From: Microbulbifer sp. YPW1
GTDB taxonomy: Bacteria > Pseudomonadota > Gammaproteobacteria > Pseudomonadales > Cellvibrionaceae
NCBI RefSeq assembly: GCF_013367775.1
Contig: NZ_CP055157.1
Coordinates: forward strand, 1,467,001-1,531,000
DNA length: 64,000 nucleotides
Direction: 5' to 3'
Shown: positions 1 to 64,000 of the stretch, one piece after another
Layout: the number at the start of each line of letters is the position of its first letter
Position numbering within the stretch: position 1 is the first letter of the stretch
Notes under the pieces: model-generated
Told to the model about the DNA's origin: nothing
What the model saw: only the letters and a program-made list of their open reading frames with translations
The model's database searches: none
Position numbers and translations under genes: made by a program

Positions 1-533
1 AGCTTGTAGGCGCGCTGCTTGGCCTGGCCCTGCTTGATCTTGCTGTTGATGGCGAAGGAGTTCATCAGCTTCACCGCTTTGTCACCGTCGGCACCATTGT
101 TGGTGAACATGGCGGCAATGGCGCTTTCGTCCGGGGTCCACTCACGGCCGTTGCGGTCGGCGAACATTTTGCGCTGCTGGGCGATGGCACCAAAGATCGG
201 GTCGTGCACCTTGTCCAGCACGCCCATGGCGTCCGCCACGTAGAACATACGCGCGTGCACTTCCATTACCGGCTGCCAGATTGCCGGGATCTTCTTCAGT
301 GCGACATCCGCAGGCATGGTTTTCTGCCACTTTTTCAGCGGTCCTTCAAAGTGGTAGCAGTGGCCACAGCCGTACCAGAACAGTTCGGTGACTTCGATTT
401 TGCTGTCGTCATCCTGGGCGACGGCCTGGGGCAGCACTTCGTAGTACTCGCCCGCTTTGAATTTTCCCGGGGTATCCTGGGCACAGGCTGCGAGGCTCAG
501 CAGCATGGTGAACAGTGCAACGACGGCTCTCAT
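1..533 (-). CDS. dsbA: Thiol:disulfide interchange protein DsbA, C-terminus beyond window
   Basis: Read on the minus strand from ATG at 533; the reading frame is open to base 1, so the 3' end is missing (177 codons visible). It would oxidise cysteine pairs in newly exported periplasmic proteins. The thioredoxin-like active site FWYGCGHCYHFE lies at about residues 53-64, giving a CGHC dithiol rather than the CPHC of E. coli DsbA. The N-terminus is a short hydrophobic signal whose end (SLAACAQD) fits either signal peptidase I cleavage after ACA or a lipobox LAAC with Cys17, so a lipid-anchored form is possible. It lies downstream of the cytochrome c4 gene in the same direction, an arrangement also found in Pseudomonas, but a terminator separates them, so it probably has its own promoter in 540-670. 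Confidence 0.9.
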   Translation of the reverse strand, partial: MRAVVALFTMLLSLAACAQDTPGKFKAGEYYEVLPQAVAQDDDSKIEVTELFWYGCGHCYHFEGPLKKWQKTMPADVALKKIPAIWQPVMEVHARMFYVADAMGVLDKVHDPIFGAIAQQRKMFADRNGREWTPDESAIAAMFTNNGADGDKAVKLMNSFAINSKIKQGQAKQRAYK

Positions 534-671
534 AAAGACTTACTCCAAACATTATTCTTGGTTCCGGCGGTCAGTATGGCTCGCATAAGCTGACGCCCGG
601 CTGAATATAGACCGCGGGAATTATTGAAGTTCCCGCACTGCGGTGCAACCCGGGTGCGATGGCCGGACAGC

Positions 672-698
672 AAAAGGCCGGTCAGCGACCGGCCTTTT
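672..698 (-). terminator. Rho-independent terminator after cytochrome c4
   Basis: A perfect 12-bp stem (AAAAGGCCGGTC paired with GACCGGCCTTTT) with a 3-nt loop lies 41 bp downstream of the cytochrome c4 stop codon. The A/T ends of the stem supply a short U run on either strand, but the only upstream gene is the minus-strand cytochrome. Confidence 0.75.
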
Positions 699-738
699 GT
701 GAACTGGGACCGATTCCGGTGATCCGGCAGGCCAACAG

Positions 739-1389
739 TTACTCGGTGAGGCCCGCAACGTAGTTGGCCACAGCCTTGATCTCGGCGTCGGACAGCTGCT
801 TGGCTACACTGCGCATTACGCGGGTGTCGCCATCGTTGTTACGCGCACCTTCGCGGAAAGCCTTCAGCTGCTTCTCGACGTACTGTGCGTACTGACCGGA
901 CAGGCGCGGATAACCCGCAGGAGCGTTGCCCTGGCCGGTGGGAGAGTGACATCCCATACACGCCGGCACACCGGAGCTTGGGTTGCCTGCACGGAAAATC
1001 TTGCGCCCCAGGGCCAGACCGTCGACGTTATCGCCGTTGTTCAGCATGACCGAGAATGCCTCGGAGCCGGAGATCTGGATATTCTGGGCGGCGAAGTAGG
1101 CGGCGATGTCCGCCATGTCCTGGTCGCTCATGTTGTCGAGCTGGCCGGTCATCTCTGGTACCTTGCGCTCACCGCTCTTGATGTCGTGCAGCTGCTTGAG
1201 CAGGTATTTCTCGCCGAGACCGGCGATTTTTGGAAAGGTCGGCGCCGGGCTGTTGCCGTCCGCACCGTGACAGGCGGCACAGGCGGCAGCCTTGGTTTGC
1301 CCCGCAGTGGCGTCACCGGCGGCGTGGCCCACCTGAGCAAATGCCACCATCCCCAAAGCCAGAGCGGCCTTCTTTATAATGCTGTTCAT
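739..1389 (-). CDS. Cytochrome c4, dihaem periplasmic electron carrier
   Basis: 216 aa. It carries electrons in the periplasm, typically to terminal oxidases such as the cox complex encoded at 16-21 kb. A Sec signal peptide (cleavage near residue 23, GHA/AGD) is followed by two tandem class I cytochrome c domains with haem motifs CAACH (residues 37-41) and CMGCH (144-148); this duplication and length are typical of cytochrome c4. The frame is open upstream to an ATG at 1461, but that would place 24 basic residues before the signal peptide; the ATG at 1389 is preceded by AGGACG and gives a normal signal sequence. It is divergent from engB with about 134 bp between starts. Confidence 0.93.
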
Positions 1390-1523
1390 ACGTCGTCCTG
1401 TTGCGCGCTGAAGTTTTGCACCCGATCTTCGCTGCTGGCAGCAACCTTGCCCGGCAGCCATCAGCGACGATAAAACCGCGGCATTATATACTTGCGCGCC
1501 ATCTGAGTGTACCGGGAAGACTC

Positions 1524-2204
1524 ATGTCTGAATCCAATGTAGAACGAATCAATTACCGTCGCGCCGAATTTCTGATCAGCGCCCCCACCCTGGCGGAGTG
1601 TCCGGAAGATTCCGGCGCCGAAGTGGCCTTTGCCGGACGCTCCAATGCCGGCAAATCCAGCGCCATCAACGCCCTGACCGGCAACGGCAAGCTCGCGCGC
1701 ACCTCCAAGACCCCGGGGCGCACCCAGCTGATCAACTTTTTCAGCCTGAGCGAACAGCAGCGGCTGGTGGATCTGCCGGGCTACGGTTACGCCAAGGTAG
1801 CCCGCTCCATGAAGGACGAGTGGCAGCGCCACCTGGCGTTCTATCTGGAACAGCGCCGCTGCCTCAAGGGGCTGGTGCTGTTAATGGATATCCGGCAACC
1901 ACTAAAAGAGTTTGACCTGCATATGCTCACCTGGGCGGTGAATGCCGGCCTGCCCGCGCACATCCTGCTGACCAAGGCGGACAAACTGAAGAACGGCCCC
2001 GCCAACAATACCCGTTTCGCGGTGGAAAAGGAGCTGAAGGAGCTGGAACTGGACAAAAATGTCACAGTTCAGATTTTTTCAGCGCCGAAACGCAAGGGAC
2101 TGGACAAGCTCGAGGCGCGCCTCAACCAGTGGCTGACACTGGCGCCGGAAGATATGGAAACAGATGTCGATGGCGACGACTCTGGCGAGGACGACAACGA
2201 CTAA
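1524..2204 (+). CDS. engB: Ribosome biogenesis GTPase EngB (YihA/YsxC)
   Basis: 226 aa GTPase needed for assembly of the large ribosomal subunit. G1 GRSNAGKSS is at residues 38-46, G3 DLPGYG at 83-88 and G4 TKAD at 150-153, in the order and spacing of the TrmE-Era-EngA-EngB-Septin class. The last 18 residues are almost all acidic ([18 protein letters not shown]), a tail beyond the E. coli protein. The ATG at 1524 follows GGGAAG; the longer reading back to 1401 would run through the divergent promoter region and adds no conserved sequence. Proximity to polA and dsbA is conserved in many gammaproteobacteria. Confidence 0.95.
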
Positions 2205-2230
2205 GGCAGGTGCGGGCACAGTGTAAGTGA

Positions 2231-2407
2231 TTACCCACCCGCGAAGCCCTCCTCTTTGAGGCTATCCAGCAGTATCCGTCGCAATGTGCGCCGCGCGGTA
2301 GGTGTCAGGCCGCGCAACTGTTCGGCGGTGAGATGCCGCCCCGCGATCAGCGACGTCAGGGTCTGCTGGCTGATCTGGATTTTCAGGTATTGATTGGTGG
2401 AGGCCAT
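2231..2407 (-). CDS. Small conserved-looking protein, second gene of Fur-box operon
   Basis: 58 aa, function unknown. Starts at ATG 2407, with GGAG six bases upstream; an in-frame ATG at 2431 lacks a ribosome-binding site. The sequence is basic and probably helical (QISQQTLTSLIAGRHLTAEQ, then a run of Arg and Leu), with no signal peptide or membrane segment. It lies 39 bp behind the 156-aa gene in the same direction, so the two probably share one transcript starting near the Fur-like site at 2984-2998. I do not recognise the family; it does not resemble HemP. Confidence 0.6.
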   Translation of the reverse strand: MASTNQYLKIQISQQTLTSLIAGRHLTAEQLRGLTPTARRTLRRILLDSLKEEGFAGG

Positions 2408-2446
2408 GGTCTGCTCCAGGTTAAATATCATGGCAATCCGGGACGC

Positions 2447-2917
2447 TCAGTGCAGGTGTGGCACCGCAGTGTCGCCATCGGAGGACGCCGAGATCCCCTT
2501 CAGCTGTCCGCGCCAGCTCTCCGGTAGGCTTGCCTCCGCGGTATAGAGGGTGCGGATACAGTCCGCGGTCAGCTGGTAGTGGGACCTGTCTGCCAACTCC
2601 CGCGCCAGGCGCGAACTGGCACCTACCAGGATGTAGTTTGCGTGGCCGGTGGCGCCGTACTGACGATAGGCCTCCATCAGTTTGTGTGCGCTGTCGACAA
2701 ATCGTGTGGCCGCCACCGCATAACCGGGGGCGCGCTCACTCAACAGGAAATCCGCCAGTTCATAAGCACAACCCAGGAAAGGGACCGCCTGCTGGTACTG
2801 CCTCTCCTCACACAACAACCCGCCCCGCTCGCTCCATTCCAGCCATGCCTGCTCCGCACGGCGGCTGTCGCTCATCAACCACTGGCGGTGGTTGGCACAC
2901 AGAAACTTCAGATTCAC
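2447..2917 (-). CDS. Hypothetical protein, first gene of Fur-box operon
   Basis: 156 aa, function unknown, soluble and alpha-helical in appearance (EERQYQQAVPFLGCAYELAD resembles a TPR-like helix pair). I choose the GTG at 2917: GGAG lies five bases upstream and the protein then begins VNLKFLCANHRQWL. The frame is open to an ATG at 2992, but that start would lie inside the Fur-like operator. Two Cys and several His in the N-terminal third could bind metal, but I see no recognisable motif. The site upstream implies iron control. Confidence 0.65.
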   Translation of the reverse strand: MNLKFLCANHRQWLMSDSRRAEQAWLEWSERGGLLCEERQYQQAVPFLGCAYELADFLLSERAPGYAVAATRFVDSAHKLMEAYRQYGATGHANYILVGASSRLARELADRSHYQLTADCIRTLYTAEASLPESWRGQLKGISASSDGDTAVPHLH

Positions 2918-2983
2918 AGCATCTCCCCAATATTTCTTCAACGGATCCCCGGTGGGCGTTTGCACCCGGCCAGCCCATATTAA

Positions 2984-2998
2984 TGAGAACAATTATCA
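2984..2998 (-). promoter_or_regulatory. Fur box-like operator
   Basis: TGAGAACAATTATCA is a 7-1-7 inverted repeat matching the Fur pattern TGATAAT-N-ATTATCA at 12 of 14 arm positions (right half perfect). It sits 67-81 bp upstream of the GTG start of the 156-aa gene, a position suitable for covering a promoter. Repression by Fe-loaded Fur is inferred. Confidence 0.7.
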
Positions 2999-3176
2999 CT
3001 TGCAATTAGACAATAGGCGCTGCTGTTCGAACGATGTGAAATGGGCCGCCAGATTTCTACTAAACTGAATTTAACGGTGCTGTTAACGGCTCTAAGCCGA
3101 TACCGCTCCCTCGACAGGCTGCGGTGGGAAACCTGCCGGTACTGCTGCGAAATGTGGCATTACAAAACAGACAGGC

Positions 3177-3208
3177 AAAAAAAAGCCGGCAGATTGCAGC
3201 TACCGGCT
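3177..3208 (-). terminator. Rho-independent terminator of candidate sRNA
   Basis: Six-bp stem AGCCGG / CCGGCT with a 13-nt partly pairable loop, followed on the minus strand by an uninterrupted run of eight T (3184-3177). No protein gene ends nearby upstream, so it implies a non-coding transcript or very long read-through. Confidence 0.7.
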
Positions 3209-3290
3209 AGGGGTCAGTGCCCTTGGGGATGGGCACCTAGGGGAACACGCCCAGGGGGACGGGCGCGCTCTTGGGTTCTCACCCAAATTC
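3177..3290 (-). ncRNA. Candidate small RNA with C-rich loops (distal to polA)
   Basis: On the minus strand four hairpins follow one another and end in a U8 tract: TTGGGT-GAGA-ACCCAA (3286-3271, GNRA loop), CGCCC / GGGCG with loop GTCCCCCT (3265-3248), GTGCCC / GGGCAC with loop ATCCCCAA (3236-3217), and the terminator AGCCGG / CCGGCT (3208-3184) followed by eight T. There is no coding sequence here. The region lies between polA and engB, the position of Spot 42 (enterics) and ErsA (Pseudomonas), and has the same orientation as polA. The C-rich loops could pair with G-rich Shine-Dalgarno sequences. The 5' end is undefined; the stated limit simply includes the first hairpin. Confidence 0.5.
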
Positions 3291-3547
3291 CACTGCATCC
3301 GATGCGTTTCCTTCAATACAAAGATTAAGCTGGGCCGCTAAGGTTCCCCACTCTTTTCTCCGCGTTGTTTTCTCGTCTACGGACAGGGGAAATGTATCCC
3401 ACAACTATTGAGCACTGGGACAAAAAATTCTTTATTTGAGACTTTATTCCACGCCCCCGGCCAATTTTTTCCAGCTTCGTGCAATTAATCGGCAACCCTG
3501 ATGATTCTTCAATCAACGGCATTTTCTCGATCGCACAAATTTTGGGC

Positions 3548-3580
3548 AAAAAAAAGCCCCGATGGGGGTAGCTTCGGGGC
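3548..3580 (-). terminator. Rho-independent terminator downstream of polA region
   Basis: Seven-bp GC-rich stem GCCCCGA / TCGGGGC with an 11-nt loop followed by eight T on the minus strand. Confidence 0.8.
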
Positions 3581-3690
3581 GAGGGGCTTCTGACTAAGCT
3601 TTGGGGGATGATGTTACATTCCAACGATCTTGCTTAATTAGAGAGCCCCTTCTGGCGGTAGTTCCAAGAGTTACGAAAAAAATTTAAAAA
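3548..3690 (-). ncRNA. Candidate small RNA just downstream of polA
   Basis: A second intrinsic terminator (GCCCCGA / TCGGGGC, 3580-3556, then eight T at 3555-3548) lies about 290 bp beyond the polA stop codon on the same strand. The stretch before it is non-coding, has unpaired ATCCCCCAA (around 3602-3610) and a terminator loop containing ACCCCCA, and AAGGGGCTC (near 3645-3653) can pair with GAAGCCCC (near 3583-3590). It could be an sRNA, or merely the trailer of polA. No convincing promoter was found; the 5' end given is a guess at the edge of an AT-rich stretch (3674-3697). Confidence 0.4.
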
Positions 3691-3701
3691 AATTTCGTGG
3701 C

Positions 3702-3815
3702 GGTATCGCTGCCTGGTGTGGCCTTGCGAGACACGCCGTGAACCCATCCCTGGGGGCTCTTCGAAAAAGTCCCTTTTTTCGAAGGTCTCGCAAGGCCACA
3801 CCAGGCAGCGATACC
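3702..3815. repeat. Large palindromic element, copy A (type 1 core)
   Basis: Arms 3702-3732 and 3785-3815 are perfect inverted repeats of 31 bp (outer end GGTATCGCTGCC). The 52-bp core between them, read on the minus strand, matches the core of copy B (37834-37885) at 47 of 52 positions, including AGAGCCCCCAGGGATGGG. The arms of A and B share only the innermost GCGAGAC and are otherwise unrelated. The element starts 27 bp after the polA stop codon. It has no T tract typical of an intrinsic terminator, although the inner TTCGAAAAA / TTTTTTCGAA hairpin is AT-rich. Confidence 0.85.
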
Positions 3816-3842
3816 TTCGCCCTAATATCGCGCACTTTAAGA

Positions 3843-6587
3843 TCAGTGCGCCTCGTCCCAGTTGGCCCCTTCCCCGAGATCTGCGATCAGCGGTACATCC
3901 AGTTCCGCGGCCGCCTGCATCAACTCCGGTATACGTTTTACCACCAGATCCCGCTCATCTGCCGGCACTTCCAGCACCAGTTCATCGTGTACCTGCATGA
4001 TCAGGCGGGACTTGAGCCCCTCGTCGCGCAGCCATGCATCCACCGCAATCATCGCGCGCTTGATAATATCCGCCGCGCTGCCCTGCATCGGCGCATTGAT
4101 CGCGGTGCGCTCCGCGGCCTGGCGCTGCATGCCGTTGCGGGAATTGATTTCCGGCAGGTACAGGCGGCGGCCGAACAGGGTCTCCACATAGCCCTTGTCC
4201 GCGGCCTGTTTGCGGGTGTTCTCCATATATTCGAGGACACCGGGGTAGCGCTCAAAATACCGATCGATATAGGTCTGCGCATCCGCTCGCGGAATATCCA
4301 GCTGCTTGGCCAGGCCGAAGGCGCTCATGCCGTAAATCAGGCCGAAGTTGATCGCCTTGGCGCGGCGACGCTGTTCATCGCTCACGTCGTCCGCCGAAAC
4401 CTCGAACACTTCCGCCGCAGTAGCGCGGTGAATGTCGGCGCCCGCGGCGAAGGCATCCAGCAGCCCCTTGTCCCCGGACAGGTGCGCCATGATGCGCAGC
4501 TCGATCTGGGAGTAATCCGCCGCGACGATCACGCTGCCGCCGTTGATGCGCGGGTCGGCGACAAACGCCTGGCGAATGCGGCGGCCTTCTTCGGTGCGAA
4601 TCGGGATGTTCTGCAGGTTGGGATCACTGGATGACAGGCGGCCGGTGGCCGCTACCGCCTGGTGATACGAGGTGTGCACACGGCCGGTGGCCGGGTCGAT
4701 CATCTGCGGCAGCTTGTCGGTATAGGTGTTCTTCAGCTTGGCCATGCCCCGATACTGCATGATCAGCGCCGGCAGCTTGTGTGACAGGGCCAACTCCTGC
4801 AGCACCGGTTCCGCGGTGGAGGGAGCGCCCTTGGGGGTTTTCTTGATCACCGGGATTTCGAGCTTTTCGAACAGGATCGCGCCCAGCTGTTTGGTGGAGC
4901 CGAGATTGAACTCCTCACCAGCTTCCTCGTATGCCTGCTGCTCCAGCTCGCGCATCTTTTCTTCCAGCTCGACCGACTGCTTTTTCAGCATCGCCGCATC
5001 GATATAGGCACCGTTGCGTTCGATATGTACCAGTACCGGCACCAGCGGCATCTCGATCTCGTCGAGCACTTTCTCCAGGCTCGGCTCCTTGGCCAGGCGC
5101 CCGCTCAGGTCCTGGTGCAGGCGCAGGGTGATGTCGGCGTCTTCCGCGGCGTAGGGCCCGGCCTTGTCCAGCTCGATCTGGTTGAAAGTCAGCTGTTTGG
5201 CGCCCTTGCCGGCAATATCCTCGAACTTGACCGTGGATTCGCCGAGATATTTCTGCGCGAGGCTATCCATGTCGTGGCGGCTGGCGGTGCTGTTCAGCAC
5301 ATAGGATTCCAGCATGGTGTCGCGCGCGATACCGCGCAGTTCGATATCGTAGTTGGCGAGAATGTGGCTGTCGTACTTCAGGTTCTGGCCGACCTTGTGG
5401 ACGTTTTCGTCCTCGAGCAACGGCTTCAGCTTTGCCAGCGCCGCATCGAAGTCCACCTGCTGCGGTGCGCCCATGTAGTCGTGGGCCAGGGGCAGATAGG
5501 CGGCCTCGCCCGCTTCCACGGCAAAGCTCACACCCACCAGTTTTGCCTGCATGTAGTTGAGGCTGGTGGTTTCCGTATCGAATGCGAACACCTCGGCTTT
5601 GGCGAGTTTTTCCAGCCAGCCGTCGAGTTCCTTTTCGTCGAGGATGATGCTGTAGTTGCGCTCGACAGCGAGCGCTTCCGCGGCTGTTTCGGCATCGCCA
5701 TCACCCCCCAGCTCCTCCACCCAGCTGCGGAATTCCAGCTCGCTGAACATCTCCCGCAGTTTGTCGGTATCCGGTTCGGCGTTGGCGAGGGACTCCGGTT
5801 TGTAGTCCATCTCCACGTCAGTCTTGATGGTGGCGAGCACGTAGGACATATCCGCCGCGTCTTTGTGCTCCTGCATTTTCTTGGCCAGGGTTTTGGAACC
5901 GCGAAAGCCGAGCGGCGCGATGGCGTCGAGGTCGGCGTAGATGTCCTTCAGGCTGCCGAGCCCCTGAAGCAGTGCCAGCGCGGTCTTCTCGCCCACACCC
6001 GGCACGCCGGGAATGTTATCGGCCTTGTCTCCCATGAGCGCGAGGAAGTCGATGATCAGTTCCGGGCCCACACCAAACTTTTCTTTCACGCCCTCCACAT
6101 CCAGCACCGTGTTGGACATGGTATTCACCAGGGTTACGCCCGGGCGCACCAGCTGGGCCATGTCCTTGTCGCCGGTGGAGATGATCACATCCATGCCCTT
6201 GTCGGCAGCCTGCAGAGCCAGGGTGCCGATCACATCGTCCGCCTCGACCCCGTCGATTACCAGTCGCGGCAGCCCCATGGCATCGATGATGTCGTGGATG
6301 GGCTGGATCTGTGCGCGCAGGTCATCCGGCATCGGCGGTCGGTGGGATTTGTATTCCTCGAACAGTTCGTCGCGGAAAGTTTTTCCCTTGGCATCAAAAA
6401 CCACCACTACCGGGCTGTCCGGGTGCTCCTTGAGATGTTTGCGCAACATGGAAATCACACCGCGCACCGCGCCGGTGGGCTGGCCACTGCTGGTCGCCAG
6501 GGGGGGCAGTGCGTGGAAGGCGCGATACAGGTAGGAGGATCCATCGACCAGGATCAATGGCGCGGAAGAAGTCTTGTCGTTACTCAT
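3843..6587 (-). CDS. polA: DNA polymerase I
   Basis: 914 aa; fills Okazaki-fragment and repair gaps and removes RNA primers. 5' nuclease domain at residues 1-300 ([18 protein letters not shown] start, [18 protein letters not shown]); 3'-5' exonuclease at about 330-500 with the catalytic pair in FDTETTSL (D337, E339) and YAAEDAD (479-485), so proofreading appears intact; polymerase domain with motif A DYSQIELR (691-698), motif [14 protein letters not shown] (741-753) and motif C VHDE near 867. I chose ATG 6587 ([16 protein letters not shown]) because the frame upstream, open to 6755, encodes Arg-rich sequence unlike PolA. No strong Shine-Dalgarno sequence precedes it. Palindrome A lies 27 bp downstream. 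Confidence 0.97.
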
Positions 6588-6811
6588 AACTAGCTGGGAA
6601 GTCCGGTTTTTCATTGCGGGGCTTTCGTTGGGCGACAGGATACCCGCGATGGAAGCTTTTCGCTCGTTCCACTGCACGCATCTGTGTCTCCGTCGGCGGT
6701 GTGAAGGTTGTTCACCCCGTCGCCAACCGCGTACCAGTCGTCGCACTGTCACCACAGTCCCCGCGCGGGCTTCTAGGCTTTTATCAGGGAAGTCGCACAG
6801 AGGTGATCAAC

Positions 6812-7234
6812 ATGAACCCCCGCAAATTTGCCGCAGCGTTACTAGCCTGCGCCATCGCCGGGACCGCACTGGCCGCGGAACAATCCGATGCCAGTGAGGA
6901 AGCGGAAGTGATGGAACACGTGGAAGTGATCGGCTATCCAACGCCGGCGATTACCGCAACGGAAGCCAGCGTCGACGACGAGTCCATCGCCGAGCAGATG
7001 ATCGAGCAACAGCGACAGGAGCTGTTGCGGAGTACCGAGGCCGTCCAGTTGCAGCAACTGGAGGCATTTCGGCTGGAAGGCGAGAACCTGAGCGGCGACA
7101 CGTTGGCGCAGGAAGCCCCGCAGCAGCTTGAGCAGCTGGAGCCCGCGGAAGTTGAACTGGACGAAGAGGCTTCCAGTATCGATCCGGCACAGGAGTCTGA
7201 AATACAGGAGGAGCCACTGCAGGAACCGTCCTGA
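6812..7234 (+). CDS. Acidic exported protein of unknown function
   Basis: 140 aa. The ATG at 6812 is preceded by AGAGGTGA. A signal peptide (MNPRKFAAALLACAIAGTAL, likely cleavage at ALA/AEQ near residue 22) is followed by about 118 residues very rich in Glu, Gln and Leu with few basic residues, including a probable helical or coiled-coil stretch (EQMIEQQRQELLRSTEAVQL). No cysteines in the mature part and no recognisable domain. Composition suggests a flexible periplasmic polyanion, possibly cation-binding; that is inference from composition and from the neighbouring zinc importer. It is divergent from polA and convergent with znuA. Confidence 0.7.
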   Translation: MNPRKFAAALLACAIAGTALAAEQSDASEEAEVMEHVEVIGYPTPAITATEASVDDESIAEQMIEQQRQELLRSTEAVQLQQLEAFRLEGENLSGDTLAQEAPQQLEQLEPAEVELDEEASSIDPAQESEIQEEPLQEPS

Positions 7235-7284
7235 ACGGATCGAGCAACGGCAGATACTTTTTCAGTTAAGCTCCGGCGCCCGGT

Positions 7285-8247
7285 TCAGTGCTCCGCGCTA
7301 CGATCCGGTATCGCCCCCAGGCACTCGCGCGCATCCGCCAGCAGTTGCTGCATAAGTTGTGGATAAGTTGCGTCTGCTGGCAGCCGGGTACCGAGGGGAT
7401 CCAGGGCCTGGTAGCCCAGGTTCAGGTGTTCTGCGGTCTGGCGATCGCGCTCGTTCACTGGCACCTCGCCGAACAGGCAGCCGTGCCCGGCCTCGGCTGC
7501 GGTGGCTTCTCGATGCTCGAGCATGGCGCGCGCGCCGTGCTGGTGACTGGAGGAACCACTCAGGCTGTTTACGGTTACCCCGGCGGGCCCGAAGAACTGA
7601 CTGTAGGCCTTGTGGGTAGAGACAATCGGTACATCGCGATAGGCCCACAGGGCGCGATCCTGAACCTTCTGCAGGTTGGCCATGGCACGTGAGAAATCCC
7701 GCGCGCGGGCGCGAAATTCCTGCGCCTGACCCGGATTCAACTCTGCCAGGCGGGTAGCAATATGCGCCGCCATTACCGCCGCATTGCGCGGGCGCAACCA
7801 CAGATGCGGATCGTCCTTGTCCGCCCCGTCAAACTCGTAACCACCCGCAGCCAGCAGGCTCAGCTGCTGTTGCTCGGGCAATAGCGCCATCTGTCGCGCC
7901 AGCACGGACTCCATTTGTGGACCCAGCCATACCACCAGCTGCGCGGATTCCATCGCCACGCGATCGGTGACACTCGGCGCATAGTGGTGGGGATCGCCGT
8001 TGCCGATCAGCGACCGGACCGCCAGCTGCTCGCCGGCAATTTCCCGGGCAATCATCGCCAGTGGGCCAATACTCACCACCAATGTCGCCTTTTTGGAAGC
8101 ATCCCCAGGATCGCGGCTTGGCTGAGGCGATGTCTGCGCACTCTGGTCTCCGCCGCAGGCGGCGACCATCAGGGTGATGAGCAAGACGAAAAACTGGGCA
8201 AGAAACGGCTCTACACGACTACTAGACAAGGTGACCACCAGGATTCT
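7285..8247 (-). CDS. znuA: Zinc ABC transporter substrate-binding protein ZnuA
   Basis: Periplasmic zinc-binding component of ZnuABC; cluster A-I solute-binding protein. Candidate metal ligands are in GDPHHYAPS, DDPHLWLRP and STHKAYSQFF, the three His positions expected for ZnuA. No long His-rich loop is seen, unlike E. coli ZnuA; the His-rich segment of this system is on ZnuC instead. The N-terminal hydrophobic segment ends in LMVAACGG, a lipobox, so it is probably membrane-tethered. The frame is open to 8310, but no ATG lies close to the signal; I place the start at the TTG at 8247 (GGTGG five bases upstream), with low certainty. It is divergent from znuC, so a shared Zur-controlled region is expected between them. 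Confidence 0.88.
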   Translation of the reverse strand, partial: RILVVTLSSSRVEPFLAQFFVLLITLMVAACGGDQSAQTSPQPSRDPGDASKKATLVVSIGPLAMIAREIAGEQLAVRSLIGNGDPHHYAPSVTDRVAMESAQLVVWLGPQMESVLARQMALLPEQQQLSLLAAGGYEFDGADKDDPHLWLRPRNAAVMAAHIATRLAELNPGQAQEFRARARDFSRAMANLQKVQDRALWAYRDVPIVSTHKAYSQFFGPAGVTVNSLSGSSSHQHGARAMLEHREATAAEAGHGCLFGEVPVNERDRQTAEHLNLGYQALDPLGTRLPADATYPQLMQQLLADARECLGAIPDRSAEH

Positions 8248-8402
8248 GAGATTCGGCTGGGCGCCGGCGGGGGCGAAAAAAAGTGCGATATAATCATACC
8301 CGGCGTACACTCGCCAGCCATTCGCCCCGGGCCCCCGTATAAGGGTAACCTGCTCTATTGCCTTTATATGGCCAAGTCACCGTCAAATCACAGGAGTGCC
8401 CC
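8248..8402. promoter_or_regulatory. znuA/znuCB divergent promoter region
   Basis: Non-coding gap between znuA and znuC. It holds a perfect TATAAT on the plus strand (8289-8294) with no matching -35, and an imperfect inverted repeat TATAAGGGTAA ... TTGCCTTTATA (8338-8348 and 8358-8368). Zur control is expected from the family, but neither site is a clean match to a gammaproteobacterial Zur box, so no operator is claimed. Confidence 0.4.
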
Positions 8403-9239
8403 CTGACTGCCAGCCAGCCGCTTATCCGCGCCCACAGCCTCGGCCTGGAAATTGCCGGGCGGCAATTGCTGCGGGATATTTCCCTCGAGCTCGAGCCCGC
8501 GGAAATCGTCACCGTCATCGGCCCCAATGGTGCGGGCAAAACCACCCTGTTGCGCCTGCTGCTGGGATTGACCCGCCCCACCAGTGGACGCGTGGAGCGA
8601 CGTCCCGGCCTGCGCCTGGGCTATATGCCGCAGCGCCTGCAGATCGACGCCACCATGCCCATGACCGTGGGCCGTTTTCTACAGCTGGGTATCGACGACG
8701 TGAAAGTAGCGGATGCACTGGCGCGGGTGGGTGCGCCGCACCTCGCCGGCACCCGTCTGGCGGATCTTTCCGGCGGCGAGATGCAGCGGGTACTACTGGC
8801 GCGTGCGGCGGCGCGCAAACCGCAGTTACTGGTGCTCGACGAACCCACCCAGGGAGTCGACCTGGGCGGCCAGAGCGAGGTATACCAGCTGATTGCCCAG
8901 TTGCGCGACGAACTTCACTGCGGTGTGCTGCTGGTGTCCCATGACCTGCATCTGGTCATGGCCGCCACCGACCGGGTGCTGTGTGTCAACCAGCACATCT
9001 GCTGCCACGGCCACCCGGAACAGGTAAGCCGGGACCCGGTGTATCTGGAAATGTTCGGCGACAAGCTCGCGCCCTACACCCACCAGCACAATCACCACCA
9101 CGACCTCAGCGGCGAGGTGGTGGATGACGGCTGTGATCACAACCACGCCCATGCATTGACGCCACCTCCCTCCAGTCACCCGGTTACACCGCCAGCCGGC
9201 GGCCAGCAACAAGATCCCGACAGCAGAAACGACCAGTGA
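8403..9239 (+). CDS. znuC: Zinc ABC transporter ATP-binding protein ZnuC
   Basis: ATPase that energises zinc import with ZnuA and ZnuB. Walker A GPNGAGKTT, ABC signature LSGGE and Walker B LLVLDEPTQG are in the usual order. The C-terminus is extended by about 60 residues with His clusters (QHNHHHD and CDHNHAHA), probably zinc-binding. The start is odd: AGGAG at 8392-8396 sits six bases before an in-frame CTG (8403), and no ATG or GTG precedes the ABC domain; the next upstream alternative is TTG at 8358. Overlaps znuB by four bases. Confidence 0.93.
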   Translation: MTASQPLIRAHSLGLEIAGRQLLRDISLELEPAEIVTVIGPNGAGKTTLLRLLLGLTRPTSGRVERRPGLRLGYMPQRLQIDATMPMTVGRFLQLGIDDVKVADALARVGAPHLAGTRLADLSGGEMQRVLLARAAARKPQLLVLDEPTQGVDLGGQSEVYQLIAQLRDELHCGVLLVSHDLHLVMAATDRVLCVNQHICCHGHPEQVSRDPVYLEMFGDKLAPYTHQHNHHHDLSGEVVDDGCDHNHAHALTPPPSSHPVTPPAGGQQQDPDSRNDQ

Positions 9240-10042
9240 ACGATCTCTCCCAGCTATTACACAGCACCTTTCTCTGGTACGCCCTGGGGGCGGGCCTGCT
9301 GGTGGCCCTGGTCAGCGGCCCCCTCGGCTGTTTCGCGGTGTGGCGCCGCATGGCCTACTTCGGCGACACCCTCGCCCATTCGGCACTGCTCGGCGTGACG
9401 CTCGGTTTTGTTCTGCACATCCAGCCCACCCTGGCCGTGGGCGCGAGCAGCTGTCTACTGGCGCTGTTGCTGGTGTATTTCCATCGTCGCCAGAACCTTT
9501 CCGTGGACACCCTGCTGGGGATTCTGTCCCACACCATGCTGGCACTGGGGATCATCACCATCAGCCTGCTGGACATCAATGTGGACCTGCTGTCGCTGCT
9601 ACTGGGGGACCTGCTGGCGGTCTCGAGCCAGGACCTGGTGCTGATGAGCGCCGCCGCGGTATTCATCGGCCTGCTTCTGCTGTTCCTGTGGCCCAAATTA
9701 CTGGCGTTTACCCTGCACGAAGAACTCGCTGCGGTGGAAGGTATTCCGGTAGAGAGGATAAGACTGGCGCTGATGCTGATGCTGGCACTGCTGATCGCCA
9801 TTGCCATGAAGGTAGTCGGGGTATTGCTGATTACTGCCCTGCTGATCATTCCCGCCGCGACCGCCCGGCGCATTTCCACCACACCGGAACAGATGGCCGG
9901 CTTTGCGGCACTGATCGGTGCCATCTCGGTGGTGCTGGGTCTCGCCGCTTCCGTGCTGTGGAACACTCCGGCGGGGCCATCCATTGTCGTCGCCGCTGGC
10001 GCACAGTTTCTGTTCGGTCAGTTGCGGCGCAGTAGCCAGTAA
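9236..10042 (+). CDS. znuB: Zinc ABC transporter permease ZnuB
   Basis: 268 aa integral membrane protein with about eight hydrophobic segments; the ABC-3 family permease through which zinc crosses the inner membrane. The segment RRMAYFGDTLAHSALLGVTL near the N-terminus and LLITALLIIPAATAR in the second half are typical of ZnuB. The GTG start (9236) overlaps the znuC stop (GTGA), implying translational coupling. Confidence 0.95.
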   Translation: MNDLSQLLHSTFLWYALGAGLLVALVSGPLGCFAVWRRMAYFGDTLAHSALLGVTLGFVLHIQPTLAVGASSCLLALLLVYFHRRQNLSVDTLLGILSHTMLALGIITISLLDINVDLLSLLLGDLLAVSSQDLVLMSAAAVFIGLLLLFLWPKLLAFTLHEELAAVEGIPVERIRLALMLMLALLIAIAMKVVGVLLITALLIIPAATARRISTTPEQMAGFAALIGAISVVLGLAASVLWNTPAGPSIVVAAGAQFLFGQLRRSSQ

Positions 10043-10049
10043 CCGACCT

Positions 10050-10208
10050 CTATTCATCCCGTTGGCGATTGCGCTGCCTTCCACCACCGCGCTGCGGTCG
10101 GACCGGCTCACTGCCGGCGCAGTGGAAACCGTATACGGTCAGCCCGATGCCGAGCAGCATCAACAGGAAAACCCCGACACCCACATACAGAATCAGTTGA
10201 TCTGACAT
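10050..10208 (-). CDS. Small single-pass membrane protein (third of a trio)
   Basis: 52 aa: MSDQLILYVGVGVFLLMLLG followed by a short hydrophobic remainder and a basic tail rich in Arg (PQRGGGRQRNRQRDE). One transmembrane helix at about residues 5-28 with the basic tail presumably cytoplasmic. AAGGGA precedes the ATG. It lies 14 bp behind the 59-aa gene on the same strand and ends 7 bp from the znuB stop, convergent with it. No known function. Confidence 0.6.
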   Translation of the reverse strand: MSDQLILYVGVGVFLLMLLGIGLTVYGFHCAGSEPVRPQRGGGRQRNRQRDE

Positions 10209-10222
10209 GATCCCTTGCGCAC

Positions 10223-10402
10223 CTAGTCGCGGCGCGCCAGCAGCGCGGAAACTTTGACATAGATACCAAAGGCGAGAATCGTCGGTACCCATATCGCGGT
10301 AAACACACCCTGTTCGCGGTAGCCGTTGAACCACAGGTAGCTCGACAGCGCGAAGGAAATGGCAACGGCGAGAAGAATAAACAGGTCCGATAACTGAAAC
10401 AT
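10223..10402 (-). CDS. Small membrane protein (second of a trio)
   Basis: 59 aa: MFQLSDLFILLAVAISFALS, a hydrophilic turn with WFNGYREQG, then a second hydrophobic segment and a C-terminal LLARRD. Two probable membrane helices. The start has a strong ribosome-binding site (GAGGAG, seven bases upstream of the ATG). It is 24 bp downstream of the 64-aa gene and 14 bp upstream of the 52-aa gene. Function unknown. Confidence 0.65.
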   Translation of the reverse strand: MFQLSDLFILLAVAISFALSSYLWFNGYREQGVFTAIWVPTILAFGIYVKVSALLARRD

Positions 10403-10426
10403 TGAAGCTCCTCTTCCTTGAACAGG

Positions 10427-10621
10427 TCAGTCGTGGCAGAAGCCGACGGCGGCAATCAGCAGGCCAGCGATGGCGCAGGAGGCGGGAATACGCAGGCCGG
10501 GGATACCGAACACCGATACCAGCGAGGGCACCAGGCCGGTCAGTCCCAACAGGAACCAGATGGCCCACGGCAGTGCAAGTGCGACCCCGATATAGCCCAG
10601 CAAGCGGCGCTTGGCGCTCAT
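10427..10621 (-). CDS. Small membrane protein (first of a trio)
   Basis: 64 aa with two hydrophobic segments (GYIGVALALPWAIWFLLG and an Ala/Ile-rich C-terminal one ending GLLIAAVGFCHD). AAGG lies just upstream of the ATG. With the two genes behind it, it forms a compact minus-strand operon of three very small membrane proteins. I do not recognise any of them; they might form a small complex or be leaderless stress peptides. Confidence 0.65.
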   Translation of the reverse strand: MSAKRRLLGYIGVALALPWAIWFLLGLTGLVPSLVSVFGIPGLRIPASCAIAGLLIAAVGFCHD

Positions 10622-10792
10622 CCCGATACCTTTACCCTGTCCCTTACGCTTTCGATTCTCGCGGTGCGTACACCATGAACCAGCCTCCTATGAGACTAGC
10701 CCATGGCAGCCGGGCTGGCCCACAGGTGATGCGCATCGCGAGATGCCGGGAGGAACGGCCGAGGGGGTTGGACAGGTAGGAACGAGAGGGGA

Positions 10793-10820
10793 GAAAAACG
10801 GGGGAGCACAGGGCTCCCCC
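10793..10820 (-). terminator. Rho-independent terminator after CPBP gene
   Basis: GGGGGAGCCCTGTGCTCCCCC hairpin on the minus strand followed by GTTTTTC, 32 bp beyond the stop codon of the CPBP gene. Confidence 0.8.
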
Positions 10821-10852
10821 TCGGGTAGATCTTTCGGGCGTCGAGAACGGCC

Positions 10853-11644
10853 TCAGGCGGGATAGCCCAGCAGTGTCATATGCAGCAGGTTAACCCCCCA
10901 GTGCGTCAGCACGCAGGCCCAGAAGCTGCCGCGCAATTGCCAGACCAGCGCATACCCCAGGCCCGCCAGCCCCACCAATGCGAGCATCCGCGGTGAAGCC
11001 GCCCAAGCCGTGTGCGCAGTAACAAACAGCAGGGTCACAATGATTGTGGCCAGCCAGGGTAATTTCTTCAGCCACATGCCCAGACCGCGCTGCAATATCC
11101 AGCGAAAGAAGCCCTCTTCCGCAATACACACCACCAACAGGTTTATCAGTGCGGCGATGGCGATGGTTGCATTGAGCTTGGGGTAGATGGGGAGTAGAAA
11201 AAGACCCGCAATAATCGGTACTGCGACGGCAATGGCTACAACACCCAAATCAGCGCGTTTCAGCCGCTGCGGACGCAAGATCATAAACAGCACCAGAGTC
11301 AGTGCGATCATCGCCTTGGCCGGACGGAAACTTGCGTAAATCTGGTTGCCGTTGCTGTCCGTGTAGGGCGCCAGCAGGGCAACGTGGTCATTACCGGGGA
11401 TCTTGCCGCTGTTTACCAGCAGCATCAGCAGCGCGGTGATGACAAAACCCAGCGCCTTTTTCCAACCGCGCGTGTTTTCAATGGACACCAGTCCCAGCCA
11501 GATGGCTGGGGCAAACACACCAATCCATCCCAGGGGAATGGCGAGCAGACACAGAAAGGCCGCAGGCAACCACAGACTTTTACTATCGAAGGGTTCGGCG
11601 GCACCGATTACCGGTGCCCCCTGATGGACATTGAGTGAAAACAT
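10853..11644 (-). CDS. CPBP-family intramembrane glutamic protease
   Basis: 263 aa with about eight hydrophobic segments. The CPBP/CAAX-protease signatures are present: EEGFFR (E176, E177, R181), FVTAH (H211) and HWGVN (H248), placed in successive membrane helices as the family requires for catalysis, so the enzyme looks active. Bacterial members process or degrade membrane proteins, and some confer bacteriocin immunity; the substrate here is unknown. It stands alone between the small membrane trio and the senC gene, with its own terminator. Confidence 0.85.
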   Translation of the reverse strand: MFSLNVHQGAPVIGAAEPFDSKSLWLPAAFLCLLAIPLGWIGVFAPAIWLGLVSIENTRGWKKALGFVITALLMLLVNSGKIPGNDHVALLAPYTDSNGNQIYASFRPAKAMIALTLVLFMILRPQRLKRADLGVVAIAVAVPIIAGLFLLPIYPKLNATIAIAALINLLVVCIAEEGFFRWILQRGLGMWLKKLPWLATIIVTLLFVTAHTAWAASPRMLALVGLAGLGYALVWQLRGSFWACVLTHWGVNLLHMTLLGYPA

Positions 11645-11676
11645 AGAAAATCCATTTTCAAGTTCAACAAACGGGT

Positions 11677-11699
11677 ACAGGCGCCATTCTAGCGCCTGT
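11677..11699 (-). terminator. Possible terminator at end of cox cluster
   Basis: Eight-bp stem ACAGGCGC / GCGCCTGT with a 7-nt loop, 30 bp after the senC stop codon. The T-rich tract beyond it is weak, so it may be Rho-assisted. Confidence 0.4.
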
Positions 11700-11728
11700 G
11701 CAATACCAATTCAGTGAACGACACCCAA

Positions 11729-12397
11729 CTACCCGTTGTACGTAGCTCGCATTGAGCGGTACGTCAGTTTCATTTTGGCCGGGTCGAGCGGTGCCTTGAA
11801 GAATCCGTGATAGTGACCGCGAGGATTGATCAGCACCACCTGAGATCCGTGGTCGACGGTATATCCCCCGTCGTCCAGCGGCACCTTGTTGAAAGGAACA
11901 TTCAGCTGGTTGGCAAAACGTTTCAGGTTGAGGAATTCACCGGTTACGCCAAAAAAGTTCGGATTAAAGTAGCGGACATAGTCGTGCAGCTGCTGTGGCT
12001 TGTCCCGCTGCGGATCCACTGAAACCAGCAGAATATCCGTATCAGTGCGGGTGTCGTCGTCCAGGGTCTGGTAGAACTGGTTGAGCGTGGACAGGGTTGC
12101 AGGACACACATCGGGACAGTGAGTGAAACCAAAAAACACCAGGGTCCAACGTCCGGCCAGCTGGGTTGTCTTGAATACCTCACCGGAATCGGCCAGCAAC
12201 TCAAACTCATCCAGGATCCGCGGCCGCTCCAGCTTGATGGCGCCGTTCGCTCGCAATTCCGCATCGGTGATAACCCGCGGCTGACCCATTTTGTTCAGGA
12301 AGCCGGCCAGCACCGCCAGCATAAACAACACCATTACCACGACGGTGAGCAGGATTCCCCGTTTCTGTTCCGCCGTGTGCTGAACATTTTTACTCAT
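11729..12397 (-). CDS. senC: SCO1/SenC copper chaperone for cytochrome oxidase
   Basis: 222 aa, membrane-anchored (hydrophobic segment at residues 14-34) with a periplasmic thioredoxin-fold domain. The copper-binding CPDVC (C94, C98) and the distal His (H183, in TVDHGS) are present, so it should bind Cu and deliver it to the CuA site of CoxB. The ATG at 12397 is preceded by GGAG seven bases away; a GTG two codons upstream is too close to that site. It begins 2 bp after the ctaB stop codon and is the last gene of the cox array. Confidence 0.92.
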   Translation of the reverse strand: MSKNVQHTAEQKRGILLTVVVMVLFMLAVLAGFLNKMGQPRVITDAELRANGAIKLERPRILDEFELLADSGEVFKTTQLAGRWTLVFFGFTHCPDVCPATLSTLNQFYQTLDDDTRTDTDILLVSVDPQRDKPQQLHDYVRYFNPNFFGVTGEFLNLKRFANQLNVPFNKVPLDDGGYTVDHGSQVVLINPRGHYHGFFKAPLDPAKMKLTYRSMRATYNG

Positions 12398-12399
12398 GG

Positions 12400-13308
12400 T
12401 CACGCTCCGCTGGTGGGCAGGGCTACCAGGTAGTGATCCAGCAGCATGATGCAGAACAGCGCCATCAGATAGATGATGGAATACTTAAATGTCTCCATAC
12501 CCGCATTGGGATTTTTATCCCGCAACATTTCCACTGCCCAGTACAGGAAACCGATACCCAGTACCACCGCTCCCAACAGGTATAACCAGCCGAGCATGGC
12601 GGTGGCAAAAGGCAACAGACTGACGACAAACAGGATAATGGTGTACAGCAGAATATGAACTTTTGTGTAACCGACACCGTGGGTGATGGGCAGCATGGGA
12701 ATTTCTGCCTTGGCGTAATCGTCCCGGCGATGTACTGCCAGCGCCCAGAAATGTGGAGGTGTCCAGGCGAAGATGATCAGCGCGAGCAACAGTCCATGTC
12801 CGTGCACATCTCCGGTGACCGCAACCCAGCCGAGCAGCGGCGGCGCAGCACCGGCGAGCCCGCCGATAACGATATTCTGTGGTGTCGCCCGCTTCAGGAA
12901 CATGGTGTACACCACCGCGTAACCTAACAGGGAAAACAGCGTGAGCCAGGCGGTGAGCGGATTGACGAAGGCGAGCAGTATGGCCATGCCACTGCAGCCC
13001 AGTACCAGGGCAAATAAAATGGCTTTGTGTGGCTCGACTCTACCGCGTGCGATGGGGCGATTGGTGGTGCGCGCCATCTTGATGTCCACGTGGCGATCTA
13101 CCAGATGATTGACCGCCGCCGCGGAACCTGCGCACAGCGCAATACCCAGGTTACCGAGAATCAGGATATCCAGTGGCACCATCCCGGGAACGGCGAGCAA
13201 CATGCCGATCACGGAGGTGAGTATCATCAACATCACCACCCGCGGTTTGGTGAGTTCATAGTAATCGCGCCAGCTGGCACGTTGTACGCTTACTGCCTGG
13301 GTACTCAT
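12400..13308 (-). CDS. ctaB: Protohaem IX farnesyltransferase (haem O synthase)
   Basis: 302 aa UbiA-family prenyltransferase that farnesylates haem b to haem O, the precursor of haem A. Nine hydrophobic segments; the prenyl-diphosphate binding motif NHLVDRHVDIKMART (N-x3-D-x3-D) and RPIARGRV are present, with the second Asp-rich loop around RRDDYAKAEIPML. The start at 13308 is preceded by GAGGTGG. Adjacent ctaA performs the next step. The leader (13309-13504) carries a strong hairpin. Confidence 0.95.
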   Translation of the reverse strand: MSTQAVSVQRASWRDYYELTKPRVVMLMILTSVIGMLLAVPGMVPLDILILGNLGIALCAGSAAAVNHLVDRHVDIKMARTTNRPIARGRVEPHKAILFALVLGCSGMAILLAFVNPLTAWLTLFSLLGYAVVYTMFLKRATPQNIVIGGLAGAAPPLLGWVAVTGDVHGHGLLLALIIFAWTPPHFWALAVHRRDDYAKAEIPMLPITHGVGYTKVHILLYTIILFVVSLLPFATAMLGWLYLLGAVVLGIGFLYWAVEMLRDKNPNAGMETFKYSIIYLMALFCIMLLDHYLVALPTSGA

Positions 13309-13365
13309 GGTTACCACCTCGTTGTCATTATTATATTGGCCAATTCCGTATGGCCTGACTTGTGG

Positions 13366-13391
13366 CACCGGATGCTGTTCAACATCCGGTG
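13366..13391 (-). promoter_or_regulatory. Strong hairpin in the ctaA-ctaB intergenic leader
   Basis: CACCGGATG pairs with CATCCGGTG (9 bp, 8-nt loop) 58 bp upstream of the ctaB start and 113 bp after the ctaA stop. No T tract follows it, so it may stabilise mRNA or act in attenuation rather than terminate. Confidence 0.45.
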
Positions 13392-13504
13392 GCGGGAAAT
13401 CAGCGGCTGACTTCCCTTTTGAAAACCTTGAGGTACTACTTGATCCTCTGTGAAAACGCGCTATTCAAACCTCTGTTTAAATTTCCTAAATAAAGCGTCG
13501 CTTG

Positions 13505-14557
13505 CTACGAATATTTTTTTATCGCCGGTTGTACCGTATTGATCCGATAGCAGAATGTCAGCAGGCTCAGTAACAGCAGCGCTGCACCGGCGTTATGTGC
13601 CACGGCAACCGGCAGCGGCAGAAACATCACTACGTTCGCAATTCCCAACCCCACTTGCAAGCACAAAACGGCGAGCAAACCCTGTGCCCAGCGGGGCGAT
13701 CCAGCGCGCCACGCGAGTAGTGCGAGCAGACTCACCAGCAGGGTGACAATTATGGCGCCAATGCGGTGGGTGAGATGGATTGCGGTGCGCGCATCATTTT
13801 CCATGGCGCCGCCCAAATAATTGGGTCCGATCTGTTGCGCAACGTTGAAACCCTGGCTGAAATCCGCGGCCGGCCACCACTCGCTGTGACAGGTGGGAAA
13901 ATCCGGACAGGCGAGCGCGGCATAGTTGGAACTGGTCCAGCCGCCGAGGGCGATCTGCAAACAGACGGCAACCACCGCAACGACTGCCAGCGGCCTGATT
14001 TTCTGCAGCGCACTGAATTCATGGGGCGGGATCAGCCGTTTGCGGTAGCGCAGGCGCTCGGCGAGCATCCACAGGATCGACAGGGTTGCCATGCCGCCCA
14101 ACAGGTGCGCGGTTACCACTTGCGGCCAAAGCTTCAGGGTAACCGTCCACATGCCGAAAGCGGCCTGTAGCAAGATAACGCCCAGCAGGATATGACTCTG
14201 GATAAACCCGCGGTGTCCGCGGCGACGCCAGAACATATAGGTGAGCCCGACCACTACCAGCAGCAACATACCGGCAAAGTACCTGTGTACCATTTCCGGC
14301 CAGGTCTTGTCGGTCTCCACCGGGGTATCCGGGAATGCGGCATTGGCCGCCGCTATTTCGTGACTTTCATTGGGCCACAGCAGGTGGCCGTAGCAACCTG
14401 GCCAGTCCGGGCAGCCGAGTCCGGCGTGTGTCAGGCGGGTAAACGCGCCCAGAACCACAACCACCAGGGCGAGTCCGGTGCCGATCAGGGCCAGGCGAAA
14501 ACGCCAGTCATTCTTGTAGTTCTTGCGCAGTTCGGTGATGTCCGATTCCACATCCAT
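13505..14557 (-). CDS. ctaA: Haem A synthase (COX15/CtaA)
   Basis: 350 aa inner-membrane protein with eight hydrophobic segments that oxidises the C8 methyl of haem O to the formyl of haem A. Conserved features: early motif GAFTRLTHAGLGCPDWPGCYG, then EMVHRYFAG, VTAHLLGG, and in the second half a matching CPDFPTC and HLTHRIGA, giving the paired His ligands and Cys pairs of the two-fold repeat. The start has GGGAGAG upstream. It lies between the thioredoxin-like gene and ctaB. Confidence 0.95.
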   Translation of the reverse strand: MDVESDITELRKNYKNDWRFRLALIGTGLALVVVVLGAFTRLTHAGLGCPDWPGCYGHLLWPNESHEIAAANAAFPDTPVETDKTWPEMVHRYFAGMLLLVVVGLTYMFWRRRGHRGFIQSHILLGVILLQAAFGMWTVTLKLWPQVVTAHLLGGMATLSILWMLAERLRYRKRLIPPHEFSALQKIRPLAVVAVVAVCLQIALGGWTSSNYAALACPDFPTCHSEWWPAADFSQGFNVAQQIGPNYLGGAMENDARTAIHLTHRIGAIIVTLLVSLLALLAWRAGSPRWAQGLLAVLCLQVGLGIANVVMFLPLPVAVAHNAGAALLLLSLLTFCYRINTVQPAIKKYS

Positions 14558-14605
14558 TCGCTCTCTCCCGGATGAATATTTGCTGTGGGCTCCGTTGCCG
14601 GGCCG

Positions 14606-15256
14606 CTACTTTTCGTAGGAGTACTTCAGCAATCGTTTGATATCTTTGAGTAACTGGTTGCCACTGTGGCGGTTGTCATAGACCATCATCGCAAAACCGT
14701 TCTGGTCTACCAGCAGCGCGCTGGGGCGTTGCAGCTGCGCGTGGTCGCTGTCGGCGAGCCACTGATCGATCTGGCCCTGGTCCGCCGTGGTAAATCGCAG
14801 GCGCGGGTGCTGGCGCGCGAGATCCTCGTGACGCAGCTCGGTGAGCGGCGAACCGGTCACCAGCAGTCGCTCTACCCGGTGCGCCTTGTCACCCAGGCGG
14901 ATATGCACCTGACGCGTGGTGTACAGCAGATCTTCACACTCACCCGCACACTTTTCATCACCGATGATGAGATAGCGCCACAGGGGTGCCTCATCGCTCA
15001 GCACAACGGGATTGCTGTCGCTGGAGGTCAGTTCAATGTCGGCGACATTCTTTGCTGGTGTTAGCAGCTCACCCTGGTTGACCGTGTTGGTGGGCATGCC
15101 GATGCCACTGTAAAACACGATATAGGCGGCGAGCATGGGCAGCGCCACTGAGGCAAACACGGCAAACCCGGACCAGCGGCCGAAGCCGGAGACCTTGCCG
15201 TGATTGTCGGCACCTTCACTAATCGCTGCACTTTCTGGATGGGTGTTCTCTGCCAC
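14606..15256 (-). CDS. Membrane-anchored thioredoxin-like protein of the cox cluster
   Basis: 216 aa, one N-terminal membrane helix (about residues 32-52) and a periplasmic domain of thioredoxin-like appearance (YLIIGDEKCAGECEDLLYTT, then PSALLVDQNGFAMMVYD). The Cys pair is CAGEC, at the position where SCO proteins have CPxxC, so a redox or copper role in oxidase assembly is plausible but unproven. The GTG start at 15256 has GAGG eight bases upstream; the frame is open to 15301 without a site. A gene of this kind between SURF1 and ctaA is also found in Pseudomonas. Confidence 0.75.
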   Translation of the reverse strand: MAENTHPESAAISEGADNHGKVSGFGRWSGFAVFASVALPMLAAYIVFYSGIGMPTNTVNQGELLTPAKNVADIELTSSDSNPVVLSDEAPLWRYLIIGDEKCAGECEDLLYTTRQVHIRLGDKAHRVERLLVTGSPLTELRHEDLARQHPRLRFTTADQGQIDQWLADSDHAQLQRPSALLVDQNGFAMMVYDNRHSGNQLLKDIKRLLKYSYEK

Positions 15257-15340
15257 GGGAATTACCTCGCTGCCGCGCCGCTGTTGCTGCAGGACCACCA
15301 CAGAGCTGCAACTCGCGCGCTCGTTATTGTTATGTGTTGA

Positions 15341-16186
15341 TTATGTCTGTTTTGTCGGCTTTTTAAACCACTTTTGCCGAACCATCTCTCGTATATTGGT
15401 CGCGGCCAGCAACCACAGCAGACACAGGGCCGCGGCCATGGAGAACCACTGTACCGCATAGCCCCGATGTCTTTGCGGATTTGTATTCACCAGTTGCCAA
15501 TCTGTGAACAGTGCCGTGTCGGAGTCAGCACTCAGGCGGATATGCCACTGCGGGTAATCGAGCCGCAACCCGCTTTCGGCGATGTTGTAGAGCGACTGTA
15601 TGCGGGCATGGGGTGTGGTGCGCGACGGGGCATCGTTAGACTCTCGTCCGACCTGATTACCGCTGGGATAGATAAATCCGGTGATCACCTTGGCCGCGAG
15701 GGGATACGCCACTTCCGGTAACTCTGAACGCTGGCTACTCGCCGGCAGCCAGCCGCGGTTGATCAGCCAGCGCCGCTTGCCGCGCTCGCGGTCGCCAGTT
15801 TCAAATACCTGTAGGATTTCATAACCCACGCGGCCGTTTCGGGTGCGGTTGTCGAGATAAAAATATTCGTCGGTATAGAACCCGAGCAGACGTACGGGGG
15901 TGTAGGACTGTGGCTCGTGAAGTTGATCAATGCTTTGCGGCTGTGCGGAAAGACGGCCGTCTATACGATCGAGCAGGATTTGCTTTTCAGCAGCGCGCTG
16001 TAACTGCCAGTTACCGAGACCTAATAGCAGGGGGAAAAAACACAGACACAGCAGGCTGAGTGGCCAGCTGCGGATAAATGCTACACTGGCAGCTCGCGAT
16101 GGTTCTCCCGCTTCCTTGGAGTCTGATCGGGTCCCGGAGGTTAATGCATTGCCGCCTTCTTCCGGCGACATTTTCGGAACTGTCAT
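15341..16186 (-). CDS. SURF1-family cytochrome oxidase assembly protein
   Basis: 281 aa with membrane helices near residues 42-60 and 245-262 flanking a periplasmic domain, the SURF1 layout. GLGNWQLQRAAEKQ after the first helix and the C-terminal HRGYAVQWFSMAA are typical of the family, which inserts haem A into CoxA. The first 35 residues are a hydrophilic extension; an internal ATG at residue 6 is an alternative start. It is divergent from the DUF2909 gene with only about 32 bp between starts. Confidence 0.9.
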   Translation of the reverse strand: MTVPKMSPEEGGNALTSGTRSDSKEAGEPSRAASVAFIRSWPLSLLCLCFFPLLLGLGNWQLQRAAEKQILLDRIDGRLSAQPQSIDQLHEPQSYTPVRLLGFYTDEYFYLDNRTRNGRVGYEILQVFETGDRERGKRRWLINRGWLPASSQRSELPEVAYPLAAKVITGFIYPSGNQVGRESNDAPSRTTPHARIQSLYNIAESGLRLDYPQWHIRLSADSDTALFTDWQLVNTNPQRHRGYAVQWFSMAAALCLLWLLAATNIREMVRQKWFKKPTKQT

Positions 16187-16218
16187 GCCAATAATACTTC
16201 TATAAATGGCGTTATATT

Positions 16219-16443
16219 ATGTGGCTCAAAACAATCATTGTATTGTTATTTCTTGCCGTGCTGGCCAGCCTGACCAGCGCCCTGCTATTTCTATTGCGCG
16301 ATATGGGCGCACCGGAATCCAAGCGTACGCTGTACGCACTCGGTATTCGGATCACACTCGCTGCGCTGCTCCTGCTAACCATCTGGTATGGATTCCACAG
16401 CGGTATGCTTTCCAACACCGCGCCCTGGGCTAACAAGTATTAA
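16219..16443 (+). CDS. DUF2909 twin-transmembrane small protein
   Basis: 74 aa with two membrane helices (residues 2-27 and 41-60) separated by a short loop RDMGAPESKRT, as in the DUF2909 family found next to cytochrome oxidase genes. Role unknown; probably an accessory of the oxidase or its assembly. It is the only plus-strand gene in the cox cluster, lying between coxC and SURF1 and facing coxC. Confidence 0.85.
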   Translation: MWLKTIIVLLFLAVLASLTSALLFLLRDMGAPESKRTLYALGIRITLAALLLLTIWYGFHSGMLSNTAPWANKY

Positions 16444-16452
16444 ATAGTTTCT

Positions 16453-16478
16453 GGTGGATACGGCAATCCGTATCCACC
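16453..16478. terminator. Bidirectional hairpin between coxC and DUF2909 gene
   Basis: Eleven-bp perfect stem GGTGGATACGG / CCGTATCCACC with a 4-nt loop between the convergent ends of coxC (minus) and the DUF2909 gene (plus). T tracts are poor on both strands, so termination may be partial and allow read-through into SURF1. Confidence 0.55.
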
Positions 16479-16492
16479 GTTAACGTCCGGGT

Positions 16493-17383
16493 TTACGCGC
16501 CCAGTACATAGACGAAAATAAACAGTCCGACCCAGACCACGTCCACAAAGTGCCAGTACCAGCTGGCCGCTTCGAAACCAAAGTGATCATCCGGCTTGAA
16601 GTGATGGGCAATCACCGAGCGCAGCAACATGATCAGCAGCATGATGGTGCCGAGTGTCACGTGGGCGCCGTGGAAGCCGGTGAGCATAAAGAAGGTAGTG
16701 CCGTAAATACCGGATTCCAGAGTCAGCCCCAGATGCTGATAAGCCTCCAGATATTCTTCGACCTGGAAGAACAGGAAGGCCGCACCGAGCGCGACGGTGG
16801 CACCCAGCCACAGATTGAATGCCTGACGCTTGCCCTTCTTAAGGAAAACATGGGCGATATGTACGGTAACGCTGGAGGCCAGAAGCAATACGGTATTCAG
16901 CAGGGGCAGGTGCCAGGGGTCGATGATGCCCTTGGGCCCCAGAACCTTGGCGGATTCACCACTCACCGCCTGATCCGGGGTCACCATCAGCGGCCAGGTA
17001 TTCTGGAATCCCTCCCACAGCATGTTGGAAGAGCCGCGATCCCCTTCACCGCCAAGCCACGGCAAGGTAAAGGTGCGAATGTAATACAGCGCGCCGAAGA
17101 ATGCGGCAAAGAACATCACCTCGGAGAAAATGAACCAGCCCATCCCCCACACATAGGAACGCTTGAGCTGATCGCTGTTGAGTCCCTGCATGTTCTCGCG
17201 GATCACCGCGGCGAACCAGAACCACAGCACTGTCGCCATGGCGATGGCACCGGCGAAGAAAATATAGGAGCTTCCGCCATTTACCCAGCTGGCGGCGCCA
17301 AAGGCCGTCAGGAACAGGCCAATGGTGGCAAAGATCGGCAGCCGGGACTGCTCGGGAACATAATAGCTGCTTTCGGTGGCCAT
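16493..17383 (-). CDS. coxC: Cytochrome c oxidase subunit III
   Basis: 296 aa with seven hydrophobic segments. WGMGWFIFSEVMFFAAFFGA, FQVEEYLEAYQHLGLTLESG and the C-terminal GFHGAHVTLG and WYWHFVDVVWVGLFIFVY are classical subunit III sequences. It supports proton uptake and stability of the CoxAB core. The start is 6 bp downstream of ctaG. Confidence 0.97.
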   Translation of the reverse strand: MATESSYYVPEQSRLPIFATIGLFLTAFGAASWVNGGSSYIFFAGAIAMATVLWFWFAAVIRENMQGLNSDQLKRSYVWGMGWFIFSEVMFFAAFFGALYYIRTFTLPWLGGEGDRGSSNMLWEGFQNTWPLMVTPDQAVSGESAKVLGPKGIIDPWHLPLLNTVLLLASSVTVHIAHVFLKKGKRQAFNLWLGATVALGAAFLFFQVEEYLEAYQHLGLTLESGIYGTTFFMLTGFHGAHVTLGTIMLLIMLLRSVIAHHFKPDDHFGFEAASWYWHFVDVVWVGLFIFVYVLGA

Positions 17384-17389
17384 AATTTT

Positions 17390-17983
17390 CTATCCCTCTC
17401 GCTCGGAGTCTCGCTCAATTGGGGAGGCATCCGTTTTTTTGTTGTCTGTCTGCTTCGCGATCCGTTCGGTTACATCAAACAGCGTGTAGGAAAGCGTGAT
17501 GGTGTTTACGCCGGGAGGCAGATCCGGGTCGACGATAAATCGTAGACCCAGCTCGGCGCTCTCGCCGGCAGCCAGAGTCTGCTGGTTGAAGCAGAAACAT
17601 TCGGTTTTATGGAAATAACTGGCGGCCTTGAACGGCACCAGGCTCGGGATGGCCTGGCCCACCATGTCGCGCTCGGTCGGGTTGTACGCAAGGAATACCG
17701 TATCCACCGCCTCGCCCGGGTGCACTTTCATTTCCACTACACCGGGTGTGAATTCCCACGGCATGTTTTCGTTGTTGCTGGCAACAAACTGGACTTTTAC
17801 CGTGCGCTCGGTATCGACGGCCGCCGGTACCGCTTCATAGCGACCTCCGGTCTTGCCGTTGAGACCGGTAATCTCACAGAAGGCGTCGTACAGGGGCGGC
17901 ATGATAAAAAGTGCAAACCCCAGCATGCTGACCGCGAGGGCCAGCATCTTTACCGTGGTTTTGGCGTTAGCACTCATTGCCAT
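17390..17983 (-). CDS. ctaG: Cytochrome c oxidase assembly protein CtaG/Cox11
   Basis: 197 aa; one N-terminal membrane helix (residues 10-30) and a periplasmic immunoglobulin-like domain that delivers copper to CuB of CoxA. The copper-binding CFCF motif is intact (C129, C131 in KTECFCFNQ), as are the upstream NPTERDM and downstream VDPDLPPGVNTITLSYTLF. Located between coxA and coxC as in many proteobacteria. Confidence 0.95.
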   Translation of the reverse strand: MAMSANAKTTVKMLALAVSMLGFALFIMPPLYDAFCEITGLNGKTGGRYEAVPAAVDTERTVKVQFVASNNENMPWEFTPGVVEMKVHPGEAVDTVFLAYNPTERDMVGQAIPSLVPFKAASYFHKTECFCFNQQTLAAGESAELGLRFIVDPDLPPGVNTITLSYTLFDVTERIAKQTDNKKTDASPIERDSEREG

Positions 17984-18012
17984 GATTCAGCCCCGCTTGT
18001 CATTACAACCAA

Positions 18013-19563
18013 TCAACGCACTACCGGCGGCGTACTGAAGGTGTGGTACGGCGCCGGTGATGGCACAGTCCACTCCAGACCCTGCGGGTTTTCCCACACT
18101 TCATCGGTGGCTTTGCGGCCGCCGCGCACCGTGCGAATCACGTTGAACAGGAACACGATCTGCGCAGCGCCGAACAGGAAGGCGCCCACGCTCGCGATCT
18201 GGTTGAAATCGGCAAACTGCAGCGCGTAGTCCGGGATACGCCGCGGCATACCCGCGAGACCGACAAAGTGCATCGGGAAGAAGGTGACATTCAGGCCGAC
18301 AAACGCCATCCAGAAATGCACCTTACCCATGGTCTCGTTGTACATGTTGCCGGTCCACTTCGGCAGCCAGTAATACACCCCGGCAGTGATCGAGAAAATG
18401 GCACCCGGTACCAGTACATAGTGGAAGTGCGCCACTACGAAATAGGTATCGTGATACTGGAAGTCCGCCGGTGCGATGGCGAGCATCAGCCCGGAGAAAC
18501 CGCCCAGGGTAAACAGGATCACGAAGGCAATGGAAAACAGCATGGGGGTTTCGAAGGTCATCGAGCCCCGGAACATGGTGGTTACCCAGTTGAACACCTT
18601 CACCCCGGTGGGCACCGCAATCAGCATGGTCGCGTACATAAAGAACAGCTCACCGGCAATGGGCATGCCCACGGTGAACATGTGGTGCGCCCATACGATA
18701 AAGCTGAGGAAGGCAATCGACGCGGTGGCGTAGACCATCGAGCTGTAACCGAACAACGGCTTGCGCGCGAAGGTGGGAATGATCGCCGATACGATACCGA
18801 ACGCCGGCAGGATCATGATGTACACCTCGGGGTGGCCGAAGAACCAGAACACATGCTGGAACAGTACCGGGTCACCACCGCCGGCGGCGCTGAAGAAGCT
18901 GGTACCAAAGTGGATATCCATCAACATCATGGTCACCACACCGGCGAGCACCGGCATTACCGCAATCAGCAGATAGGCGGTGATCAGCCAGGTCCACACA
19001 AACAGCGGCATCTTCATCAGGGTCATGCCCGGCGCGCGCATGTTCAAAATGGTGGCGACAATATTGATCGCCCCCATGATGGAAGACGCACCCATGATGT
19101 GAATGGAGAAGATAAAGAAAGTTACGCTGGGCGGCGCATATTCGGTGGATAGCGGAGCATAGAAAGTCCAACCGAAGTTGGGCGCGCCGCCCTCCATGAA
19201 CAAGGTGGATGCCAGCATCGCGAACGCGAATGGCAGAATCCAGAAGCTCCAGTTATTCATCCGCGGCAGCGCCATATCCGGGGCACCGATCATCATCGGC
19301 ACCATCCAGTTGGCGAGGCCCACAAACGCGGGCATCACCGCGCCGAACACCATGATCAGACCGTGCATGGTGGTCATCTGGTTAAAGAATTCCGGCTGCA
19401 CAATCTGCAGGCCGGGCTGGAAAAGTTCGGCGCGGATTACCAGCGCCATGCAACCGCCAAGCAGGAACATCGCAAAACTGAACCACAGGTACATCGAGCC
19501 GATGTCCTTGTGGTTAGTGGTGTAGAGCCAGCGGGTAAAACCGGGTTTCGGACCGTGTGCCAT
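18013..19563 (-). CDS. coxA: Cytochrome c oxidase subunit I
   Basis: 516 aa with twelve hydrophobic segments; catalytic subunit with haem a and the haem a3-CuB centre. Recognisable sites are TTMHGLIMVFGA (haem a His), WFFGHPEVYIMILPAFG (CuB His and the cross-linked Tyr), WAHHMFTVGM (CuB His pair) and VVAHFHYVL (haem a3 and a His). HPEVY together with the Glu-containing helix marks the A-type family. AAGGAG lies upstream of the ATG. It is preceded by coxB with a 24-bp gap. Confidence 0.98.
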   Translation of the reverse strand: MAHGPKPGFTRWLYTTNHKDIGSMYLWFSFAMFLLGGCMALVIRAELFQPGLQIVQPEFFNQMTTMHGLIMVFGAVMPAFVGLANWMVPMMIGAPDMALPRMNNWSFWILPFAFAMLASTLFMEGGAPNFGWTFYAPLSTEYAPPSVTFFIFSIHIMGASSIMGAINIVATILNMRAPGMTLMKMPLFVWTWLITAYLLIAVMPVLAGVVTMMLMDIHFGTSFFSAAGGGDPVLFQHVFWFFGHPEVYIMILPAFGIVSAIIPTFARKPLFGYSSMVYATASIAFLSFIVWAHHMFTVGMPIAGELFFMYATMLIAVPTGVKVFNWVTTMFRGSMTFETPMLFSIAFVILFTLGGFSGLMLAIAPADFQYHDTYFVVAHFHYVLVPGAIFSITAGVYYWLPKWTGNMYNETMGKVHFWMAFVGLNVTFFPMHFVGLAGMPRRIPDYALQFADFNQIASVGAFLFGAAQIVFLFNVIRTVRGGRKATDEVWENPQGLEWTVPSPAPYHTFSTPPVVR

Positions 19564-19587
19564 AACTAAACTCCTTTCGGCTCCTGC

Positions 19588-20748
19588 TTACTTATTCTTG
19601 AAATTGAGAATGTCGATGGGCTGCACGGTGTCGCCCATATTGTTGCCGAAGGCATTGCGCTGATAGGTGATAACCGCAGCGAGATCCACTTCACTCAACT
19701 GTGCGCCGAAGGCCTGCATCGCGGGATTGCTCGGTGAGCCATTCACCACCATGCTCAAATGGCCATCCATCGCACCGGTGGCGATCTTGGAGCCGGCAAT
19801 GGCCGGGAAGGCACCGGGCACACCCTGCCCTTTCACCTGGTGACAGGCGGCGCAGGTGCTCTCATAGACTTTCTTGCCGCGCTCGTACAGCTCGTCAAAC
19901 GTGAAGGTCTTGTTGGTCAGCTCCTTGATCTTCGCCGCCGCTGCTGCGCGATCATCGAGCCAGGAGTGGTATTCATCTTCCGGCACGGCCTTCACCACAA
20001 TTGGCATAAAACCGTGGTCCTTACCGCACAACTCCGCACACTGGCCGCGGTAAATCCCCGGTTCCTCGATGCGGGTCCAGGATTCGTTCACAAACCCGGG
20101 GATCGCATCTTTTTTCACTGCGAGATCCGGCACCCACCACGCGTGGATTACATCGTTGGCGGTGATCAGGAAGCGAATCTTTTTATTGATCGGCACCACC
20201 AGCGGCTCATCCACTTCCAGCAGATAATTTGCAGTTTTCGGCTGCTGGTTATCGATCTGTGCGCGGGGGGTGGAGAGATTGGAGAAGAAGGTGACATCGG
20301 AACCCAGGTAGTCGTATTTCCACTTCCACTGGTAGCCGGTGATCATGATGTCGAGATCGGCTTCCTTGGTGTCGTAGATATCGTAAAGGGTTTTGGTGGC
20401 GGGAATCGCCATACCGACGAGGATCAGCGTGGGTACAATCGTCCACGCCAGCTCCACCAGTGTGCTCTCGTGAAACTGCGCCGCCTTGTAGCCCTTGCTT
20501 TTACGGTGACGCCACATGCTGTAGAACATCACCCCGAACACCACAATACCGATCGCCACACAGATCCAGAAGATCAGCATGTGCAAATCGTAAGTGGTTC
20601 GGGAAACTTCGGTAACCCCCTGGGTCATGTTGACCCCCCAGCGCTCCACACCCTCTTCGGCTTTCTGCGCAGTTTCCTGGGCAAAAAGTTGGGGCGCGAT
20701 GGCCGAGATGGTCAGGAAGGCGAACAGCCGTTTTAAGCCCATCAACAT
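19588..20748 (-). CDS. coxB: Cytochrome c oxidase subunit II with fused cytochrome c domain
   Basis: 386 aa; signal peptide (to about residue 23), two membrane helices (57-77 and 98-118), CuA domain and a C-terminal cytochrome c domain. CuA ligands are visible: H202, C237, E239, C241, H245, M248 (in GQCAELCGKDHGFM). The haem motif CAACH (299-303) marks a caa3-type oxidase that carries its own electron-entry haem. First gene of the cox operon; 433 bp of non-coding DNA separate it from the divergent MATE gene. Confidence 0.97.
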   Translation of the reverse strand: MLMGLKRLFAFLTISAIAPQLFAQETAQKAEEGVERWGVNMTQGVTEVSRTTYDLHMLIFWICVAIGIVVFGVMFYSMWRHRKSKGYKAAQFHESTLVELAWTIVPTLILVGMAIPATKTLYDIYDTKEADLDIMITGYQWKWKYDYLGSDVTFFSNLSTPRAQIDNQQPKTANYLLEVDEPLVVPINKKIRFLITANDVIHAWWVPDLAVKKDAIPGFVNESWTRIEEPGIYRGQCAELCGKDHGFMPIVVKAVPEDEYHSWLDDRAAAAAKIKELTNKTFTFDELYERGKKVYESTCAACHQVKGQGVPGAFPAIAGSKIATGAMDGHLSMVVNGSPSNPAMQAFGAQLSEVDLAAVITYQRNAFGNNMGDTVQPIDILNFKNK

Positions 20749-21181
20749 CGCCTGCAGATCTCCATGTTTGTTATTCTCGCGAGCCGCTTTCCTGCGGTCA
20801 CATCACTGCGGGCCTGCCACACGAATACTGCTTTCGCTGCGGTATCGGGTGCGCAGTCGCGGCGCTGCAACCAACAAAATAGCAAAACCCTGTAACAGCG
20901 GTTGGCTGCTCGGAGGACTGGAGTCTGCCCCGATCGCAAGATCGGGAAATAATCCACACATCTTAAATGTGGACATGCTGTAGTAAACCAAGACTACATA
21001 CACTGTTCGCACACCGGGGAGGACCACAGTTGCGCGATACTGCTGTCAGTGCAACTTGTTATTTTTACTTCAGATGTCGTCGCCCGGAAGGTACAACCAA
21101 CAACCTGTGTCTTTTCGTCGCATCTAGCGCTATCAAAAGAAACACATCGCCAGAAGAAAGTCAATTAAACCGCCAACTTAC
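20749..21181. promoter_or_regulatory. Divergent intergenic region, coxB / MATE exporter
   Basis: No coding sequence is supported in these 433 bp. On the coxB side there are two adjacent hairpins, CCCGATC-GCAA-GATCGGG (20929-20946) and TCCACA / TGTGGA (20953-20973), which would lie in a long coxB leader or mark a promoter-proximal regulatory site, and a short inverted repeat GTAGT / ACTAC around 20979-20997. I cannot name the regulators. Confidence 0.4.
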
Positions 21182-22546
21182 ATGAAAAATTCACCGGCGC
21201 CTTCGCGTGCCATTCAGCGCCGTTTTGCCGCCCCCTATGTGCGGGTCTGGCGCCTTGCCTGGCCCATGATTCTGAGCAACATCACAGTGCCGCTTCTGGG
21301 CGCGGTAGACACTGCTGTGCTCGGTCACTTGGCCAGCCCGGAATATCTTTCCGGCGTGGCTATTGGCGCCAGTGTGATTTCCATGCTGTTGTGGGCGTTC
21401 GGCTTTCTGCGTATGGGGACCACCGGACTGGTGGCGCGGGCAAGCGACAGCGCAAAGGGCGCCGCCTGGCTACTGCGCGCGTTGTGGATGTCGGCAATAC
21501 TCGGCCTGCTGGTACTGTTACTGGCGTCGCCGCTGCTTCCGCAGATTACCCAGTGGATGAATGCCAGTGCGGAGGCCGCACCGCACGCCCGCGACTATTT
21601 GCAGATCCGCCTGTTGAGTGCACCACTGGCACTGGCCAACTTTGCCTTGCTGGGATTTTTTATCGGTCGCCAGGACAGCCGCGCACCGCTGGCAATACTG
21701 GTTACCGCCAACCTGCTCAATATTCTGCTCGACCTGATCCTGATCCTCGGCCTGGATATGGGCGCGAGAGGCGCGGCCTGGGCGTCGGTATCCGCGGACC
21801 TGTGTGCTTTCGCGATGGGGTTCTGGCTGCTGTCCCGGCGGCACCGCAACACCGTCCGGGAAATACGCGCAGTAATGGCCGCAACCGACTTCTGGCCGTG
21901 GCGGCGCGGCGCGCCGTGGTGGGAGCTGCTGCGTATCAATACCGACCTGTTTATCCGCACCTGTCTGCTGCTGTTCACACTGACGTTTTTCACTGCCCAG
22001 GGCGCAGCCCAGGGGGATACCGTGCTGGCCGCCAACGCGATTCTGCTACAGCTGCTGATGATGACATCCTATGCGCTGGACGGCTTTGCGCATGCCACCG
22101 AGTCCCTGGTTGGGCGCGCAGTGGGACGTGAATCCATGACACAATTCCAGCGCACCAACGCGGCCGCGGGGGTCTGGGCGCTGGTTTCCGCCATTGTCGT
22201 CACACTGATCCTGATCACCGGAGAAGGCTGGATTTTGCCGCTGTTTACCAGTATTCCGCCGGTGTTGACGGCAAGCGCGGAGTTTTATCCCTGGCTGTGT
22301 GCACTCCCCCTGGTGGCGGTATGGAGCTATCAACTGGATGGGGTATTCATCGGGGCGGGAAAAAGCAGGCAAATGCGTGACACCATGTTCATCGCAACTG
22401 TGATCGTGTTTTTACCTTGCTGGTGGTTTACGCGACACTGGGGTAACACTGGCATCTGGTTCAGCCTGTTTTTGTGGTTTGGCGCACGATCTTCCGGATT
22501 GATGGTCTACTTTTATAACTACACTAAGAACAATTATTGGCTGTAA
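21182..22546 (+). CDS. MATE-family efflux transporter, DinF type
   Basis: 454 aa with twelve hydrophobic segments. WRLAWPMILSNITVPLLGAVDTAVLGHL at the start and the later repeat with YALDGFAHATESLVGRAVGR are characteristic of the DinF branch of MATE exporters, which exchange cations for organic compounds. The substrate cannot be told. Ribosome-binding site is weak. A hairpin CCCCTG-CCAT-CAGGGG (22609-22624) lies after the gene but without a T run. Confidence 0.9.
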   Translation: MKNSPAPSRAIQRRFAAPYVRVWRLAWPMILSNITVPLLGAVDTAVLGHLASPEYLSGVAIGASVISMLLWAFGFLRMGTTGLVARASDSAKGAAWLLRALWMSAILGLLVLLLASPLLPQITQWMNASAEAAPHARDYLQIRLLSAPLALANFALLGFFIGRQDSRAPLAILVTANLLNILLDLILILGLDMGARGAAWASVSADLCAFAMGFWLLSRRHRNTVREIRAVMAATDFWPWRRGAPWWELLRINTDLFIRTCLLLFTLTFFTAQGAAQGDTVLAANAILLQLLMMTSYALDGFAHATESLVGRAVGRESMTQFQRTNAAAGVWALVSAIVVTLILITGEGWILPLFTSIPPVLTASAEFYPWLCALPLVAVWSYQLDGVFIGAGKSRQMRDTMFIATVIVFLPCWWFTRHWGNTGIWFSLFLWFGARSSGLMVYFYNYTKNNYWL

Positions 22547-22685
22547 TTGGAGATACGCACCGAGTCCACTTCCAACGTTAAGCAGTCTTGTCCGCACTCT
22601 GGATCAATCCCCTGCCATCAGGGGCAAACGGGGGGTCAGCAGACAAAGAAACGGGGAGGCGGTTTCGTCGTTTTCGTTTTGATGT

Positions 22686-23345
22686 ATGTGTGACCATTAT
22701 CAACTGATCCAGCAGTGTATCGACCGCGCCGTGGCTGCAGAGCAGTCCCGTGGGCGCTTTCGTCGCGCGTTGCACGATACCCTGCCGAACCTGCATCGCA
22801 GCATCCACCTGCCGCAACGCGACGCACCCCTGCATATCACCTGCTTTGTCATCCGCTATATCCAGGCCATTCCTTCCTGGATGCAACGACTCGATGAGAT
22901 GTGTAACGCCGGCGGCCTGGATTTTCACCCGTTGCGGGAACTGATCCTGCACAGCTTCAGCCAGGTGCCCGAGCGTCAGCCCTACGAGCACGGCCTGGGT
23001 TCCATTCTGGATGAGGCCTATCTGGCCCATCGCGCGATGGAGGAAATCAACGATATGCTGCACCCCCTGTGTGGTACGCCGCTGCTGCCGATGGATCCGA
23101 TGGTGGCCAATCTGGTGGTGCGGGAACTGCTGGGAGAAAAGCTGGCGTGCCAGCTGGACGATCTGGCAAATATTTTGCTGCAGCGCTTTGAACCGGCGGA
23201 ACTGGATCCGGAAAGGCTGGTATCCATGATCCTTTACAAACAACGCTACGACGATGCACCGGGTGAATGGCCGGACTTCGCCAGCCAGCTGCAGATTGAA
23301 CTGCGTACCCCTTCCCTGTCCAGGCAGATCGACCTGTCGCACTAG
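22686..23345 (+). CDS. Conserved-looking hypothetical protein
   Basis: 219 aa, soluble, no signal peptide. Mostly alpha-helical with repeated Leu/Asp/Glu patterns (AMEEINDMLHPLCGTPLLPM, LVVRELLGEKLACQLDDLAN). No catalytic motif that I can name. The long minus-strand frame over the same bases (22578-23402) lacks a plausible start and its protein reads as Gln/His/Arg-rich antisense; the plus frame is favoured. It stands between the MATE gene (+) and a convergent hypothetical gene. Confidence 0.65.
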   Translation: MCDHYQLIQQCIDRAVAAEQSRGRFRRALHDTLPNLHRSIHLPQRDAPLHITCFVIRYIQAIPSWMQRLDEMCNAGGLDFHPLRELILHSFSQVPERQPYEHGLGSILDEAYLAHRAMEEINDMLHPLCGTPLLPMDPMVANLVVRELLGEKLACQLDDLANILLQRFEPAELDPERLVSMILYKQRYDDAPGEWPDFASQLQIELRTPSLSRQIDLSH

Positions 23346-23377
23346 GCGTAAGCTGCCAACGCTGACAAGTTCGCGCG

Positions 23378-24184
23378 CTACCGCTCGACGATCTGGCGCC
23401 AATTTGTGAAGAAATCCACCTCTCCCTGCAACAGGGCACGGTTCAGGTCATCTGCTTGGCGGTGCAATTTATCGTTATAAAAATACAGGCTGCCACCGCG
23501 CAGGGTAAACCCCCTGGGGTTGTCGCTAAGTAACTGGTAAAAGGTTTCCTGGCGCTCCAGATATTGCAATACCCGCGCCTTGCTAAAACGTCCCTTGCGA
23601 TATTTATCGAAGATTGCTTCCTGCAACTGTCGCTCGACCAGAGCGCGCGATTCTGCTGAGATCCGGCTGATATCGAGCAGGCGATTGATATCCGAGCGCA
23701 GATCCTCCAGATACCGATCCGCAGCTTCCGCGGCTATTTTTGTCCGGTAAATCGTGCGTTTCCGGCGCGACTGATACTGGGAGCTCTTGGCATTTTTCAG
23801 GCTCCACATCTCTTTTTTTGCCATTTCCATCAGGGGGCGGAAAATGGTTTTGTGCAGACGGTTGGAGTTAACCGTAAGACGCTGGCAAATTTCCAGCGCG
23901 CCCTGCCAATCGGCAAAAGGCTTGTCGACCAGTACCGCATCCGGCAACGCAGCGATCCGCTGATCGAGCCGCTCTTCTTCTGACTGCAACAGTTCCGGGT
24001 TTTTCTCCCAGTCATTTTTTTGCAGGGTAAACAGGGACAGCAGTCCCTGGTTCACACAGCGGGTAATCAGGTGCGCAGTCTGGGCCTGCTGCTGTACGCG
24101 CACCTCGCGGTAGTGGTCAAGGCCCGCGTAGCCCGCAATAAGTAAAACGATCGCCAGTGCGATCAGGGGATAGATTTTCTTCAA
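23378..24184 (-). CDS. Membrane-anchored hypothetical protein
   Basis: 268 aa. An N-terminal helix (MKKIYPLIALAIVLLIAGYA) is followed by a hydrophilic, largely helical periplasmic domain with many Arg, Gln and Glu, including a segment ADRYLEDLRSDINRLLDISR that could be a coiled coil, and a C-terminal part with FTLRGGSLYFYNDKLHRQAD. The start codon is TTG (24184) and the ribosome-binding site is weak. It lies 20 bp behind the YheV-like gene, so probably the third gene of a prlC-yheV operon. Function unknown. Confidence 0.65.
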   Translation of the reverse strand: MKKIYPLIALAIVLLIAGYAGLDHYREVRVQQQAQTAHLITRCVNQGLLSLFTLQKNDWEKNPELLQSEEERLDQRIAALPDAVLVDKPFADWQGALEICQRLTVNSNRLHKTIFRPLMEMAKKEMWSLKNAKSSQYQSRRKRTIYRTKIAAEAADRYLEDLRSDINRLLDISRISAESRALVERQLQEAIFDKYRKGRFSKARVLQYLERQETFYQLLSDNPRGFTLRGGSLYFYNDKLHRQADDLNRALLQGEVDFFTNWRQIVER

Positions 24185-24204
24185 GGAATTCTTTTTTTAG
24201 TGGA

Positions 24205-24480
24205 TTAATTTTTATCGGCCGGTCCCGAAGGCGGCTGCAGTATTTTGACTGCGGTTTCTTCCACTTCCCTGTCATCGGTCTGATTCACCCGGGTATCCAA
24301 TTCCCGTGGAGATGCCTGTAAGCGTATTTCGTCCTTGAAGCCACAGGCTACGCACTCGCGATAATTTTTATCGCCCAGTTTGTAGTTGACGATCTTGTCC
24401 ATCTCGCTGCAGCGGGGGCACACAGCACCGGCAATAAACCGGCGCTTGGTGGGCTTTTCAATGTTCTGGTTATCGCTCAT
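24205..24480 (-). CDS. YheV-like zinc ribbon protein
   Basis: 91 aa. Two Cys pairs, CPRC (C21, C24) and CVAC (C43, C46), form a zinc ribbon with the intervening NYKLGDKNYRE, typical of the YheV family. C-terminal 40 residues are acidic and disordered. GAGG lies six bases before the ATG, and the gene starts 8 bp after the prlC stop; this pairing with prlC recurs in gammaproteobacteria. Biochemical role unknown. Confidence 0.85.
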   Translation of the reverse strand: MSDNQNIEKPTKRRFIAGAVCPRCSEMDKIVNYKLGDKNYRECVACGFKDEIRLQASPRELDTRVNQTDDREVEETAVKILQPPSGPADKN

Positions 24481-24488
24481 GGGTTACC

Positions 24489-26555
24489 TCATTCAATACC
24501 CGAGTGCCGCAACAGTGCGTCTATTTTAGGGGCTCGGCCGCGAAATTCTGCGAACAGGTCCTGTGCATCTCGACTTCCGCCCTGCTCCAGGACCGTGCTC
24601 AGGAAGTGATTGCCGGTGGCGGGATCGAAAATTCCCGTCTCCTCGAACAGGGAAAACGCATCCGCGCTCAGTACTTCGGCCCACTTGTAGCTGTAGTATC
24701 CGGCGGCGTAACCGCCGGCAAAAATATGGCTGAAACTGTTCTGGAAACGGTTATCCGGGGAAACCGGGACCACCGACACCCTGGCCCGAACCTCGTTGAT
24801 CAGGCGCTGGATTTCCTCTGCATTGGCGCCCTCCGGGCGGGAGTGCAGCAGGAAGTCAAACAGGGCGAACTCCAGCTGGCGCACGGTAAACATGGCGGAC
24901 TGGAAGTTCTTGGCCGCGAGCATTTTTTCCAGTAATTCCTGCGGCAGCGGCTCACCAGTCTCGTAATGACCGGCAATCATCGCCAGTGCCTCCGGCTCCC
25001 AACACCAGTTTTCCAGAAACTGGCTGGGCAACTCTACCGCATCCCAGGCAACACCGTTAATGCCGGAGACCGCGGCCACGTCCACCTGGGTCAGCATATG
25101 GTGCAGGCCGTGGCCGAATTCGTGGAATAAGGTGGTGACCTCGTAGTGGGTCAGCAGTGCCGGCGTGTCTTTACCCGAGCCGGAAGCGGCAGTCGGCGAA
25201 GAAAAGTTGCATACCAGGTAGGCCACTGGCAGCTGTAGGCCACCACTGGTCTGGCGGCGCACCCGCGCGTCATCCATCCAGGCGCCGCCGCGCTTGTTCT
25301 CGCGGGCATAGGGATCGAGATAGAAGCCGGCAATGGGCTCGCCGCCGCGCTTCAGCCAGTAAAAGTGCACGTCCGGGTGATAGGTGGCTACCGAGCTGTC
25401 CTGCTCGGCGCTCACGCCGAACAGCTTTTCCGCTACCGAGAACAGGCCCGACAATACTTTCGGATACGGAAAATACGGACGCAGCTCTTCCTGGCTGACC
25501 GCGTAGCGTGCCTGCTTGAGCTTCTCAGCGGCCCAAGCAACATCCCACGGCTGCAGGCGGTCGATACCGAGCTCACTGTCGGCAAATGCCTGCAGCTCGG
25601 CAAACTCTCGCACCGCGGCGGGCTTGGCGCGCTTGGCCAGATCCCACAAGAAGGTTTCCACATGCTCGGGAGATTCTGCCATCTTGCTGGCCAGGGAGCG
25701 CTCTGCGTAGTTCTTCATTCCCAGCAGATGTGCCTGCTCTGCGCGCAGGGAAAGAATTTCGGCCATCACATTGGCGTTATCGAACTCACCGGCGTTGGGG
25801 CCAACATTGGAGGCGCGGGTGATAAACGCGTAATGCATCTTGTGGCGCAGTTCGCGGTTCTCCGCGTGGGTCATCACCGCCAGAAAGCAGGGGCCATCCA
25901 GGGTCAGCAACCAACCGGATTTCCCCTTCGACTCCGCCAGTGCCCTGGCGGTGGCCAGCGAGGATTCGGGGATACCTGCCAGCTCGGCTTCCTCGGTGAT
26001 ATTCAGTGTCCACGCATTGGTGGCGTCCAGCACATTATTGGCAAATTTGCTTTTCAGTTCTGCCAGGCGCTTGCTGATGCTGGCGTAACGTTCGCGCTTC
26101 TCGCCTTCCAGGCTGACACCACCAAGATGCATGTCGCGAAGACCATGACGCACCGCCTGTTTGCGCGCCTGCGGCCAGTTGGCAAAATCTGTGGACTTGG
26201 CCAGCGCCCGGTAGACAGCGTAGAGCTCCGGATTCTGCCCGAGCTCCGTCCAGTATTCGGTGACCTGGGACAGGCACGCCTCGTAGGGCGCGCGCCAGTC
26301 GCCACTCAGTACGCTGTTCAGGTGAGAGACCGGAGAAAACGCCTTGCTCAGCTGATCCTGAGCCTCTTCCAACGGCGCCATGGTTTCTTCCCAGCTTGGG
26401 TTACTTCCCGCATTTTGCAGACAAGATTGCAGCTGTTCTCGACATTTGGCGATGAGCTCTGCGATTGCCGGCTCGGCGTGCTGCGGCTTTACAGTATCGA
26501 ACGGGGGCAGCAGCGGAGCGCTCAACAGCGGGTTGGGTGCGGGCGATTCAGACAT
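24489..26555 (-). CDS. prlC: Oligopeptidase A
   Basis: 688 aa M3-family zinc metallopeptidase that degrades signal peptides and other short peptides in the cytoplasm. The metal site HEFGHGLHHM (H478, E479, H482) is intact with the downstream Glu region (FLENWCWEPEAL), and the length equals that of E. coli PrlC (about 680). AAGGA lies upstream of the ATG. Divergent from the carbonic anhydrase-like gene. Confidence 0.95.
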   Translation of the reverse strand: MSESPAPNPLLSAPLLPPFDTVKPQHAEPAIAELIAKCREQLQSCLQNAGSNPSWEETMAPLEEAQDQLSKAFSPVSHLNSVLSGDWRAPYEACLSQVTEYWTELGQNPELYAVYRALAKSTDFANWPQARKQAVRHGLRDMHLGGVSLEGEKRERYASISKRLAELKSKFANNVLDATNAWTLNITEEAELAGIPESSLATARALAESKGKSGWLLTLDGPCFLAVMTHAENRELRHKMHYAFITRASNVGPNAGEFDNANVMAEILSLRAEQAHLLGMKNYAERSLASKMAESPEHVETFLWDLAKRAKPAAVREFAELQAFADSELGIDRLQPWDVAWAAEKLKQARYAVSQEELRPYFPYPKVLSGLFSVAEKLFGVSAEQDSSVATYHPDVHFYWLKRGGEPIAGFYLDPYARENKRGGAWMDDARVRRQTSGGLQLPVAYLVCNFSSPTAASGSGKDTPALLTHYEVTTLFHEFGHGLHHMLTQVDVAAVSGINGVAWDAVELPSQFLENWCWEPEALAMIAGHYETGEPLPQELLEKMLAAKNFQSAMFTVRQLEFALFDFLLHSRPEGANAEEIQRLINEVRARVSVVPVSPDNRFQNSFSHIFAGGYAAGYYSYKWAEVLSADAFSLFEETGIFDPATGNHFLSTVLEQGGSRDAQDLFAEFRGRAPKIDALLRHSGIE

Positions 26556-26657
26556 CGGAATTCCTTGTCGACGGGCCCCCGATGATGCAACACCGGGCGC
26601 GGAGAAGGGTTAACATATGCCCAGTATTCTAGTGGATTGCCCAAGCGGAGGTCAGCC

Positions 26658-27215
26658 TTGTCCAAATCCGATTTACCCCAACACACCTTGCGCGAACATC
26701 GCGGCCAAACCCCGACACTCGGAGAGCGCGTATTTATTGATCCCCAGAGCTGCGTGATCGGCGATGTCGAACTGGGCGATGACTGTTCCGTGTGGCCGAT
26801 GACCGTTATCCGCGGTGACATGCACCGGGTACGTATCGGCGCCCGCACCAGCGTGCAGGACGGCTCGGTACTGCATATTACCCACGCCAGCGACTTCAAC
26901 GAGGGCGGATGGCCACTGACCATCGGCGAGGATGTCACCATCGGCCACAAAGCGTGTCTGCACGGCTGCACCGTGGGCAGCCGGGTGCTGATCGGTATCG
27001 GCGCGATTGTATTGGACGGAGCGGTGATCGAAGACGAAGTGGTACTTGCCGCCGGGGCACTGGTGCCTCCCGGTAAACGGCTGGAGAGCGGATATCTGTA
27101 CGTGGGCTCACCGGCAAAACAGGCGCGGCCACTGACGGAAAAGGAAAAAAAGTTCTTTACCTACACCGCCGGAAACTACGTCAAGCTCAAGGACGAATAT
27201 CTGGCGAAAAATTAG
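26658..27215 (+). CDS. Gamma-carbonic anhydrase-like protein (YrdA family)
   Basis: 185 aa left-handed beta-helix protein with hexapeptide repeats (VFIDPQSCVIGDVELGDDCS and following turns). The three zinc-ligand His of gamma carbonic anhydrases are at H73, H97 and H102 (SVLHITH, IGHKACLHGC). Enzymatic activity in this subgroup is often undetectable, so the role is uncertain. Start: TTG at 26658 has GGAGG six bases upstream, whereas the TTG at 26637 has none. Confidence 0.9.
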   Translation: MSKSDLPQHTLREHRGQTPTLGERVFIDPQSCVIGDVELGDDCSVWPMTVIRGDMHRVRIGARTSVQDGSVLHITHASDFNEGGWPLTIGEDVTIGHKACLHGCTVGSRVLIGIGAIVLDGAVIEDEVVLAAGALVPPGKRLESGYLYVGSPAKQARPLTEKEKKFFTYTAGNYVKLKDEYLAKN

Positions 27216-27269
27216 CGCGCAAAACCTCGCTCAGTGCCAGAAAATCCAGCGAAAAAACTTGCTTAACGG

Positions 27270-27303
27270 GCCCGCTTTTAGATCCATTCAGGCGGGCTTT
27301 TTT
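27270..27303 (+). terminator. Rho-independent terminator
   Basis: Stem GCCCGC / GCGGGC with a 16-nt loop followed by six T, 55 bp after the carbonic anhydrase-like gene. Confidence 0.8.
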
Positions 27304-27364
27304 GTTAAAATTTGAGCTTGGTTTTCGAGCCAGTTTTCCAGCCTAATGATCCGGCGCATTATCG

Positions 27365-28213
27365 ATGAATACCACGAGTAAGGACTCCGACCTCGCCCAA
27401 TGGCACCAGTGTATCGCCAACCTGCTGGATAGCGAGTCAGACTCCGAGCGTATCTATGAGCTGCTGCGTGGCGCCGAAGCCCTGGTGCGCGGTAACAGCA
27501 GCATGGCGATTCTGTACCCTGCAGATGGCCCGCCGGAAATTACCCATCATCGTCTGCTGGCCAACGAGCAGCTGAGCACCCAGGTGGATCGCTATATCGA
27601 GGGTGCCTATCTGTTCGACCCCTTCTATCGCGCTGCGGTGGATGAAAACAAGCAGGGATTTTACCTGCTGCGGGAAGTCGCACCGGACGCCTTCGCACAG
27701 ACGGAATATTTCCGACGCTACTATCGCGAGGCCAACCTCGGCGACGAGGGGTGTTATCTGCTGCGCGGTGAAAACGGAATCATCGCCAGTCTCTCTATCG
27801 GTCGAGCGTCCGACCTGGGTAGCGGGCGCTTTTCTTCCCATGAGGTTTCACTGCTGAAATCGCTGTTGCCCATTGTGGAAAGTGTGCTGCGAAAGTGGAT
27901 TTACAATTACCACCGCAGTGGCAGCCAGATCGAGACTTTCGGTAAACGCCTGGAAAGCGCGCTGGAGAATTTCGGCAGTTCACTGCTGACCAAGCGCGAG
28001 TGTGAGGTGCTGCACATGACCATGCGCGGACACTCGATTAAATCCATGGCGGAGAAGCTCGACGCCAGTGTGGATACCATCAAGACACACCGCAAAAATA
28101 TTTATTCCAAGCTCGATGTTACTTCCCAATCCGAGCTGTTTTACCTGTTTATCAGCGCCCTGCGCCATCACTCCGGAACTGACCCGGATCCGCTGACCAG
28201 CCTGGAAAAATAA
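27365..28213 (+). CDS. LuxR-family transcriptional regulator of the catabolic island
   Basis: 282 aa. C-terminal LuxR-type helix-turn-helix at residues 206-262 (LLTKRECEVLHMTMRGHSIK ... TIKTHRKNIYSKLDV). The N-terminal 200 residues have no receiver Asp and no recognisable autoinducer-binding tryptophans; they look like a small-ligand sensor domain (YIEGAYLFDPFYRAAVDENK). This type often sits beside amine catabolism genes and activates them in response to substrate. It is convergent with the FAD oxidoreductase gene; a candidate target is the palindrome at 32186-32201. Confidence 0.85.
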   Translation: MNTTSKDSDLAQWHQCIANLLDSESDSERIYELLRGAEALVRGNSSMAILYPADGPPEITHHRLLANEQLSTQVDRYIEGAYLFDPFYRAAVDENKQGFYLLREVAPDAFAQTEYFRRYYREANLGDEGCYLLRGENGIIASLSIGRASDLGSGRFSSHEVSLLKSLLPIVESVLRKWIYNYHRSGSQIETFGKRLESALENFGSSLLTKRECEVLHMTMRGHSIKSMAEKLDASVDTIKTHRKNIYSKLDVTSQSELFYLFISALRHHSGTDPDPLTSLEK

Positions 28214-28224
28214 GTCGACGGACA

Positions 28225-28281
28225 CAAAAAATCCCGCATCCACTGTTTGCAACGAGGTAGGCGTCGGAACAGCGGTGCGGG
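28225..28281 (-). terminator. Rho-independent terminator after FAD oxidoreductase gene
   Basis: A long stem (CCCGCACCGCTGTT paired with AACAGTGGATGCGGG, one mismatch) followed on the minus strand by ATTTTTTG, about 50 bp past the oxidoreductase stop. Confidence 0.75.
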
Positions 28282-28330
28282 CAAATGTCCACAAGACAGA
28301 AATCAGGACAAGACAACAATCACAACAGAA

Positions 28331-29746
28331 TTATTTCTGAGTAATGGGAAAACCCATCTTCTCCACCATACGCACCCAGGGAATACGCCAGCCGCGTTTT
28401 TCATCCAGGGTATCCAGTGCATACATGGTGATCTTTGCGCCGATCCAACGGAATGGCTCCGGCGGAATATACGCCGGCTGAGAAATGGCAAACTTCAACC
28501 CGAGCTCCGGGACTTTTTTGTCGTCCAGAATCGCCAGCGCAACGCGCGCGCCAAAGCGTGTGGCTGTCACACCGAAACCGGAGTAACCGCCGGCATACAG
28601 CATCTTTCCGCCGTGATAATGCTGATAGTGCACTGCCATACGTGTGGTCAGGGCAATGGGACCGCTCCACGCGTGGCTGAAGTTAATGCCGCGCAATGAC
28701 GGAAAGGTGCGGTAAAAATTTTCGATCAGGCGCACATAGGGTTCCGGCGCCTTGTCGTCTTCCGGGTCGGTATTGTTGCCGAAGAAATAGTCCAGACGGC
28801 CACCGAACAGAATGCGATTGTCCGCGGTCAGGCGCATGTAGTTGAGCTGGGTGCGGGTATCGTAGATGCCCTGACGGTTTTGCCAGCCGATACTCGCCAG
28901 CTGCTCTTCGCTCAGTGGCTCCGTCACCACGATGCGGTCGCGGATGGCGGCAACGCGGTTGCGGATTTTCTTGTTGCCGGAAGCGAAGGCGTTGGTGGCC
29001 AGTAGCACCTTGTTGGCCTGTACGCGGCCTTTTGGTGTTTTCACCAGTACGCCTTTGCGATTTTTGGCGTTGCTGACCATGGGCGTGTTTTCGTAAATCT
29101 TTACACCCAGCTCCATGGCAACACGTTTCAGGCCCCAGGCGAGTTTTGCCGGGTGCACGGTGCCGCTGCGTTTTTTCGACCACAGGCCACCGTTAAACAA
29201 TGGTGATTTCACTTCCTGTTGCACAGCATCCTTGTCCAGCAAGTGTGCGTCGTGGCCGTAGTGGCGATACAGCTCGTATTCCTTCTCAATATCCTCGATG
29301 CCTTCATCGCCGACAGCGACGGTGAGCTCACCGCCCCACTCCAGGTCGCAGTCGATACCGTAGCGCTCGATGGTCTCGCGGAAACCGTCCAGGTTTTCCT
29401 TGCCCAGTTGCTCCAGCATTTCCATGTCTTCGGGAAACAACCGCTGCGCATTGGCCAGGCCGTGCATCACCGACGTGGACAGAATCGCCGCCGGCCGTCC
29501 GGAGGCCCCGATGGCGATGCTGTTGGCCTCGATCAGCACAACATCGCGTTCGGGATTGGCTTCCTTGGCCTGCACCGCGGCCCACAGACCGGTAAATCCA
29601 CCGCCGACAATCAGCAGGTCACAGTCCAGCGGTCGCTGCAGCGCGGGCTCATCGCGCGGGCGCTGCGGTGCATCCAGCCAGTAGGGAAAGAAGGTCGTTT
29701 TTTGTAGCGCTTCCAGAGCGTCCGCCCTGGTTTGTGGGTCACACAT
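28331..29746 (-). CDS. FAD-dependent amine oxidoreductase, PuuB/OrdL type
   Basis: 471 aa DAO-fold flavoenzyme. The dinucleotide-binding motif is in CDLLIVGGGFTGLWAAVQAK (about residues 43-62); SIAIGASGRPAAIL, GYSGFGVTATRFG and AMVH-like FSHAWSGPIALT segments are as in gamma-glutamylputrescine oxidoreductase. It should oxidise a primary or secondary amine to an aldehyde with H2O2 release. No gamma-glutamylputrescine synthetase is present nearby, so the amine may be used directly. It lies 38 bp downstream of the TonB receptor gene, probably one operon. Confidence 0.88.
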   Translation of the reverse strand: MCDPQTRADALEALQKTTFFPYWLDAPQRPRDEPALQRPLDCDLLIVGGGFTGLWAAVQAKEANPERDVVLIEANSIAIGASGRPAAILSTSVMHGLANAQRLFPEDMEMLEQLGKENLDGFRETIERYGIDCDLEWGGELTVAVGDEGIEDIEKEYELYRHYGHDAHLLDKDAVQQEVKSPLFNGGLWSKKRSGTVHPAKLAWGLKRVAMELGVKIYENTPMVSNAKNRKGVLVKTPKGRVQANKVLLATNAFASGNKKIRNRVAAIRDRIVVTEPLSEEQLASIGWQNRQGIYDTRTQLNYMRLTADNRILFGGRLDYFFGNNTDPEDDKAPEPYVRLIENFYRTFPSLRGINFSHAWSGPIALTTRMAVHYQHYHGGKMLYAGGYSGFGVTATRFGARVALAILDDKKVPELGLKFAISQPAYIPPEPFRWIGAKITMYALDTLDEKRGWRIPWVRMVEKMGFPITQK

Positions 29747-29784
29747 GATTACCTCTTTATCATCGCGTTATCGCCGGCGCGTAA

Positions 29785-32112
29785 TTAGAAAATGTTGTAG
29801 CGAACCGAAACCCCAAAGGTGGTCGGCGCCTGGCGATAGAAAGAGCGGCCAGCAAAACTGGAGAACGCATAGGTCTCCGCACTGCTGTCCTCAATGTTTT
29901 TGATCCAACCACTGACTTCCCAGCGCTCGCCGGCATCGCTCAGCGAGGCTTCCGCGTCCCAGGAGTGCACAGGTCCGGACAGAGCGTTGTCGTCCGCCAG
30001 CTGTGCGGTCATCTCATCGCTGTAGGTGTAGCTGGTCTGCAGGCGCAGGTTGTAGTCGGCGAGCGGCAGGTCGTAGGCGACCAGGCTGTTGTAACTCCAT
30101 TCCGGGGCCTGCGACAGCGAGGCGCCTGCGGGCAGCGGTGCGGCCAGGGCATCCACAAACAACTGGTTTACGCCATCGGCGTTGTCGTTCACCGACGGAT
30201 CCGCGGCGATGCCGCGCATGTCGGCGGTGCCCGGTGCCCTGGTGACTTCGCTATCCAGGAAGGCCACACCGGCCATTACCGTCAGGTTGTCGGTGGGCAG
30301 CCAGTGCAGGTCCAGTTCGAAACCGTTGGTTTTGGATTCCGGTACATTGACCAGGGTGGTATCCGCTACCGGGAATTCCAGGTAGTTACTGAAATCGTCA
30401 ACGATGATGGTCACCAGTGACTGGCGATCGGTGTAGTCGAGACTGAACAGGGCACCGTTCAGCTGCAGCGAGGCGTCGAACAGGGTGGCCTTGAAGCCCG
30501 CTTCAAAAGACAGAACTTTTTCCGGCTCCACGTACGCCCAGCTGGCGTCGTCGAGAATCGCTGCGCCGTAGTAGGCGCCGGCCTTGTAGCTGTTGGATAC
30601 GTTGGCGTAGAGCAGCAGGTCGTCGTGCAGCTGCCAGTCGAGACCCAGCTTGCCGGTCACGGCATTTTCGCTGCTGCTGTCGTTGAGCTCGGCGATGGTG
30701 TCATTGAACGAGTAGATATCGTCGTGGTTGGTGGAGATACCGTCGAAGGTGCGGTCGTCCGCGCTGTAGCGGATACCGGCGACCAGGTTGAAGGAATCGC
30801 CCAGCGCGGTTTCGGTGTGCAGGTAGGCCCCCCAGGATTTGGTGACCTGCTCATATTCTGCGGTAAGCAGGTCCCACCCCTGAGCGGAAACATCGGCCGG
30901 GTCGAGTACGAAGGTGCTGGCCACGGAATCGGTGACGAAGAAGGAATCGTCGAACACATCGCGGACGTTTACCGTGTCCTCGGAAATATTCACCCCGGCG
31001 ACCCAGGTGGTGGCACCGTCACCATTGCTGACCACGCGGAATTCCTGGGACCACTGGCTCATTTCGTTGTCCTGGTACAGGTCGAGAATCGCCGCGGAGG
31101 AGCCGCCGTAGTTGTCCACCACCTCGCGGTCGTAGGCATCGATCGCACTGATGGAGATGAAGTCAAAGGTTTCGAAACCGTAACTCAGATTCAGGGACGC
31201 GCCGTGGCCGGATTCATCGCGGGCCACCTTCAGGTCACCAACGTTGACGGTAGAGGCATCGTCGTTGCTGTTAAGTTCGTCGAACGAGGGATCGCCGAAG
31301 GCATCGCCGAGACCACTGACCTGAGGTGAAACCGGAGTGGACTTGTCACGACTGAAGTACACCTTGACCAGCGCCTCGCCGTTATCCGCAAACGGGAAGG
31401 AAACCTGGCCGCGGCCCGCGGAGCGGTCCACGCTGCCGAACACGCGACCGGTCTGGGGGTCTTCCTGCCAGCCGTCCGCCTTGGCCATGTTCAGGCTCAG
31501 GCGGCCCAGCACTTCGCCGCTGATCTGACCACTGACCACGCCCGTCATTTCGCGTGCGCCGAAGTTGCCAATACCCGCATCCACAAAGGCTTCAAATTCG
31601 CTGGTGGGTTTTACGCTGATGAAATTGATCGCACCACCGGTGGTGTTCTTGCCGTAGAGGGTGCCCTGGGGGCCCTTCAACACTTCGACCCGCTCGATAT
31701 CGAACAGCTGGCCGCCGAGGAAGGACGGGTTGCTGGCGAAGACTTCGTCGGTGTAGATACCTACACCGCTGCTGTTGTTGGGGCTGAAATCGTCGAGGCC
31801 GATGCCGCGGATGGCGAACACTGGGGTGCCGCCTGAAGTGCTGTTCACGGTGACCAGGCCCGGGGTGTGTGCACCCAGGTCCACGGCGCTGTCGATGCCG
31901 AGGTTCTGCATCATCTCACCACTGAACGCATTGGCGGATACGCCGATGTCATTCACCGACTGCTCACGCTTCTGCGCGGTGACGGAGACTTCTTCAATCT
32001 GGTTGGCGAAGGTGCCGGATGATATTCCCATCGTGGACAGGAACGCGCCGGTAACGGCGACGGCAAGCGTGTTCTTGGTGAAGCGTCGGCTGGTGTAACC
32101 CGAAAATCCCAT
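29785..32112 (-). CDS. TonB-dependent outer-membrane receptor
   Basis: 775 aa. Signal peptide ending near FANQIEE, TonB-box-like EEVSVTA at the start of the mature protein, plug domain with VEVLKGPQGTLYGKNTTGG, then a 22-strand barrel ending ...FGVSVRYNIF with a terminal Phe. The ATG at 32112 has AGAGGGA eight bases upstream; an earlier ATG at 32133 lies on that site. Its partners (amine oxidoreductase, permease, aldehyde dehydrogenase) suggest an organic nitrogen substrate rather than a siderophore; the specificity is inferred. Confidence 0.93.
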   Translation of the reverse strand: MGFSGYTSRRFTKNTLAVAVTGAFLSTMGISSGTFANQIEEVSVTAQKREQSVNDIGVSANAFSGEMMQNLGIDSAVDLGAHTPGLVTVNSTSGGTPVFAIRGIGLDDFSPNNSSGVGIYTDEVFASNPSFLGGQLFDIERVEVLKGPQGTLYGKNTTGGAINFISVKPTSEFEAFVDAGIGNFGAREMTGVVSGQISGEVLGRLSLNMAKADGWQEDPQTGRVFGSVDRSAGRGQVSFPFADNGEALVKVYFSRDKSTPVSPQVSGLGDAFGDPSFDELNSNDDASTVNVGDLKVARDESGHGASLNLSYGFETFDFISISAIDAYDREVVDNYGGSSAAILDLYQDNEMSQWSQEFRVVSNGDGATTWVAGVNISEDTVNVRDVFDDSFFVTDSVASTFVLDPADVSAQGWDLLTAEYEQVTKSWGAYLHTETALGDSFNLVAGIRYSADDRTFDGISTNHDDIYSFNDTIAELNDSSSENAVTGKLGLDWQLHDDLLLYANVSNSYKAGAYYGAAILDDASWAYVEPEKVLSFEAGFKATLFDASLQLNGALFSLDYTDRQSLVTIIVDDFSNYLEFPVADTTLVNVPESKTNGFELDLHWLPTDNLTVMAGVAFLDSEVTRAPGTADMRGIAADPSVNDNADGVNQLFVDALAAPLPAGASLSQAPEWSYNSLVAYDLPLADYNLRLQTSYTYSDEMTAQLADDNALSGPVHSWDAEASLSDAGERWEVSGWIKNIEDSSAETYAFSSFAGRSFYRQAPTTFGVSVRYNIF

Positions 32113-32185
32113 GACGATGTCCCTCTGATTCAATTATCTGTTTTATGTTGAGGGAGACTATAAAAACCGAATCAAAATTCAGGTA

Positions 32186-32201
32186 TCACCCCAACGGGTG
32201 A
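32186..32201. promoter_or_regulatory. Candidate operator upstream of TonB receptor gene
   Basis: TCACCCCAACGGGTGA, a perfect 6-4-6 inverted repeat about 75-90 bp upstream of the receptor ATG, just upstream of a plausible -10 (TTTATAGT, minus strand near 32157-32164). Candidate binding site for the adjacent LuxR-type regulator. Confidence 0.5.
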
Positions 32202-32237
32202 GGAAACCGAGCTTTTATTCAACTTTAAAAACAAGCA

Positions 32238-32263
32238 CAAAAACCCGCAAGTAGCGGGTTTTT
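32238..32263 (-). terminator. Rho-independent terminator after APC permease gene
   Basis: AACCCGC / GCGGGTT stem with a 5-nt loop flanked by A and T runs; 42 bp after the permease stop on the minus strand. Confidence 0.85.
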
Positions 32264-32301
32264 GTCAGAAATTTGCGATATTTTTCTAGGCGTTTAACAG
32301 G

Positions 32302-33705
32302 CTACAGAGCAGTAAGAACTCCAGAGGTTTCGCTTGCCAGCTTACCGTTCTGCTTTTCGGCCCACAGGATCGCCAGCTCACCCAGCAACAGGGTGACGAC
32401 GGAACCGATCAGCACCGGCCACTGCACACCTTCACCGGGTGTGTAGATAAACAGGAAAATGCTGCCGGCCAGTACCGCGACACAGAACAGTGTCAACGCC
32501 CGTGCAAAACCGTCTCCACCGGGCACCCGGAAGGGACGCGCGCGCGCGCCATCGGTGCGGCGCATTTTCAGGAACGCCAGGAACATACCCACATAGGGCA
32601 GCAGGAAAATAACCCCACTGAAGGCAAACAGCGACCAGAACAGGTCCTCGTTGGTTTCCACCAGAAAACCGTACAGCACCAGGATAAATGTGCTCATCAA
32701 GCCCATCAGTACCGCGGCGCCCACCGGGGTGTTGCGGCTGCGGCTTTTTATCGCAAACGCTTTCGGCAGTTCGCCCTCTTCCGCCGCTTCTGCCGCCGCG
32801 CGGTTGCCACCGATGGCCCAGGTAACGCCGTTGGAGAAAAATGTATAGAGCGCACCCACACCCAGCAGCATCACCACGGTTTCTCCAAAGGGCAGTGAAG
32901 CAAAGAAGAGCTCCAGGGTATCTACCAGGCCCTCTACCAGATCGATATCTTTTGCCGGGATGGCAGCCAGAATGGCAGTGGTGCCGAGGATATACAGCAG
33001 CAGGATAATCGCACCGGAAATCAGGATCGAGCGCGGCACATCGCGCTGCGGATTGCGCATTTCCTCACTGCTGGCACTGATCAGCTCGAAGCCGAGCATG
33101 CCGTAAATGATCGCGGGAATGTACTGCAGGCTGTCGCCCAGGTTGGGCTTGATACTCTCGAAAGTGATCGGGTTGGCGAGTCCGTTTTCCGCAGCGTAAA
33201 ACACTGCGCCAGCGCTGATCACGAAAAAGATGACGATCTTGATTATGGCACCGATGTTCGGCACCCACTTGCCCACATTGAGTGTCACCACGTTGGCGAT
33301 CACCGCCACCCAGGTAAGCACAATGCCGAGCCCGATCTGCACCGCGACCCCCATGCCCGGCCAGAACAGCTGTTTCGCCACGCCGGCAAACAGGATGAAA
33401 ATCGCCGGCATCCAGATCGCCACATTGACCCAGTAACTCCAGCTGATACGCGACGCCCAGCGGCCGCCAAATGCGTCCCGCACCCAGGCGTAGATGCCCC
33501 CTTTTTCCGGATAGGCACAGCCGAGTTCGGCGGATACCAGGGCAAAGGGCACAAAGAAAAACAGCCCCAGAAACATCCACCAGAAAATACTCGAGGTACC
33601 GATGGCGGCGGTGGCGGCAAGGGTGTCCACCAACAGGATGGCGGACACGGTAAACAGGATCATGTCCCGTTTACCCAGATTCTTTTTGACGGCTACTTCT
33701 GTCAC
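32302..33705 (-). CDS. APC-family amino acid/polyamine permease
   Basis: 467 aa with twelve hydrophobic segments. N-terminal FTVSAILLVDTLAATAAIG and GGIYAWVRDAFGGRWASRISWSYWVN are typical of the APC superfamily (glutamate/GABA and polyamine exchanger branch). It should take up the amine or amino acid substrate of the island across the inner membrane. It is 70 bp downstream of the aldehyde dehydrogenase gene, presumably co-transcribed. Confidence 0.9.
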   Translation of the reverse strand: MTEVAVKKNLGKRDMILFTVSAILLVDTLAATAAIGTSSIFWWMFLGLFFFVPFALVSAELGCAYPEKGGIYAWVRDAFGGRWASRISWSYWVNVAIWMPAIFILFAGVAKQLFWPGMGVAVQIGLGIVLTWVAVIANVVTLNVGKWVPNIGAIIKIVIFFVISAGAVFYAAENGLANPITFESIKPNLGDSLQYIPAIIYGMLGFELISASSEEMRNPQRDVPRSILISGAIILLLYILGTTAILAAIPAKDIDLVEGLVDTLELFFASLPFGETVVMLLGVGALYTFFSNGVTWAIGGNRAAAEAAEEGELPKAFAIKSRSRNTPVGAAVLMGLMSTFILVLYGFLVETNEDLFWSLFAFSGVIFLLPYVGMFLAFLKMRRTDGARARPFRVPGGDGFARALTLFCVAVLAGSIFLFIYTPGEGVQWPVLIGSVVTLLLGELAILWAEKQNGKLASETSGVLTAL

Positions 33706-33775
33706 GGAGATTCTCCCGCGTTACTTATTTTATTATTTCGTTTGTGTCGGTCAGTATCAGCCGGCGCGCCGCGGA

Positions 33776-35203
33776 TTACTCCGCGGGCACACCCAGTTGC
33801 GCAGATTTGATTTCGGTAAATTCTTCCACGCCGTGGTGGGAAAACTCGCGGCCATTGCCGCTCTGTTTGTAGCCGCCGAACGGCGCCTGATAGTTGAACT
33901 CACCACCGTTGACAAAACACAGGCCGGCGCGAATGCGTCGCGCAATGGCCAGTGCGTCCTTGTGGTCTTTGGCGTAGACACCGGACGACAGGCCGTAAGG
34001 CGTGTCGTTGGCAATGGTCACCGCCTGGTCCAGATCGTCGTAGGCAATCACGCACAGCACCGGGCCGAAAATTTCCTCGCGGGCAATGCGCATGTCATTG
34101 GTGACATCAGCAAATACCGTCGGCCGCGCATAAAAGCCTTGCGCCAGCCCTTGCGGTTTGCCGGCGCCGCCACACAGCAGGGTCGCGCCCTCGTCGAGAC
34201 CGATCTGGATATAGTCCTGTACCTGCTGCCACTGGCGCAGTGAAGACAGCGGGCCCATAAACGCATTTTCGCCCATGCCCACTTCGATCTCGGCCACACG
34301 GGCGCGGATGATTTCCAGGGCCTCGTCGTAGCGGCTCCGGGGTACCAGCATGCGGGTGAGCGCGGTGCAGGTCTGGCCGCTGTTGATCATCACGTCGTCC
34401 ACCCCGTAGCGCACCGCGGTGGTGAAGTCGCTGTCCGCGGTAATGATGTACGGGGACTTGCCGCCCAGCTCCTGGGTCACGCGTTTTACGGTGGGCGCAC
34501 AGGCCTTGGCGATCTCGATGCCGGCGCGGGTGGAGCCGGTGAACGACAACATGTCCACCAGCGGGTGCTCGCACAGCGCCTGGCCGACAACCGGGCCGCG
34601 ACCGGGCACCAGATTGAACACGCCCGCGGGCAGCCCCGCCGCATGGAAAATTTCCGCCATCAGGTAGTCCTGCAGCGGGGTCTGCTCGGACGGCTTGACC
34701 ACCATGGTGCAGCCCGCCGCCAGTGCGGCGCCGACCTTGCCCACGAACTGGTGCAGGGGGTAATTCCAGGGGTTGATAAAGCCGCACACACCGGCGGCTT
34801 CCCGCCACACCAGCGAGTGGCCATGCTCGGCGGTCTCCTCGGTAATTCCGGTGTGCTCGGCGAACAGGCGCATGGCCTCGATGGGGCCCTCCACATGCAG
34901 CCAACCGGTGATATGGCGCGGGCAGCCCAGGCTGTCGGATACCGCGGCCACCAGCTCGTCCTGACGGGCTTCCATCAGGTCGGCGGCGTGCAACAGCAAC
35001 GCGCGGCGCTCGCTGGCGGGGGTGTTGGCCCAGGCATCGAAGGCGCGGGCCGCGGCCTGCACGGCGCGATCCACATCGGCCACGCTGCCTGCGGGCACTC
35101 GGGTAATCAGGGATTCGGTTGCGGGATTGATGGCTTCCAGCCATTCGCCGGAGGTGGACGCGGTCCACTGGCCATCGATATAGATCTTGTTATGGTTTTG
35201 CAT
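33776..35203 (-). CDS. Aldehyde dehydrogenase (NAD(P)+)
   Basis: 475 aa. Catalytic Cys in NSGQTCTALTRML, general-base Glu in VTQELGGKSPYI, Asn in FINPWNYPLHQF and the cofactor-binding FTGSTRAGIEIAKA, all standard for the superfamily and the usual length. The ATG at 35203 begins MQNHNKIYIDGQW; the upstream open frame to 35302 lacks similarity. In this context it should convert the aldehyde made by the FAD oxidoreductase to the acid. Cluster with the APC permease downstream. Confidence 0.92.
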   Translation of the reverse strand: MQNHNKIYIDGQWTASTSGEWLEAINPATESLITRVPAGSVADVDRAVQAAARAFDAWANTPASERRALLLHAADLMEARQDELVAAVSDSLGCPRHITGWLHVEGPIEAMRLFAEHTGITEETAEHGHSLVWREAAGVCGFINPWNYPLHQFVGKVGAALAAGCTMVVKPSEQTPLQDYLMAEIFHAAGLPAGVFNLVPGRGPVVGQALCEHPLVDMLSFTGSTRAGIEIAKACAPTVKRVTQELGGKSPYIITADSDFTTAVRYGVDDVMINSGQTCTALTRMLVPRSRYDEALEIIRARVAEIEVGMGENAFMGPLSSLRQWQQVQDYIQIGLDEGATLLCGGAGKPQGLAQGFYARPTVFADVTNDMRIAREEIFGPVLCVIAYDDLDQAVTIANDTPYGLSSGVYAKDHKDALAIARRIRAGLCFVNGGEFNYQAPFGGYKQSGNGREFSHHGVEEFTEIKSAQLGVPAE

Positions 35204-35374
35204 CTTACTCGACTTGCTTACTGCAGTTTTGCGGCGAGATTCGACCCTCGCGACGATTGGCGCCAATTTCATCGACCGAAACTGGCGCACATCGTCTATC
35301 AAACGGACAATCTGCGCAATAGTTAGACTTTTTCGAATGATTATTCAGTATGCGGGAAGGTCAAGCGGGGCCCA

Positions 35375-35392
35375 ATCACCTGAACAGGTGAT
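35375..35392. promoter_or_regulatory. Perfect 18-bp palindrome between lysR and aldehyde dehydrogenase genes
   Basis: ATCACCTGAACAGGTGAT (8-2-8), 17 bp after the lysR stop and about 170 bp upstream of the aldehyde dehydrogenase start. No T tract, so an operator is more likely than a terminator. Confidence 0.5.
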
Positions 35393-35409
35393 ACGGCAGG
35401 GTGCAGGTG

Positions 35410-36387
35410 TTACGCGGGCGGTGACGCACCGCTGGCGGGCGCCGCAAGCCCCTGCTGCAGGGCCTTGGCTTCCGGCGCCAGCGACGCCCCGCGGCTCTCC
35501 AGCCAGCGAAACACCCGCTCCAGCACCAGCCGGGTACGCTGGTTGATGGCGCCGCGGTGATCATTCACCAGATACAGGAACTGGCCGATGGTGTAGGAGC
35601 GCTCGATCACCGGGGCCAGGCGACCGCTCTTCAGGTCTTCACTCACCTCAAGCCGGTCCGCCAGTGCCACGCCCATGCCCAGGCGCGCGGCCTCGATCGC
35701 CTGGTAGGCATAATCCACCGACATGCCATTGACCGACGGCGCGTAGTCCACACCCTGGGCGGTAAACCAGCCCGGCCACTGCTGCTGGCGGTCGTGCAGC
35801 AGCGGCAATGCCAGCAGATCCCCCGGGCGCAACGCGCGACTCAGATCCTCCCGCGCGCGCAGCAGCTGTGGACCCGCCACCGGCAAATAGTGCTCCTGAT
35901 ACAACGGCGTCACCTGCCGTCCCGGTGCCTCCGGCTCGCCGAGACAGATGGCGATATCCGCCTCGTCGTCGAGGCGCCGCGCGCGGGGCTCGATGGTGGT
36001 TACCCGCAGGCGGATCTCGGGATAGCGCTGCTGTACCTCCGCCAGAATCCGCAGCAGCCAGCGGCTGGCAATGGTGGCGGTGGTGGCGATCACCACCTCC
36101 CCGGACAGGTTGCCTGGATCCAGGGTAACCAGCCCCTGCTCCAGGCGGCCGAAGGCTTCGGACACCGCGCGGTGCAGGCGCTTGCCCGCGGCGGTCAGCG
36201 ACAGACGATTGCCGGTACGCAGGAACAGCGGCGTACCCAACCGCTCCTCCAGCTCGCGGATCTGGCGACTGAGCGCCGGGTGCGACACATGCAGCTCCTC
36301 CGCCGCCCGCCGCAGGTGGCAGTGGCGTCCCACCGCATAAAAGCTGCGCAGGGAAGTCAGGGACAGGTTTCGGAGCTCGGTGGCCAT
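35410..36387 (-). CDS. LysR-family transcriptional regulator
   Basis: 325 aa. N-terminal winged helix-turn-helix (LTSLRSFYAVGRHCHLRRAA followed by HVSHPALSRQIRELEERLG), then an effector-binding domain of the GcvA-like kind. ATG 36387 (MATELRNLS) has GAGG eight bases upstream; the upstream ATG at 36423 lies inside the palindrome TTTGGTACCAAA. Divergent from the M20 amidohydrolase gene, the classical LysR arrangement, so that gene is the likely target. Confidence 0.9.
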   Translation of the reverse strand: MATELRNLSLTSLRSFYAVGRHCHLRRAAEELHVSHPALSRQIRELEERLGTPLFLRTGNRLSLTAAGKRLHRAVSEAFGRLEQGLVTLDPGNLSGEVVIATTATIASRWLLRILAEVQQRYPEIRLRVTTIEPRARRLDDEADIAICLGEPEAPGRQVTPLYQEHYLPVAGPQLLRAREDLSRALRPGDLLALPLLHDRQQQWPGWFTAQGVDYAPSVNGMSVDYAYQAIEAARLGMGVALADRLEVSEDLKSGRLAPVIERSYTIGQFLYLVNDHRGAINQRTRLVLERVFRWLESRGASLAPEAKALQQGLAAPASGASPPA

Positions 36388-36412
36388 GGATTGAACCTCG
36401 TTGCGGTGCCTT

Positions 36413-36445
36413 TTTGGTACCAAACCGGCAATTAAATGTTAATTG
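36413..36445. promoter_or_regulatory. Two palindromes in lysR/amidohydrolase divergent promoter
   Basis: TTTGGTACCAAA (36413-36424, perfect) and CAATTAAATGTTAATTG (36429-36445, perfect 7-3-7, containing a T-N11-A element) lie 26-58 bp upstream of lysR and 67-108 bp upstream of the amidohydrolase gene. The second fits a LysR-type recognition site; a possible -10 TATACA lies at 36483-36488. Confidence 0.6.
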
Positions 36446-36511
36446 TGTTCGCAAAATCAAACCATAGACTTGTGCTAAACCCTATACATCCATTCACACA
36501 ATAAAAGTCGG

Positions 36512-37780
36512 ATGCATTCCATGACTGATACCCGCCAAGTCCGCGCCTCTCAAGTGCGTATCAATGGCCAGCGCCTGTGGGACTCCCTGATGGAGATGGC
36601 CGCCATCGGCGCCACCGACAAGGGCGGCTGCAACCGCCAGGCGCTCACCGACCTCGACAAGCAGGGCCGCGACCTCTTCGTACAGTGGTGCGAAGACGCC
36701 GGTTGCAGCGTCACCTTCGATGAAATGGGCAACATCTTCGCCCAACGTCCGGGTAAAAACCCGGACTTGCCACCGGTACTCACCGGCTCCCATCTCGACA
36801 CCCAGCCCACCGGCGGCAAGTTCGACGGCGTCTATGGCGTGCTCGCGGGACTCGAGGTGGTACGCAGCCTGAACGACGCCGATATCGAAACCGAAGCGCC
36901 GCTGGAAGTCGCCGTGTGGACCAACGAAGAAGGTGCCCGTTTCTCCCCCGCCATGATTGGCTCCGGGGTCTGGGCGGGTGAATTCGACCTCGACTATGCC
37001 TACGCCCGTGAAGACAAGGAAGGCAAAACCTTCGGCGAGGAACTCGCGCGCATCGGCTACAAAGGGGACACCCCCGCCAAGCCGCGCCCGCTCGCCGCCG
37101 CGTTCGAAGTGCACATCGAACAGGGTCCCATTCTCGAGGCCGAAGAGAAAACCATCGGTGTGCTGAGCGGCGTACAGGGCATGTACTGGTACGACCTCAC
37201 CCTGATCGGCCAGCCCTGCCACGCCGGCCCCAGCCCCATGGAAACCCGTCGCGACCCGTTTATGGGCCTGCACCGCATCCTCGACGAACTGTACAAACTC
37301 GCCGCCGAACACGGCCCCTGGGCCCGCGCTACCTTCGGCGACATCCGCGTCGAGCCGGGCAGCCGCAACACCGTGCCGGAAAAACTCGTCCTCGCCGTCG
37401 ACCTGCGCCACCCGGACCAGAAAATTCTCGACAGCATGGACCAGCGCTTCCGCGAAATCGCCGCCCGTGTCGCGGATGAAACCGGCCTCGAACACCAGAT
37501 CCGCGACGAATGGCGCTCCCCCGCCGTCGCCTTCGATCAAAGCTGCGTGGAAGCCGTGCGCAGCGCCGTCGCCGAGCTGGGTTACAGCAACAAGGAAATG
37601 GTCTCCGGTGCCGGACACGACTCCGTGTACATCTCCCGCGTCGCACCCACCAGCATGATCTTTGTGCCCTGTGAAAAAGGCCTGAGCCACAACGAAGCGG
37701 AAAACGCGGAGCCAGAGGATCTGGAGGCCGGTGCAAACGTACTGCTGCACGCGATGCTAAAAATGGCAAAGACGAGCTAA
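36512..37780 (+). CDS. M20-family ureido/carbamoyl amidohydrolase (AllC/carbamoylase type)
   Basis: 422 aa zinc hydrolase of the allantoate amidohydrolase / N-carbamoyl-amino acid hydrolase / beta-ureidopropionase group. Metal ligands are visible: H94 and D96 (GSHLDTQ), D105, E139-E140 (TNEEG), H201 (EVHIEQGP) and the late His of SHNEAE. QCHAGPSPMETRRD-type dimerisation loop is present. It would cleave a C-N bond of a carbamoyl amine to amine, NH3 and CO2. An ATG four codons in (36521) is an alternative start. Followed 23 bp later by palindrome B and then the deiminase gene. Confidence 0.9.
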   Translation: MHSMTDTRQVRASQVRINGQRLWDSLMEMAAIGATDKGGCNRQALTDLDKQGRDLFVQWCEDAGCSVTFDEMGNIFAQRPGKNPDLPPVLTGSHLDTQPTGGKFDGVYGVLAGLEVVRSLNDADIETEAPLEVAVWTNEEGARFSPAMIGSGVWAGEFDLDYAYAREDKEGKTFGEELARIGYKGDTPAKPRPLAAAFEVHIEQGPILEAEEKTIGVLSGVQGMYWYDLTLIGQPCHAGPSPMETRRDPFMGLHRILDELYKLAAEHGPWARATFGDIRVEPGSRNTVPEKLVLAVDLRHPDQKILDSMDQRFREIAARVADETGLEHQIRDEWRSPAVAFDQSCVEAVRSAVAELGYSNKEMVSGAGHDSVYISRVAPTSMIFVPCEKGLSHNEAENAEPEDLEAGANVLLHAMLKMAKTS

Positions 37781-37803
37781 CAAGGCTCAACACTTAATGC
37801 GAA

Positions 37804-37915
37804 GCCGCCGATGCCGGTGAACCTTCGCGAGACCTTCGAAAACAGGGATGTTTTCGCAGAGCCCCCAGGGATGGGTACACGGCGTGTCTCGCGAAGGTTC
37901 ACCGGTAGCGGCGGC
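37804..37915. repeat. Large palindromic element, copy B (type 1 core)
   Basis: Arms 37804-37833 and 37886-37915 pair at 28 of 30 positions (outer GCCGCCG). The 52-bp core (37834-37885) matches copy A at 47 of 52. Located between the amidohydrolase stop (23 bp before) and the deiminase gene. The upstream extension of the deiminase frame to 37811 is produced by this element and is not coding. Confidence 0.85.
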
Positions 37916-37969
37916 GCCACGGAACCGCGCGAGCGGTACCACGGACTCCGAAAAAATTCGAGAAAGACG

Positions 37970-38881
37970 ATGACTGAATTTACCTACAAACACCGCAACG
38001 ACAACGGCAATACCGCGCGCCTCGACAACTGGGGCATCGACTCCGAATACGGCGTGCTCACCGACCTGCTCGTCGGCCCGATTGACAACTACACCTGGCA
38101 GACCGGCAACGCCGCCAGCCGTCGCTCCATCCGCCTCGGCCGCCAGTTCGATGCCGCCGTCGCCAAACGCCAGCACCAGGAAATGCTCGACGCCTACAAA
38201 CACGCCGGCGTCACCACCCACCTGTTGCCCGCCGATAGCAACCTCCCCTATCAGCTCTACGCCCGCGACAGCAGCGTCATGACCCCCTGGGGCCCGATTG
38301 TTACCCAGATGTACTCCCCCTGGCGCCGCGGCGAATGGGTGGACGTCGTAAAGACCTACCAGAAACTCGACATCCCCATTTACGACATTATCACCGCCGG
38401 CAGCCTGGAAGGCGGCGACTTCATGGTGCTTGAGCCGGGGGTCATCCTGTGCGGCTACTCCGGTGAGCGCACCTCACCGCAAGGCTTCAATCAAATGAAG
38501 AGCTGGATCGAAAAAGAAGGCTGGGAAGTGAAAGGTTACGAGTTCGACCCCTACTTCCTGCACATCGACGTGCTGGTAGCGGCACTGGCGGAAAAACTCG
38601 TCGCCGTGTGCGTGGACGCGGTGGAACCGGAACTGGTGCAGTGGTTCAAATCCCGCAACTTCGACATCATTGATATCTCCTACCCGCAGGTCATGGAGCT
38701 GGGCGTGAACGTGGTGGCGCTGGGTAACGACCGCGTGATGCTGCCGTCAGATAACACCGAGCTGAAGGAAAAATGTCGCGCGCGCGGCCTCGAAGTGATC
38801 GATCCGGATATCTCCATGATCACCGCCGGCGGTGGCGGTGTGCACTGCATGTGCCAGCCGCTGGCAAGAAAGCCCGCATAA
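37970..38881 (+). CDS. DDAH/arginine deiminase-family amidino hydrolase
   Basis: 303 aa beta/alpha propeller enzyme of the guanidino-modifying superfamily. Substrate- and catalysis-related residues: R99-D100 (YARDSSV), E148-D150 (EGGDFMVL), H198 (FLHIDV) and the nucleophile candidates C293/C295 in GGGGVHCMCQP. It should hydrolyse a guanidino group, releasing ammonia or an amine and leaving a ureido (carbamoyl) compound, the very type of substrate used by the M20 enzyme upstream. The ATG at 37970 begins MTEFTYKH; the frame upstream lies in palindrome B. Exact substrate unknown. Confidence 0.88.
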   Translation: MTEFTYKHRNDNGNTARLDNWGIDSEYGVLTDLLVGPIDNYTWQTGNAASRRSIRLGRQFDAAVAKRQHQEMLDAYKHAGVTTHLLPADSNLPYQLYARDSSVMTPWGPIVTQMYSPWRRGEWVDVVKTYQKLDIPIYDIITAGSLEGGDFMVLEPGVILCGYSGERTSPQGFNQMKSWIEKEGWEVKGYEFDPYFLHIDVLVAALAEKLVAVCVDAVEPELVQWFKSRNFDIIDISYPQVMELGVNVVALGNDRVMLPSDNTELKEKCRARGLEVIDPDISMITAGGGGVHCMCQPLARKPA

Positions 38882-38892
38882 GTCACACCGCA

Positions 38893-38929
38893 AATAAAAA
38901 AAGGTCGGCCCAGGGCCGACCTTTTTTTA
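38893..38929. terminator. Bidirectional Rho-independent terminator
   Basis: GGTCGGC / GCCGACC stem with a 5-nt loop, preceded by seven A and followed by seven T, between the convergent deiminase gene and cytochrome c gene. Confidence 0.9.
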
Positions 38930-38972
38930 TTGCAGAGGACGGTACCGTTCCTCGCAATTTCGCGCAGCCGAT

Positions 38973-39362
38973 TCAGCGCGCCGCCTTGATTTCCTCTTCA
39001 CTCACCAGCACCACCTCATCGCCCCACGTATTGCTAATAAACGCGATGATCGCCGAAATCTCGCGGTCAGTCAGAAATTCCAGCGCCGGCATCAGCTCCT
39101 CTTCACCGCCATTGCGACGCGGTGCTGAGCGCCCGTGCAGCAGCGTCTCGACCAGCAGCTTTTTATTCGCTAGCAACGCGGGATCGCGCAGAGAGGGGTA
39201 CAACGCCTCCTCACCGTAGCCATCGATCTGGTGACACTTCTTGCAGTTGTCGGCAAAGGTAAGCGCACCAAACCCAACCAGGTCACGGGTCTCTTGCTCT
39301 GAGGCAGCACTTTCAAGTGAAAATGCAGCGAGTAAAAGAGCGGTCAATACTCTGAATTTCAT
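38973..39362 (-). CDS. Small periplasmic cytochrome c
   Basis: 129 aa; signal peptide (MKFRVLTALLLAAFSLESAA), one haem motif CKKCH and a candidate distal Met in ELMPALEFL, so a class I monohaem cytochrome c. The ATG at 39362 has AGGA upstream; the frame is open to 39446 but that part is the end region of the preceding gene. It lies 31 bp behind a membrane protein gene on the same strand. Its redox partner is unknown. Confidence 0.85.
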   Translation of the reverse strand: MKFRVLTALLLAAFSLESAASEQETRDLVGFGALTFADNCKKCHQIDGYGEEALYPSLRDPALLANKKLLVETLLHGRSAPRRNGGEEELMPALEFLTDREISAIIAFISNTWGDEVVLVSEEEIKAAR

Positions 39363-39393
39363 GCAATGTATCCTGTGGCAGATAACAGCTTTT

Positions 39394-39795
39394 TTATTTT
39401 CCCTGCGCCCGTAACAAACCGGAACCGGCAATACCACCGGCCGCACAGGCTAGAACAATCACCAGCGGTGTCAGGGTACCCAGTGCCAGTGCGCCCACGC
39501 CATAACCGCGCATCGGCAACAAAACCAGCAACAAGATACCAGCGGGAATCAGCGATAGCAGAAAACCGCGGGTAACCCAGCTTTTCTGCCACGGCAGCAT
39601 AAAGATCAAGCCGCAGACGCCGCCCCACACCACCCGCTGGTAAATGTAGGCATTGGAGAGATACGGCGCGATATCCACGTGCAGAAAACGAGAGAACCCA
39701 TAGTGCCCCATGGCCCACAAGCCGATGGCATAGGCCAGCCCGGCAAAGCAGCCGGCGGTAAAACAGAAGGACAGGTTTCTCAGAAATTCTCGCAC
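39394..39795 (-). CDS. Four-helix membrane protein of unknown function
   Basis: 133 aa with four hydrophobic segments and short loops (MREFLRNLSFCFTAGCFAGL start; GLIFMLPWQKSWVTRGFLLS in the middle; AGSGLLRAQGK end). Upstream of a small cytochrome c gene in the same direction, so it might anchor or accept electrons, but no haem or quinone motif is visible. Confidence 0.7.
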   Translation of the reverse strand: MREFLRNLSFCFTAGCFAGLAYAIGLWAMGHYGFSRFLHVDIAPYLSNAYIYQRVVWGGVCGLIFMLPWQKSWVTRGFLLSLIPAGILLLVLLPMRGYGVGALALGTLTPLVIVLACAAGGIAGSGLLRAQGK

Positions 39796-39934
39796 TTACT
39801 ACCTCCACAAGTGGTGTCCGCGAAAACGCTAGTCGCGTCGGGAACGTTTGTGGACGAGTATGCCAGATCCGCACCACCGAAGCGCAAACCGGTGTTCATT
39901 TTTGGTATTGGAAACGGATGGGAAAAGGAAGGGA

Positions 39935-39987
39935 AAATAAAAAACGCATTGCCCCGATCGGCAAGGAGAAGCGCGGAGCAATGCGTT
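39935..39987 (-). terminator. Rho-independent terminator after purK
   Basis: AACGCATTGC / GCAATGCGTT stem (39978-39987 with 39943-39952) and a run of T with one A on the minus strand, 20 bp after the purK stop. Confidence 0.8.
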
Positions 39988-40007
39988 CAAAAACAGAAAA
40001 GTCAGGT

Positions 40008-41123
40008 TCAGGCTGGGCGTCTGGTTTCGCCGTACAACTCCTCGAGCATCGCATCGATATGTTCAGCCAGGGCCTCCTGAGTGTCATCCAGCAGGATCAC
40101 ATGGCCCATCTTGCGGCCCGGACGCAGGCTTTTGCCGTACAGCCACACACCGTCATTGGCCAGCGTCGGCTTTTTGTCCACGCCCAGCATATTGATCATC
40201 ACCGCCGGGCGCGCCGCGTGGGTATCACCCAATTCCATGCCGAGGATCGCGCGCACGTGGTTGGCAAACTGGCTGGTTTTGGCGCCCGCTAACGTCCAGT
40301 GACCGCTGTTGTGCACTCGCGGCGCCAGCTCGTTGATCAGCAGGCCGTCGTCGGTGACGAAGCACTCCATCGCCAGTACGCCCACGTAATCCCAGGCGTT
40401 CATCAGGGTGGAGAGATATTCCTCTGCAGTGGCCTGCAGCCTCTCATCTACATGTGGCGCCGGTGCGGTGGAAACCAGCAGGGTGCCGTTGTAGTGGTCG
40501 TTCTCTGCCAGCGGGTAGGTCACCACCTTGCCGTCCGCGGTGCGCGCGCCGATCAGGGAGACCTCGCGGGAGAAGTTGATACCCTTCTCCACCACGTATT
40601 CAGACTCTGGCACAGCATCGGCGATGGCCGCGAGATCTTCATCGCTATTCACCCGCCACTGGTTCTTGCCGTCGTAGCCGTTTTCACAGCTCTTGATAAA
40701 CGACGGGTAACCCAGCTGTTTGACCGCTGCACAGATCTCATCGTAATTGTTCGCGGGCAGGAAGGGTGCAACCGGTAGCCCGGCGGCGGTGATTGCGGTT
40801 TTTTCACGCAGGCGATGCTGGGTTTTTTCAAACGCATCCGGGCGCGGGTATACCGGGCAACACTTTTCCAGTGCGCGCAGCAGTTCAACAGAGACGCCCT
40901 CGCGCTCGGCAGTGATCACCTCGGGGCTACCCATGGCTTCGTAAAGCGCCGCGATGTCATCGCCATCATGAGCATGCACGATGGTGCCGAGCCCCTCCAC
41001 ACAGGTGGTGTTCTCGTCACCCTCGGCGAGAAAGCTGAATTCGATTCCCAGCGGGCGAGCTTCCTGGGCCATCATCTGGGCCAGCTGGCCACAGCCGACA
41101 ATACCTACGCGTCTGACTGTCAT
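40008..41123 (-). CDS. purK: N5-carboxyaminoimidazole ribonucleotide synthase
   Basis: 371 aa ATP-grasp enzyme that carboxylates AIR to N5-CAIR in purine synthesis. GIVGCGQLAQMMAQEARPLG at the N-terminus and the ATP-grasp elements SFIKSCENGYDGKNQW, EKGINFSREVS and LINELAPRVHNSGHWT are all present. It follows purE with a 53-bp gap, the conserved purEK order. Confidence 0.95.
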   Translation of the reverse strand: MTVRRVGIVGCGQLAQMMAQEARPLGIEFSFLAEGDENTTCVEGLGTIVHAHDGDDIAALYEAMGSPEVITAEREGVSVELLRALEKCCPVYPRPDAFEKTQHRLREKTAITAAGLPVAPFLPANNYDEICAAVKQLGYPSFIKSCENGYDGKNQWRVNSDEDLAAIADAVPESEYVVEKGINFSREVSLIGARTADGKVVTYPLAENDHYNGTLLVSTAPAPHVDERLQATAEEYLSTLMNAWDYVGVLAMECFVTDDGLLINELAPRVHNSGHWTLAGAKTSQFANHVRAILGMELGDTHAARPAVMINMLGVDKKPTLANDGVWLYGKSLRPGRKMGHVILLDDTQEALAEHIDAMLEELYGETRRPA

Positions 41124-41176
41124 TTCGAATAATCCTCAATCATATCGGGCTTCACTGAGCCGCATTCAGGGTCGCC

Positions 41177-41668
41177 TTACTCGACCTCAAACGGGACACT
41201 GGCGCTCTGGTTTTCGCGCCAGGCGATCAGGCGCTTCTGCAATTCCGGGTCGGTCAGGGACAGCATCTGTGCCGCCATCAGGCCGGCATTGTACGCGCCG
41301 GAAGCGCCCACTGCCTGGGTGGCCACCGCAACGCCCTTGGGCATCTGTACGATGGACAGCAGGCTGTCCATACCGGTCATGAACTTGCTCGCCACCGGCA
41401 CGCCGATCACCGGCAGCGGGGTCATTGCCGCAATCATACCCGGCAGGTGCGCGGAGCCACCGGCACCGGCAATGATCACCTGAGTGCCGCGCTCGTGGGC
41501 AGTGGAAGCGAACTCAACCATGCGCTGGGGCGTGCGGTGAGCAGATACCACAGCGGTCGCAAACGGAACCTGAAGCTCGGTAAGCGGCTTGGTCGCCATT
41601 TCCATGGTCGGCCAGTCGGACTGTGACCCCATTACAATGGTGACTTTTTCGAAGGGAAGCTGTTTCAC
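41177..41668 (-). CDS. purE: N5-carboxyaminoimidazole ribonucleotide mutase
   Basis: 163 aa; converts N5-CAIR to [17 protein letters not shown] (substrate phosphate loop), VSAHRTP and [15 protein letters not shown] are diagnostic of class I PurE. First gene of the purEK pair; its 5' region (41669-41979) has no coding sequence. Confidence 0.96.
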
Positions 41669-41979
41669 TTAGGGATAACTCCAGTGTTGCACGAGCGCCT
41701 GATTCAGACAGGTATCGCCACCGCCAAATTACCGGGAAAGCCAGACGTCAGGTAAGAGTCCTGTGTGGTGCCGCCGGCCGCCCCAAAATCAAGGGGCGTG
41801 AGGATACCAAAACTCAGCGAGAAAGCACGCCGCACGTGGATTTCCGCCAAATATCAGCTCTAAAACGATAGTGTGCCGCGGCTTCTGCGGCACTTTGACG
41901 TGACTGCTTGGTTCTGCAGGAGAAGAAATGGAGACCGGAAGGCAGCGTTTGTTCACAAGCTGCCGTGTCGGGAGACGCG
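41669..41979. other. Non-coding gap between purE and aroE with three hairpins
   Basis: 311 bp without a supported gene. Hairpins: CGCCCC / GGGGCG (41779-41798), GTGCCGC / GCGGCAC (41873-41893) and GGCAGC / GCTGCC (41941-41964, 16 bp after aroE, a possible weak aroE terminator). No recognisable purine riboswitch; a purE promoter is expected near 41690-41760 but none stands out. Confidence 0.4.
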
Positions 41980-42801
41980 TTATTTGTCTCGCAGGCGTTC
42001 GCGCAGCATGGCTAGCACGGGTGCCACCTCGGGTCGTACACCGCGCCACAGGGTAAAGGACTCTGCCGCCTGCCCTACCAGCATGCCCAGGCCATCGGAT
42101 ACCTTCGCGCCGAGGCCGGTGGCCCAGTGCATAAACGGCGTCGGCTGGGCACCGTACACCATATCGTAAGCACAGCAGCCATCCGCCAGTGCCCGCGGAG
42201 ACAGGGGGGGCAGCTCACCGGAAAGGCTCGCCGCGCTGGCGTTGATGATCAGGTCGAACTCTTCAGGCACCGCATCGAGACCGCTGGCTCCGATAGTGCC
42301 GTACCCGGAAAAGTCTTCCGCCAGCTGCTCCGCCTTGCGCGCGGTGCGATTGGCAATGTGCAGCCGGCCCGGCCCCTGTTTCAGCAATGGCAACAGGGTG
42401 CCGCGGGTGGCGCCACCGGCACCGAGAATAAGTACCTTCTTGCCGGCGATCGCCCAGCCCAGGTGATGGGTGATATCGGCTACCAGACCTGCACCGTCGG
42501 TATTGTCCCCGAGCAGGGAGCCATCCCCCTGCAACGCGAGGGTATTCACCGCACCCGCGGTGCGAGCGCGCTCGGTGAGTTGGTCGGCGTAGTCAAACGC
42601 ATCCAGCTTGAACGGTGCCGTGACGTTCAGCCCCTTGCCGCCCTCGGCAAAGAATTGATCCACCACTTCCTTGAAACCATCCACTTCCGCAAACAGTTTT
42701 CCGTATTCGATATCCTGACCGGTCTGTTGTGCGAAGGCACTGTGAATATCCGGAGACATGGATTGGTTGATGGGGTTTCCGATGACCGCGTACTTGTCCA
42801 T
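41980..42801 (-). CDS. aroE: Shikimate 5-dehydrogenase
   Basis: 273 aa; reduces 3-dehydroshikimate to shikimate with NADPH. Substrate site NPINQSMSPDIH, catalytic Lys-Asp in NVTAPFKLDA and NTDGAGL, and NADP-binding GAGGATRGTLLPL with NRTARK are present. ATG 42801 (MDKYAVIGNP) is chosen over 42822 because the conserved core begins there. Downstream end of the tsaC-hemF-aroE array. Confidence 0.95.
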   Translation of the reverse strand: MDKYAVIGNPINQSMSPDIHSAFAQQTGQDIEYGKLFAEVDGFKEVVDQFFAEGGKGLNVTAPFKLDAFDYADQLTERARTAGAVNTLALQGDGSLLGDNTDGAGLVADITHHLGWAIAGKKVLILGAGGATRGTLLPLLKQGPGRLHIANRTARKAEQLAEDFSGYGTIGASGLDAVPEEFDLIINASAASLSGELPPLSPRALADGCCAYDMVYGAQPTPFMHWATGLGAKVSDGLGMLVGQAAESFTLWRGVRPEVAPVLAMLRERLRDK

Positions 42802-42840
42802 TTTTACTTCGGCTCTTTTCAACGTGTTTTCGCGCAGGAA

Positions 42841-43272
42841 TCAGGCTGCGCTCAGGGCTTGCTTCAGTTGTTGTGTTTCATCCACCCCGATCAAGCCATC
42901 TATTTTCAGTTCGCCGTTATAGTCACAAACCATATAGCGGGTGATCGCACTGTATACCTGCCGGGGTTTTTCCTGCGAGGTATCCAGCAGCACCCAGTTG
43001 AGCGTGGCGAGGCTGGCATTTTCATTCAGCTCGATCACATCGGTCACCGCGCCGACAATCTGATTCACGCCGAGCTTTTCATACAGCTTGAGTAATTTTT
43101 CCACCCGTCCGATAAAGTATTCGCGGCTCAGTTCAGATTTCTTTCCGTTGGAAAAATAGTAGTGAATGGGGAAGCGATAGAAATCGGCGATCTGCTCGGC
43201 ATCGCGGGCTTCGAACAGGCGACGGTATTCGAGAAATAACTTGCTGATCTCTTCCAGTCGGGCCTTGTGCAT
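42841..43272 (-). CDS. Hypothetical protein with SnoaL/NTF2-like appearance
   Basis: 143 aa, cytoplasmic. The N-terminal helix pair (EEISKLFLEYRRLFEARDAE, then QIADFYRFPIHYYFSNGKK) and the later beta strands (ATLNWVLLDTSQ, SAITRYMVCDYNGELKIDGL) fit a cone-shaped NTF2-like fold; no catalytic set is obvious. It is inserted between hemF and aroE on the same strand. Function unknown. Confidence 0.7.
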   Translation of the reverse strand: MHKARLEEISKLFLEYRRLFEARDAEQIADFYRFPIHYYFSNGKKSELSREYFIGRVEKLLKLYEKLGVNQIVGAVTDVIELNENASLATLNWVLLDTSQEKPRQVYSAITRYMVCDYNGELKIDGLIGVDETQQLKQALSAA

Positions 43273-43352
43273 GGCGACTTCCTTTTAAACGGATTTTTCA
43301 CGTCAAAAAATTAGGAGGGACCTAGTGAATAGGAACTCCTACCGCAACAGAA

Positions 43353-44276
<924 letters not shown>

Positions 44277-44316
44277 TCAGGGAGGCTCCGCTGCACGGAG
44301 CAAATGCGGGTCTGGT

Positions 44317-44904
44317 TCAGCCGGCGCGTACGATGCGGCCACTCGCTGCGTCGCGGATTTCGCTGGGTGCTTTGCGCCCACCGGTATTGCCACCGCCGAC
44401 AAAGTCCAGCTGGTCGCCAAAATAGCGCAGCACCTGGAATTTGTGTCGCGCGGGCTGGCAACCGGTGGGATTCGCGGAGGTGGATACGATAGCACCGCCG
44501 TAAGCGCGCGTTAATGCCGCGGTAAAGGGATGGCTGGTATGGCGCAACGCGACACTGTGATGAATGCCGGAAATCCAAGGTGCCACCTGATCGAAGTGCG
44601 GCACCAGCCAGGTGACCGGCCCCGGCCAGGTCGCGTCGATTCTCGCGCGCTGATCGCCGTTGAGGTTGTGCAGCAGGCCGCTGAAATCATCGGCATTCCC
44701 GGAAACCAGGATCAGTCCCTTTTCCAACGGTCGGTTTTTCAGCTGCACCAGGCGGGCAACGGCATCGGGATTGTTCGGATCACAGGCGAGGCCCCACACC
44801 GACTCGGTGGGATGGGCGATCACCCCGCCGGCGGCAAGCGCGCGTACGGCGCTGGCGATGGTGAGGGCACCAAAGGGTGTGGACAAACTGTTAGTGTCTG
44901 GCAA
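44317..44904 (-). CDS. tsaC: Threonylcarbamoyl-AMP synthase (YrdC/TsaC)
   Basis: 195 aa; makes threonylcarbamoyl-adenylate for the t6A37 tRNA modification. The YrdC signature is visible: HPTESVWGLACDPNN, LKNRPLEKGLILV, GPVTWLVP and STSANPTGCQPA. The single-domain length matches TsaC rather than the longer Sua5. Same strand as dprA and hemF, as in E. coli and Pseudomonas. Confidence 0.93.
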   Translation of the reverse strand: MPDTNSLSTPFGALTIASAVRALAAGGVIAHPTESVWGLACDPNNPDAVARLVQLKNRPLEKGLILVSGNADDFSGLLHNLNGDQRARIDATWPGPVTWLVPHFDQVAPWISGIHHSVALRHTSHPFTAALTRAYGGAIVSTSANPTGCQPARHKFQVLRYFGDQLDFVGGGNTGGRKAPSEIRDAASGRIVRAG

Positions 44905-45069
44905 GGATTTGACTCTTTCTGCTCGTAAACGGGTTCCGCACCCAGCCGCCTTGCCGGTTAGGGGGGCCAGCTCGGGATGCGCGGCAATTTAGCGGAACGA
45001 TAGCGGCGGAACAAGATTTCGCCGACCACTGGAAAGGGGTCGGCCATCACGCTTATTCCGCCGGCACTA

Positions 45070-46263
45070 CTACTTACTGTAGGAAACCCGGTAAACCGCG
45101 CCCGCCTGGTCATCGGAAATCAACAGCGCGCCGTCCGGCATCACCAGCACGTCCACCGGACGCCCCCAATTCTGTTCGCCCTGCAACCAGCCATCGATAA
45201 ACGGCTTGTAAGACGTCGCCTTGCCGTTGTCATCCAGGGTCACCATGGTTACCCGATAACCAATCTTCTTGCTGCGGTTCCAGGAGCCGTGCTCGGCAAT
45301 CAGCACCTGGTTTTTGTACTCCGCCGGGAACTGGTCGCCGGTGTAGAACTTAACGCCCAGTGGCGCCACATGGGGGCCGAGTTCTTGCACTGGCGGCACA
45401 TAGGCGCTGCACTGTTTGCCCTCGCCAAACTCGGGGTCCAGCACATCGTCACCGTGACAGTAGGGGTAGCCGAAGTGCATGCCGGCTTCCGGCGCGGTGT
45501 TTAGCTCGCACGGCGGGATATCATCCCCCAGCATGTCGCGCCCGTTGTCGGTAAACCACAGGGCCTCGGTCTCCGGGTGCCAGGTAAAGCCAACGGTATT
45601 GCGTACCCCTTCAGCCCAGGTTTCGGTTTTCACCACCTTGTCGCCCTCGATTTTCAGGCGCTGGATATTGGCGAAGCCTTTTTCGTCACAGATGTTGCAC
45701 GGCGCGCCCACCGGCACGTACAGCCAGCCGTCCGGACCAAAGGCGATGTACTTCCAGCCGTGGTGGCGCTCGGTGGGAAACTGATCGGTAATCACGATCG
45801 GTTTGGGGGGATTGTCGAGGCGTGACTCGATGTCGTCCAGGCGCAGTATCTTGCTGACCGCGGAGATGTAGAGATCGCCATCGCGGAAGGCGACGCCGGT
45901 CGGCGAGGTAATCCCTTCGGCTACAACCTTGGCAGCATCCGCCTTGTTATCACCGTTTTCATCGGTGATGGCGTAAACCTTGCCCTCGCGCATGGAGCCC
46001 ACAAACAGGGTGCCCTTGTCGCCGCGCACCATATGTCGGGCATTGGGCACATCATCGGCGTAGACCTCGATCTTGAAGCCTTCGGGCAGATTCAGCTTTT
46101 CCAGCTGGATACCGCCCTCTTCCGCCTGTGCGGCTCCCGCGCCCACTGCAATCAGCAGGCTGCCGGTACACGCGGCAAACTGACGGGAGGCGGTACGGAA
46201 AAAGGAAGGATTGTGTGCAAGGCGTGCGCAAAGGTGTGAAGAGAATCGCTTGAACAGACCCAT
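45070..46263 (-). CDS. PQQ-dependent sugar dehydrogenase-family protein, exported
   Basis: 397 aa. Signal region ending near AQA/EEGG, then a six-bladed propeller (soluble glucose/L-sorbosone dehydrogenase family): LPEGFKIEVYADDVPNARHM, GVAFRDGDLYISAV, HHGWKYIAFGPDGWLYVPVG, FTWHPETEALWFTDNGRD and RPVDVLVMPDGALLISDD. A Cys pair (PCNICDE) and ELNTAPEAGMHFGYPYCHGD may hold structural disulfides. Oxidation of a sugar or aldehyde alcohol in the periplasm is expected; cofactor and substrate are inferred. It separates dprA from tsaC. Confidence 0.85.
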   Translation of the reverse strand: MGLFKRFSSHLCARLAHNPSFFRTASRQFAACTGSLLIAVGAGAAQAEEGGIQLEKLNLPEGFKIEVYADDVPNARHMVRGDKGTLFVGSMREGKVYAITDENGDNKADAAKVVAEGITSPTGVAFRDGDLYISAVSKILRLDDIESRLDNPPKPIVITDQFPTERHHGWKYIAFGPDGWLYVPVGAPCNICDEKGFANIQRLKIEGDKVVKTETWAEGVRNTVGFTWHPETEALWFTDNGRDMLGDDIPPCELNTAPEAGMHFGYPYCHGDDVLDPEFGEGKQCSAYVPPVQELGPHVAPLGVKFYTGDQFPAEYKNQVLIAEHGSWNRSKKIGYRVTMVTLDDNGKATSYKPFIDGWLQGEQNWGRPVDVLVMPDGALLISDDQAGAVYRVSYSK

Positions 46264-46379
46264 CAACTGGTCACTCCTGTGTTTTTTCTCGGCGGCGCCG
46301 CTTTTCCGCAACGCGCAGGTGTCAGGCGTGACCCTATCGGCTTTTGTGGCATTCGGCCAGAGTCTTTAATGGCGAGTCT

Positions 46380-47540
46380 TTAACCCTCAACCAGCGCACT
46401 CAGGGTCTGCGCGCCACCGCCGGTGAGTTGGTAGCCACCGGGCAACTGTTCCACCAGCCCCTCCAGTTCCAGATGTAAAAGGTTGGCCATCAGGTCTCCG
46501 GTGTCACCGCCGGTATCCCGCACCAGCTGCTCGATACTGCGCGGGTCGCCGCCGAGGGCACGAATAATGGCACTCTGATCCGGGGGCAGTTCCACTCCGG
46601 CGTTCGCCGACACTGCATCGAACAGCCCCGGCTGTTGCGCCATTCCGGAAAGCAGACCGCCGAGGTGCTGCACGATATCGGCACTGGTTTCCACAAGATG
46701 GGCGCCGTGTTTGATCATATGGTGACAACCCCGTGCCATCGGGTTGTGGATGGAGCCGGGAATCGCAAATACCTCGCGATTTTGCTCCAGCGCCAGGCGT
46801 GCGGTGATCAGGGAGCCGGATCGCACCGCCGCCTCCACCAGCAGGGTCCCGAGGCTTAGGCCGGAAATAATGCGATTCCGCCGGGGAAAATGGCTCGCAT
46901 CCGGCGCACCGTCCAGCGGCACCTCACTGACGATAGTGCCGTCTGCGGCAAGGATCTGTTCAGCCAGTACCGCATTGCGGCGCGGATAGACGCGGTTTAC
47001 TCCGGTACCCATAACCGCGACCGTTTTGCCGCCGCCCTTCAGCGCCCCCCGGTGAGCGGCGGCATCCACGCCCAGCGCCAGGCCTGAGGTAATGGCGAAA
47101 CCGGCACTGGCAAGATCGGTGGCGAAGGCCTGGGCGTTGTCGAGACCGGCGCGGGTTGCGCGCCGCGCGCCGACAATCGCCACCTGCGGCAGTGACAGGG
47201 CGTCGAGGTTGCCGGTGACATAGAGCACCGGTGGCGGCCGCGGAATTTCCTTGAGCAACGATGGATAGTGTTCGTCGTCAAAGTGCAGCAGATAAATGCA
47301 CTCTTCCGCACAGCGCTGGCGCTCTCTCAGAGCCCATTGACCCAGCTCGCTGTCGAGCTCAAGGCGCTGCAGTTCCGCGAGCTGGGTGCGGGCGCGATCC
47401 GGAAGTTTGCGGGGAAAGTCTTGCGGGGGCTGCTGGAGGGCAGCGGTGGCAGAGCCAAAACGCTCAACCAGCTGCCAGTAGATCCCGGGGCCTACGCCCT
47501 CGAGACGCTGAAGAATAAGGGAAGCCGTCAACGCATCCAT
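46380..47540 (-). CDS. dprA: DNA-processing protein DprA
   Basis: 386 aa; loads RecA on incoming single-stranded DNA in natural transformation. Central Rossmann-like domain with VAIVGARRATRAG, ITSGLALGVDAAAHRGAL, VMGTGVNRVYPRRN and FPRRNRIISGLSLGTLLVEA; N-terminal SAM/HhH-like region and C-terminal winged-helix DprA_C-like domain (ELEGLVEQLPGGYQLTGG). Full length, so probably functional. Follows the LysM gene in the conserved order. Confidence 0.95.
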   Translation of the reverse strand: MDALTASLILQRLEGVGPGIYWQLVERFGSATAALQQPPQDFPRKLPDRARTQLAELQRLELDSELGQWALRERQRCAEECIYLLHFDDEHYPSLLKEIPRPPPVLYVTGNLDALSLPQVAIVGARRATRAGLDNAQAFATDLASAGFAITSGLALGVDAAAHRGALKGGGKTVAVMGTGVNRVYPRRNAVLAEQILAADGTIVSEVPLDGAPDASHFPRRNRIISGLSLGTLLVEAAVRSGSLITARLALEQNREVFAIPGSIHNPMARGCHHMIKHGAHLVETSADIVQHLGGLLSGMAQQPGLFDAVSANAGVELPPDQSAIIRALGGDPRSIEQLVRDTGGDTGDLMANLLHLELEGLVEQLPGGYQLTGGGAQTLSALVEG

Positions 47541-47673
47541 GCGTCTTGTACCTCTAAAAATTATCTTTTTTGTACGAGAGCAGCGTCGGCTCTGTACGCG
47601 GTGCCTCCCTGCTCTCGTATGAAAATCCGATTTTTGGAAGGCACCTGTTAACGGGTAGACCCCGAAACACGCG

Positions 47674-48741
47674 TTACGGGTTGCGCACCAGGTCCATGAC
47701 TGCCAGCGGCTTGTCCGCTTCCAGTACCAGGCCGAGGCTCATTTTCTCAAAGCTGCGGAACACCATCAGTACGCCGGCGCGCTCGTCCGGCAGCTTGACG
47801 CTCTCGCGGGCCAGCTGGTCGCGCACGGTGGCGCCGCGCTTGTAGATGGCCAGTACATGGCCCGGTTCAAGGCCTTCGCGCAGGCCGCGGTTGATCGCAA
47901 CCACGTCGTATTTGGCAACCTGGGTCACACCTTCTTCCACCCCGAGGATGATGCCGTCTACCGGGACAGACGGAGCACCGGGCTGGAACAGGGCGGCAAT
48001 GGCGCGCTCCTCAACCGGCAACAGGCGGTCCTGCAGGCGGATATCGCGGCTGGTACGGGTAACGTCGAGGGTGGCCACGGCGTACTCGCTGTTGGCGTTG
48101 TCCTCATCCAGCTGACGCAGATCTACAGAGCCTACGTCGAGGGCCTGCTGGCCGAGCTCTTCACCGGTAAAGGGATCGGCGTAAACCGGGCCCGGGCGAT
48201 AGATGCCGTAGGAAGCCAGGGGCTCGCGGAAGTCGCCGCGGGCGTAAATTTTCTCACCGGCACCCATCAGGATCCGCTGATCCTGCCCGGAAATAACGTA
48301 GGGCACACCCTTGAAGGCGTTGGGTCCAACGATGCGGGTGCGGGACAGGAAGGCGTTGATGGCGTCCAGCGGAATGGCCGGAATGGCGCTGTCGATGGGT
48401 TCGCGACGCACCGCCGGGCCCAGGCGGTTATTGCTGGCAGGGCTCAGTTTGTAGGCGGTGGGCGCACGCTCGAGCTCGAGCCGGGGTTCACCGTCGATAT
48501 ACACGAGGTTCAGGCGGTCGCCGGGATAAATTAGGTGGGGGTTCTCAACCTGGGGGTTCACCTGCCAGATTTCCGGCCAGTACCAGGGCTGGGAGAGGAA
48601 GGTCCCGGAGATATCCCAGAGGGTATCGCCCTTCTGCACCACATAGGTGTCTGGGTGGTCGGGATTGAGGCGCACATCTTGCGCCTGCAGACCAAAGGTC
48701 GCCAGCAGTGTGGCGGCAGCGGCCAGAATTATTTTTTTCAT
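47674..48741 (-). CDS. Exported LysM peptidoglycan-binding protein
   Basis: 355 aa. Signal peptide (MKKIILAAAATLLATFGLQA) and an N-terminal LysM domain (TYVVQKGDTLWDISGTFLSQ to HLIYPGDRLNLVYIDG). The remaining 260 residues are shared by the LysM proteins found beside dprA in Pseudomonas and relatives; ILGVEEGVTQVAKYDVVAIN and the C-terminal FRSFEKMSLGLVLEA are visible but not assigned a function. ATG 48741 has AGGA eight bases upstream. Divergent from def. Confidence 0.88.
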   Translation of the reverse strand: MKKIILAAAATLLATFGLQAQDVRLNPDHPDTYVVQKGDTLWDISGTFLSQPWYWPEIWQVNPQVENPHLIYPGDRLNLVYIDGEPRLELERAPTAYKLSPASNNRLGPAVRREPIDSAIPAIPLDAINAFLSRTRIVGPNAFKGVPYVISGQDQRILMGAGEKIYARGDFREPLASYGIYRPGPVYADPFTGEELGQQALDVGSVDLRQLDEDNANSEYAVATLDVTRTSRDIRLQDRLLPVEERAIAALFQPGAPSVPVDGIILGVEEGVTQVAKYDVVAINRGLREGLEPGHVLAIYKRGATVRDQLARESVKLPDERAGVLMVFRSFEKMSLGLVLEADKPLAVMDLVRNP

Positions 48742-49032
48742 GGAAGCATTCCTATGCTTTTTATCGCAAACGCTGGGGGCCATAGTGTCTGCTGAATCTT
48801 TATACGGCTATCACTGAGGGCTTATATCGCTATAATCTCACAGCGCTGGACCGGTGGCGGCTGACGTCGCCGGGGTGGAGGAGCAAATAGGACGCCATCT
48901 GGCGAGTTCCTGCCCGCGGTATCGCTGATTCATCAGCACGCGGAAACAGCCCCCCAATTCAGCAAATTTCAAGCGCGATCATTATGTTATCAGCGCAAGT
49001 TCCACTAAGACTAGAAGTTTGTCACAGGTGTT

Positions 49033-49539
49033 ATGGCCAAACTGGAAATCCTGGAATTCCCCGACCCCCGTCTGCGCAAGGTTGCAGAGCCCGTTGCTGA
49101 GGTAACGGACGCACACCGCACGCTGGTCGATGATATGTTCGAAACGATGTACGACGCGCCCGGCGTGGGGCTGGCGGCGACTCAGATCAATGTGCACGAG
49201 CGCATTGTGGTGATTGATGTTTCTGAAGATCAGAGCGAGCCGCTGGTGATGATCAATCCCGAGGTCGAGGTGCTCGATCCGGAGATCCACAAGTACGATG
49301 AGGGCTGCCTGTCGGTGCCCGGTTTCTACGAGACGGTGCAGCGCCCGCGCAAGATTCGCCTCAAGGCGCTGGATCGCAACGGCGAGACCTACGCGCTGGA
49401 GGCCGAGGGGCTGCTGGCGGTATGTATCCAGCACGAGATCGACCATCTCGATGGCAAGCTGTTTGTGGATTACATCTCGCCTCTAAAGCGCAATCGTATT
49501 CGTTCCAAGCTCGAAAAGGCCCACCGACAGAAAGCCTAA
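49033..49539 (+). CDS. def: Peptide deformylase
   Basis: 168 aa; removes the N-formyl group from nascent proteins. The three motifs GVGLAATQ (44-51), EGCLSVPG (90-97, C92 metal ligand) and QHEIDHLDG (133-141, H134, E135, H138) are intact. AGGTG precedes the ATG. First gene of def-fmt-rsmB, interrupted by palindrome C before fmt. Confidence 0.97.
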
Positions 49540-49582
49540 GCTTTAAGCCGGTTCTTTTGGGTCCCGAAGCAGGCGCAGTGGC

Positions 49583-49694
49583 GGCGCGGCACCGGGTACC
49601 TGTTTTCAGAACCGCTGTGAATACATCCCTGTACGCTGCGTCGGCAACGTCCCTGTCGCCGACGCTTCTGAAAACAGGTACCCGGCACCGCGCC
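49583..49694. repeat. Large palindromic element, copy C (type 2 core)
   Basis: Arms 49583-49611 and 49666-49694 pair at 27 of 29 positions. Core 49612-49665 begins CCGCTGTGAATACATCCCTG and holds an inner 8-bp hairpin GCGTCGGC / GCCGACGC (49638-49645 with 49658-49665). Lies between def and fmt, in a gap of 218 bp. Confidence 0.85.
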
Positions 49695-49757
49695 TTCGCA
49701 TCGTATTTTTGCGCTCCATAGCAAATTCTCTTTTCTGACCAAAACCGATACCCCTTC

Positions 49758-50726
49758 ATGAGCCTGAACATCATCTTCGCCGGCACCCCCGACTTCGCCG
49801 CGGTACACCTGCAAACCCTTCTGGACAGCGAACACAAGGTAATCGCCGTCTACAGCCAGCCGGATCGCCCCGCCGGGCGAGGCAAGAAACTGCTGGCGAG
49901 TCCGGTAAAACAGCTGGCGCTTGAGCACGATATCCCTGTTTACCAGCCGCTCTCCCTGCGCGACGAAGACGCGCAGCGGGAACTGGAAGCGCTGAATGCC
50001 GATGTGATGGTGGTGGTGGCCTATGGCCTGATACTGCCGCAGGTTGTGCTGGATACCCCGCGCCTAGGCTGTGTGAATGTGCACGCCTCGCTGCTGCCAC
50101 GCTGGCGCGGCGCGGCGCCGATCCAGCGCGCTGTGGAAGCCGGGGATGCGGAGAGCGGCGTCGCCATCATGCAGATGGAGGCCGGACTGGATACCGGGCC
50201 GGTGCTGGTTGAGGTGCGCACGCCGATCACTGCCAATGAAACGGGCGGTAGCCTGCACGACAAACTTGCGGGCCTGGGCGGGCCTGCTCTGCTGGAAGCG
50301 CTCCAGGCACTGGAGAGCGGCACCGCACAACCGCAGGTGCAGGACGACGCGCTGGCCAATTACGCGGGCAAGATCTCCAAAGAGGAAGCCCGCATCGACT
50401 GGCAGCGCCCCGCAGCGGAGCTGGCGCGGCTTATCCGGGCGTTCAACCCGTTTCCGGTGTGCTGGACCGAGTATCTCGACGGCAAGGGCAAACCCCAGCG
50501 CCTGCGGATCTACGCTGCCAAACACGAACAGGGCTGCCACACCGAGCAACCGGGCACCATCCTGAGCGCCGATGATGAAGGTATTCTGGTGGCCTGCGGG
50601 CGCGAGGCCTTGCGCCTGACTCAACTACAATTGCCGGGCAAGAAGGCCCTGCCGGTTGCGGAGATCCTCAAGGGCTACCGCGAACTGTTCAGCGCGGGTA
50701 CCCAATTAGGCCAAACCCATGAGTGA
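49758..50726 (+). CDS. fmt: Methionyl-tRNA formyltransferase
   Basis: 322 aa; formylates Met-tRNAi with 10-formyl-THF. Catalytic region [20 protein letters not shown] with the upstream GTPDFA and downstream DTGPVL; C-terminal tRNA-binding OB domain from about residue 210. The last bases overlap the rsmB start by 8 bp. Length is near that of E. coli Fmt (315). Confidence 0.97.
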
Positions 50727-52056
50727 TTCTTCCAGCAAAACCCTAAAAGACGCCCGCGCCCTCGCCGCCCGGGTGATTGCCCGTCTTTACCAGGATCGGG
50801 GTTCCCTGCAACGCCTGCTGCCCTGGGCGGAAAAACAGGTGGATGAAAAAGACCGCGCGCTGCTGCGCGAGCTCTGTTACGGCACCGCCCGTTTCGCCCC
50901 GCGTCTGGAACTGATGCTGAAAAAGCTGCTGCGCAAGCCGGTGAAGGATGAGGAACTGGAAGCGTTGATGCTGGTGGGCCTGTACCAGCTCGAATACACC
51001 CGCATCCCAGATCACGCCGCCATCGCCGCTACCGTCGAGGCCGCCCGTGCGATCAAGCTCGGGCACGCCACTGGCGTGGTCAACGGTGTACTGCGCAACG
51101 CCCTGCGCAATAAGGAAACACTCACTCGCAAGCTCTCCGGCAACCCCCAGTTCAGCTCTGCACATCCCGAGTGGCTGCAGCAGGCGGTCAAGAATGCCTG
51201 GGGCAGTGAAGCCAGGACCATCTTCACCGCCAACAACGAAAACCCACCCATGACCCTGCGGGTGAACGCCGCCCAGACCACCCGCGACGACTACCTGGAG
51301 CAGCTGAAACAGGCGGGTATCCCCGCGCAACCCTGTGAGCTCGCAGATTCCGGACTAGTACTGGAAACCCCCGTCGCTGTAACCCGGCTGCCCGGCTTTG
51401 AAGAGGGCCTGGTCAGTGTGCAGGATCAGTCCGCACAACTGGCAGCACAACTGCTCGACCCGCAGGCAGGAGAAAAAATTCTCGACGCCTGTGCCGCCCC
51501 CGGTGGCAAAACCTGCCACCTGATGGAACTGCAACCCGACCTCGACCTCAGCGCACTGGATATAGAAGAAGAGCGCCTGGACCGGGTGATCGAGAACATG
51601 GAACGCCTCGGCATCGCCGTGCAGATCATCTGCGCCGACGCCGCCGAACCGGAACACTGGTGGGACGGTGAACAATACGACCGCATCCTGCTCGACGCCC
51701 CCTGCTCCGCCACCGGCGTCATCCGCCGCAACCCGGATATCAAGCTACTGCGACGCCCCGAAGACATTGCCGAATTGGCCGAATTACAGGGCCGCATACT
51801 GCGTGCAATGTGGCCGCTGCTCAAACCCGGCGGCACCCTGCTCTACGCCACTTGCTCCATACTCCCAGAGGAAAACAGCGCTCAGGTGGCGCGCTTCGTT
51901 GCGGAGACACCGGATGCGAGGGACAATACGCCGCAATTGCTGCACGATCAGCCCTGGGGGCTGCCGCAGGAAGCCGGTATGCAACTGTTGCCCGGTATTC
52001 ATGCAGGCGATGGGTTTTACTACGCGAAGCTGGAAAAGCTGATTCCAGAGGGCTGA
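50719..52056 (+). CDS. rsmB: 16S rRNA m5C967 methyltransferase RsmB
   Basis: 445 aa. N-terminal NusB-like RNA-binding domain (about 1-140) and a class I methyltransferase domain with [16 protein letters not shown] (SAM motif), the catalytic Cys in [12 protein letters not shown] and the second Cys of ATCSILPEE. Overlaps fmt; palindrome D lies 58 bp beyond the stop. Confidence 0.95.
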
Positions 52057-52114
52057 CCCTGGAAGATTCGCTGAACTGTTCTCCGGCTTACGAAGTACAA
52101 ATATAGAAATTTAA

Positions 52115-52202
52115 GGCCGAGTGCCGGGGGCGAGTTTTCAGGAGCGTCGGCAACAGGGATGTATTCACAGCGGTCCTGAAAACTCGCCCCCGGTACTCGG
52201 CC
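52115..52202. repeat. Large palindromic element, copy D (type 2 core, shortened)
   Basis: Arms 52115-52143 and 52174-52202 pair at 28 of 29 positions. The 30-bp core, read on the minus strand, equals the core of copy C (first 21 bases and final GCCGACGC-type end) with the inner hairpin segment of 24 bp missing. Opposite orientation to C. Lies between rsmB and trkA. Confidence 0.85.
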
Positions 52203-52271
52203 GCCACCCTACCTGCTCAAAGAGCAATGAGTGGCACAATGGCCAGATAACACAGGCCCCGAAACCCAATT

Positions 52272-53657
52272 ATGAAAATCATCATTCTCGGCGCCGGCCA
52301 GGTCGGCGGATCCCTGGCAGAAAGCCTGGCCTCGGAACGCAACGACATCGTTCTGGTGGACAGCGACGAGAAAACCCTGCGTGAACTGCGCGACCGCATT
52401 GACATAGGCGTGGTCACCGGCCACGCCTCGCACCCGGACATCCTGCAGGAAGCCGGCATCGAAGACGCCGACATCTTGGTAGCCGTCACCAACAACGACG
52501 AAACCAACATGGCCGCCTGCCAGATCGCCCACTCCCTGTTCCGCGTCACCACCAAAATCGCCCGCGTGCGCGCCTCCGCCTACCTCCAGTACCCGGAACT
52601 GTTCTCCACCGAATCGATTCCTATCGACGTCCTCATCAGCCCCGAGCAGATTGTCTCCGAATACATCGCGCGACTGATCGAACACCCCGGCGCCCTGCAG
52701 GTCCTCGATTTTGCCGACGGCCGCGTGCAGCTCGTCGCCGTGCGTGCCGTACAGGGCGGGCCACTGGTAGGCCACCAGTTGCGCTACCTGCGCGAACACA
52801 TGCCCAAGGTGGATACCCGGGTCGCCGCCATCTACCGGCGCAACAGCCCCATCATTCCCCAGGGCTCCACCGTCATCGAGGCTGGTGACGAAGTCTTCTT
52901 TATCGCCGCCAAGCAGGACATCCGCGCCGTGATGAGCGAACTGCGCCGGCTCGAGCAGGGCTACAAGCGTATTACCATTGCCGGGGGCGGCAATATTGGC
53001 CTGCGCCTTGCGCACAAACTGGAAAATCGATACTCCGTCAAAATCATCGAACAGGACCACGACCGCTGTATCTTCCTCTCCGAAGAACTCAGCAACAGCA
53101 TCGTGCTCCACGGCAGCGCCTCCGACCAGGACCTGCTGCTGGAAGAGAATATCGAGGACACTGACGTGTTCCTCGCCCTCACCAATGACGACGAAGCCAA
53201 CATCATGTCGTCCCTGCTGGCCAAACGCCTCGGCACCCGCAAGGTAATGAGCCTGATCAACAACCGCGCCTACGTCGACCTGGTACAGGGGGGCGAAATC
53301 GACATCGCCATCTCTCCCCAGCAGAACACCATCGGCAGCCTGCTCACCCACGTGCGTCGCGGCGACATGGTCAATGTGCACCAGCTGCGCCGCGGCGCTG
53401 CCGAAGCCATTGAAGTCATCGCCCACGGCGACAAACGCACTTCAAAGGTTGTCGGGAGAAAAATCGAAGATATCGACCTGCCGGAAGGTGCAGCGATCGG
53501 TGCCATCGTGCGCGAACGGGATGGCGAGAGCCAGGTACTCATCGCCCACGACAATATCGTTGTCGAGTCCGACGATCACGTCATCGTGTTCCTGGTCGAC
53601 CGCCGCCACACCCGCCACGTGGAACAGCTGTTCCAGGTCGGCTTCAGCTTTTTCTGA
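52272..53657 (+). CDS. trkA: Trk potassium uptake regulatory protein TrkA
   Basis: 461 aa cytoplasmic protein with two RCK units. First NAD-binding fold [17 protein letters not shown] at the N-terminus and a second [18 protein letters not shown] at about residue 235; each is followed by a TrkA-C domain. It gates the TrkH channel in response to NAD(H)/ATP. Separated by 17 bp from trkH. Confidence 0.95.
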
Positions 53658-53674
53658 CGGCGGGAAGCGAATAA

Positions 53675-55126
53675 ATGCGATTTGCGGTCATAGCGCGGGT
53701 ATTCGGCATACTGTTGACGGTGTTCAGCCTTACACTGCTGCCCCCCATCGGCGTATCCCTGTGGTACGAAGACGGTACTCACGTTGCGTTTACCGTGGCC
53801 TTCGGTATCACCCTGCTCACCGGCCTGTTTATGTGGCTGCCGGTACACGACCTCAAGCAGGACCTGCGCACCCGCGACGGCTTCGTGGTGACCTCCCTGT
53901 TCTGGCTGATTCTCGGCAGTTTCGGTGCCCTGCCACTGATTATTTCCACCCAGCCGGACCTGACCATAGTCAACGCCATTTTCGAGTCCATCTCCGGACT
54001 CACCACCACCGGCGCCACCACCATTGTCGGGCTGGATACCCTGCCCCCGGCGATACTGTATTACCGCCAGCAGTTACAGTGGTTTGGTGGTATCGGGGTA
54101 ATTGTCATCGCACTCGCCATTTTGCCGATGCTGGGTATCGGGGGGATGCAGCTGTACAAGGCGGAAATGCCCGGCCCGGTCAAAGACACCAAGCTCACCC
54201 CGCGTATCGCAGAAACGGCGCGCGCCCTGTTCGTGATTTATATCGTGCTCACGATTCTGTGCGGTATCGGTTACTGGTGGGCCGGCATGAGTGTGTTCGA
54301 CGCGGTGGGCCACGCCTTTTCCACCGTGGCCAACGGGGGCTTCTCCACCCACGACGCCAGTATGGGGTTTTACGCCCACAACAACGCGATCATGGCGATC
54401 GCCATCATTTTCATGCTGACCGCGGCAATCAACTTCGGCCTGCACTTTTACGCGCTCAGCAACAGGACCGTGCACCACTATTGGAAAGACTCTGAATTCC
54501 GCTTTTATGTACTGGTTACCCTTGGAGCCAGTGCCATCATCATCGGCTACCTGTACATGTCCGGCACTTTTGATATGCGCGGCAGCATGCTGCACGGTGC
54601 TTTTCAGGTAGTGTCGATCGGTACTACTGCCGGCTTCGGCTCGGAAAGCTTTGCCCTGTGGCCGGCGTTCCTGCCGTATATTCTTTTATTGCTGGGTATT
54701 ATGGGCGCCTGTGCGGGTTCCACTTCCGGTGGTATCAAGGCGGTGCGGGTAATGCTGATTGTAAAATCCGGCCTGCGGGAATTGAACCGTCTGGTACACC
54801 CCAATGCCGTGGTGCCAATCAAGGTAAACCGCAAAATCGTCCCCGCGCGGGTTACCGATGCCGTGTGGGGATTTTTTGCGATTTATATCCTGTCGTTCTT
54901 CCTGCTCACCATTGTGGTGATGGCGACGGGCGAAGACTTTGTAACCTCGTTTTCCACCGTCGCCTCCTGCCTTAGCAATATCGGCCCCGCCCTGGGGGAT
55001 GCCGCGGCGCACTACGGGGAGGTCAACGAAGTGGCCAAGTGCTTCCTGATTCTCGCGATGCTGATGGGACGACTGGAAATTTTCACTCTGCTGGTCCTGC
55101 TGACACCCGCGTTCTGGCGTCACTGA
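53675..55126 (+). CDS. trkH: Trk potassium transporter membrane subunit TrkH
   Basis: 483 aa with ten or so hydrophobic segments and four pore-loop regions (SISGLTTTGATTI, STVANGGFSTHDAS, STTAGFGSES-like GTTAGFGSE, and ASCLSNIGPALG) as in TrkH/KtrB. Takes up K+ with TrkA. GGGAAG precedes the ATG. Convergent with the CDP-alcohol phosphatidyltransferase gene. Confidence 0.96.
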   Translation: MRFAVIARVFGILLTVFSLTLLPPIGVSLWYEDGTHVAFTVAFGITLLTGLFMWLPVHDLKQDLRTRDGFVVTSLFWLILGSFGALPLIISTQPDLTIVNAIFESISGLTTTGATTIVGLDTLPPAILYYRQQLQWFGGIGVIVIALAILPMLGIGGMQLYKAEMPGPVKDTKLTPRIAETARALFVIYIVLTILCGIGYWWAGMSVFDAVGHAFSTVANGGFSTHDASMGFYAHNNAIMAIAIIFMLTAAINFGLHFYALSNRTVHHYWKDSEFRFYVLVTLGASAIIIGYLYMSGTFDMRGSMLHGAFQVVSIGTTAGFGSESFALWPAFLPYILLLLGIMGACAGSTSGGIKAVRVMLIVKSGLRELNRLVHPNAVVPIKVNRKIVPARVTDAVWGFFAIYILSFFLLTIVVMATGEDFVTSFSTVASCLSNIGPALGDAAAHYGEVNEVAKCFLILAMLMGRLEIFTLLVLLTPAFWRH

Positions 55127-55129
55127 ATT

Positions 55130-55771
55130 TTATTCAAGCAGGTCTTTCTCACCGCGGATGATATGCCAGTAGCGCGGAACGAATCTCACCAGCACCCAGA
55201 TTTCCAGTAGTGCCCCTAACAGGGTCAACGCATCCAGTGTCTGCTCGAAAATCTTCTCCGCCCCGGATGTCTCTGGAAAGTACTCGATGGCAACCTGTTC
55301 CGCAAACCCCATCCCCAGCACCAGAAATGCGAGCGCCATGGCCGCTTTGGACAGCAATCCCGGCGCGATCATCACCTCTTTCTTCAACCACCAGAACAAC
55401 ACCGGCACCACACTCAGCTGGATTGAGAAACGGACAATTACCAGGGTGGTGTAGACCCCGCTGATCGATCCGTAGCTCCACAACAGAGGAATCAGGCACA
55501 GGATAAAAAGACGGTCTGCCACCGGGTCCAGCAGCGAGCCGAAATGGGTATGCCAGTGAAACCTGTGCGCCAACCAGCCGTCCAGCAAGTCACTCAACGC
55601 TGCCACGCAAAACACTATCAGCGCCATCAGGTTGTGGCCGGACAGGGACAACCAGAACATCACCGGTATCAGGATCACCCTGAACAGGGAAATCCCATTG
55701 GGCAAATGCCGCCACGGAGAGTTTACTCCGCCAGCCGGTGCAGGTTTTATCTTGTACTTTCTTCGGCTCAT
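55130..55771 (-). CDS. CDP-alcohol phosphatidyltransferase
   Basis: 213 aa inner-membrane enzyme of phospholipid synthesis. Signature DLLDGWLAHRFHWHTHFGSL followed by LDPVADR fits D-x2-DG-x2-A-x...G-x3-D-x3-D (AR is AH here). About six hydrophobic segments. PgsA (CDP-glycerol) type is likely, but the family cannot be narrowed by sequence inspection alone. Ends 4 bp from the trkH stop, convergent. Confidence 0.85.
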   Translation of the reverse strand: MSRRKYKIKPAPAGGVNSPWRHLPNGISLFRVILIPVMFWLSLSGHNLMALIVFCVAALSDLLDGWLAHRFHWHTHFGSLLDPVADRLFILCLIPLLWSYGSISGVYTTLVIVRFSIQLSVVPVLFWWLKKEVMIAPGLLSKAAMALAFLVLGMGFAEQVAIEYFPETSGAEKIFEQTLDALTLLGALLEIWVLVRFVPRYWHIIRGEKDLLE

Positions 55772-55821
55772 GGTACGTCGGTATCAATCCACGTACGTAT
55801 GAGCTTAATAGATATTTGGCG

Positions 55822-55876
55822 GCACGACCGAACCGTGGCATTGGCCGCCACGGTGCTCGGTACCTTTGGTCGGTGC
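55822..55876. repeat. Nested imperfect cruciform upstream of phosphatidyltransferase gene
   Basis: Outer arms GCACGACCGAA (55822-55832) and TTTGGTCGGTGC (55865-55876) and inner arms CCGTGGC / GCCACGG enclose a short loop. Core unrelated to the type 1 and 2 palindromes. May mark a leader structure or degenerate element. Confidence 0.4.
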
Positions 55877-56010
55877 GCCCTATGGCGCCGGTCCAGCTGT
55901 GGCCCAAGACTCTGATCTGCGCAGTAAGACTGCAGCTACCCTAAAGATCACGAGTCATGAAATTGACTGCAAAGGTCGATAATTTTTTAACTTTTACGGC
56001 TACTTTCGTC

Positions 56011-56898
56011 TCAGCGTTTTTTGTATATGCGGCTCTTCCCATCGGGAATTTTTCGGAACCGTTTGTATTCCCACTGATACTGTTCCGGCGCTTCAGCAAT
56101 GCAGGATTCGACACCGCGATTGAGAGCCGCGAGCGAAACTTTTACTTCTTCGCTGTAAATCGCCTGCTCCGCGGGTAACAGCACCAGCTCAAAGCCATCT
56201 GACACGCGTTTGGCAAAACCGAATACGACCTTGCAGCCGGTGCGCTGGATCAGGTTGTAGGCAAGGGTCATGGTGAGGGTGGGATGGCCAAAAAACGGGG
56301 CAAAGTCCCCCCCGGAAAGGTCCGGTTCCTGGTCCGGCAAGACACCGACGATGCCGCCGTCGCGCAGGGCTTTGAGCAGCGCGCGCACGCCGCGCACGTT
56401 GGTGGGCACCAGCTTCGCGCCGGTTTTCTCGCGGCCATCGCGGATGACAGGGTCCAGTGCTTCGATTTTTGGTGGCGCATACAGGCTGGTGGTGGGACCG
56501 ACGGTGGCCAGAAACTGACCGAAAATTTCCCAGTTGCCGATATGGGGTGCGAGTACCAGTACTCCCTTACCCTCTTCTACCCCGTCCGTCAGCAGCTGCT
56601 GGTTGCGCACCCGCGCAATATGATCTTCGGCGTGACTCCAGGGCCTGCGCCACAGGGTCGCCATTTCGAAACCGGTGGTTACCGTACTGATGACGCTGGT
56701 GCGCGCCAGCTTTTCGCGTTCTTCAGCGGTCATTTCCGGGTAGCAATGCGCGATATTGATACGGCTCACGCGTAGCCCGTCTCCGCGGGCCCACACGGTG
56801 CCATATCCAGCCCACTTGCCCAGCCGGCGCGACCAGCTCAACGGCAGGCTACCAATCAGTTTCAGGGTGCCCGCAGCCAATTGCCCTTTGATATCCAA
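56011..56898 (-). CDS. lpxL: Lipid A biosynthesis acyltransferase (LpxL/HtrB family)
   Basis: 295 aa membrane-associated acyltransferase adding a secondary acyl chain to lipid A. Catalytic H-x4-E in APHIGNWEIFG; GVLPDQEPDLSGGDFAPFFG and the N-terminal amphipathic helix support the family. Start TTG (56898) has AAGGA upstream. Which of LpxL or a related acyltransferase it is cannot be told. Divergent from glyQ. Confidence 0.88.
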   Translation of the reverse strand: MDIKGQLAAGTLKLIGSLPLSWSRRLGKWAGYGTVWARGDGLRVSRINIAHCYPEMTAEEREKLARTSVISTVTTGFEMATLWRRPWSHAEDHIARVRNQQLLTDGVEEGKGVLVLAPHIGNWEIFGQFLATVGPTTSLYAPPKIEALDPVIRDGREKTGAKLVPTNVRGVRALLKALRDGGIVGVLPDQEPDLSGGDFAPFFGHPTLTMTLAYNLIQRTGCKVVFGFAKRVSDGFELVLLPAEQAIYSEEVKVSLAALNRGVESCIAEAPEQYQWEYKRFRKIPDGKSRIYKKR

Positions 56899-57083
56899 GC
56901 GTTACATCCTTCTCTGTGGGGCTGTTGCCCCGGAAACTCACTGTGAGCTCCAAATTCTTAGCAGATTGGCCGTTTTCTGGCCATCTATTTACCTTCAATG
57001 CCCGGTGCGCTGTTTAGCGTGCAACCCGCTGCCGCTATAATTGCGCCCCTTGTCTTTTCACCCAGCTGAAACCGGAGATTGTG

Positions 57084-58085
57084 GTGTCCGAGCAACAAAC
57101 CAGCAGTTCTGCCCCCGCGCAGGACCTGAGCACCTTTCAGGGACTGATTTTTACCCTGCAAGAATACTGGGCGCGCCAAGGGTGCGTCATTCTACAGCCT
57201 CTGGATATGGAAGTGGGCGCCGGCACCTTTCATCCCGCCACCTTCCTGCGCGCCATCGGCCCGGAAACCTGGAATGCGGCCTATGTGCAGCCCTGCCGCC
57301 GCCCCACCGACGGTCGCTACGGTGAGAACCCCAACCGTCTGCAGCACTACTACCAGTACCAGGTGGTAATGAAGCCCTCCCCCAGCAATATCCAGGATTT
57401 GTACCTCGACAGCCTGCGCGCACTGGGGATTGATCCCGCGGTGCACGATATCCGCTTTGTAGAGGACAACTGGGAATCCCCGACCCTGGGTGCCTGGGGC
57501 CTCGGCTGGGAGGTGTGGCTGAACGGTATGGAAGTGACCCAGTTCACCTACTTCCAGCAGGTCGGCGGTATCGAGTGCTACCCGGTCACCGGTGAGATCA
57601 CTTACGGTATTGAGCGTATCGCCATGTACCTGCAGGGCGTCGAATCCATCTACGACCTGGTGTGGACCCGCAATGCGGACGGCACCCCGGTCACCTACGG
57701 CGATGTCTTCCACCAGAATGAAGTGGAGATGTCCCACTACAATTTCGAACACGCCGATGTGGAGTTCCTGTTCGCCACCTTTGACCACTGCGAACGCGAC
57801 AGCCAGCGACTCATCGATCTCGGCCTGCCCCTGCCCGCCTACGAGCAGGTAATGAAAGCTTCCCACGCCTTCAACCTGCTGGACGCGCGCCACGCAATTT
57901 CCGTCACCGAGCGCCAGCGTTTCATTCTGCGCGTACGCACTCTGGCGCGCGCAGTGGCTCAGGCCTATTTCGATGCGCGCAAGGCGCTCGGTTTCCCGCT
58001 TGCCGATGAGAAGGTTCGCAACGAAGTGCTGGCCCAGGCTGAAAAAGCCGAAAGCAAAGGCAAAGCGAAGAAGGAGAAGAAGTAA
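57084..58085 (+). CDS. glyQ: Glycyl-tRNA synthetase alpha subunit
   Basis: 333 aa class II synthetase catalytic subunit. [52 protein letters not shown] and [20 protein letters not shown] are characteristic. Two GTG codons occur in tandem (57081, 57084); GGAG six bases before the second favours 57084. C-terminus has a basic Lys-rich tail (KGKAKKEKK). Stop overlaps the glyS ATG (TAATG). Confidence 0.97.
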
Positions 58086-60166
58086 TGGCTCAGGATTTTC
58101 TGGTTGAACTGGGCACCGAAGAGCTGCCCCCGAAAGCCCTGCATACACTGATGCAGGCCTTTGCCGACGGTATTGAAAAAGGCCTGAAAGACGCCGAACT
58201 GGATTTCGGTGCAGTCAAAGCGTACGCCAGCCCCCGCCGCCTCGCAGTTGCGGTCAGTGATCTGGCAGAGCAGCAGCAGGACAAGCAGGTCGAGAAACAC
58301 GGCCCGGCCGTAGCCGCTGCCTTTGATAAGGACGGCAACCCCACCAAAGCAGCACAGGGTTTTGCCCGCGGCGCCGGCGTCAGCGTTGAAGAGCTGGCAC
58401 GGGTACAGACCGACAAGGGCGAACGCCTGGCATTTATCAGCGAGCAGAAAGGCGAAGCGACCAAAAACCTGCTGGGTGATATTGTGGCCGGTTCCCTGGC
58501 GCAACTGCCGATTCCCAAGCGTATGCGCTGGGGCGCGCGCAAAGAGGAGTTTGTGCGTCCGGTGCACTGGCTGCTGATGCTGCTGGGCAATGAAGTTGTA
58601 GATGCAGAAGTCCTCGGCCTGAAGTCCGGCAACACCACGCGCGGACACCGCTTCCACTGCAACCAGGAATTGCCGGTTGTCTCCGCCAAAGATTACGTGC
58701 AGAAGCTGCGCGACCCCGGTTACGTCGTGGTCGATTTTGCCGAGCGCCGCGAAATGATTCGCGAACAGGTTCAGGCCGAGGCCAATAACGTCAACGGCGA
58801 AGCCGTGATCGACAACGATCTGCTGGACGAAGTAACCGCGCTGGTAGAGTGGCCGGTAGCACTGACCGGACGCTTCGAAAAGCGCTTCCTGGACGTGCCC
58901 GCCGAAGCACTGATCTCCTCCATGAAGGAGCACCAGAAATATTTCCACGTGGTGAATGAAGACGGCAACTTGCTGCCGTTCTTTGTCACTGTATCGAATA
59001 TCGAAAGCACCGATGCCAAGCAGGTGATCGAGGGCAATGAGCGGGTAATCCGCCCGCGTCTGTCTGATGCCGCCTTCTTCTTTGATACCGACAAGAAAAC
59101 CAGCCTCGAAGCGCGTCGCGAAAAGCTCAAGTCCATCGTATTCCAGCAGAAGCTGGGGACCGTGTACGACAAGACCGAACGCCTGGCAAAACTCGCCGCT
59201 GCAATTGCGGAAAAAATTGGCGGCGATACGGCACTGGCGCAACGCGCGGCGCAGCTGTGCAAATCCGACCTGGTCACCGAAATGGTGTTCGAGTTCGCGG
59301 ATATGCAGGGCATCGCCGGCTACTACTACGCCGAGAACGATGGCGAGCCGCTGGACGTGGCCAAAGCGATGTACGAGCAGTACATGCCGAAGTTTGCCGG
59401 CGACCAGCTGCCGGTCAGTGAAACAGGCACTATCGTGGCCCTGGCCGATCGTATCGACACCCTGGTGGGTATCTTCGGTATCGGCCAGCCGCCCAGTGGT
59501 TCCCGCGATCCGTTTGCACTGCGTCGCGCCAGCCTGGGTGTATTGCGTATTCTGGTGGAGAAGAATATCGACCTGGATCTGCGCGAACTGCTCACCCTCG
59601 CCCGCGATGGCTACCCGCGCACCGCGCTGGCAGAACACGACACTGTGGTCGGCCAGACACTCGCGTACATGATCGAGCGTTTCCGCGCCCGCTACGAAGA
59701 TGCCGGTATCAAGGCGGAAGTCTTCCTCGCGGTTTCCGCGCGCAAGCTGTCCCGTCCGCTGGATATCGACAACCGTGTGAAGGCCGTACACAGCTTCAGT
59801 CAACTGCCGGAGGCAGAAGCGCTCGCCGCCGCCAACAAGCGGGTATCCAATATTCTCGCGAAACTCGATGGCGATACGCCGAGCGAAGTCGACCAGGCGC
59901 TGCTGCAGGAAGATGCAGAAAAAGCCTTGTACCTGGCGATCCGCGATGCGGAGGAAGCGGTTGCACCGCTGTACGCCGAAGCGCGCTTTGAAGAAGGTCT
60001 TGCCGGCCTCTCCGGCCTGCGCGAAACCGTGGACAACTTCTTCGATGGTGTGATGGTAATGGCCGAAGACGAACAGCTGCGCAACAATCGCCTGGCATTG
60101 CTGGCACAGCTGCGCGCCCTGTTCCTCGAAGCCGCGGATATCTCCCTGCTGGCCCCCGCGAAGTAG
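58085..60166 (+). CDS. glyS: Glycyl-tRNA synthetase beta subunit
   Basis: 693 aa, the usual length; tRNA recognition and editing-like partner of GlyQ in an alpha2-beta2 enzyme. Begins [19 protein letters not shown]; includes KRMRWGARKEEFVRPVHWLL, SMKEHQKYFHVV, RIDTLVGIFGIGQPPSGSRD and the HD-like domain with FALRRASLGVLRIL. Translation is probably coupled to glyQ. Confidence 0.97.
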   Translation: MAQDFLVELGTEELPPKALHTLMQAFADGIEKGLKDAELDFGAVKAYASPRRLAVAVSDLAEQQQDKQVEKHGPAVAAAFDKDGNPTKAAQGFARGAGVSVEELARVQTDKGERLAFISEQKGEATKNLLGDIVAGSLAQLPIPKRMRWGARKEEFVRPVHWLLMLLGNEVVDAEVLGLKSGNTTRGHRFHCNQELPVVSAKDYVQKLRDPGYVVVDFAERREMIREQVQAEANNVNGEAVIDNDLLDEVTALVEWPVALTGRFEKRFLDVPAEALISSMKEHQKYFHVVNEDGNLLPFFVTVSNIESTDAKQVIEGNERVIRPRLSDAAFFFDTDKKTSLEARREKLKSIVFQQKLGTVYDKTERLAKLAAAIAEKIGGDTALAQRAAQLCKSDLVTEMVFEFADMQGIAGYYYAENDGEPLDVAKAMYEQYMPKFAGDQLPVSETGTIVALADRIDTLVGIFGIGQPPSGSRDPFALRRASLGVLRILVEKNIDLDLRELLTLARDGYPRTALAEHDTVVGQTLAYMIERFRARYEDAGIKAEVFLAVSARKLSRPLDIDNRVKAVHSFSQLPEAEALAAANKRVSNILAKLDGDTPSEVDQALLQEDAEKALYLAIRDAEEAVAPLYAEARFEEGLAGLSGLRETVDNFFDGVMVMAEDEQLRNNRLALLAQLRALFLEAADISLLAPAK

Positions 60167-60177
60167 TAGCTAACGCC

Positions 60178-60726
60178 ATGGCCATCATCATTCTCGACCG
60201 CGACGGCGTCATCAATCACCAGTCCGGTGACCACGTGACCAGTGTCGACGAATGGACTCCTATCGCCGGGAGTATCGAGGCCATGGCGCGCCTCAGTCAG
60301 GCGGGCCACCAGTTGGTGATCGCCACCAATCAGAGTGGCCTCGCCCTGGGGCTGTTCGATCTCGACGACCTTGAAGCCATGCACGCAAAACTGCGTGCAC
60401 TGGTGGAGGATGCCGGCGGCGAAGTGGCGGGAATTTTTTACTGCCCACACAGCGATGCAGATCACTGTCGCTGCCGCAAACCAAATACCGGCCTGCTGGA
60501 TGCCATCGAGGCGGAATTCGATACCAGCCTGCACGACTGTTATTTCGTGGGTGACCAGCGCAAGGATCTGGAGTGCGCTGTCGCCAAAGGGTGTAAGCCC
60601 GCACTGGTACAGAGTGGACGCGGTGAGCAGACCCTGGCTTCACTGCTGGAAGACCCGGACCCCGGATTGGCCGCAACCGCAGTATTTGCAGACCTCTCTC
60701 AATTTGCGGACTTTGTGCTGCAATAG
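60178..60726 (+). CDS. gmhB: D-glycero-beta-D-manno-heptose 1,7-bisphosphate 7-phosphatase
   Basis: 182 aa HAD-family phosphatase for ADP-heptose, the LPS core precursor. DRDG nucleophile motif (D7, D9), IATNQSG, and the zinc knuckle with C89, H91, C97, C99 (CPHSDADHCRCRKP) are intact, plus GDQRKDLECA. Follows glyS by 11 bp; the glyQ-glyS-gmhB order is common. Confidence 0.95.
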   Translation: MAIIILDRDGVINHQSGDHVTSVDEWTPIAGSIEAMARLSQAGHQLVIATNQSGLALGLFDLDDLEAMHAKLRALVEDAGGEVAGIFYCPHSDADHCRCRKPNTGLLDAIEAEFDTSLHDCYFVGDQRKDLECAVAKGCKPALVQSGRGEQTLASLLEDPDPGLAATAVFADLSQFADFVLQ

Positions 60727-60819
60727 ATCTACAGCTTTCTCCATTTTCGATTTGTTTCCTGTCATCGCGCGCACTTCATATTCGCCGGTGGCGCCCCCTT
60801 TTCTTTCCGGAGTTCCACC

Positions 60820-62010
60820 GTGCAACAACTGATTCTTAACCCCCGCGCCGAGCGTCGTCTCAAACTCGGGCACCTGTGGATTTACAGCAATGAAGTGGAC
60901 ACAGCGCGCAGCCCGCTCAAAGGTCTCGAGCCGGGCAGCCAGTGTGAGATTCTCGACAGCAAGGAGAAGAGCCTCGGCTATGCGCTGGTTAATCCCAACC
61001 AGCTGATCTGCGCGCGACTGGTTTCCCGCAAAGGGCCGTTTACCGGCAAGATGCTGAAGCGTCGCCTGGAAAGTGCGCTCGCCATGCGCGAGCGCTACTT
61101 CCCGCATCCCAGTTACCGGATGGTGTACGGGGATTCCGATGGCCTGCCCGGATTGGTGGTGGATCGGTTCGGCGATTATCTGGTGGTGCAGATCAGCAGC
61201 TGGGGCATGGAAAACCTGGTGCAGGAGATTGTCGATGCGCTGGTGACGCTGGTTAACCCTAAAGGCATTTTGCTGCGCAACGATCACCAGGGGCGCAAGG
61301 TGGAAGAGTTGCCTGACCTGTGTGAAGTGGCCCACGGCGAGGTACCAAAGATGGCGCCGTTCGAGGAAAACGGTGTGCCGTTGCTGGCACCGGTAAACGA
61401 GGGACAGAAGACCGGCTGGTTCTACGATCACCGCGAGAATCGCGCGCGCTTGAATCAATGGGTAAAGGGTCAGCGCGTGCTGGACCTGTTTTCCTATGCG
61501 GGCGGCTGGGGTGTGCAGGCACTCGCTCACGGCGCCCGGGAAGTCACCTGTGTGGATGCTTCTGGCCAGGCTCTGGACTGGTGCGACGAGAATGCGGCAC
61601 TGAACAATCGCCAGGCTGACCTGATTACCATCCAGGGCAAAGCCGTGGATGCGATGAAGGAACTGATTACCGCCGGCGAGCGCTACGATGCCATCGTGCT
61701 GGACCCGCCCGCATTTATCAAACGTCGCAAAGACCAGAAATCCGGTGAGGCCGCCTATCGTCACATCAACGAGCTGGCACTGCGTCTGCTGGAAAAGAAT
61801 GGCTTACTGGTGAGCGCTTCCTGCTCCATGCATCTGGAATCGGATACGCTGCTGGAGATCCTGCGCGGTGCGGGTCGCCATCTGGACAAGTCCATCAGTA
61901 TTATTGGCAGCGGCGGCCAGGGCGCTGACCACCCGATACACCCCTCCATACCGGAAACCCGCTATCTGAAGGCGCATTTCGCACACCTCTCGGGGACGGT
62001 TACCGTTTAA
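60820..62010 (+). CDS. rlmI: 23S rRNA m5C1962 methyltransferase RlmI
   Basis: 396 aa. N-terminal PUA domain (about 1-85) followed by the central domain and a class I methyltransferase domain (VLDLFSYAGGWGVQALAHGA; DPPAFIKRRKDQKSGE; SCSMHLESD). GTG start has GGAG seven bases upstream. Confidence 0.9.
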   Translation: MQQLILNPRAERRLKLGHLWIYSNEVDTARSPLKGLEPGSQCEILDSKEKSLGYALVNPNQLICARLVSRKGPFTGKMLKRRLESALAMRERYFPHPSYRMVYGDSDGLPGLVVDRFGDYLVVQISSWGMENLVQEIVDALVTLVNPKGILLRNDHQGRKVEELPDLCEVAHGEVPKMAPFEENGVPLLAPVNEGQKTGWFYDHRENRARLNQWVKGQRVLDLFSYAGGWGVQALAHGAREVTCVDASGQALDWCDENAALNNRQADLITIQGKAVDAMKELITAGERYDAIVLDPPAFIKRRKDQKSGEAAYRHINELALRLLEKNGLLVSASCSMHLESDTLLEILRGAGRHLDKSISIIGSGGQGADHPIHPSIPETRYLKAHFAHLSGTVTV

Positions 62011-62033
62011 AGAAGCCTGTTTGATATAGGCAC

Positions 62034-62066
62034 AAAAAAAACCCGGCAATGCCGGGTTTTTTATTT
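62034..62066. terminator. Bidirectional Rho-independent terminator
   Basis: CCCGGC-AAT-GCCGGG (62043-62057) flanked by A8 and T6, between the convergent rlmI and TonB receptor genes. Confidence 0.9.
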
Positions 62067-62086
62067 TTGCGCGGTGGGGAAACCGA

Positions 62087-64000
62087 TCAGAAGCGATAGG
62101 TCATACCGACCGAGGCAGTGCGCGGGCGGTTGGCACGGGCACCGTCCGGGGCGCGATTCACAATGGCCTGCTTGTCCAGCAGATTGTCGATCTTCAGGTA
62201 GCCAACAAAGTCGTCGGTGAAATCATAATGGGCGGCCGCATCCAGCACCCACAGGGATTCGGTGTAATCGGAACGGCTGGTCGCAGCGCGGTTACAACTG
62301 TTGTTTACACACATCTCATCCTGATAAGCCGCGGTCAGGTTGACCCGCCAGGCGGCGCCACTGTCGATTCCGGTAGTCAGGGCAAATACCTGTTCAGGCA
62401 GATAGGCAAAGTTGTCGCCCGCTGCGAGGCCACTTTGGCCGTCGCTTTCCAGGTATTCGTCGCTGTCCTTGCTGATTTCGGCGTCGGTCCAGGTATAACT
62501 CGCTGTCAGCGGAAGGGTCCAGCCGTTAGCAAGTACCCACTCCGACCCCAGGGAGGCCTCCAGGCCACGGATCTCGGATTCACCCAGGGCATAGTTACCA
62601 CTCTCAGCACCGTTGGCACAGGGAGCCGCCACGGAGCAGTTCTGCACCGAGCTTTCGTAATCACTGAAGAAGGCGATCACTTCACCGCGCAGGGTGCCGC
62701 CTGTGAAACGCGCGCCCCACTCATAGTTGGTGGAGAGGTCGCCGGCTTCGCCGTCGCTGGAACCGCCACCGGGAGGCGCAAAGCCACGGTGAACACCAGC
62801 GAGCAGGGTCCAGTCGCCATTCAGCTGATAGGTCAGGCCCAGGCCCGGCAGCCACTCGCTCACCGAGTTGGATTTGCTGCTGCCCTTTTCGGTACGGTCG
62901 ACGTCGTTGTAGCGCTGCTGTGCGGTGTTCACGTCCTCATATCGCAGGGTGGCGGTCACGGCCAGGGCATCGCTCATCTGTATCTGGTCGTAGATGAACA
63001 GGGATTTGGCGCTCGCATCCTCGATGCGGTTATTACTGGAACTTGGATCGACCACTTCCTTGAATACCAGCGTGCCGTTCACCTGGCTGTAGTTTTCCAC
63101 CGGCTGGAAGCGATCAACCTCGTCCCAGTGGCGGCGCACACCGAATTCGAGCTCGTGCGCAATATCGCCGGTCTGCAGCGCCCAGTCGGCGCTCACCTGT
63201 ACACCGCGGGATACGTAATTGCGGTTGTTGTGCTTGATACCGAAGTCGTAATCCTGAGTACCGTTGAGCACCGCCTGGGCATCGCTGTCGCCGTCGTTGG
63301 CGTCATTGATCAAACCACCGAGGCTGGTCTTGAACCAGTCGCGCTTGAACTTGTTGTAGTAAGCCTGGGTGTTTACGTTGAAGCTGTCACTGAGCGCAAT
63401 GCTGTGGTTCAGCTGCACGGTACTGTGACGGTTCTGCATCTCATCCAGGGCACTGATACCGTAGCGACGGTTGGGATCCGCGGCGAAGTCCGCATCGGTG
63501 AGGCCCAGATAACTCATGCCGGACTCCTCTTCGGAGTACTGCAGCTTGATATCCAGTTGCTGGGCATATTCGGCGCCCTCGGCGGACTTCAGGCGCCCTT
63601 TTACCAGGTAATCTTCCTTGGCAATGTCGGCGCTGTCGGCGCGGTCGATATCGCGGAAGCCATCGGCCTGCTGTTGGTGGGTTTCAACCAGCCAGCCTGT
63701 GGTTTCGGTACTGCTGCCGTAATAGGTGTGCAGGCGGTTTTCACCGTACTGACCCGCTTCCAGCTGCACGCTACCGGCGCTGGCTTCGGGAATCGGGGTG
63801 CTCAGCATGTTGACCGCACCACCGACGGTGAAGGGGCCGTATTTCAGGGTGCCCGGGCCCTTGAGGACTTCGATACTGTTCAGGCGACCAGCGGTGGGGA
63901 AGTAATAGGCTTCCGGTGCAGAGTACGGAGCGGGAGCTACCAGCACGCCGTCTTCCATCAGTGAGATCTTGCTAGAGCGACCGCCGTCGGCACCGCGGAT
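62087..64000 (-). CDS. TonB-dependent receptor, FecA/siderophore type, N-terminus beyond window
   Basis: Frame open from 64000 to the stop at 62087-62089 (637 residues visible). The visible part starts in the plug (IRGADGGRSSKISLMEDGVL) with VLKGPGTLKYGPFTVGGAVN, and the barrel ends ASVGMTYRF with a terminal Phe. The plug and barrel resemble Fe-dicitrate/siderophore receptors (FecA-like), suggesting iron uptake, but the N-terminal signalling domain that would show FecR coupling is outside the window. Ends close to the rlmI terminator. Confidence 0.93.
   Translation of the reverse strand: MRGADGGRSSKISLMEDGVLVAPAPYSAPEAYYFPTAGRLNSIEVLKGPGTLKYGPFTVGGAVNMLSTPIPEASAGSVQLEAGQYGENRLHTYYGSSTETTGWLVETHQQQADGFRDIDRADSADIAKEDYLVKGRLKSAEGAEYAQQLDIKLQYSEEESGMSYLGLTDADFAADPNRRYGISALDEMQNRHSTVQLNHSIALSDSFNVNTQAYYNKFKRDWFKTSLGGLINDANDGDSDAQAVLNGTQDYDFGIKHNNRNYVSRGVQVSADWALQTGDIAHELEFGVRRHWDEVDRFQPVENYSQVNGTLVFKEVVDPSSSNNRIEDASAKSLFIYDQIQMSDALAVTATLRYEDVNTAQQRYNDVDRTEKGSSKSNSVSEWLPGLGLTYQLNGDWTLLAGVHRGFAPPGGGSSDGEAGDLSTNYEWGARFTGGTLRGEVIAFFSDYESSVQNCSVAAPCANGAESGNYALGESEIRGLEASLGSEWVLANGWTLPLTASYTWTDAEISKDSDEYLESDGQSGLAAGDNFAYLPEQVFALTTGIDSGAAWRVNLTAAYQDEMCVNNSCNRAATSRSDYTESLWVLDAAAHYDFTDDFVGYLKIDNLLDKQAIVNRAPDGARANRPRTASVGMTYRF

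What the first reader, a model, noticed from the sequence alone, without database searches (positions are those of the whole stretch)
3702..3815. Palindrome A: conserved core, private arms
The 31-bp arms are perfectly complementary yet share only about seven innermost bases with the arms of copy B, while the 52-bp core is 90% identical. Ordinary inverted-repeat mobile elements conserve their ends; here the ends vary but stay self-complementary. That points to a process that copies flanking sequence into an inverted arm, or to strong selection for pairing alone. Copies A and B both follow the 3' end of a gene with the core in the same orientation relative to that gene.
Basis: partly seen in the sequence, partly recalled or inferred. 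Interest (0 to 1): 0.75.

Follow-up and report, generated by a model that had tools for sequence, protein, structure and literature searches.

The report
Class-wide hairpin repeat with GGA loops
The palindrome is one copy of a repeat scattered many times through this marine bacterium and found in many related bacteria: a long hairpin whose stem sequence differs in almost every copy but which nearly always displays small loops resembling the docking sites of the RNA-binding regulator CsrA.

Summary
A (3702-3815) has perfect 31-bp arms around a 52-nt core identical to B's at 47 of 52 positions. It is one of at least 117 copies in a Microbulbifer chromosome; 116 of the 117 inner 26-nt arms are distinct. 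Matches to the core occur in 52 of 274 sampled Gammaproteobacteria, own genome included; copies folded from other genera have long private stems.
The core is two hairpins at a three-way junction. Hairpin 1 has a covarying stem and an A-N-G-G-A-N loop whose free positions are essentially the two N. Hairpin 2 resembles, in one core type exactly, the published CsrA site RUACARGGAUGU (PMC7652899, passages). Best explanation: a dispersed structured repeat displaying a two-site CsrA-type ligand; the arms need only pair. Binding and transcription are inferred, not shown.
Against: 41 sense and 35 antisense copies between tandem genes; the G-U over A-C excess of Microbulbifer is absent in 41 copies from other genera.
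"Ends vary" is only partly right: Microbulbifer copies share end sequences. No RAYT link was found. In genome G088 the repeat is cargo of a terminal-inverted-repeat element.

The parts
3697..3824 (-). Copy A, whole element as matched by model R1 (GGA strand is the minus strand)
   Evidence: fold
3785..3815 (-). A: 5' outer arm (31 bp, exact complement of the 3' arm)
3759..3784 (-). A: hairpin 1, 10-bp stem, loop AGGGAC
3735..3757 (-). A: hairpin 2, GCC-CCC AGGGAT GGG-TTCAC-GGC
3702..3732 (-). A: 3' outer arm
37795..37920 (+). Copy B, whole element; core identical to A's at 47 of 52 positions; between an allantoate amidohydrolase-type gene and an arginine deiminase-superfamily-like gene
37804..37833 (+). 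B: 5' outer arm, 30 nt, two mismatches to the 3' arm
37886..37915 (+). B: 3' outer arm
49578..49703 (-). Copy C, second core type; antisense between def and fmt
52106..52207 (+). Copy D, short form; looks like hairpin 1 and 2 fused at their loops; sense between rsmB and trkA

Best explanation
A is one copy of a dispersed structured repeat of Gammaproteobacteria. SHOWN: a long outer stem, its sequence nearly unique to each copy, closes a three-way junction carrying two small hairpins; hairpin 1 changes its stem freely but keeps an A-N-G-G-A-N (or shorter A-G-G-A-N) loop; copies lie after genes in either orientation and are scarce between divergent genes. INFERRED: the GGA strand is the working strand, and when transcribed it is a two-site ligand for the CsrA/RsmA dimer, that is, a small CsrB-like decoy or tether. 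The loops are kept for that; the arms are free to drift so long as they pair, held paired by selection on the fold and/or by replication template switching between the arms. Copies spread as non-autonomous elements, in at least one genome as cargo of a terminal-inverted-repeat element.
For: Structure: 94.9% of cells paired, 40 of 47 pairs with double changes, 0 of 500 shuffles reach either; R2 built mostly from other genera finds A and B. Loops: own genome GGA in 103 of 107 called hairpin-1 loops; in 76 six-base loops positions 1, 3, 4, 5 are A, G, G, A in 75, 74, 75, 75, while positions 2 and 6 vary; GGA in 106 of 107 copies from Microbulbifer relatives and 41 of 41 from other genera. In a 440-kb own stretch ANGGAN loops on stems of at least 6 bp: 16, of which 13 in the 22 elements; nine control triplets: 0 to 3 each, none in the elements; RTACARGGATGT: 4, all in elements. 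Published site: RUACARGGAUGU, six-base loop closed by AC/GU, dimer bridging two sites (PMC7652899, passages); ANGGAN (PMC3791407, passages). Added hairpins in some G088 and G120 copies also carry GGA loops (read by eye). CsrA matches in 36 of 38 relatives searched.
Against: No transcription or binding data. Sense and antisense are nearly equal between tandem genes, 41 to 35, so nearly half of those copies would need their own or antisense transcription. The G-U over A-C excess (173:62) leans on two stem positions holding 75 of the G-U; the inner 18 pairs give 33:13 and other genera 25:23, no excess. Hairpin 1 stems of about 10 bp are longer than the four or fewer contiguous pairs of most SELEX ligands (PMC7652899, passages). 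CsrA was not found in the own genome (0 matches), but two fetched relatives' csrA regions carry 5,000-base masked runs, one cutting csrA, so this is unresolved. Among the six relatives with five or more csrA matches, five have 11 or fewer repeats and one has 67. The finder required ANGGAN in hairpin 2, so only hairpin 1 is independent there.
Confidence: 0.5

Rival explanations
1. A DNA-level mobile repeat: the hairpins are recognised as DNA (single-stranded or extruded) by a transposase or recombinase acting in trans, the GGA loops are its recognition bases, and RNA plays no part.
For: Both orientations to genes; in G088 nine of ten fetched places lie in a unit with inverted ends whose end sequence occurs 111 times in that genome; in G120 two of ten copies have the core reversed against its immediate flanks; no G-U excess in other genera.
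Against: The loop pattern coincides position by position with a known protein-RNA site (PMC3791407, passages). No copy near the three Y1_Tnp places. No plasmid or phage record matched a 101-nt piece of copy C. In G088 the unit has ordinary ends of its own, so the palindrome need not be what the transposase reads.
Confidence: 0.25
2. A host 3'-end element: a hairpin that stabilises or ends transcripts of the gene before it.
For: Observed between tandem, convergent and divergent genes: 76, 25, 5; expected from intergenic length 44, 17, 45.
Against: Sense 41 and antisense 35 between tandem genes. No run of T stands out in the downstream profile. Neither role needs GGA loops, and avoidance of promoters alone gives the same placement.
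Confidence: 0.1
3. The arms are made by copying: DNA synthesis turns round at the core and copies flank, or one arm, into the other. This concerns how arms arise and stay perfect, and can hold beside the best explanation.
For: Occupied slots compared between three species: 168 Watson-Crick to Watson-Crick double changes, 85 of transversion type, against 87 one-sided changes in 32 comparisons. Template switching is published to create and mend stems (PMC8794818, abstract and outline) and to homogenise arms and invert spacers (PMC8604942, passages). Reversed cores in G120 fit spacer inversion.
Against: Double changes are no more clustered than a margin-preserving null: 53 adjacent against 52.1, p 0.46. 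Replacement by another copy also gives double changes, and half-replacements occur (G020 777271). No empty site with one arm was found. The three comparisons per slot are not independent.
Confidence: 0.3

Closest known systems
CsrB/RsmZ-type CsrA-antagonist small RNAs
   Same: Hairpins with GGA in the loop, more than one per molecule; consensus as in PMC7652899 and PMC3791407 (passages)
   Different: Here two sites per copy in over a hundred dispersed copies, no promoter or terminator shown, a long private closing stem; no Rfam family reaches its gathering score in the window, and at relaxed threshold copy A's best hits are eukaryotic microRNA-type hairpin models
REP/BIME elements with RAYT transposases
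   Same: Many intergenic palindromes, many in head-to-head pairs (17 of 20 close pairs)
   Different: RAYT genes are described as always flanked by two inverted REPs (PMC2817692, abstract); here no copy near three Y1_Tnp places; about 128 nt with an inner three-way junction
MITEs, including those that give rise to small RNAs in Coxiella
   Same: Non-autonomous hairpin-forming repeats, some transcribed (PMC5896051, passages); G088 copies sit in a unit with terminal inverted repeats
   Different: In Microbulbifer no terminal inverted repeat beyond the stem and no target duplication was established; the word CsrA does not occur in that paper's text
Stems maintained by template switching
   Same: Compensated changes and spacer inversion (PMC8794818, abstract and outline; PMC8604942, passages)
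   Different: A process, not a family; multibase clustering was not seen here

Membership tests
CsrA/RsmA ligand RNA | GGA in a hairpin loop, ANGGAN-type | tested here: met
   Hairpin 1 GGA in 103 of 107 called loops, 41 of 41 in other genera
CsrA/RsmA ligand RNA | binds CsrA; is transcribed | not testable with these tools
   No RNA or binding data at hand
CsrA/RsmA ligand RNA | host encodes CsrA | tested here: inconclusive
   36 of 38 genomes match PF02599; the own genome does not, but genomes here carry masked stretches
REP element of a RAYT | rayt gene flanked by the repeat | tested here: not met
   Three Y1_Tnp places, no copy found by R1 or R2 in the fetched loci; genes elsewhere not excluded
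MITE | terminal inverted repeats outside the palindrome | tested here: inconclusive
   Met in G088, nine of ten fetched places; none established in Microbulbifer flanks
MITE | target-site duplication and empty sites | tested here: inconclusive
   Relatives too diverged; one near-clean loss, G039 against G001, read by eye
Known Rfam family | match at gathering score | tested here: not met
   0 matches in the window

The most novel reading that the evidence does not exclude
A class-wide family of self-spreading repeats that carry near-consensus CsrA sites, so that a genome with over a hundred copies holds about two hundred dispersed CsrA docking hairpins. They would form a distributed decoy that tunes, or parasitises, the Csr network, with private stems that keep the copies from recombining with each other.
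Probability: 0.25. Interest if true: 0.85.

Novelty: new variant of a known kind. Interest (0 to 1): 0.6.

Why it matters
If the loops bind CsrA, a global regulator faces a large, evolving load of dispersed sites that no Rfam family marks in this window, and a repeat family would be tied to a regulator by its loop sequence. Even without that, the family is a test bed for how long paired stems evolve: over a hundred copies, the same slots in several species, kept loops, fast compensated stems. I found no description of it in the held library; the searches, seen as listings, were CsrA with repetitive extragenic palindromic and hairpin, CAGGGATG with palindrom and repeat, CsrA with GGA, repeat, intergenic and sponge, Microbulbifer with repetitive and palindromic, Marinobacter and MITE terms and CsrA with miniature inverted-repeat. 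That library lacks most subscription journals and all bioRxiv preprints.

Tried and rejected
Strand asymmetry as proof of RNA function: 173 G-U against 62 A-C looked decisive, but stem positions 21 and 22 carry 75 of the G-U and the inner 18 pairs give 33:13 (which used the 98 ungapped arms only), and other genera give 25:23. Used only as weak support.

Multibase template-switch blocks: plausible by eye at slot 1670891, not above the null (25 of the 39 same-orientation rows were given, leaving out misregistered, strongly replaced and unchanged ones).

Loss of csrA in this genome: dropped once masked stretches were seen in relatives.

Replication-strand bias: 55 copies co-directional, 62 opposite; the origin position is inferred from relatives.

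Sense 3'-UTR function as a rule: rejected. Gene calls were crude ORF calls; 9 of 117 copies fell inside called ORFs, which in the case of B is an over-extended start.

Empty sites: 22 own copies against two relatives gave 5 and 3 'absent' slots and 4 unmapped in each; alignments were too poor to place insertion ends. The sister species G038 is a draft with only 12 matches.

Plasmid and phage searches used one 101-nt piece of copy C. For one search, 12 of 19 class loci were folded; 7 were missed by my search expression, which says nothing about the repeat.

Full report
WHAT IS THERE. Copy A (3702-3815) has exact 31-bp arms around a 52-nt core. B (37804-37915) has a core identical at 47 of 52 positions and 30-nt arms with two mismatches. 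Two relatives lie in the same window: C (49578-49703, minus strand) and D (52106-52207, plus strand, short form). The four fold far better than shuffles on the GGA strand, z -7.9 to -12.9.

HOW MANY. A 25-base core pattern with up to 3 mismatches gives 58 matches in the 4.58-Mb chromosome and none for the reversed control. A covariance model, R1, from 30 sequences gives 133 rows; I dropped 16 as opposite-strand shadows, leaving 117 copies. This is a lower bound, as 150 of 2218 candidates were scored. In one search, 28 of 38 genomes (own included) match, 24 of 25 in the genus; counts there are capped at 91. Names of exact-pattern hits and one equal contig length place the host in Microbulbifer.

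ANATOMY. On the GGA strand: GAAGG, outer 5' arm of about 31 nt, hairpin 1, hairpin 2, outer 3' arm, CGCCAC. GAAGG is present near the 5' end in 75 of 117 copies and CGCCAC near the 3' end in 86 of 117. There are two main core types and several hairpin-1 modules in many combinations; 101 of 117 cores are distinct. Of the inner 26-nt arms 116 are distinct; one pair of copies shares an arm over different cores. Over 30 sequences 94.9% of 1380 cells pair and 40 of 47 pairs show double changes, against shuffle means of 74.9% and 24.5. One stem position is unpaired in 19 of 30. An insert of type GGGGGGCGCCTAGCYCG replaces the end of hairpin 2 in 10 of 117 copies.

THE LOOPS. Hairpin 1 was called in 107 of 117 own copies and has GGA in 103; in 76 six-base loops A, G, G, A occupy positions 1, 3, 4, 5 in 75, 74, 75, 75 and positions 2 and 6 vary. 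One of the four without GGA is the copy that has lost its core (848631). Of 107 copies from Microbulbifer relatives 106 have GGA; of 41 from other genera 41. The finder required ANGGAN in hairpin 2, so only hairpin 1 is independent there, and it found 41 elements in 74 loci given. In a 440-kb own stretch ANGGAN loops on stems of 6 bp or more number 16, 13 of them in the 22 elements; nine control triplets give 0 to 3, none inside. The published CsrA consensus is RUACARGGAUGU with AC and GU pairing below a six-base loop, and a dimer can bridge two sites on one RNA (PMC7652899, passages). ANGGAN is stated in PMC3791407 (passages).

OTHER GENERA. The exact pattern lies in 105 stretches of named genomes, 80 listed: besides Microbulbifer, records named Marinobacter, Halospina, Natronospirillum, Alishewanella, Catenovulum, Thiofilum, Candidatus Tenderia, Sedimenticola, Halomonas and others. 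Of the 20 non-Microbulbifer loci read most fold as two hairpins under a long private stem; L156 and L193 do not, and L146 only in part. Two Marinobacter copies that look like one slot share hairpin 1 almost unchanged while their arms differ (by eye). A second model, R2, matches 52 of 274 class genomes and 19 of 299 phylum genomes; one of the 19, a single match at E 1.1e-5, lies outside the class. Own genome included in both. Twelve of 19 further class loci were folded, with stems of about 25 to 50 bp.

PLACEMENT. Of 117 copies 41 lie between tandem genes in sense, 35 in antisense, 25 between convergent genes, 5 between divergent genes, 9 inside called ORFs and 2 beside an open end. Expected from intergenic length, of 106: 44 tandem, 17 convergent, 45 divergent; from the number of gaps: 68, 17, 20. 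Of 20 close pairs 17 are head to head. Density falls with distance from the inferred origin: 37, 23, 28, 18, 8, 3 in six equal bins.

EVOLUTION. Of 22 own copies mapped to G024 and G020 the slot is occupied in 13 and 15, absent in 5 and 3, unmapped in 4 and 4. In 45 species-pair comparisons of occupied slots 6 are in opposite orientation. In 32 same-orientation comparisons with at least 14 unchanged pairs there are 168 Watson-Crick to Watson-Crick double changes (85 of transversion type), 10 other double changes and 87 one-sided ones. These comparisons share species, and some changes are replacements: at G020 777271 only one arm changed. Clustering does not exceed a margin-preserving null. Template switching is a published way to create and mend stems and to invert spacers (PMC8794818, abstract and outline; PMC8604942, passages). 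A near-clean loss of a copy is seen in G039 against G001 (by eye).

MOBILITY. In G088 nine of ten fetched places lie in units of about 205 bp with inverted ends. The end sequence, with up to 2 mismatches, occurs 111 times there; of 24 units read, 18 hold an ANGGAN hairpin on a stem of at least 4 bp. In G120 ten copies lie in larger nested repeats, and two have the core reversed against its immediate flanks (by eye). No copy was found in the loci fetched around the three Y1_Tnp places of the own genome, nor in plasmid and phage records with one 101-nt query.

MECHANISM, STEPS MARKED. Shown: two-hairpin core, compensated private stem, ANGGAN loops, both orientations, scarcity between divergent genes. 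Inferred from published CsrA work: each element is a two-site CsrA/RsmA ligand if the GGA strand is transcribed. Not shown: transcription, binding, effect on the host, the enzyme that moves it. The strand test is mixed: G-U to A-C is 173:62 in this genome and similar in sense, antisense and convergent copies (50:19, 59:19, 39:13), but two positions carry 75 of the G-U, the inner 18 pairs give 33:13, and other genera give 25:23.

VERDICT. A shared centre with private arms is the pattern in many genera of one bacterial class. How the arms arise stays open.

Noticed in passing
Relatedness is not controlled.
   Followed up: partly
Own chromosome, copies by distance from the inferred origin: Repeat density falls steeply towards the inferred terminus; 13 of 117 copies lie at 2.73-4.58 Mb.
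   Followed up: no
G506:C1:94429-95650: Six matches to R2 at a spacing of about 227 bases, a tandem array.
   Followed up: no
G000:C1:848631-848694: A copy without core: two arms joined into one perfect hairpin with the usual end sequences, probably a deletion product.
   Followed up: no
10 own copies, for example 769327 and 1076376: An insert of type GGGGGGCGCCTAGCYCG replaces the end of hairpin 2; its function is unknown.
   Followed up: no
Upstream flank of Microbulbifer copies: ACGAAG stands 22-23 bases before the AAGG in 26 of 109 aligned copies, so the repeated unit may begin further out than the stem.
   Followed up: partly
G038 contig C87 end: The draft of a sister species breaks inside the copy after polA and yields only 12 matches, so drafts may undercount such repeats.
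   Followed up: no
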